In this document: in pieces, positions 1 through 23,514 of the stretch
How positions within the stretch are numbered: position 1 is the stretch's first letter
Layout of the letters: the number at the start of each line of letters is the position of its first letter
Assembly: GCA_929200485.1 (NCBI GenBank)
Contig: CAKMZU010000006.1
Span: forward strand, 2,558-26,071
DNA from: an uncultured Gammaproteobacteria bacterium
GTDB taxonomy: Bacteria; Pseudomonadota; Gammaproteobacteria; Pseudomonadales; DT-91
Direction of reading: 5' to 3'
Length of the DNA stretch: 23,514 nt
Translations under genes and position numbers: made by a program
Notes under the pieces: model-generated
Databases searched by the model: none
What the model saw: only the letters and a program-made list of their open reading frames with translations
What the model was told of the DNA's origin: nothing

Positions 1-3000
1 GGTAATCGGTTTGAGGATTTGGTTGAAGCCAGATCTATTCCTGGATTTCCATCAATGAGTTACCGATACAAAACCCAGCATAAAGATGGGAGTATTCAAT
101 ACTTTTCGCATCAGGGCTTGATTGTTTTGCGTGTTGACCGTTTCGGTAATTCAATAAAATTCTTTTACGAAACGCCAATCAGAGAACTTGTGTCAGCGCG
201 GCTAAATGAAATTGTGGATAATTATGGCAATAGATACCAATTCAATTATGAACCCAACACCATCATTATTGATTATCCAGATGGCCGAGAGCAGCGAATC
301 TATTTTAACAAGCAAGGCGTCATGGAGATTGTTAACCCGCTTCGGCAAAGTTACCATCTAACGTATATATCAAGTGTTGGCAGGGATTTGCTTAGAACGA
401 TTGAATCGCCTGAAGGGTTGATGACCGAGCTTGGGTACGACAGTATTCCGTATAAAAAAGATGAGTCAATAAAACAGTTGCCAGTTGTCATTCATTTCAA
501 ACAATTTGATTTGGCAGATAAAAAAACACACCACGAAGTGAATTATCTTTATAGTAAAGGAAATAATTATACAGGTTACCCTCTGTATTCATTATCAGAT
601 GCATCAGATAGTTTGATTGAAAGCGATAATCAGGCTTATCGCTATTCGGTAGAAGTGTCCCGGGTCAATGATAAGCAGATTCATCATCAGGTATATAAAT
701 ACAATTATCTTCATTTGCCTGTTGAAATACGTACATCAAATGAAGGGAAACCCCATACTAAAGTAACCTATGAGTATGATATTTCTCCGTTTAAATATAG
801 CCGATCAACCAACTACGATAAGCCTGTTCGTGTAACAAAGTCTGTTTGGCATCCATCCAAATCATCTTATGTGCCAAGCGATCGGATCGAAACAACCTTT
901 GATCTTTATGGTAACAAACTGATGGAGCTACAGTCAGTCTATAATCAGGACACAGGTGAATGGAGTAAGCTGAAACAAATAACAAAGAACTATTTTACGG
1001 ATAACTTTAGTCTGATTTCAGAAAAAATAGAAGAAGATTTGTTAAAAGGGCGGGCAATCGCAAAGCATTATTATCTCGATTTATCGGGCAAGAACTTATC
1101 CAGAGAAGAGCAGCGTTTCAAGTTAGATGTGAAGGAAAAAGATTGGATTGACTGGCAGAAAGTCGACTATACCCATGATAACCATGGCCGACAGCGATCG
1201 ATAACAACAAGTTGGTTAATGAACGCAAAGCCGGGCGTCCAGACAATTAACGAAACGAAAGCCTATGAGTTTGATAAGGATTCAGCACAATTGACCTTGA
1301 TTAAGGTCAGTAATGCAGGCCGAGCAATTACACAGATTATGGATACACGTAATGATCGTCTGGTTAAATTTGTCTCCCCTGAAGGTGAAGTTACCCAGTA
1401 TAAATATGATGCGCTCAATCGTGAAATTACTATGATAGACGCTCTGGGTAATCCCATAAAAACAACCTATGAGACCTACTGCCAAGACGGGAAAAATACT
1501 CAGTTGCATCAAAGCCCTCTAGGCGAAAAGCGGAGAACAACGCTTGATGCATCCAATCGGATTACCGAGCATCAAGATCAATACAAAGGACATTGGCGAA
1601 CGCTACTTCGTCAATCGTATAACGCTTTTGGCAAAGTGATAAGCAAGACAAATAAAATAGGGCTGACTATCTCATCAACCTATGACGAGCAGGAACGGCT
1701 TATTCAAGCAATAGATATATGGAAAAATAAGTATGAAATACGTTATGACGATGAGACGTTAACGACAACCATTTCAATGAATGGTCAACGAAACCAGCTG
1801 AAAAGAAAGATTCCCTGGGAGCGAAAAGATATTCACGAGATCTATCCTTTTTTAAATAACGCATATGATAAGCCGGAACAATATGTGGGGACGCATTGGG
1901 TAAAAGATGGCTTCAATAAAACCATAGAGGCTGAGTCTTCTCTGGTAGATTTAACGAATAAAAACAAGTCTGAAACTGTCTTGGCAAGTTACCAGTATGA
2001 TGCCCAAAATAACAGGGTTTTATCAAGGATAGAAACCTATGATGGCATCGTTCTCACGAAAACTTCTGAGTATGATTTATCAAATAAATTATTTACCTGG
2101 AGAAAAAATTATCACACGGCTAACCAACAGAGTACGCATGAAGGTTATCGCTATCATTATGATGCTGATGGATTATTATCCAAGGTTGAATCTCCACCCA
2201 TTAACGGTGCTCATGAGGATATTTTTAACTACGGATACGATAAGAATGGGAGGGAAATCGAACGAACACTCCGAGATGGCAATAAAATATCTTATGAATA
2301 TGATGAGCGTGGATTACTGGTTCAAAGAAGTTGGTGCCGCAATAATAGGCGTTATAGTATTAGGCACCATTTTGATGCAGATGGAAAACTAGTGACACTG
2401 GAAGACAATGATAACCAGTCGTTACACTACCGCTATTCAAATACGGGGCAGCTTATCGAGATGCTCTACCCTGATAATCAATCCTTATCTTTTGAACTGG
2501 ATAAGTATGATCGAGTCATCCATCAAACCGATGCACATGGCATGGCACAACAATTCACCTATCTTCCTGATGATAAAGGTAAATTATCAGGTATTGCCTC
2601 AGGTAACTCTCACATCTGCTTTCATTACGGCAAGGATGACAATGGCTGTCAGGGCCAATTGATTAGTCGGCAGTTTGAAGGTGTAGGGACTGGGCTTACG
2701 CAATCGAATTATCACTACGATGCTTTCAGGCGCCTAAAGCGCTCAATGAGCATTAACCACGCATCGCAAAGAAGTTTTCATGTTGATTATAGCCATAACG
2801 CTTGGGGAGAGATGCATTCACAACGGCAGAAACTAACAACTAAAGATCAAGATGAATGGCTGTTAACGAATTATGAATATGATGGTTTGCGGCGATTGAA
2901 TATGGAAAAGCAAGGTTACTCGAAGGAAGGGAAACCCTTTCAGCATTGGCATAATGCTTTTTTGTATGACGGGAATAATAACATCGTCTCTGAGACTAAA

Positions 3001-4569
3001 TTAGATGTAAATGGGTGCTTGTCTAAGAAAACCTATCATTATAATGCACAGGATCAGTTGGAAAATATAACAATCGACGGTTCCGAGAACCGATTGCCTA
3101 TCATTTATGATGCCAATGGCAGATTAATCAACGATCATTATGGCAATGTTTATTCTTATGATAACGCAGGCTACCTGCTAAGAATTTCCGATAAAAAGAG
3201 GTCAGAAACCTATTTACATTATTTGCCTAATGGATTTTTAGGTCAGAGCTTTCATCAAGGCGCGCATAGTGATTTTTATCCGAACGAATATCAACAGGTG
3301 ACGACACTATACAAAGACAATCAATGGCATAGCTTGGTTCGAACGGATCAGAGTATTGTTGGTAGATCCAGCGATCGTGGTATGGATCAGCTGTTTAAAG
3401 CAAACCAAAGTACTGGTGCAATATTGGCGTTAAAAGAAGCGGGGAATACACGCTTCGATCTGTTGCAGTATGATGGCTATGGAAAGCAAACAGGCTTTTC
3501 GACAGGAGATAAGCGTCCCATTGAAAGTTTTGGCTGGAATCAAGAATTAACGGAAACAAACGTGGGGTTAATCTATTTACGGCATCGATTTTATCACCCT
3601 GATTTTCGACGATTTATTACAAGGGATAGTTTTGATGTCGATAATCGGTACGCTTATGCATCAGGCAATCCCGTGAATACACTGGATCCCACAGGGCATA
3701 ACGAAGCCGTTAATTACAGTGTGGGTAGTGGGTTTGCTGTTTTGGGTGTCGTCGGAGCGATCTTTGCGGTTCCAACAGGCGGTGCGTCCTTGTCGTTATC
3801 CGCTGCAGCTGGCGTTGGCGCAGGGGTGACGACAGCGCTATCGGGTATCTCATTGATGGGATCACAGATGGCGTTGGATGCTGGAAATAAAGTCGCAGCA
3901 AAAGCGCTATCCATTACCAGTATAACTCTGGGTTCATTAGCGATGGCCCAAGGGGTGATCTCCCTTGCGCCCACTATCGGCAATCTGTTAACGCACGCAG
4001 GGGAATATCTCACTACATCAAGCGAGGTCATTAAAGAGTCAGCAGGCGCGGTAAGTACTACCGCTAACGTGACTGGCGAAGAAGAGATAGCGTCATCTGT
4101 CAGACTTGAAGTTGCAGGGACCGCAAACACAGGAACAGGCGCTGCCGCTGCAACATCGGCTGCGACAACAGCAGCCATAGGTGAGGAAATGGCAAGCCCA
4201 GCTGTTGAATTTCTCCATAGTGGTTTAGCTGAACACTCTGTTGGTACCATGATTGAACGACTAGGCGAATCGGGTGAAGGGAAAGTTACGCACTTTACAT
4301 CGATGAATACGAATTTTCATAAGGTGGTTGTGCATCAACAGTCTACATGGCTAGCAAAGGTTAGAGATTTTCTCTTTAAGCGCATGGTAGGTGAAGACTT
4401 TGCTTATTATATGCGTCGAGATGGTGGTGGGGCTAAAATTCTCTACGCAGAAGACGAGCCGAATAAGTTGAAGATGTCTCAAGGCAAAGGATTATTTGAG
4501 TATTTTGGGTTGCCATCAGCGGAGACAATGGAAGGTTCAGCTTATTACAAGGCATCGCAAAGCTTCTGA
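1..4569 (+). CDS. RHS/YD-repeat protein, 5' end outside window, with unrecognised C-terminal domain
   Basis: The frame is open from base 1, so the true start lies left of the window; a TTG at 19 is only the first possible start inside it. At least 1516 codons are visible. From about residue 20 to 1150 the protein is a string of YD-type repeats (YxYDxxGR/L variants such as YEYDERGLL, YHYDAFRRL, YEYDGLRRL and IYDANGRL), which in this family form a hollow beta-cocoon. The RHS-associated core follows at about 1170-1227: GLIYLRHRFYHPDFRRFITRD, then AYASGNPVNTLDPTGH. RHS proteins carry a variable, often toxic, domain after this core. Here it is about 290 residues: a Gly/Ala-rich hydrophobic stretch (about 1233-1330), an Ala/Thr-rich linker, and a soluble tail of about 115 residues containing MRRDGGGAKILYAED. 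I recognise no catalytic motif in the tail. No immunity-like gene follows before the TonB receptor. RHS identity is sure; a toxin role is inferred. Confidence 0.9.
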   Translation, partial: GNRFEDLVEARSIPGFPSMSYRYKTQHKDGSIQYFSHQGLIVLRVDRFGNSIKFFYETPIRELVSARLNEIVDNYGNRYQFNYEPNTIIIDYPDGREQRIYFNKQGVMEIVNPLRQSYHLTYISSVGRDLLRTIESPEGLMTELGYDSIPYKKDESIKQLPVVIHFKQFDLADKKTHHEVNYLYSKGNNYTGYPLYSLSDASDSLIESDNQAYRYSVEVSRVNDKQIHHQVYKYNYLHLPVEIRTSNEGKPHTKVTYEYDISPFKYSRSTNYDKPVRVTKSVWHPSKSSYVPSDRIETTFDLYGNKLMELQSVYNQDTGEWSKLKQITKNYFTDNFSLISEKIEEDLLKGRAIAKHYYLDLSGKNLSREEQRFKLDVKEKDWIDWQKVDYTHDNHGRQRSITTSWLMNAKPGVQTINETKAYEFDKDSAQLTLIKVSNAGRAITQIMDTRNDRLVKFVSPEGEVTQYKYDALNREITMIDALGNPIKTTYETYCQDGKNTQLHQSPLGEKRRTTLDASNRITEHQDQYKGHWRTLLRQSYNAFGKVISKTNKIGLTISSTYDEQERLIQAIDIWKNKYEIRYDDETLTTTISMNGQRNQLKRKIPWERKDIHEIYPFLNNAYDKPEQYVGTHWVKDGFNKTIEAESSLVDLTNKNKSETVLASYQYDAQNNRVLSRIETYDGIVLTKTSEYDLSNKLFTWRKNYHTANQQSTHEGYRYHYDADGLLSKVESPPINGAHEDIFNYGYDKNGREIERTLRDGNKISYEYDERGLLVQRSWCRNNRRYSIRHHFDADGKLVTLEDNDNQSLHYRYSNTGQLIEMLYPDNQSLSFELDKYDRVIHQTDAHGMAQQFTYLPDDKGKLSGIASGNSHICFHYGKDDNGCQGQLISRQFEGVGTGLTQSNYHYDAFRRLKRSMSINHASQRSFHVDYSHNAWGEMHSQRQKLTTKDQDEWLLTNYEYDGLRRLNMEKQGYSKEGKPFQHWHNAFLYDGNNNIVSETKLDVNGCLSKKTYHYNAQDQLENITIDGSENRLPIIYDANGRLINDHYGNVYSYDNAGYLLRISDKKRSETYLHYLPNGFLGQSFHQGAHSDFYPNEYQQVTTLYKDNQWHSLVRTDQSIVGRSSDRGMDQLFKANQSTGAILALKEAGNTRFDLLQYDGYGKQTGFSTGDKRPIESFGWNQELTETNVGLIYLRHRFYHPDFRRFITRDSFDVDNRYAYASGNPVNTLDPTGHNEAVNYSVGSGFAVLGVVGAIFAVPTGGASLSLSAAAGVGAGVTTALSGISLMGSQMALDAGNKVAAKALSITSITLGSLAMAQGVISLAPTIGNLLTHAGEYLTTSSEVIKESAGAVSTTANVTGEEEIASSVRLEVAGTANTGTGAAAATSAATTAAIGEEMASPAVEFLHSGLAEHSVGTMIERLGESGEGKVTHFTSMNTNFHKVVVHQQSTWLAKVRDFLFKRMVGEDFAYYMRRDGGGAKILYAEDEPNKLKMSQGKGLFEYFGLPSAETMEGSAYYKASQSF

Positions 4570-4654
4570 CAGGCAGGTTGCAGCTGTGTAGATGATGTAG
4601 TCAAATCTTGTGTATACAGACACATAAGTATTTTTATGCGTTGTTGATAATAAT

Positions 4655-4663
4655 TGATATGAT
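4655..4663 (+). promoter_or_regulatory. Candidate extended -10 promoter for the TonB receptor
   Basis: TGATATGAT is a TG-N extended -10 element (TATGAT at 4658-4663) in an AT-rich stretch about 80 bp before the receptor start. No good -35 lies 16-18 bp upstream, which is usual for extended -10 promoters. Prediction by eye only. Confidence 0.3.
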
Positions 4664-4730
4664 GCGCCAGTCAAAAATAATCAAGTCGCTTTGACGATCA
4701 AGAAATAAGGGCAAATAACAATAAGAGCCC

Positions 4731-4737
4731 GGGGGGG
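4731..4737 (+). promoter_or_regulatory. G7 tract acting as ribosome-binding region of the TonB receptor
   Basis: Seven consecutive G residues, preceded by CCC, end six bases before the receptor ATG (4744). They sit exactly where a Shine-Dalgarno sequence is expected, and no other SD-like sequence is present. A G homopolymer is prone to slippage, so its length could tune translation. Seven is short for a classical phase-variable tract. Confidence 0.45.
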
Positions 4738-4743
4738 TATAAC

Positions 4744-6831
4744 ATGCGTGTAGTTCGCGCTAAACGCTGGATGAAATCCAGTCCGGCACTTTTTTGTGGT
4801 TTGCTTATAAGCTCAGTGCTGCAAGCTGAAGAATCTCAAAAAACATCCGATAAAACCATTGAGGAAATCGAAGTCATATCTGAAGCCAAAGAACCTGATA
4901 CGGAGATGCGTGTGAAAACAGAACGTCTGTTAGGGGTTGCTGGCGCTGCCAATGACCCGTTGCAGGCGATCTATGCGCTACCGGGTGTGGTGCTATCATC
5001 AGGTGATGGTCCAGGCGGCGCAGAGCCTGTGATTCGAGGATCAGCCCCTCATGACAATGCGTATTATATTGATTTGATCCCGGCAACTTATCTTTTTCAT
5101 ATTTTTGGCAACAGTATATTCAATAAATACTTGATCAAATCCTTTGATTTGCATCCCGCCGCTTTTTCTGGGGAGTATAGCAATGCAACAGGCGGCATTA
5201 TTGATGTAACGCTGCGTGATCCTCGCAATCAGGCGTTTACCACCAATCTGCATACAAGCATTTTAACAGCGGGTGTAATGGTTGAATCAGGCATAGGCGA
5301 AGATCATGCTTTTTACGCGTCTTATCGACGCAGTATGATGGATCAATTTTTAGAGGAAGGCGACGTAGGTAATGATGAACCTGGCTTCAGTGTAGATCAG
5401 CTGCCTATCTCAGATGACTATCAGTTAAAGTATCAGTGGGCAGTCAGTGATAATTCAACCCTTTCTTTTGTGGCGGCCGGTGCATCGGATTTATTAGGCG
5501 CAACCTTTGATGAGGGCAGTAATCTAGTAGAGCGTGATCCCGATTTTGCAGGCCCTGCTGAAATTAAAAAGCGTTTTGATAGTCAGGGGTTGATTTGGCA
5601 GTGGGGAGGAGAGGGAAAGTCTCTAACCACGGTATTTAGCCATATCACGGATAAGGAGGCATTTACCTATGGTGCGGATCAATATGAGAATACCACTGCA
5701 GACAGACTGATTAACCGCGTATTTTATGAGCAGCCATTAGCTGATGCGCATCGTTTGCGACTGGGTTTGAGTGTCGAAAATATCAATTATGATCTGGATT
5801 TTAATGCCAAGTACGTTCCCTGCACATCAGACGATCCTGATTGTTCAACGGTGGATGCAGAGTATTTAAGGGTTGATGATACCTTTACGATTTTAGCCTA
5901 TGAGCTATTCGCTGAAGATCAATGGTTTTTTACTGATGACGCCACACTTAAGTTAGGTTTGAATTTCAGTAATGATGATTATTTGAATGAAGGTCGCATT
6001 GAGCCAAGACTTCGATTCGAATATCAGATCAGCGATGATTTTTTAACTTATGCAGCGGTTGGCCAATATTCTCAACTGCCTAAGTTGCGTGAAATGGTCG
6101 ATGTGTTAGGTAATACTGAGCTGACAACGATTAAATCCAATCACAGTGTTTGGGGTATTGGGCGGACTTTTGGTAACGGTTGGCGCTGGAATACCGATGT
6201 GTATTACAAAACCATGCAGGATATTGTCATTTCAGCAGAACAGGACCCAAATGCCAATAACTTTGCCAATGGCGCTGAAGGCAAAGCCTATGGTATTGAA
6301 TTTTTATTAAATAAAGCATTGACGGAACGCTGGTATGGCTGGGCATCATTAAGCCTTTCGACAACCGATAGAACCAATAAGGTTACAAACACAACGGTTC
6401 AATTTGAATACGATAAGCCGGTGCTGTTTAATCTGGTATTGAATCGCCTGCTTGGTGAAAAATGGATGATCGGTATTAAGTGGAATTATCAAAGTGGTTC
6501 AATGTACACGCCGATTGTTAACTTGGAGCCGAGTGCAACCAATCCAGACGTGCTGGAGCCGGTGTATGGCTCCCCTTACTCAGAGCGTTATCCCGACTAT
6601 CATCGATTAGATTTTCGTGCGGAGTATACTAGCCCTAAACATTGGGGATATTGGAAATTTTATGTGGATATATTGGATGTCTATAATCGAAAAAATGTTC
6701 AAGGATACGATTATTCGCCTAATCGTGAAGATCTGGTGAAAACACCTAAAGGGTTTGGTAAAGATGTTCCGGTTTCAGAGAATCGAGACTTGGGGCTTTT
6801 CCCCTCTATTGGCTTTGAAATCCAATTTTAA
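4744..6831 (+). CDS. TonB-dependent outer-membrane receptor
   Basis: This 695-residue protein is an energised outer-membrane uptake channel. Residues 1-28 form a signal peptide (basic start, hydrophobic core, cleavage after LQA). A TonB-box-like stretch, IEEIEVISE, follows at about 39-47. The plug domain is at about 60-170, with ALPGVVLSSGDGPGG, PVIRGSAPHDNAYYID and the GxYSNATGGIIDVTLR segment that is characteristic of plugs. The rest alternates short amphipathic strands as expected of a 22-strand barrel and ends in FEIQF, with the terminal Phe required for barrel insertion. The substrate cannot be read from sequence: no siderophore, haem or cobalamin gene is adjacent. The plug resembles the FIDG/YIDL-type subgroup in which the ligand is often not a siderophore. 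The start is chosen because the signal peptide begins there and the G-rich ribosome-binding region precedes it. Confidence 0.9.
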   Translation: MRVVRAKRWMKSSPALFCGLLISSVLQAEESQKTSDKTIEEIEVISEAKEPDTEMRVKTERLLGVAGAANDPLQAIYALPGVVLSSGDGPGGAEPVIRGSAPHDNAYYIDLIPATYLFHIFGNSIFNKYLIKSFDLHPAAFSGEYSNATGGIIDVTLRDPRNQAFTTNLHTSILTAGVMVESGIGEDHAFYASYRRSMMDQFLEEGDVGNDEPGFSVDQLPISDDYQLKYQWAVSDNSTLSFVAAGASDLLGATFDEGSNLVERDPDFAGPAEIKKRFDSQGLIWQWGGEGKSLTTVFSHITDKEAFTYGADQYENTTADRLINRVFYEQPLADAHRLRLGLSVENINYDLDFNAKYVPCTSDDPDCSTVDAEYLRVDDTFTILAYELFAEDQWFFTDDATLKLGLNFSNDDYLNEGRIEPRLRFEYQISDDFLTYAAVGQYSQLPKLREMVDVLGNTELTTIKSNHSVWGIGRTFGNGWRWNTDVYYKTMQDIVISAEQDPNANNFANGAEGKAYGIEFLLNKALTERWYGWASLSLSTTDRTNKVTNTTVQFEYDKPVLFNLVLNRLLGEKWMIGIKWNYQSGSMYTPIVNLEPSATNPDVLEPVYGSPYSERYPDYHRLDFRAEYTSPKHWGYWKFYVDILDVYNRKNVQGYDYSPNREDLVKTPKGFGKDVPVSENRDLGLFPSIGFEIQF

Positions 6832-6924
6832 TGGCGTAAGTTACCTATCATGCGAAGTGGGCGTGACAGGGAGCAGCGCCGCTCATTTTGCATTGTGCCA
6901 ACTTTTTAATCGTTATATAAATAC

Positions 6925-6954
6925 TTGAATTGCTTATCATAATAGCTTTAAAAT
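6925..6954 (+). promoter_or_regulatory. Candidate sigma-70 promoter for the small beta-barrel gene
   Basis: TTGAAT (6925-6930) and TAAAAT (6949-6954) are separated by 18 bp, matching 4/6 and 5/6 of the -35 and -10 consensus. They lie about 60 bp before the ATG at 7013. A weak 5-bp hairpin (GCTGA/TCAGC, 6961-6978) falls in the predicted leader. Confidence 0.4.
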
Positions 6955-7012
6955 ACATCGGCTGATATGAATGTCAGCTTAAAAGGACTCAATAAAATAA
7001 CAAGCAAGTGAC

Positions 7013-7561
7013 ATGATGAACAATATTCTTAAAGGATTTTTCTTCCTAGCCCTTATCGCACAACCTGTTTTATCTCTGGAATCTGGCCCATATTTTGGCG
7101 CAAGCGTTGGCTACGATCGATTTAAGTTATCAGGCAAGGGTGGGAATACAGAAGGCGTAAATGGTTATCTTGGTGATATTTACTTCGGTTATAACTTCGT
7201 ACCGTACTTTGCCTTGGAAGTAGGGCATAGCTATGTTCAATCATCTAAGGAAGATGACAATAAAAACAAGCAGACCTTTACAACACACAAAGTTCACCTT
7301 GGGCCAACGATGTCGGGTGAGCTAACTAAAAATGTCGATATATTTAATAAAATACACCTATCGCAAATTCAATTGTCATCAGACGAAGACGATGAATACT
7401 CTCCTGATTTTACGGGCCTTTATTATGAATTAGGCTTGAATTTCAAGATGACAGACAATGTTGGTATCACTACCAATGTATCCTATACCTATGGTCAATC
7501 CGGTGATTATGGCAATTATATCTCTTACAGTTTACTGACCGGCTTAAAATTCAGTTTTTAA
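7013..7561 (+). CDS. Small outer-membrane beta-barrel protein (OmpA/opacity-porin-like)
   Basis: A 182-residue protein with a clear signal peptide (about 1-21, cleavage near VLS/LES). The mature start, GPYFGASVGYDRF, is typical of eight-stranded OmpA-like or opacity-type barrels. Alternating aromatic strands follow (YLGDIYFGYNF, FALEVGHSYV, LYYELGLNFKM, ISYSLLTGLKFSF), with a C-terminal Phe for insertion into the outer membrane. A long acidic loop (SSDEDDEY) lies around residues 122-130. There is no OmpA peptidoglycan-binding domain. The gene is 181 bp behind the TonB receptor and probably has its own promoter. No strong SD is seen before the tandem ATG-ATG start. Membership of the barrel class is firm; a specific function cannot be given. 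Confidence 0.75.
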   Translation: MMNNILKGFFFLALIAQPVLSLESGPYFGASVGYDRFKLSGKGGNTEGVNGYLGDIYFGYNFVPYFALEVGHSYVQSSKEDDNKNKQTFTTHKVHLGPTMSGELTKNVDIFNKIHLSQIQLSSDEDDEYSPDFTGLYYELGLNFKMTDNVGITTNVSYTYGQSGDYGNYISYSLLTGLKFSF

Positions 7562-7578
7562 TCAGTAATAAGCTCTTC

Positions 7579-7619
7579 ATGACGCTTTCGACTAAACAAT
7601 CGACTAAACAAAGTGTCAT
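7579..7619 (+). terminator. Stem-loop after the beta-barrel gene, loop made of a tandem 12-mer repeat
   Basis: ATGACGCTTT (7579-7588) pairs with AAAGTGTCAT (7610-7619) over 10 bp, including one G-U pair. The 21-nt loop contains CGACTAAACAAT followed by CGACTAAACAAA (7589-7612). It begins 17 bp after the stop codon at 7561. There is no T-tract, so intrinsic termination is uncertain; it may instead be an mRNA-stabilising or repeat-derived hairpin. Confidence 0.35.
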
Positions 7620-7654
7620 AGGTTCAAACAACTGGGGAAAGGGTCAGCGATTCC

Positions 7655-7834
7655 CTAGGAGACCGTCCGAGAACAGACTGTTCGGCCTAAATTCCAGATA
7701 AGCGGCTAAATTCTTCGCCCCTGTTTATTTAGATGCGCCATTAAATAGACTGACTATTCGCAGGAATTTCCCAAAAAATTTATCTCACTTCTTTGAAATT
7801 TATGCTCGACCGCAATTCTCGGACGCCCTCCTAG
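7655..7834. repeat. Imperfect long palindrome (MITE/fold-back-like element 1)
   Basis: This element occupies most of the gene-free stretch 7562-7899. The outer 19 bp at 7655-7673 (CTAGGAGACCGTCCGAGAA) are the reverse complement of 7816-7834 with 17/19 matches. Moving inward, the arms continue to match loosely (CTAAATTCCAGA with its partner near 7785-7800; GTTTATTTAGATG with CATTAAATAGAC around a centre near 7735). It has no coding capacity. The shape is that of a small non-autonomous fold-back element; no flanking target duplication was identified. Confidence 0.55.
7816..7834 (+). repeat. 19-bp box, copy upstream of the acyltransferase
   Basis: TTCTCGGACGCCCTCCTAG. The three copies in the window fit the consensus TTCTCGGACGGCCTCCTAG: this one, one in the opposite orientation at 7655-7673, and one in the same orientation at 9042-9060. 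The two same-orientation copies flank the acyltransferase gene. Confidence 0.55.
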
Positions 7835-7885
7835 TCATTAAATAAATTGAGTTATTTCACCAACTGATGGTCTAACGATAAAAAC

Positions 7886-7892
7886 AGGAGGG
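7886..7892 (+). promoter_or_regulatory. Strong Shine-Dalgarno that fixes a TTG start
   Basis: AGGAGGG lies seven bases before the TTG at 7900. It decides the start of the membrane acyltransferase, which has no nearby ATG in frame, and it is the best ribosome-binding site in the window. Confidence 0.75.
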
Positions 7893-7899
7893 CTTATCG

Positions 7900-9036
7900 T
7901 TGGAAGGCATCAAACGCATCATCTCTATCGATTGCTTGCGCGGCCTGGTTATTATATTAATGACGCTAGATCATGTCCGCGAAGTATTTCATCTAGTCCC
8001 AATTGATGACCCTATTCCTGAAGGAGATGGAGTCAGCTTATACGTTACGCGCTGGATAACTCATCTTTGTGCCCCTGTGTTCGTCTTTCTTGCAGGGCTT
8101 TCTGTGTACCTTCAATTAGAACTTGCACATTTTTCAAAAAATCATATTCAATGGATGTTAGTTAAACGTGGGTTGTTTTTGATTCTCGTCGAGTTTACTT
8201 TAATTTCACTTTTTTGGTATGTCGGGCTGGATAAACACACTTATCAGTTGTTGGCTCAGGTCATCTGGGCCATTGGTTGTTCTATGCTATTTTTAGCCCT
8301 TGCACTGTATTTGCCGTTTTGGTTAATGGTTGTTGTTGCTTTAGGCATTGTTTTTGGTCACAACATCACTGATAGCTTTCAGTCAGATTCGTTATTGTGG
8401 AATATATTTATTGAAGATCACCTGTTCCATCTTTCGAAGCAGGTAGATTTAGAGACGTTATACCCTTTATTGCCGTGGTTTGGGATTATTGTATTGGGTT
8501 TTATCGCAGGACGATGGTTTTTCAAGCGTGAAGGAACCTTGGTGCTTGATCTTAAGCGTATTGCCCTTTTGTCCATTGCTTCGTTGATTGTCGGTTTTAT
8601 CCTAAGGTTAAGCACACAGTATGGAGACCCCTTCGGATGGCATGTTCATAGCAGTGAAGCGAGAACATTAATGGATTTTTTTAATGTTGAAAAATATCCA
8701 CCTTCTCTGGATTTTTTGTTGTTTACTCTACCCATCGGTCTGTTATTTCTCTGTGTGGCGCAAATATTTGATACCAGCTTCTGGGTAAGGGTTTTTAAAG
8801 TATACGGGCAAGTACCGTTTTTCTATTATGTGGCGCATCTCGGACTGGTTGTAGCGTTGGATAGATTGACAGGGTTTTTCATTTCAGGTCACTGGCAGCG
8901 TTTTCAAACAGGGAGTATATTGGCCATTTGGCTAATTACCCTGGGAGTTATTTTAATGCTGTATTGGCCATGCCGACGATTTTCCAGTTTAAAACAACAC
9001 AATAAAAATCAGTGGCCAATATTAAATTATCTATAA
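7900..9036 (+). CDS. DUF1624 / HGSNAT-type membrane acyltransferase
   Basis: A 378-residue polytopic inner-membrane protein with about ten hydrophobic segments. The N-terminus RIISIDCLRGLVIILMTLDH is the hallmark of the DUF1624 / heparan-alpha-glucosaminide N-acetyltransferase catalytic family (the R-x2-SxDxxRG-x-xxxxMxxDH pattern). A second family motif, THLCAPVFVFLAGLS, follows at about 55-70. KYPPSLDFLLFTLPIG near residue 263 is the third conserved block. Members move acyl groups from acetyl-CoA across the membrane onto sugars or other acceptors; the bacterial acceptor is usually unknown. The gene starts at TTG behind a strong SD. It stands alone, between two palindromic repeat elements and between direct copies of a 19-bp box, so it may sit on a small mobile or rearranged segment. 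Family call is confident, substrate unknown. Confidence 0.85.
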   Translation: MEGIKRIISIDCLRGLVIILMTLDHVREVFHLVPIDDPIPEGDGVSLYVTRWITHLCAPVFVFLAGLSVYLQLELAHFSKNHIQWMLVKRGLFLILVEFTLISLFWYVGLDKHTYQLLAQVIWAIGCSMLFLALALYLPFWLMVVVALGIVFGHNITDSFQSDSLLWNIFIEDHLFHLSKQVDLETLYPLLPWFGIIVLGFIAGRWFFKREGTLVLDLKRIALLSIASLIVGFILRLSTQYGDPFGWHVHSSEARTLMDFFNVEKYPPSLDFLLFTLPIGLLFLCVAQIFDTSFWVRVFKVYGQVPFFYYVAHLGLVVALDRLTGFFISGHWQRFQTGSILAIWLITLGVILMLYWPCRRFSSLKQHNKNQWPILNYL

Positions 9037-9041
9037 AATGG

Positions 9042-9060
9042 TTCTAGGACGGCCTTCTAG
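9042..9060 (+). repeat. 19-bp box, copy downstream of the acyltransferase
   Basis: TTCTAGGACGGCCTTCTAG, 16/19 identical to 7816-7834 and in the same orientation. It begins 5 bp after the acyltransferase stop and its CTAG end is also the outer tip of the next palindrome. Confidence 0.5.
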
Positions 9061-9210
9061 TACATCGTGTCAAAAGGTTTGTCGCATGTAAGGTATCTTC
9101 CGACGGGCTCAGGATGAGCGGGAGAGTAGATAACCGCTCACACTGAGCTTGTCGAAGTGTGTTTATAAGAATAGTGCTTACCCGACAATCGGTTTGACAT
9201 GATGTACTAG
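9057..9210. repeat. Imperfect long palindrome (MITE/REP-like element 2)
   Basis: CTAGTACATCGTGTCAAA (9057-9074) is the reverse complement of 9193-9210 (TTTGACATGATGTACTAG) with one mismatch. The arms continue inward: GTTTGTCG with CGACAATC, then the block GACGGGCTCAGGATGAGCGG with CCGCTCACACTGAGCTTGTC (16/20). These close on a loop of about 12 nt (9122-9133, GAGAGTAGATAA). The right arm holds CTGAGCTTGTCGAAG, a sequence type common in dispersed bacterial palindromic repeats. It fills the gap between the acyltransferase and the MFS gene and encodes nothing. Confidence 0.65.
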
Positions 9211-9241
9211 TTCTGTTCTTTGTCATTTGTAGTCAAAACTA

Positions 9242-10597
9242 ATGTTGCCGAGTAAAGAGATCATGCATCAGGAGACAAACGCGCAAAGCCCTTTTAAATC
9301 ACTCTTAATGACAAGTTTGGGCGGTTGTTTTGAATTCTATGATTTCATCATTTTTGTATTATTTGGGCCTTATTTTAGTCAGGTGATTTTTCCTGCAGAG
9401 GCTGAAAATTCAATTATTCCGTTGCTGCAAGTTTATGCAGTTTTTGCTGTTGGTTATATAGCAAGACCTATAGGTGGTATTTTTATTTCGCACCTTGGTG
9501 ATCAATATGGTCGCCGAAAAGCCATGATATTGAGCGTCTGTATCATGAGCACTTGTACGCTTATGATGGGGTTGCTGCCCGGTTATGCTCACATAGGAAT
9601 ATGGGCACCTGTTTTGTTTTCTACATTCAGGATACTGCAAGGCATCGCTTTAGGAGGTGAGTTGCCTGGGTGTATTACATATATCTCAGAGATGTTGCCG
9701 CAGGCTAGAGGGATCTCTTGCGCTATCGTATTCGGAATTGTTGGTCTGAGTGTTTCTTTGGGTGCATTTAACGAATGGTTAATTGCAAGCTTGTTATCTG
9801 AACAAGCGGTTTATGATTTTGGTTGGCGTATCCCGTTCATTTTGGGGTTCTTCTTAGGTGCAGTGACATTAATTATTCGTTTAAAGTCACAAGAGACGCT
9901 AAACTTTCGAGCCAAAAAAAAAGAGAAACGAAAAGCTCATGGCCGATCAGATCTGCCACCGATTGTTTTTATTTTACGATTTTTTCCTTTACAGGCAATT
10001 GGAGGAGGATTGATAACGGGTTACGTTGCGTCTTTAGTGAGTTTGGTTTATTTGGTGATGAATGCCTATTTGTTAGATCTAGGTTATCAGGACACGCATA
10101 TTGCCAGTGCGCTTTCAATAAATATGCTTATTACATCAATCTTATATATATTTTGGGGTTATTTTTCAGACAAAATAAATTTTCGCAAAGTGTTGGTGTT
10201 ATCGATTCTTGTTTTTTGGGTTGTTTTGCCTGTTATTTACCAGCGAATTATTGATCATCAAGGCATTTTACTGTGTAACCTTTTGACTCTGGCTGTCTTT
10301 AACTCTATTGGTTGGGCGACAATCCCCAAAACACTTGCTGAAATATTTCCGACCGAAGCAAGGTTCAGTGGTGTTGCGCTCAGCTATAACCTGGGTTTTG
10401 CAACTCTTGGCGGATTAGCGCCTGTGACCGTGACTTACTTTATGGCTGAGCTAAATTCTCCATTTGTCCCTGTATGGTATTTGTGGGGTGCCTCAGTATT
10501 TTGTTTGATAGGCTTGTTAATGATTTATATTGGCAATAAACAATTGGGTATTCATGATCATATTGCCAATGAGTTAGAGCAAAAAAATGCACGCTGA
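9242..10597 (+). CDS. MFS transporter, metabolite:H+ symporter (ProP/MHS-like) family
   Basis: A 451-residue inner-membrane transporter with twelve predicted membrane segments. TM1 carries SLGGCFEFYDFIIFVLFGP, the start typical of the metabolite:H+ symporter group (compare GNxLEWYDF in ProP and ShiA). TM2 ends in ARPIGGIFISHLGDQYGRRK, containing the MFS signature GxxxDxxGRR/K between TM2 and TM3. TM4 begins RILQGIALGGELPG, also diagnostic. A basic cytoplasmic loop (KKKEKRKAHGR, about residues 224-234) separates the two halves. The substrate is probably a small organic acid, osmolyte or amino acid; it cannot be narrowed. The start is either the ATG at 9242, without an SD, or the in-frame ATG at 9263, which has AAAGAG in front and may be the true one. 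It stands alone and is convergent, 14 bp apart, with the secreted-protein gene. Confidence 0.85.
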   Translation: MLPSKEIMHQETNAQSPFKSLLMTSLGGCFEFYDFIIFVLFGPYFSQVIFPAEAENSIIPLLQVYAVFAVGYIARPIGGIFISHLGDQYGRRKAMILSVCIMSTCTLMMGLLPGYAHIGIWAPVLFSTFRILQGIALGGELPGCITYISEMLPQARGISCAIVFGIVGLSVSLGAFNEWLIASLLSEQAVYDFGWRIPFILGFFLGAVTLIIRLKSQETLNFRAKKKEKRKAHGRSDLPPIVFILRFFPLQAIGGGLITGYVASLVSLVYLVMNAYLLDLGYQDTHIASALSINMLITSILYIFWGYFSDKINFRKVLVLSILVFWVVLPVIYQRIIDHQGILLCNLLTLAVFNSIGWATIPKTLAEIFPTEARFSGVALSYNLGFATLGGLAPVTVTYFMAELNSPFVPVWYLWGASVFCLIGLLMIYIGNKQLGIHDHIANELEQKNAR

Positions 10598-10611
10598 TAG
10601 TGATAGAAGCG

Positions 10612-11412
10612 TTATTTTCCTCCAAATAGGTATTTATTTTGATTCAATAACTTCTCCTTTACGGGAGGAGGTAGGCGTTTTTTATTTTTTATTAGTTTTT
10701 TGTTTGTGTTTATTGTTGCCATGCAAAGTCTCTCCAGGCTTGTAGGCTTTTCTTCAGGTCCGCCAAGATATTGAATTTTTGCATCAGTGGTCGTGACCTC
10801 TAGTCTGAGAGCAGGTTGCACCGCATCATAGGGTATCTTATAGGCGGGGGTGGATTTACCATTGCTTGAATGTAAGGAGATTTCCTTTTTGTCCATATCA
10901 ATCAGGAGTATATGTTTTTTGCCTGAATTGAAAACTCTCTTAGGTTTGTGAACGCCATGAGAGGCATTCTCTCCGTTAATTGAGAATTTAGAAGAATTTT
11001 TCTGCCAGCATGCGCTGAAATTATTTCTAAGACTCTCAAAATTGGATTGCGAGAAATTGCTGTCAACTACGCCAATTTGATCAAGGAGATAACGACCAAT
11101 AAGGGTGTGAGGCCAGTAAATCATCCAGGCATGAATGCCCGAGCGATAAGATTCTCCCATCCAGACATCATGTTCGAGATCATAACCAGTTCTTCCCCAG
11201 AAGACGGGTTTGATATGCTTGTATTTCTTGTGAGCACGATAGTCTGAGTTATGCGGGCTGAAACCGTTATACTGAGATGACCTATGTGTTTGACATTGAT
11301 TTGATAGTAGCGCTTTGATTATTGGGTTGTCGGTAATAAATTTTTTTCCAGCATAAGTAAGGTTGAATGTAGTTACGATGAGTAACGTTAAAGCAATCAA
11401 ATAAAATTTCAT
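10612..11412 (-). CDS. Secreted protein of unknown function
   Basis: A 266-residue protein when started at the ATG whose complement is 11410-11412. That start gives a clean signal peptide (MKFYLIALTLLIVTTFNLTYA, cleavage before GKK). An in-frame start at 11451 would add 13 residues in front of it and looks wrong. The mature part is soluble, rich in Lys, Asn and Ser, with one central aromatic block (about 68-105: PVFWGRTGYDLEHDVWMGES, then HAWMIYWPHTLIGRYLL). It has few cysteines (about residues 40 and 129, plus one near the C-terminus), compatible with a periplasmic or extracellular fold. I recognise no family. It is separated from trpG by 65 bp and read in the same direction, but nothing links it to tryptophan synthesis. 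No SD is visible. Confidence 0.65.
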   Translation of the reverse strand: MKFYLIALTLLIVTTFNLTYAGKKFITDNPIIKALLSNQCQTHRSSQYNGFSPHNSDYRAHKKYKHIKPVFWGRTGYDLEHDVWMGESYRSGIHAWMIYWPHTLIGRYLLDQIGVVDSNFSQSNFESLRNNFSACWQKNSSKFSINGENASHGVHKPKRVFNSGKKHILLIDMDKKEISLHSSNGKSTPAYKIPYDAVQPALRLEVTTTDAKIQYLGGPEEKPTSLERLCMATINTNKKLIKNKKRLPPPVKEKLLNQNKYLFGGK

Positions 11413-11477
11413 ATAAATTGTCAATAAGGCTGCGTTTAAGCATTCTGACAATGTACATACGGTTTTGTTTTATCTCT

Positions 11478-12134
11478 TTATTGGTTAAATAAAAAGTTAC
11501 TGAGCAGTTCTTTGCCCCCTTCGGTAGCATAAGATTCGGGATGAAATTGGATGCCTGTGATGGGGTACTGCTTGTGTTGAATCGCCATAATTTCAGCAGT
11601 TGTTTCATCGAGAGAATTATTAAACGCTACAAGCGGTTTCTCTGATGCAATAGCGGTCACTTCAAAGCACTCAGGTATGGTGTTATTTTCTGCAACTAGC
11701 GAATGATAACGCATGACGGATAGTGGATGAGGTGTGTTCAGAAAAACACCCGATTGCGTATGATCGATATCGCTCACTTTACCGTGCATAGGCAATGGTG
11801 CTCGAATAACCTTTCCGCCAAAGGCATGGACCATGCCTTGCATGCCGAGACAAACGCCAAGGGTTGGAATGGTTTTTCCAAGGGTTTGAATGACATCAAG
11901 GCAAACGCCGAAATAGGCTTTGTCGTCAGGAGAGCCAGGGCCTGGTGAAATGATTAAGCGGTCTGGCCTGGCAGCTTGAATTTCTTCAAGTGACACTTCA
12001 TCATTGCGCTTCACGGTTAATTTAAAATCATAAATCTGACCGCGTTGTTTTGCTGACGTTAAAATTTCACCGAAAAACTGATAGAGATTATAGGTGAAAG
12101 AATCATAGTTATCGATAATGTAAACGTGCATCAT
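11478..12134 (-). CDS. trpG: Anthranilate synthase component II (glutamine amidotransferase)
   Basis: This 218-residue class I glutamine amidotransferase releases ammonia from glutamine for anthranilate synthase. It begins VYIIDNYDSFTYNLYQF, the standard TrpG/PabA N-terminus. PGPGSPDD at about 64-71 lines the oxyanion site. The nucleophile is Cys95 in GVCLGMQG; MHGK at 116-119 is conserved; the catalytic His and Glu are His198 and Glu200 in FHPES. The gene starts 6 bp after the trpE stop with AAGG in front, so it is the last gene of trpR-trpE-trpG. Sequence alone separates TrpG from PabA poorly, and the protein may serve both anthranilate and 4-amino-4-deoxychorismate synthesis; linkage to trpE and trpR supports trpG. 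Confidence 0.9.
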   Translation of the reverse strand: MMHVYIIDNYDSFTYNLYQFFGEILTSAKQRGQIYDFKLTVKRNDEVSLEEIQAARPDRLIISPGPGSPDDKAYFGVCLDVIQTLGKTIPTLGVCLGMQGMVHAFGGKVIRAPLPMHGKVSDIDHTQSGVFLNTPHPLSVMRYHSLVAENNTIPECFEVTAIASEKPLVAFNNSLDETTAEIMAIQHKQYPITGIQFHPESYATEGGKELLSNFLFNQ

Positions 12135-12140
12135 TAAACC

Positions 12141-13520
12141 TTACTCAGTCACCATAAATTGATCTAAAACTTTTTTAGTGCCCGCAAATTTCCGAACAAT
12201 CTCTTGATATTCATCTTCTGGGTTTGAATCATAAACATTGCCACCACAGGTTTGTACATAAGCATCGGAGCCTGAGACAAAAATGGTTCGGATAGGAATG
12301 GCAAAGGTGCAATCGCCATTAAATGAAAACGTACCAACGGCACCACCATAAGGACCACGGCCATCGGATTCAAGGTCATCAATGATTTTCATCGCTTCAA
12401 TTTTTGGTGCACCCGATAACGTCCCGGCGGGGAAGTTACTGGCTAAAGCGCTAAACATGTCGTTCTTCTCATCAATAATGCCGACGATTTCGCTGGAGAT
12501 ATGTTGCACATGGCTAAAGCGTTTAATATCCATCAGGCTTCTGACTTTTACGGTACCAAATTGAGCGACTCGACCAATGTCATTACGGTGAAGATCCACA
12601 ATCATATTGTGCTCGGCAATTTCCTTAGGGTCGTTTAAGAGCTTACGCGCTAGTGACAAATCTTCTTTTTGGTCTTTGCCGCGCCCTACAGTACCCGCAA
12701 GAGGGAAGGTTTCCATCTCGCCCTGACGTAGTCGAAATAGGAGTTCAGGGCTTGCGCCTATTAATTTCTGTTGATTAAATTTAAGGTAATACATCTGTGG
12801 CGAAGGATTGACTTCGCGCATCTGTTCATAAATATTGATGGTATCGCCAGTGATAGAAAAGCGTTTTTTAAAACCGACTTCGGTTTGGAAAATCTTGCCG
12901 GCGAGAATGTCATCCTTAACTTTAAGCACAGCCGATTTGTGTTGTGCTTTAGTCATTGTTTCGCCAAGGTTTTTAATTTCAAGTTGATCATTGCCAGGAT
13001 AAGGCGTTTCCATCACCTCGATTACGCGATCCAAACGGTTTTCTCGGTAATGAAAGTAAAAAACTTCGCCCGTCATTTTATCAAGCACTAAACCATCGGT
13101 ATAAAAACCAAACCGGAAGGCGTCGAATAGATCGTTAGTTTGCACATTAAGGGCTGGTTCAAAGTAGTTAATGGCATCGTAGCCCAAGTAACCTGTTAGG
13201 CCTCCAGCATACTGTCTTGAGATGACATTCTGCGGGATAATTTCCTGCAAAAGATAATAAGGGTTGTCGCTTTCGTAGTGTTTACAAATACCTGCGCGAT
13301 CTTCAATGGTCAATGTTTTGCCATTGGCAAATATTTGGTATTCAGGGTCAAAACCAATAATGGTGTGGCGAGCCATATGGCTGTCTTCGCCTAACGATTC
13401 CAGAATAAAGCAATGATCGAAGGTCTTCTCAATTTTTTTGAATAGCTCAAAGAAATCGCAATCATCGCTCACCTTTTGATATTTGGGTTTGCGTGGAAGT
13501 GAAAAGGCCGAGGGTTTCAT
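12141..13520 (-). CDS. trpE: Anthranilate synthase component I
   Basis: A 459-residue chorismate-utilising enzyme that converts chorismate and ammonia to anthranilate. The feedback-site LES element is present (FILESLGEDSH, 38-48). The C-terminal catalytic domain has GASPELLFR (255-263), EHNMIVDLHRNDIGRV (303-318), HVQHISSEI (337-345), NFPAGTLSGAPK (362-373), GPYGGAVG (389-396) and PEDEYQEIVRKF (434-445). Three blocks differ from the usual form: the common AGTRPRG is AGTVGRG (275-281), DLGRND is DLHRND (309-314), and the usual AGxGIVxDS reads TCGGNVYDS (424-432). The ATG overlaps the trpR stop as ATGA, implying translational coupling. The rest of the pathway (trpDCFBA) is not in the window. 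A PabB role is less likely given the trpR linkage and the LES element. Confidence 0.88.
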   Translation of the reverse strand: MKPSAFSLPRKPKYQKVSDDCDFFELFKKIEKTFDHCFILESLGEDSHMARHTIIGFDPEYQIFANGKTLTIEDRAGICKHYESDNPYYLLQEIIPQNVISRQYAGGLTGYLGYDAINYFEPALNVQTNDLFDAFRFGFYTDGLVLDKMTGEVFYFHYRENRLDRVIEVMETPYPGNDQLEIKNLGETMTKAQHKSAVLKVKDDILAGKIFQTEVGFKKRFSITGDTINIYEQMREVNPSPQMYYLKFNQQKLIGASPELLFRLRQGEMETFPLAGTVGRGKDQKEDLSLARKLLNDPKEIAEHNMIVDLHRNDIGRVAQFGTVKVRSLMDIKRFSHVQHISSEIVGIIDEKNDMFSALASNFPAGTLSGAPKIEAMKIIDDLESDGRGPYGGAVGTFSFNGDCTFAIPIRTIFVSGSDAYVQTCGGNVYDSNPEDEYQEIVRKFAGTKKVLDQFMVTE

Positions 13521-13774
13521 GGTAAATCCAACGTCGAAGAAGATTTAAAGGCTTTGAGTGCACGTGCACCACGGGAGACGGTAGCAATAGCGACACCTAA
13601 TTCCTTTGCAATTAAGCGTTGCGGCTCTCCTGCCTCCAGGCGTTTAGCAATCAGTATGCGGTTGTTGAATTCCTGCATTTCTGTTGGCGTCAGCAGAAAC
13701 TCAAGCGCAGATATCAGCTCATCTTCGCTTTTTGCTTTTTCTAAAAAGTCTAATAGGTGTTTTGGTGTACTCAT
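13517..13774 (-). CDS. trpR: Tryptophan repressor TrpR, short form
   Basis: An 85-residue DNA-binding protein of the Trp repressor family. LLTPTEMQEFNNRILIAKRL (27-46) matches the [21 protein letters not shown] block of the E. coli protein. The helix-turn-helix is PQRLIAKELGVAIATVSRGA (51-70), aligned with [20 protein letters not shown]. It is about 20 residues shorter than the E. coli protein, mostly at the N-terminal arm. With bound tryptophan, TrpR represses trp promoters; here it is first in its own operon with trpE and trpG, so it should autoregulate. The stop overlaps the trpE start (TCAT on the plus strand, 13517-13520). No Shine-Dalgarno precedes the ATG, and the promoter lies so close that the message may be leaderless. 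Confidence 0.88.
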   Translation of the reverse strand: MSTPKHLLDFLEKAKSEDELISALEFLLTPTEMQEFNNRILIAKRLEAGEPQRLIAKELGVAIATVSRGARALKAFKSSSTLDLP

Positions 13775-13775
13775 G

Positions 13776-13810
13776 CACTAGTATGGTATAACGTAAATTT
13801 TGAATGTCAA
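13776..13810 (-). promoter_or_regulatory. trpR promoter with candidate TrpR operator
   Basis: On the minus strand a perfect -35 TTGACA (13805-13810) is followed after 16 bp by TACCAT (13783-13788); TATACC at 14-bp spacing is an alternative. ACTAGT (13777-13782) overlaps the expected transcription start. E. coli trp operators are built from CTAG-centred half-sites (GTACTAGTTAACTAGTAC), so this is a plausible TrpR site. Predicted initiation falls within a few bases of the trpR ATG. Confidence 0.5.
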
Positions 13811-13912
13811 CCTTATTCTTTTGGAAGATCCCCGTAACACTAAATCCATTTGGGAGTGAACTTTTGTTGCAAAATAATTCTAATGGATAAGAGGAAAAAG
13901 GGTGGTTTATAG

Positions 13913-14656
13913 ATGAAACTTTTTTCATATATATTTTTATTGGTAACCTTACATACTTCATCATGCTCTTTCGCTGGGCTTGGTTTGCATGATTTATTCA
14001 GGAGAAACAAAAACGTTGATCCTGAGAGCGAACAAATAAAAATAAATAAGAAGGCATGGAAAAAAGATGAAAAGAGGAGTCTGGAAATACTTGATCACTT
14101 TGGATTGAAAGAAATTAATATTAAATCAGGAGTTAAGATTGAAACCGCTCCCGATATCAACGACAAAGAGGTTGAATTCGTATTTTTGCCTATAGATAAA
14201 AAATATGGAAAAGAGAAAGTATTAAGTATTAAGTATTCTATTTCTCTTGATAAAGACCGTAAGTATATTGCTGGCTTAAAACCAAAGCTTGACGATAGGC
14301 GAAATATAATCATCAGCTCTAGATATAGAGAGAAGCCGATTTATGCGCCAGAGGTTCTCGAAAGCCATCTTGGTAAGATAAAACTCTTCCATTGCTTTAT
14401 GCTGAAGCTGTTCGTTAGATCAGGAAAAGAAAAAGATCAATTTTATAACCCTAAAATGAGAGTCTCTGCGAAGTATCTTGATCACTATAACAACTTTATT
14501 CGGTACATTAAAGAGGGGGAACTATATCACCTAGATTATGTTGAAAATACGACTGAAACATACGATATATTCAAAGGTTGTCTTGATAAGCATTTTCCCC
14601 TGTCAAAATTCCCAGCTGATTTTGCCAAAAACAAAACAGAATGTACTACAGAATGA
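13913..14656 (+). CDS. Exported protein of a three-member paralogous family, copy 1
   Basis: A 247-residue protein with a signal peptide (MKLFSYIFLLVTLHTSSCSFA, cleavage near SFA/GLG) and a Lys-rich mature part. I recognise no known family. It shares with its two neighbours the motif W49-x2-D52-x3-S56-x3-L60-x-H62-F63-x-L65-x2-I68. A run of beta-strand-like segments follows (about 85-125), then the amphipathic helix block IKLFHCFML (156-164), and a C-terminal pattern ending in DKHFPLSKF (225-233) that matches copy 2 (EKYYPVSKL). GGTGG seven bases before the ATG is the likely SD. The upstream 130 bp is shared in layout with the other copies and with the divergent trpR promoter. The gene is visibly more A+T-rich than trpE or sdaA. 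A periplasmic or secreted accessory role is likely; nothing more specific can be said. Confidence 0.75.
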   Translation: MKLFSYIFLLVTLHTSSCSFAGLGLHDLFRRNKNVDPESEQIKINKKAWKKDEKRSLEILDHFGLKEINIKSGVKIETAPDINDKEVEFVFLPIDKKYGKEKVLSIKYSISLDKDRKYIAGLKPKLDDRRNIIISSRYREKPIYAPEVLESHLGKIKLFHCFMLKLFVRSGKEKDQFYNPKMRVSAKYLDHYNNFIRYIKEGELYHLDYVENTTETYDIFKGCLDKHFPLSKFPADFAKNKTECTTE

Positions 14657-14695
14657 TTTTTGAAAATTTTTAATATTATAGAACTATGTGAGAGG

Positions 14696-14723
14696 TGGTA
14701 TAACATTTCTTTTGAATGTCAAC
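14696..14723 (-). promoter_or_regulatory. Fossil duplicate of the trpR promoter, without trpR
   Basis: TGGTATAAC (14696-14704), a six-base variable spacer, then TTTGAATGTCAAC (14711-14723) repeat 13784-13811, the promoter region of trpR, with 24/28 identical bases. On the minus strand it keeps TTGACA but has lost the ACTAGT operator-like hexamer, and no trpR sequence follows. A further shared block GAGTGAACTTTT lies 43 bp beyond it in both copies (13854-13865 and 14766-14777). Confidence 0.6.
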
Positions 14724-14823
14724 TTTAATCCAATCGAACGAATATAGCCTTTTATATCTTTAGTTGAGTGAACTTTTTTTTTGGCGGATTCTAAACAAGA
14801 ATAGAACAAAGGCTTTGTAAACA

Positions 14824-15591
14824 ATGAGAAGTTATGTATTTTTATTATTAATTGTAACCGCTCCATTCTCTACCTTAGCTGCTAATGAGGAAGATTATGT
14901 GATAATTGAAAGTCAGTCGGGAAATAACTCATGTTGTCATTTTTTTTCTATTGGTAGTCGCCATAAGAAAAAAACCAAAAACAAAAAATATTTAAAAGGC
15001 GTGAAACAAAATATACAAAATTGGCAATACGATTTTGAAGATACTGGGACATTACTTTCAAATTTTGAATTAACGAGGATTTCATACAAAGGTGAAGTCG
15101 ATGATGAAACTGGGGATATCCGATTTGACGCTGAGTTTACAGGCAGAGAGTATCAGAAAAATACAATGATCGTTGAGTATGGTATTGAGCTCTCTGATGA
15201 TGGTAATAGCATCAAGGATGTTAATGCTAAAGCTACATACCCTAGTAAATTATTAAATTTAACGTGCCCTAAATTTTATCAGTCGGGTGGATTAGGAGGT
15301 AAAAAAGGTAGGGAAAGGCTGAAAAAACTGAGGATTTTCAATTTATTTATCTTGAAGCAATTGTTTAATCAATTAGAGAGAGCGTCTGAAAAAATAAATA
15401 CTCAAAACGACATTGAAAATCTCAATGAGTTCATGGATACTTTTCGAGAGCATCCTCTATTTGAGTCAAAGTACGGAAAATCAATGAAAGAAGATCCAAA
15501 AACAAAGCGTGCGATGGAGGATTTTTTTGAAAAATATTACCCCGTATCAAAACTAAAAATCCTTATTGACGCTAATAAACCAACTAACTAA
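14824..15591 (+). CDS. Exported protein of a three-member paralogous family, copy 2
   Basis: A 255-residue protein with a textbook signal peptide (MRSYVFLLLIVTAPFSTLA, cleavage before ANEED), then a short acidic segment, a CC pair (37-38) and a basic stretch (48-58). Family motif: W67-x2-D70-x3-T74-x3-L78-x-N80-F81-x-L83-x2-I86. The following strands (GEVDDETGDIRFDAEFTG, then MIVEYGIELSDDGNSI) suggest a beta-sandwich or barrel-like core. Helix block LRIFNLFIL (169-177) and the C-terminal EKYYPVSKL (236-244) pair with copy 1. It is the most instructive copy because it is bounded on the left by a trpR-promoter fossil and on the right by an sdaA fossil. AAAGG about 12 bases before the ATG is a weak SD. 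Function unknown. Confidence 0.75.
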   Translation: MRSYVFLLLIVTAPFSTLAANEEDYVIIESQSGNNSCCHFFSIGSRHKKKTKNKKYLKGVKQNIQNWQYDFEDTGTLLSNFELTRISYKGEVDDETGDIRFDAEFTGREYQKNTMIVEYGIELSDDGNSIKDVNAKATYPSKLLNLTCPKFYQSGGLGGKKGRERLKKLRIFNLFILKQLFNQLERASEKINTQNDIENLNEFMDTFREHPLFESKYGKSMKEDPKTKRAMEDFFEKYYPVSKLKILIDANKPTN

Positions 15592-15674
15592 AAACCTCTG
15601 GTTGCCTACTAAAGGATCCATAGTTTTTAGGCTTCTTTGATTAGATTCTCTAGTTTACGGCAAAGGAAGGTTTT

Positions 15675-15935
15675 GTTTATACACAGGCGCGACTTGGGCA
15701 TCTAATCCACTAAGAATGGACTCTCGGTGTTTGGTATGAATATCCTTGCCAGTTTTTTGTGTGTAAGCAATAACTCTAACAGATGTAACAATATGCATGG
15801 GCGCGACTCAATGCTATTCGAGAAGAATTTAGGGCTTAAATAACAGGCATGCGTTGCTCAGGGAAGATTTTTGTACCCGTTCGTCTACAAAGTCACAGGT
15901 AAGGCATTAGATGATGCTATATCGCCAATTTAACA
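15675..15935 (-). pseudogene. Decayed duplicate of the 3' end of sdaA
   Basis: This stretch repeats the end of sdaA (16894-17160) in the same orientation and order. Read on the minus strand, 15683-15751 gives GKDIHTKHRES then SGLDAQVAP, against [11 protein letters not shown] and GGLATQVTP in intact SdaA. 15858-15930 matches the [10 protein letters not shown]...QVQIPC region at nucleotide level (GCATCATCTA shared; GTACAAA shared). The MEHH equivalent has become an in-frame TAG, the middle part is deleted and frameshifted, and the penultimate Cys codon is now Tyr. The match continues weakly past the sdaA stop to a shared TTAGATTC (near 15640 and 16852), so non-coding flank was copied too. It occupies most of the gene-free interval 15592-16049. 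Confidence 0.8.
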
Positions 15936-15936
15936 C

Positions 15937-16049
15937 ATGTTGAATTTATACCCTGTTGCATTTAAAGATTTAATGCAAAAAATCGTTAATAAGGGAACTT
16001 AACTTTTTTAGTTATTCTAAGATAAAACCAGAAAATATTTTTTATTGTT
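15937..16049 (+). promoter_or_regulatory. Upstream region of copy 3, collinear with those of copies 1 and 2
   Basis: TTGAAT (15940-15945) and GGGAACTTAACTTTTT (from about 15993) lie 110 and 57 bp before the copy 3 ATG, the same positions as TTGAAT and GGAGTGAACTTTT before copies 1 and 2. ATTCTAAGATAA (16014-16025) matches ATTCTAATGGATAA before copy 1. No clear -10/-35 pair or SD is seen. Confidence 0.4.
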
Positions 16050-16838
16050 ATGAAATTATTTGAATTGTTATTTGTTACTTTCTCTATCGTATCTATTTCT
16101 TTTGACGTTGTTGCGGGTAAGGGTGATGTAGCTCTAGATCCATACGGCACTCAGCGATGGCAGGATATAAGAGATTTTGATCGCTTTATAGCAGATGATG
16201 AAAGAAGAAGAGAGATAGATAAGAGAAAAAAAGAAGTAGCAAAAAGGATTAAAAAACAACAGCTATCTGAAACCGTATTAAATGAACGGAAATGGAAAGA
16301 GGATAAGGAATGTTCTGTTAAGGTAATGGAACATTATGCCTTGCAATCAATATCAAAATTAAGCGATGAAACGATTGATGGAAAAAAAAACATAGCATTT
16401 TCAGCAGAATTCATAATGCCTGATAATGAAGTAGCGATGAAGGGTGAATATAAACTTTTTTATTGTGAAAAAAGGGGAAAAAAACAGATCCAGAATATTA
16501 CTGGCACTATGAGTTTCGATAACTCAAAAACATATCCTTTGACAAAGAACTTTGATCTTAATCCGGCGATAATAGCAGAGAAACAGAAAGGATTGAAAAT
16601 TTTAAATTTACTTATGTCAATGGTCGCGATAAAAAATGGTAATGAGAAGACGGACAAAAAATTTGACACTACAGAACCGATGTATAATAGGTTTAATACT
16701 CAGTTCGATAAATTAATAGAAAATATGCAAGGCAACCATCTCTTTAAATTACCCAGTTTGAATGAAGATTCACAGCCCGATAAAGATACATTGCTTATGA
16801 TGGAAGTCCTTTTTAGAAGAATATTAGCCCCAGATTAA
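16050..16838 (+). CDS. Exported protein of a three-member paralogous family, copy 3
   Basis: A 262-residue protein with a signal peptide (about 1-23, cleavage near VVA/GKG). It differs from the others by a highly charged helical insert (about 47-75, ERRREIDKRKKEVAKRIKKQ) that could form a coiled coil. Family motif: W82-x2-D85-x3-S89-x3-M93-x-H95-Y96-x-L98-x2-I101, at the same spacing as in copies 1 and 2. Beta-strand-like segments follow (IAFSAEFIM, AMKGEYKLFYCE), then the helix block LKILNLLMS (182-190), then a C-terminal helix that lacks the PLSKF-type ending. No SD is evident before the ATG. It converges with sdaA, 55 bp apart. It is A+T-rich like its paralogues and of unknown function. 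Confidence 0.75.
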   Translation: MKLFELLFVTFSIVSISFDVVAGKGDVALDPYGTQRWQDIRDFDRFIADDERRREIDKRKKEVAKRIKKQQLSETVLNERKWKEDKECSVKVMEHYALQSISKLSDETIDGKKNIAFSAEFIMPDNEVAMKGEYKLFYCEKRGKKQIQNITGTMSFDNSKTYPLTKNFDLNPAIIAEKQKGLKILNLLMSMVAIKNGNEKTDKKFDTTEPMYNRFNTQFDKLIENMQGNHLFKLPSLNEDSQPDKDTLLMMEVLFRRILAPD

Positions 16839-16893
16839 TATACTTACCTTGTTAGATTCGTAGTTCAAAACCCAAACGGAATGTTATAACTGC

Positions 16894-18258
16894 TTATTTG
16901 CACGCAGGTGTCACCTGTGTAGCTAATCCACCAAGAGAAGTTTCTCGGTATTTGGCATTCATATCCTTACCGGTTTCTCGCATGGTAGCGATGACTGCAT
17001 CAAGTGAAACCGTGGCAGGATAGCTGCGATTCAATGCCATTCGTGCGGCATTGACGGCTTTCATCGCTGACATGGCATTACGCTCAATGCAAGGTATTTG
17101 TACCTGCCCACCTACAGGGTCGCAAGTAAGACCTAGATGATGCTCCATGGCAATTTCGGCAGCTTCGGTAATGCATTGAGGTGAGGCGCCTAATAAATCC
17201 GCTAAGCCTGCAGCGGCCATGGCCGAAGAGACACCAACTTCGCCTTGGCAGCCTACTTCCGCGCCTGAGATCGACGCATTGAGTTTAAATAACATTGCAA
17301 TGGCTGAGGCCGTCATCAAAAATCGTTCGCACTTTTCATAGTCCAGAGGCTCAATGAATTGATGATAATAAGACATCACTGCGGGGATAATGCCTGCAGC
17401 GCCATTAGTGGGTGAGGTGACAATTCGCCCACCGGCGGCATTCTCCTCGCTAACGGCAATGGCATAAAGATTAACCCAGTCAACCCACCTGAGAGGGTCT
17501 TGTGTTGATGCAATACAGCTTAAACGCTTAAATAAATCAGGCGCTCGGCGATTTAGTTGAAGTTTTCCAGGTAATGGTGCGGTAGCATGGCAGCCTTTTT
17601 CGATGGCTTGTTGCATAACCTGCCAGATGGATAAAATCTTAAGTCTTACCATCTCAGGTGGTGTTATCTCTAACTCATTGAATCGCATTAGCTCACTAAT
17701 CGTTAAATCGTGTTGTTCACAGAGCCAGAGTAGTGTTTTGGCATTATGAAACTCATAGGGAGAAAAGCATTTTTCCTCGATATTTTCAGAAAATTCCTCT
17801 TCAGTATGAATAAAGCCTCCGCCTATAGAATAATAGGTTTCGGTGCATATGGGTGTTTGGTTTTTGAATGCTATAAAACGCACCCCATTTTCATGCAGAG
17901 GTAATGATTCCTTAATGAGATGAATCATCTGTTCATCAAATTTTATTCGTTGGTTTTTATGTTTGACTAAGAATGATCCTTGATTTTTTATCTCTTCAAG
18001 AAAGTTTGGGATCATTTCAATGTTCACAGTCTCAGGTGATTCCCCTGAAAGCCCTAATAAAATAGCCTTGTCAGTAAAATGACCTATGCCGGTCATGGCT
18101 AATGAGCCATACAGTTCAATTTCAATATGCGTGGTTTGTTTGAGCGCCCCATTTTTTGAAAGTTTTTCAATAAATTCTTTCGCTGCTTTCATGGGGCCTA
18201 CTGTATGAGAACTCGAAGGCCCGATACCAATTTTGAAAATCTCAAAGACAGAAATCAT
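16894..18258 (-). CDS. sdaA: L-serine deaminase (iron-sulfur dependent, single chain)
   Basis: A 454-residue enzyme that converts L-serine to pyruvate and ammonia with a [4Fe-4S] cluster. The N-terminal beta domain opens [20 protein letters not shown], the standard start of this family, so the ATG complementary to 18256-18258 is chosen over an in-frame start at 18339 inside sdaC. The catalytic alpha domain has [13 protein letters not shown] (282-294), [11 protein letters not shown] (332-342), [18 protein letters not shown] (373-390). Cluster ligands are Cys337, Cys379 and Cys390; their spacing (42 and 11) equals that reported for the Legionella pneumophila enzyme. The penultimate residue Cys453 matches the C-terminal cysteine that folds into the active site as fourth ligand there. 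The gene starts 2 bp after the sdaC stop, forming an sdaC-sdaA operon for serine uptake and catabolism. Confidence 0.93.
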
Positions 18259-18260
18259 GA

Positions 18261-19499
18261 TTACACCAATACTTCCCAAACAAGAGAGCTGACCGCAATG
18301 AAACCTAAAGCCAGTAAAAAAGTATGGCGATAAATACACTTGAACGGTTTTAGTTTTTCAATGCGTAAGAAAGCGTAAGCGGGCAGAATAAACAGAACGA
18401 TGGCAGTCAATGGCCCACTAACAACCTGGATCAGTGAGAGAATGCTTGGATTTAAATAAGAGCATATCCAAAGTGTTAGAGTAAAAAAGATAAGCGTAAT
18501 GTTATGGATTTGTTTGTCAGTAAATGTCAGGCCAAATGAGGGTGACTCTTGTTTGATAATGGACTCAAAGCCCTCGGCAGCACCTAGATAATGTCCAAAG
18601 AAAGAAGAGACAATTGCAGTAATGGCTATTAACGGCCCCACAACATTAAGCATGGGTGAATTAAATTGATTCGCCATGTAGGACATCACAGATATATTCT
18701 GCGCTTTGGCTTCATGCAACATCTCAGGCGTTAACGAGAGTATGCAGGAGATGACAAAAAACATAACAAATATCAACAAGATGCTGGATGTAACCCGAAG
18801 AACGTTATCTGCATTTTTATAAGCCTTATCCCCGAACTTTTCATGCTGGTCTTTAGAAAAGCTGCTGATAATAGCTGAGTGGTTAAAAGAGAAAATCATG
18901 ATCGGGATGCAGGTCCAAAGCAGTTTTAAAAAGCTGCTCAGGTCAGCCGATGGGTAGCCCGTTGCCAAGGTGGGCGCTAACTGCCAATGCGGAATAAAGT
19001 AAATCGACACGAAGAACAACGCGGCGATGAGTGGGTAAACGATAGCCGAAGTCACTTTGACGACCTTATCCTGATCCATCAGGATAACGGCAACCATGGA
19101 TAATACTACAATCAGTGACAACAACCATCGAGCAGGTGCATCAAAACCTAATTGGTTAATGATATAGCTTTCAATGGTGTTGGTGGCACCAATGGCATAG
19201 ATTAAGAGTATCGGATAAATCGATAAAAAATATAACCAGGTTAATATTTGACCGCTGGGTTTGCCGAAGTATTCTTCAGCAACATCGGTAATATTCCCAC
19301 CTCGCAGGCTTGATGATAAGACAAAGTGACAGAGCGCTTTGTGTGAAAAATAGGTCATAGGGAAGGCAAGAATGCCTAAAAATATAACACTGAATAAGCC
19401 ATTAATCCCTAGATTAATTGGCAGAAAAAGAATGCCAGCGCCAACAGCAGTTCCGAAGAGACTGAGAGTCCAGGCCGTATTATCCCGTGACCAACGCAT
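18261..19499 (-). CDS. sdaC: Serine transporter of the HAAAP family
   Basis: A 412-residue inner-membrane protein with about eleven hydrophobic segments. The start WTLSLFGTAVGAGILFLPIN is the conserved TM1 of the hydroxy/aromatic amino acid permease family (SdaC, TdcC, YhaO), in which TAVGAG binds substrate. FSFNHSAIISSFSKDQ (about 204-219) is another SdaC-type block. It imports serine with protons. It is translated just ahead of sdaA (2 bp gap), so transporter and deaminase are made together. No SD lies next to the ATG at 19499. A perfect AT-rich stem-loop sits 37 bp upstream. The Lrp-type gene two genes away is a natural candidate regulator, since Lrp controls sdaA in E. coli; here that is inference. 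Confidence 0.88.
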   Translation of the reverse strand: MRWSRDNTAWTLSLFGTAVGAGILFLPINLGINGLFSVIFLGILAFPMTYFSHKALCHFVLSSSLRGGNITDVAEEYFGKPSGQILTWLYFLSIYPILLIYAIGATNTIESYIINQLGFDAPARWLLSLIVVLSMVAVILMDQDKVVKVTSAIVYPLIAALFFVSIYFIPHWQLAPTLATGYPSADLSSFLKLLWTCIPIMIFSFNHSAIISSFSKDQHEKFGDKAYKNADNVLRVTSSILLIFVMFFVISCILSLTPEMLHEAKAQNISVMSYMANQFNSPMLNVVGPLIAITAIVSSFFGHYLGAAEGFESIIKQESPSFGLTFTDKQIHNITLIFFTLTLWICSYLNPSILSLIQVVSGPLTAIVLFILPAYAFLRIEKLKPFKCIYRHTFLLALGFIAVSSLVWEVLV

Positions 19500-19535
19500 A
19501 GTTATTTTAGTAACCCACCATGTTATCCAAAAGGT

Positions 19536-19563
19536 GCTTTTTTATATGGCTATAAAAAAAAGC
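19536..19563. promoter_or_regulatory. AT-rich palindrome upstream of sdaC
   Basis: GCTTTTTTATA (19536-19546), loop TGGC, TATAAAAAAAAGC (19551-19563). The arms match completely apart from two extra A residues. The dyad lies in the sdaC promoter region. It could be a regulator site or a hairpin ending readthrough; position favours control of sdaC. Confidence 0.3.
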
Positions 19564-19697
19564 AAGTTAGGGATATGAAGCCATTTATGCTAAAAAGTTT
19601 CAGAGAAAATGATTACGGCAGTGAAGGTTTGGTGAAGAAATGGCCTTTAATCAGAGAGGTTAATTTTGTTTTAACTTATTGATTTTTAGTAGAGAAA

Positions 19698-19729
19698 GCC
19701 TGCTTTTTTATTGGGTAATGTCAGCAGGC
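19698..19729 (-). terminator. Weak terminator-like hairpin after aroK
   Basis: On the minus strand GCCTGCT and AGCAGGC pair over 7 bp around an 18-nt loop, starting 10 bp after the aroK stop, followed by TTTCTCT. The T-run is poor, so termination is only a suggestion. Confidence 0.3.
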
Positions 19730-19738
19730 ATAGCTGTG

Positions 19739-20254
19739 TTAAACTTGATTAATTTGTTGTTTAATATCATTAACGACCTTATCCAACTGGTCATGGTTGC
19801 AATCAATGACAAGGTCAGCATACGCTGAATAAAGGGCTTGTCGCTCTTTAAATAAGTCATCAAAGCTTTGGTCATCGCGTTTGGCAATGCCTCGGCTTTC
19901 GTAGTTATGAATCCGCGAACGCAGGGTATCAAGGCTGGCATCAAGATAGATCACCCGACCATATTGCTTAAGGTGCTTCATGCCTTTTTCGCTGTAAACA
20001 GCACTGCCGCCTGTTGCGACGATGTGATTGAAAAATTCATGGGCGAGTAATGCTTCTTCTTCAAGATCCCTTAAACGCTGGTAGCCTTCGGTATCAATTA
20101 TCTGTTGAAGCGGTTTACCGGCGCGAAGCTGAATCAGCAGGTCAGTATCAATAAAATCTTTGGCAAGTTCTTTGGCTAAGACAATACCTACGGTGCTCTT
20201 CCCGGCGCCGGGCATTCCCACAAGAATGAGGCTTTGTTTTTGTTTGTTATTCAT
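19739..20254 (-). CDS. aroK: Shikimate kinase
   Basis: A 171-residue P-loop kinase that phosphorylates shikimate with ATP, the fifth step toward chorismate. The Walker A motif is GMPGAGKST (13-21). The shikimate-binding Asp is in DTD (36-38). EGYQRLRDLE (56-65) contains the substrate arginine region, and ERQALYSAYADLVID (137-151) matches the ERxPLYxExAD block. Two conserved places differ from the typical enzyme: ATGGG is ATGGS (80-84), and the lid RPLL is RGIA (121-124), although the lid arginine is kept. Length is normal for AroK. It is alone rather than in the common aroK-aroB pair. Its product pathway feeds the TrpE/TrpG enzyme encoded about 6 kb away. No SD was found at the ATG. A divergent AroK-like kinase with another substrate is possible but less likely. 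Confidence 0.82.
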   Translation of the reverse strand: MNNKQKQSLILVGMPGAGKSTVGIVLAKELAKDFIDTDLLIQLRAGKPLQQIIDTEGYQRLRDLEEEALLAHEFFNHIVATGGSAVYSEKGMKHLKQYGRVIYLDASLDTLRSRIHNYESRGIAKRDDQSFDDLFKERQALYSAYADLVIDCNHDQLDKVVNDIKQQINQV

Positions 20255-20328
20255 GATGGTGGCAGTGTGAATAAATAAAAGGTTTATTTTAAATCATTTT
20301 CTTGCCTGATACTGAATTTAGTTAAAAT

Positions 20329-20811
20329 TTACAGTAAATTAATGAGTTTTGAATCAATGACTTTTCTTAGCACGAAGCTTGAGTGAACACTTCTGACGCC
20401 TTCGAGGTGCGTGAGTTTATGCAGAAAAAAGTCCTCATAGTCGGGCATGTCTCTAACGACGACTTTCAATAAAAAATCTGCATTTTGTCCAGTGATGATG
20501 TGGCATTCTTGAATTTCTGGTATTTGACAGATAGCGGCTTCAAATGCCTTGAATCGATCATGGGTATGCTTATCCATATCAACCACAACAAATACGGTTA
20601 AATTAAACCCTAATTTTTCAGGATTAACCAAGCTGATTTTCCGCTCAATAATACCTTCTTCTTCTAAACGTTTGACTCGCCTTGCACAAGGCGTCGGTGA
20701 TAAACCGATAGCTTCTGCTAGCTCAAGATTAGATAGATTGCTGTTTTGCTGCAGGAGATTAAGAATCTTTTTATCTGTGCGATCAAGGTGGGCTGAGTTT
20801 TTAGTAGTCAT
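20329..20811 (-). CDS. Lrp/AsnC-family transcriptional regulator
   Basis: A 160-residue regulator with the standard two-domain layout. The N-terminal helix-turn-helix (about 10-55: LDRTDKKILNLLQQNSNLSN, then AEAIGLSPTPCARRVKRLE) is very close to E. coli Lrp (LDRIDRNILNELQKDGRISN, LSPTPCLERVRRLE). The C-terminal RAM domain (about 68-150) holds the ligand/oligomer motif ITGQNADFLLKVVVRDMPDY. Such proteins sense amino acids, commonly leucine, and control amino-acid uptake and breakdown. The protein sits upstream of aroK, sdaC and sdaA on the same strand, 74 bp before aroK, so control of serine use is a reasonable inference. Whether it is the global Lrp or a local paralogue cannot be told here. 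An AT-rich palindrome lies 64 bp upstream of the start. Confidence 0.88.
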   Translation of the reverse strand: MTTKNSAHLDRTDKKILNLLQQNSNLSNLELAEAIGLSPTPCARRVKRLEEEGIIERKISLVNPEKLGFNLTVFVVVDMDKHTHDRFKAFEAAICQIPEIQECHIITGQNADFLLKVVVRDMPDYEDFFLHKLTHLEGVRSVHSSFVLRKVIDSKLINLL

Positions 20812-20874
20812 CTATGGATAGAGATTTTTGCCAAGAGTATTCACCTTTTTGACTAAATAAACTCATAAAGGGTC

Positions 20875-20890
20875 AATTTATCAATAAATT
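20875..20890. promoter_or_regulatory. Candidate autoregulatory dyad before the Lrp-type gene
   Basis: AATTTAT-CA-ATAAATT is a perfect 7-bp inverted repeat, centred about 70 bp before the regulator start. Lrp-family proteins bind AT-rich dyads and often repress their own genes, so this is a plausible operator; no experimental consensus is matched exactly. Confidence 0.3.
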
Positions 20891-21044
20891 TGGTGAATTT
20901 TGCTCGCAAGTGAAGCGTAAAATGGTTGTCAGGCAATGGCTCACAAAGCCAGATAAGGGCAGTCTTCATAAGAGACTGTTGATAGTCAGAAGCCGCAGTG
21001 AGTGTCAAAAACACTTGGTCTGTCTAATAGGATCAACATCCCCC

Positions 21045-21090
21045 ACGAGCTCAGTATAACGAGACTGGAGTTTCGTTATACTGAGCTTGT
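21045..21090. repeat. Long stem-loop, REP-like
   Basis: ACGAGCTCAGTATAACGA (21045-21062) and TCGTTATACTGAGCTTGT (21073-21090) pair over 18 bp with one G-U, around a 10-nt loop. ACTGAGCTTGT is shared with the right arm of the palindrome at 9057-9210. It lies between divergent genes, so it terminates neither; a dispersed repeat is the better reading. Confidence 0.6.
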
Positions 21091-21144
21091 TTCATTTGCT
21101 TCATCAGTTGACAAAAAAATGTTAGTGTACGCAACCTTTATTGA

Positions 21145-22689
21145 GTGGCTTACTATTCTCTGATGCGGGTTCTATCCAACGAGTCAAACTGGTCTTGGTT
21201 GTTAGCAGGTTTTGTGCTGTTGCTAACCATTTATCGTGCGCTTGTGCTTTTTACCTTGCCAGGGTTAAGTCTGCACTTTGATGAAGCCCAATATTGGCTT
21301 TGGGCGCAGGATCTTCAGTGGGGGTATTATTCCAAACCACCCATGTTGGCTTTTGTGATTCACTGTTTTACCAGCGTGTTTGGCGATAGTGCCGCCGCGG
21401 TGCGCAGTCCGGCACTTATTTTTTATCCACTAACAACCTGGGTTATTTATCTTACGGCAAAACGTTTGAGTGATAGCACCAAGGTTGCAAGCCTTGCCGG
21501 TTTTTTGTTTATCACTATGCCGGGCGTGTCACTATCCTCAATGCTGATTACCACTGATGTGGTGAAATTTATTTGGTGTAGTGTAAGTTGCTTGTTTTTT
21601 TATCAGGCAGTGCTTAATAATCGATGGCGAGATTGGTTGCTGGTTGGCCTCTTCGCGGGTTTTGGCTTACTGACAAAATACACCATGGGCATCTTTGCTG
21701 TTGCAGCTGGGCTATTTCTCCTGATCGTTCCCAATTTTCGCCATCACCTGATGAATCCGAAGCTGTGGCTAGCGGCAGGGTTGAGTGCCTGCATTTTTCT
21801 GCCAAATATCCTTTGGAATGCCCAACAAGGTTGGCCAAGCTTAAGGCACACTGTAGAGCTTTCAGGTTCGGGTGTTGAGGGTATACACCCGATGATGGTG
21901 CTCACCTTTTGGGGAGAGCAATTTGGTGTGTTTGGTCTGGTGAGTTTTCCGTTATTTATTCTGTTTTTACTTAAAGCCTTTCCGTGGCGGTTAGATTTTG
22001 AATCAGTCCGAAATATTCACAGAGGTTTTCTGTGGTTGTTTTCAGCAACCTTTTTGTTGGTGATTAGTCTGCAAGCGTTGCAAGGGCGTGTCTACGCAAA
22101 TTGGGCAGCGCCAACTTATGCGATGGCCAGTATTGCCGTTGCCTGGCAATTTCTAAAATGGAAGAAAACGCTATTATTGGCGTTAGGGTTAAATCTTGTT
22201 CTCATGTTTGCGATTTATCATAGTGACGCCATCTTATCGATAGCGAATCCTAATGCGAAAAAAGGGCCAGACCTTATGAAAACCTTAAGAGGCTGGGATT
22301 CATTTACTTGTGAGGTTGAGTCAGCGAGGAGTGATTGTGATGATTGCATCTTGCTAACCGATCGTCGTGAAACGGCAGCGCAAGTCTTGTATTTACTTAG
22401 AAATAGCCGTCCTGTGCTTAAATTCTGGAATCCCGATCATAGTCAAAATAACCACTATGAGATGGTATACAGTTTAAAAGCGCCTTCTGATCAGACCTAT
22501 CTGTTTATCGTGGAAGACAAGTTGACTAATAAGCAAAGGCAGGCGTTTGATTCAGTTGAGCCTGTTAGCAACTTAACAAGAGAAGGTAAATACGGACCGA
22601 TTCGGCATTATCAAATTTATAAAGTCATAGGTTTTCGTGGCTATGCGCCTCGATCAGATGGAATGAACACAAAGGGAAAAAAACAATAA
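21145..22689 (+). CDS. ArnT/PMT-type (GT83/GT39-like) membrane glycosyltransferase
   Basis: A 514-residue inner-membrane enzyme that uses a polyprenyl-phosphate sugar as donor. After TM1 comes the family motif LHFDEAQYWLWAQDLQWGYY (44-61) with the Asp-Glu pair (46-47) of the first periplasmic loop, then SKPP (63-66), as in ArnT and related PMT_2 proteins. About ten to twelve membrane segments follow, then a soluble periplasmic C-terminal domain (about 380-500) with three cysteines around 395-407. Likely acceptors are lipid A, a surface glycan or a protein; the neighbouring PAP2 phosphatase favours lipid A or polyprenyl-phosphate chemistry. The start is a GTG at 21145 or the in-frame ATG at 21163; neither has a good SD. 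The phosphatase gene starts 1 bp after its stop, so they form an operon. Confidence 0.8.
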   Translation: MAYYSLMRVLSNESNWSWLLAGFVLLLTIYRALVLFTLPGLSLHFDEAQYWLWAQDLQWGYYSKPPMLAFVIHCFTSVFGDSAAAVRSPALIFYPLTTWVIYLTAKRLSDSTKVASLAGFLFITMPGVSLSSMLITTDVVKFIWCSVSCLFFYQAVLNNRWRDWLLVGLFAGFGLLTKYTMGIFAVAAGLFLLIVPNFRHHLMNPKLWLAAGLSACIFLPNILWNAQQGWPSLRHTVELSGSGVEGIHPMMVLTFWGEQFGVFGLVSFPLFILFLLKAFPWRLDFESVRNIHRGFLWLFSATFLLVISLQALQGRVYANWAAPTYAMASIAVAWQFLKWKKTLLLALGLNLVLMFAIYHSDAILSIANPNAKKGPDLMKTLRGWDSFTCEVESARSDCDDCILLTDRRETAAQVLYLLRNSRPVLKFWNPDHSQNNHYEMVYSLKAPSDQTYLFIVEDKLTNKQRQAFDSVEPVSNLTREGKYGPIRHYQIYKVIGFRGYAPRSDGMNTKGKKQ

Positions 22690-22690
22690 T

Positions 22691-23514
22691 ATGAGACTCC
22701 TTCCTTGGCAGCGCACTAGTCTTTGGCTTACAGTTTTTATGGTGATTATCACCATACCCTTTTGGTTAATTCCGCTTGATTTGAGCGTTAGTAGCGTATT
22801 TTATACGCCAGATGCAGCACGAAGCTTCGCTGGTAAATATGAGCAGCCTTGGTCTGCTTTGTACAAATTAATTCCCGTCTTATCGATTTTAGTTGCTTTG
22901 GGTTCGCTGGGAATGGTTGCTGCGAGTTACTTGACACCCAAGGCACTGTATTTTCGTCGCCCAGCCATGGCAGTATTTTTAACTTTTTTACTGGGTCCAG
23001 GCTTGGTTGTTAATGGAATATTTAAAGAACATTACGGCAGACCCAGACCATCACAGGTTGAGAATTTTGGTGGGCAATACCCTTATGTTCCCCCCTTGGT
23101 CTATGGCGGGTATGAAAATGCAAAATCATTCCCTAGTGGGCATTCGTCTGTGGGTTTTGCTTTTATTATCTTCTTCCTGTTATGGCGAAAACGTAGGCCG
23201 CTATTGGCAATGTCTGCATTGGTAGGAACTTTTATTTTAGGAGCAAGTACAGGTCTTGCACGTATTGTCGGTGGCGGGCATTTTTTATCTGATGTGCTTT
23301 GGTCATTTTATATGGTGACTGTGGTTGCGCTTTTTGTACACTACTGGATTATCGAACGCCCCAAGGGTGCGCCACAGCCGGCTAACCGGAAGCAAAAGAA
23401 AGCATCCATTATTGGTACCGCTTTCTTTAGCTTTTTGTTGGTGGCTTGGGGTTTATTATCCATTCCTTTTGAAAAACAAATGCAGAAGCCGATTGAGCTT
23501 GATGGGGTAACGTC
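22691..23514 (+). CDS. PAP2-family membrane lipid phosphatase, 3' end outside window
   Basis: The frame is open from the ATG at 22691 to the right edge (274 codons). All three PAP2 signatures are present: K-x6-RP as KEHYGRPRP (112-120), PSGH (148-151), and R191-x5-H197-x3-D201 in ARIVGGGHFLSD, where the usual Ser before Arg is Ala. Membrane segments occur at about 11-28, 60-80, 92-110, 155-165, 174-190, 203-222 and 240-258. Such enzymes remove phosphate from undecaprenyl pyrophosphate, lipid A or phosphatidylglycerol phosphate on the periplasmic side. The large segment between K-x6-RP and PSGH, together with the adjacent ArnT-like gene, recalls lipid A phosphatases of the LpxE/LpxF type, but sequence alone does not settle the substrate. 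It starts 1 bp after the glycosyltransferase stop. Confidence 0.85.
   Translation, partial: MRLLPWQRTSLWLTVFMVIITIPFWLIPLDLSVSSVFYTPDAARSFAGKYEQPWSALYKLIPVLSILVALGSLGMVAASYLTPKALYFRRPAMAVFLTFLLGPGLVVNGIFKEHYGRPRPSQVENFGGQYPYVPPLVYGGYENAKSFPSGHSSVGFAFIIFFLLWRKRRPLLAMSALVGTFILGASTGLARIVGGGHFLSDVLWSFYMVTVVALFVHYWIIERPKGAPQPANRKQKKASIIGTAFFSFLLVAWGLLSIPFEKQMQKPIELDGVT

Follow-up and report, generated by a model that had tools for sequence, protein, structure and literature searches.

Tandem genes for a divergent family of exported-looking proteins, each behind a sigma-E-type promoter, between trpR and sdaA in a gammaproteobacterial lineage

Three consecutive open reading frames (ORFs) between trpR and sdaA, here called c1, c2 and c3, encode members of a single protein family and each is preceded by its own sigma-E-type promoter sequence. 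They lie in a stretch of 23,514 nucleotides (the window) from genome G000 (3.66 Mb, 512 contigs), and a fourth member is present in G002, a MAG of the same genus. The explanation that best accounts for these observations, and one that is held with slightly more than even confidence, is that this is a lineage-restricted family of exported proteins, duplicated in tandem, with individual sigma-E promoters, belonging to a regulon enlarged by orphan proteins and having a binding role against a changing partner. A previous sequence-only reading of the locus had reported an unrecognized exported family. To this are added the sigma-E-type promoter of each gene and the finding that, besides the family genes, many other signal-peptide-like ORFs of the two genomes follow the same motif.

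The three ORFs were recovered at the lengths and positions given in that reading (Table 1). The motifs it described were also found, the first without gaps from W49 in c1, W67 in c2 and W82 in c3, and the second starting at residues 156, 169 and 182, which is 107, 102 and 100 residues past the tryptophan. The C-terminal tails of the first two copies are FPLSKF and YPVSKL. Neither motif is a signature of the family, since both regular expressions miss the G002 member. Only eight residues are invariant across the four members: F20, N45, W49, D52, L65, K71, L204 and T216 in c1 numbering. The signal peptides that had been assigned to all three are retained here as signal-peptide-like starts, called by reading the N-termini and by a crude hydrophobicity rule; this rule flags 9 of the 17 ORFs in the window, some of them membrane proteins and one lying within another frame. 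Putative signal peptidase sites, placed by eye, are FA/G in c1, LA/A in c2, VA/G in c3 and FS/G in the G002 member. The gene to the right of the family is presumably sdaA, a name taken from the sequence-only reading.

Table 1. Positions in the window of the family genes, their boundary genes, promoter motifs and duplication relics
Feature	Positions	Strand	Remarks
trpR, left boundary gene	13517..13774	-	PF01371
Piece upstream of trpR from which the copy before c2 derives	13784..13818		
c1 sigma-E-type promoter, GAACTT-N15-TCTAA	13858..13883	+	29 bases to start codon
c1, family member, 247 aa	13913..14656	+	ORF with signal-peptide-like start, homology
Copy of trpR upstream piece, before c2	14696..14730		83% over 35 nt
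c2 sigma-E-type promoter, GAACTT-N14-TCTAA (short spacer)	14770..14794	+	29 bases to start codon
c2, family member, 255 aa	14824..15591	+	ORF with signal-peptide-like start, homology
Decayed copy of sdaA 3' end	15673..15931	-	68% over 265 aligned columns, E 2e-30
c3 sigma-E-type promoter, GAACTT-N15-TCTAA	15995..16020	+	29 bases to start codon
c3, family member, 262 aa	16050..16838	+	ORF with signal-peptide-like start, homology
sdaA (L-serine dehydratase), right boundary gene	16894..18264	-	82% to G002 copy; start at 18264 is the analyst's choice

Judged by their sequences, c1, c2, c3 and the G002 protein are homologous. BLASTP gave E values of 7e-6 for c1 with c3 and 1e-5 for c1 with c2, and the G002 protein matched c1, c2 and c3 at 1e-8, 8e-7 and 2e-4. 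The c2-c3 pair is not significant alone (E 0.58), which counts against the best explanation. In Smith-Waterman comparisons with the first 22 residues removed and 1000 shuffles per pair, none of the shuffles matched the real score in five of the six pairs among the four proteins, and for c2 with c3 the real score was reached by 2 of 1000. A profile-profile comparison of c1 and c2 with the G002 member and c3 gave a probability of 95.2 and, for that single comparison, an E value of 2.5e-8. The claim that the three are one family is therefore upheld by BLASTP, shuffles and profile comparison alike, with the relation of c2 to c3 being weak in isolation.

The fourth member was identified with a three-row profile (E 1.9e-15). 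It is a 259 aa ORF with a TTG start that directly adjoins trpR, at the position of c1, and it shares with c1 to c3 the trpR locus, the promoter motif, the size, the type of protein start and an alignable sequence. It differs from them in having just 24.5 to 26.2% identity over aligned residues and in being seen as a single copy in a broken interval. Contig C12 ends 54 nt past the gene and contig C163 ends 168 nt past sdaA, so both end inside the trpR-sdaA interval and further copies in G002 are possible.

Relatives were not found elsewhere. Four other members of the genus and family, G001 and G003 to G005, gave no match at E values as high as 10, and a profile search of 390 genomes of the order at E 0.01 matched G000 and G002 only. 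In a profile search of 115 genomes three had matches, the third being G071 at E 0.0144. With c3 alone against 56 genomes, weak matches in G008, G024 and G038 (E 0.125 to 0.191) were judged to be chance, as was the single match of c1 in a tblastn search of plasmids (E 0.6). A search of 5.8 billion proteins, for which the queries were c1 as the one single sequence, a three-row profile and a four-row profile, returned only the record of c1 itself. No match was found to the G002 protein in a tblastn search of phages or to c1 in viral contigs. That the family has no recognized name holds, the best E values being 0.097 in Pfam, 0.052 in PHROGs and 0.019 in NCBIfam, each from one member alone, and 0.049 among PDB sequences. 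In G001 the neighbour of trpR is a different exported-looking ORF.

Seven neighbouring proteins are 72.5 to 92.4% identical between G000 and G002: trpE 92.4, trpR 91.7, the shikimate-kinase-like protein 87.1, sdaC 83.4, sdaA 82.5, Lrp 79.4 and the glycosyltransferase-like ORF at 21145 72.5. Among the family members, 24.5 to 28.5% of aligned residues are identical, and this is alike within and between the genomes. Nei-Gojobori estimates of dN are 0.75 to 0.95 for the six family pairs, compared to 0.056 for trpE, 0.12 for sdaA and 0.11 for sdaC. The family values are thus about 6 to 17 times those of sdaA and trpE, in agreement with the fast diversification claimed for the family. The dS values are large or saturated. 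Positive selection is not indicated, with dN/dS of 0.31 to 0.64 over the six pairs from poor alignments. Simulated neutral mutation at K = 0.33, a value taken from the divergence of the sdaA relic described below, left 0 of 300 frames intact for each gene, with approximately 7 stops on average, so the family frames are under selection.

Two relics between the genes are, by their sequence, marks of tandem duplication, and bear out the local expansion that had been proposed. Between c2 and c3 is a decayed copy of the 3' end of sdaA with stops in all three frames. Before c2 is a copy of a piece from upstream of trpR, the original of which carries, on its minus strand, a promoter-like site of the TTGACA type. 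The sdaA relic is 67.5% identical to the sdaA of its own genome and 58.6% identical to that of G002, the two genes being 77.9% identical to each other across this stretch. At 34 informative sites the relic agrees with its own sdaA where G002 differs and at 11 it agrees with G002 where its own sdaA differs (p 8e-4 against equality). Barring gene conversion, the duplication of the sdaA piece, to which alone this dating applies, therefore probably took place after the split from G002.

The sequence GAACTT-N14/15-TCTAA is found upstream of all four family genes with the start codon 28 to 29 bases on, so that in every case sigma-E-type -35 and -10 elements are at promoter distance. The window, C12 and C163 contain no further match. 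This motif also lies 61 bases ahead of rpoE in both G000 and G002, as in autoregulation, and is 41 bases before a gene in G002 with sigma-70 domains that is read as rpoH; because of these locations, it is very probably a sigma-E promoter. In both genomes rpoE is followed by an RseA_N gene, and in G002, where the stretch examined reaches that far, by a MucB_RseB gene as well. In G003 and G004 the motif is found 35 bases before a gene that by eye resembles the rpoH-like gene. A scoring matrix built from 18 motif sites outside the family placed the promoters of c1 (20.7), c3 (19.5) and c2 (17.8) as the top three in the window, the next site scoring 13.3. The best scores in three shuffled windows were 16.7, 13.8 and 13.1; c2, with its spacer one base shorter, barely exceeds the highest of these, and this is counted against the assignment. 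Upstream of the ORF at 10615-11415, which also looks exported, the matrix gave no good site of this type. A scan of 13500-17000 for sigma-70 promoters and terminators gave no excess over shuffles, and in Rfam nothing reached gathering scores.

These elements resemble those published for other bacteria. PMC2893595 gives the E. coli sigma-E elements as GGAACTT at -35 and TCAAA at -10, and a meningococcal -10 of TCTAA. For sRNA genes of Salmonella, PMC1804206 has GGAACTTTT at -35 and GTCAAA at -10, and PMC4577112 includes rpoE and rpoH among the Salmonella sigma-E targets. The gammaproteobacterial sigma-E (RpoE/AlgU) regulon has in common with the present system the -35 GAACTT, a -10 of the TCTAA type, the motif before rpoE and an rpoH-like gene, and RseA/RseB beside rpoE. 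A difference is that, in the present system, the products of many genes with the motif have signal-peptide-like starts and belong to no Pfam family (11 of the 13 scanned outside the family).

There are 25 exact matches to the motif in G000 and 16 in G002, and 16 and 19 matches to its reversed pattern; the bare count is little informative, and that it does not exceed the reversed pattern in G002 (16 against 19) counts against the best explanation. The sites were analysed together for 40 of the 41, with the G000 rpoE site being read separately. Thirty of the 40 are outside stop-free stretches of 100 codons, and 24 of these 30 have an ORF of at least 80 aa starting 15 to 100 nt downstream. A signal-peptide-like start is present in 17 of these 24, four of which are the family, and a further such ORF (L156) follows a motif site within a long open frame. 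Excluding the family, a signal-peptide-like ORF follows 13 of 20 ORF-headed sites, whereas such starts are seen in 12 of 51 ORFs in the loci of a control search (binomial p 9e-5). None of the reversed-pattern sites, for which 30 of 35 were analysed, had a signal-peptide-like ORF. Only 2 of these 30 are outside stop-free stretches, although the contrast with the 30 of 40 motif sites is weak, because the TAA stop codon within the motif itself avoids coding frames; the reversed pattern does not have this stop codon and sits mostly in genes. In the relatives, the exact motif is found 5 times in G001, 4 in G003, 5 in G004 and 3 in G005, and none of these 17 has a signal-peptide-like ORF. This is a thin control: 10 of the 17 fall in stop-free stretches of 100 codons, and of the other 7 only 3 have an ORF.

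The Pfam scan of the non-family exported-looking products covered 13 of 14, with L138, which is 76% identical to L119, left out; the two with domains were L119 (SIMPL) and L156 (Aldedh). Within a set of 21 sequences the only pairs across the genomes are L119/L138 and L140/L141. When the 21 were searched for distant members of the family, L122 gave an E value of 0.0014 with only 8.9 bits and the rest were worse; none is counted as a member. The best reading is that the trpR-sdaA locus would be one part of a sigma-E regulon to which exported orphans that evolve fast have been added.

It is possible, although less likely, that the family is an ordinary periplasmic stress protein under sigma-E, such as a chaperone, an inhibitor or an envelope-repair helper, with a loosely constrained sequence, duplication raising the dose and no partner outside the cell. 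The sigma-E-type promoters, the dN/dS ratios, none of which reaches 1 in the six pairs, and the very few invariant residues would all be accommodated. Skp, FkpA and Spy/CpxP are small exported periplasmic proteins controlled by sigma-E or Cpx, and the family is like them in being small, exported in appearance and behind an envelope-stress promoter. However, no sequence relation was found, Pfam, NCBIfam and PDB sequences giving no worthwhile match where known envelope chaperones should match the first two, and the family is confined to two genomes.

It is improbable that the motif is read by some other ECF sigma factor, or is the role-less leftover of duplication, with no tie to envelope stress. 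Further RpoE-like sigma factors are present under the curated cut-off, two in G000 and three in G002, which counts against the sigma-E assignment, and the three motif copies in the window could have been inherited together. Against this reading are the positions of the motif ahead of rpoE itself in G000 and G002, ahead of the rpoH-like gene and ahead of unrelated signal-peptide-like ORFs. That the ORFs are decaying or spurious, drifting without function, was already disfavoured and is very improbable. Their low G+C content (32.7 to 33.6%, against 42.6% in trpE and 43.5% in sdaA) and the lack of relatives beyond the two genomes would suit it, but the frames are full where neutral change would have left several stops in each, and the promoter with its spacing is kept in 4 of 4 copies, as are the signal-peptide-like starts.

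Under the favoured explanation of tandem duplicates with individual sigma-E (RpoE/AlgU) promoters, envelope stress would release sigma-E from RseA/RseB and each of the copies between trpR and sdaA would be transcribed from its own promoter. The products would leave via Sec and be cleaved by signal peptidase. The few invariant residues and the failure to find an enzyme family make binding more likely than catalysis, with the proteins acting either periplasmically or on the cell surface. The partner may be a changing one, such as a host factor, a phage or a rival, and the sigma-E regulon of the lineage would have been enlarged by many exported orphan proteins of this kind. A broader view, put forward tentatively, is that the sigma-E response of the lineage may have been rewired from envelope repair to a master switch for fast-turnover exported orphans, used at the surface against hosts, phages or rivals, the set being turned over through local duplication and very fast divergence.

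A 2006 paper in PLoS Biology reportedly deals with conserved and variable sigma-E functions. A narrow literature search found no sigma-E regulon of exported orphans, and published cases are possible. Proteins without relatives would thereby be tied to a known and inducible regulator. The common promoter provides a simple way to list the exported orphans of the lineage and predicts when they are made. It also makes it possible to test how readily new exported genes are brought under envelope-stress regulation, and whether this can happen quickly.

Genes for SIMPL and DUF4332 proteins carry the sigma-E-type motif (GAACTT-N14/15-TCTAA) in both the genome containing the window (G000) and the same-genus MAG with the fourth family member (G002). 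The SIMPL (DUF541) genes have the motif, exact in both genomes, 44 (L119) and 87 (L138) bases upstream, and the DUF4332 genes have it 34-35 bases upstream. An exact motif also precedes an aldehyde dehydrogenase gene, within the same long open frame. Its signal-peptide-like N-terminus appears odd, because aldehyde dehydrogenases are as a rule cytoplasmic enzymes.

For the exported-looking ORF beside trpG, neither a Pfam family nor a good sigma-E-type site upstream was found. When 21 sequences were compared with the family profile, a Cys-rich orphan gave a weak score (E 0.0014). A large ORF with YD-like repeats occupies the window's left edge and, judged by eye, looks like an Rhs-type protein gene.

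Two G002 contigs stop shortly beyond the family gene and beyond sdaA, in stretches that we take to resemble insertion-sequence ends; the family copy number there is therefore hidden.

Locations of the features discussed (L, loci from G000 or G002)
Feature	Location	Strand	Remarks
SIMPL (DUF541) protein	L119:761-1456; L138:718-1413		signal-peptide-like start
DUF4332 protein	L123:1065-1466 (G002)		no signal peptide; look-alike in L142 (G000)
Aldehyde dehydrogenase	L156:1-1467 (G000 contig C251)		PF00171, E 7.5e-75
Exported-looking ORF	window 10615-11451	minus	adjoins trpG
Exported-looking orphan	L122:720-1466 (G000 contig C18)		Cys-rich
Large ORF	window 19-4569	plus	YD-like repeats, by eye
G002 contig ends	L017:3226-3279; L018:10980-11147		after family gene; after sdaA
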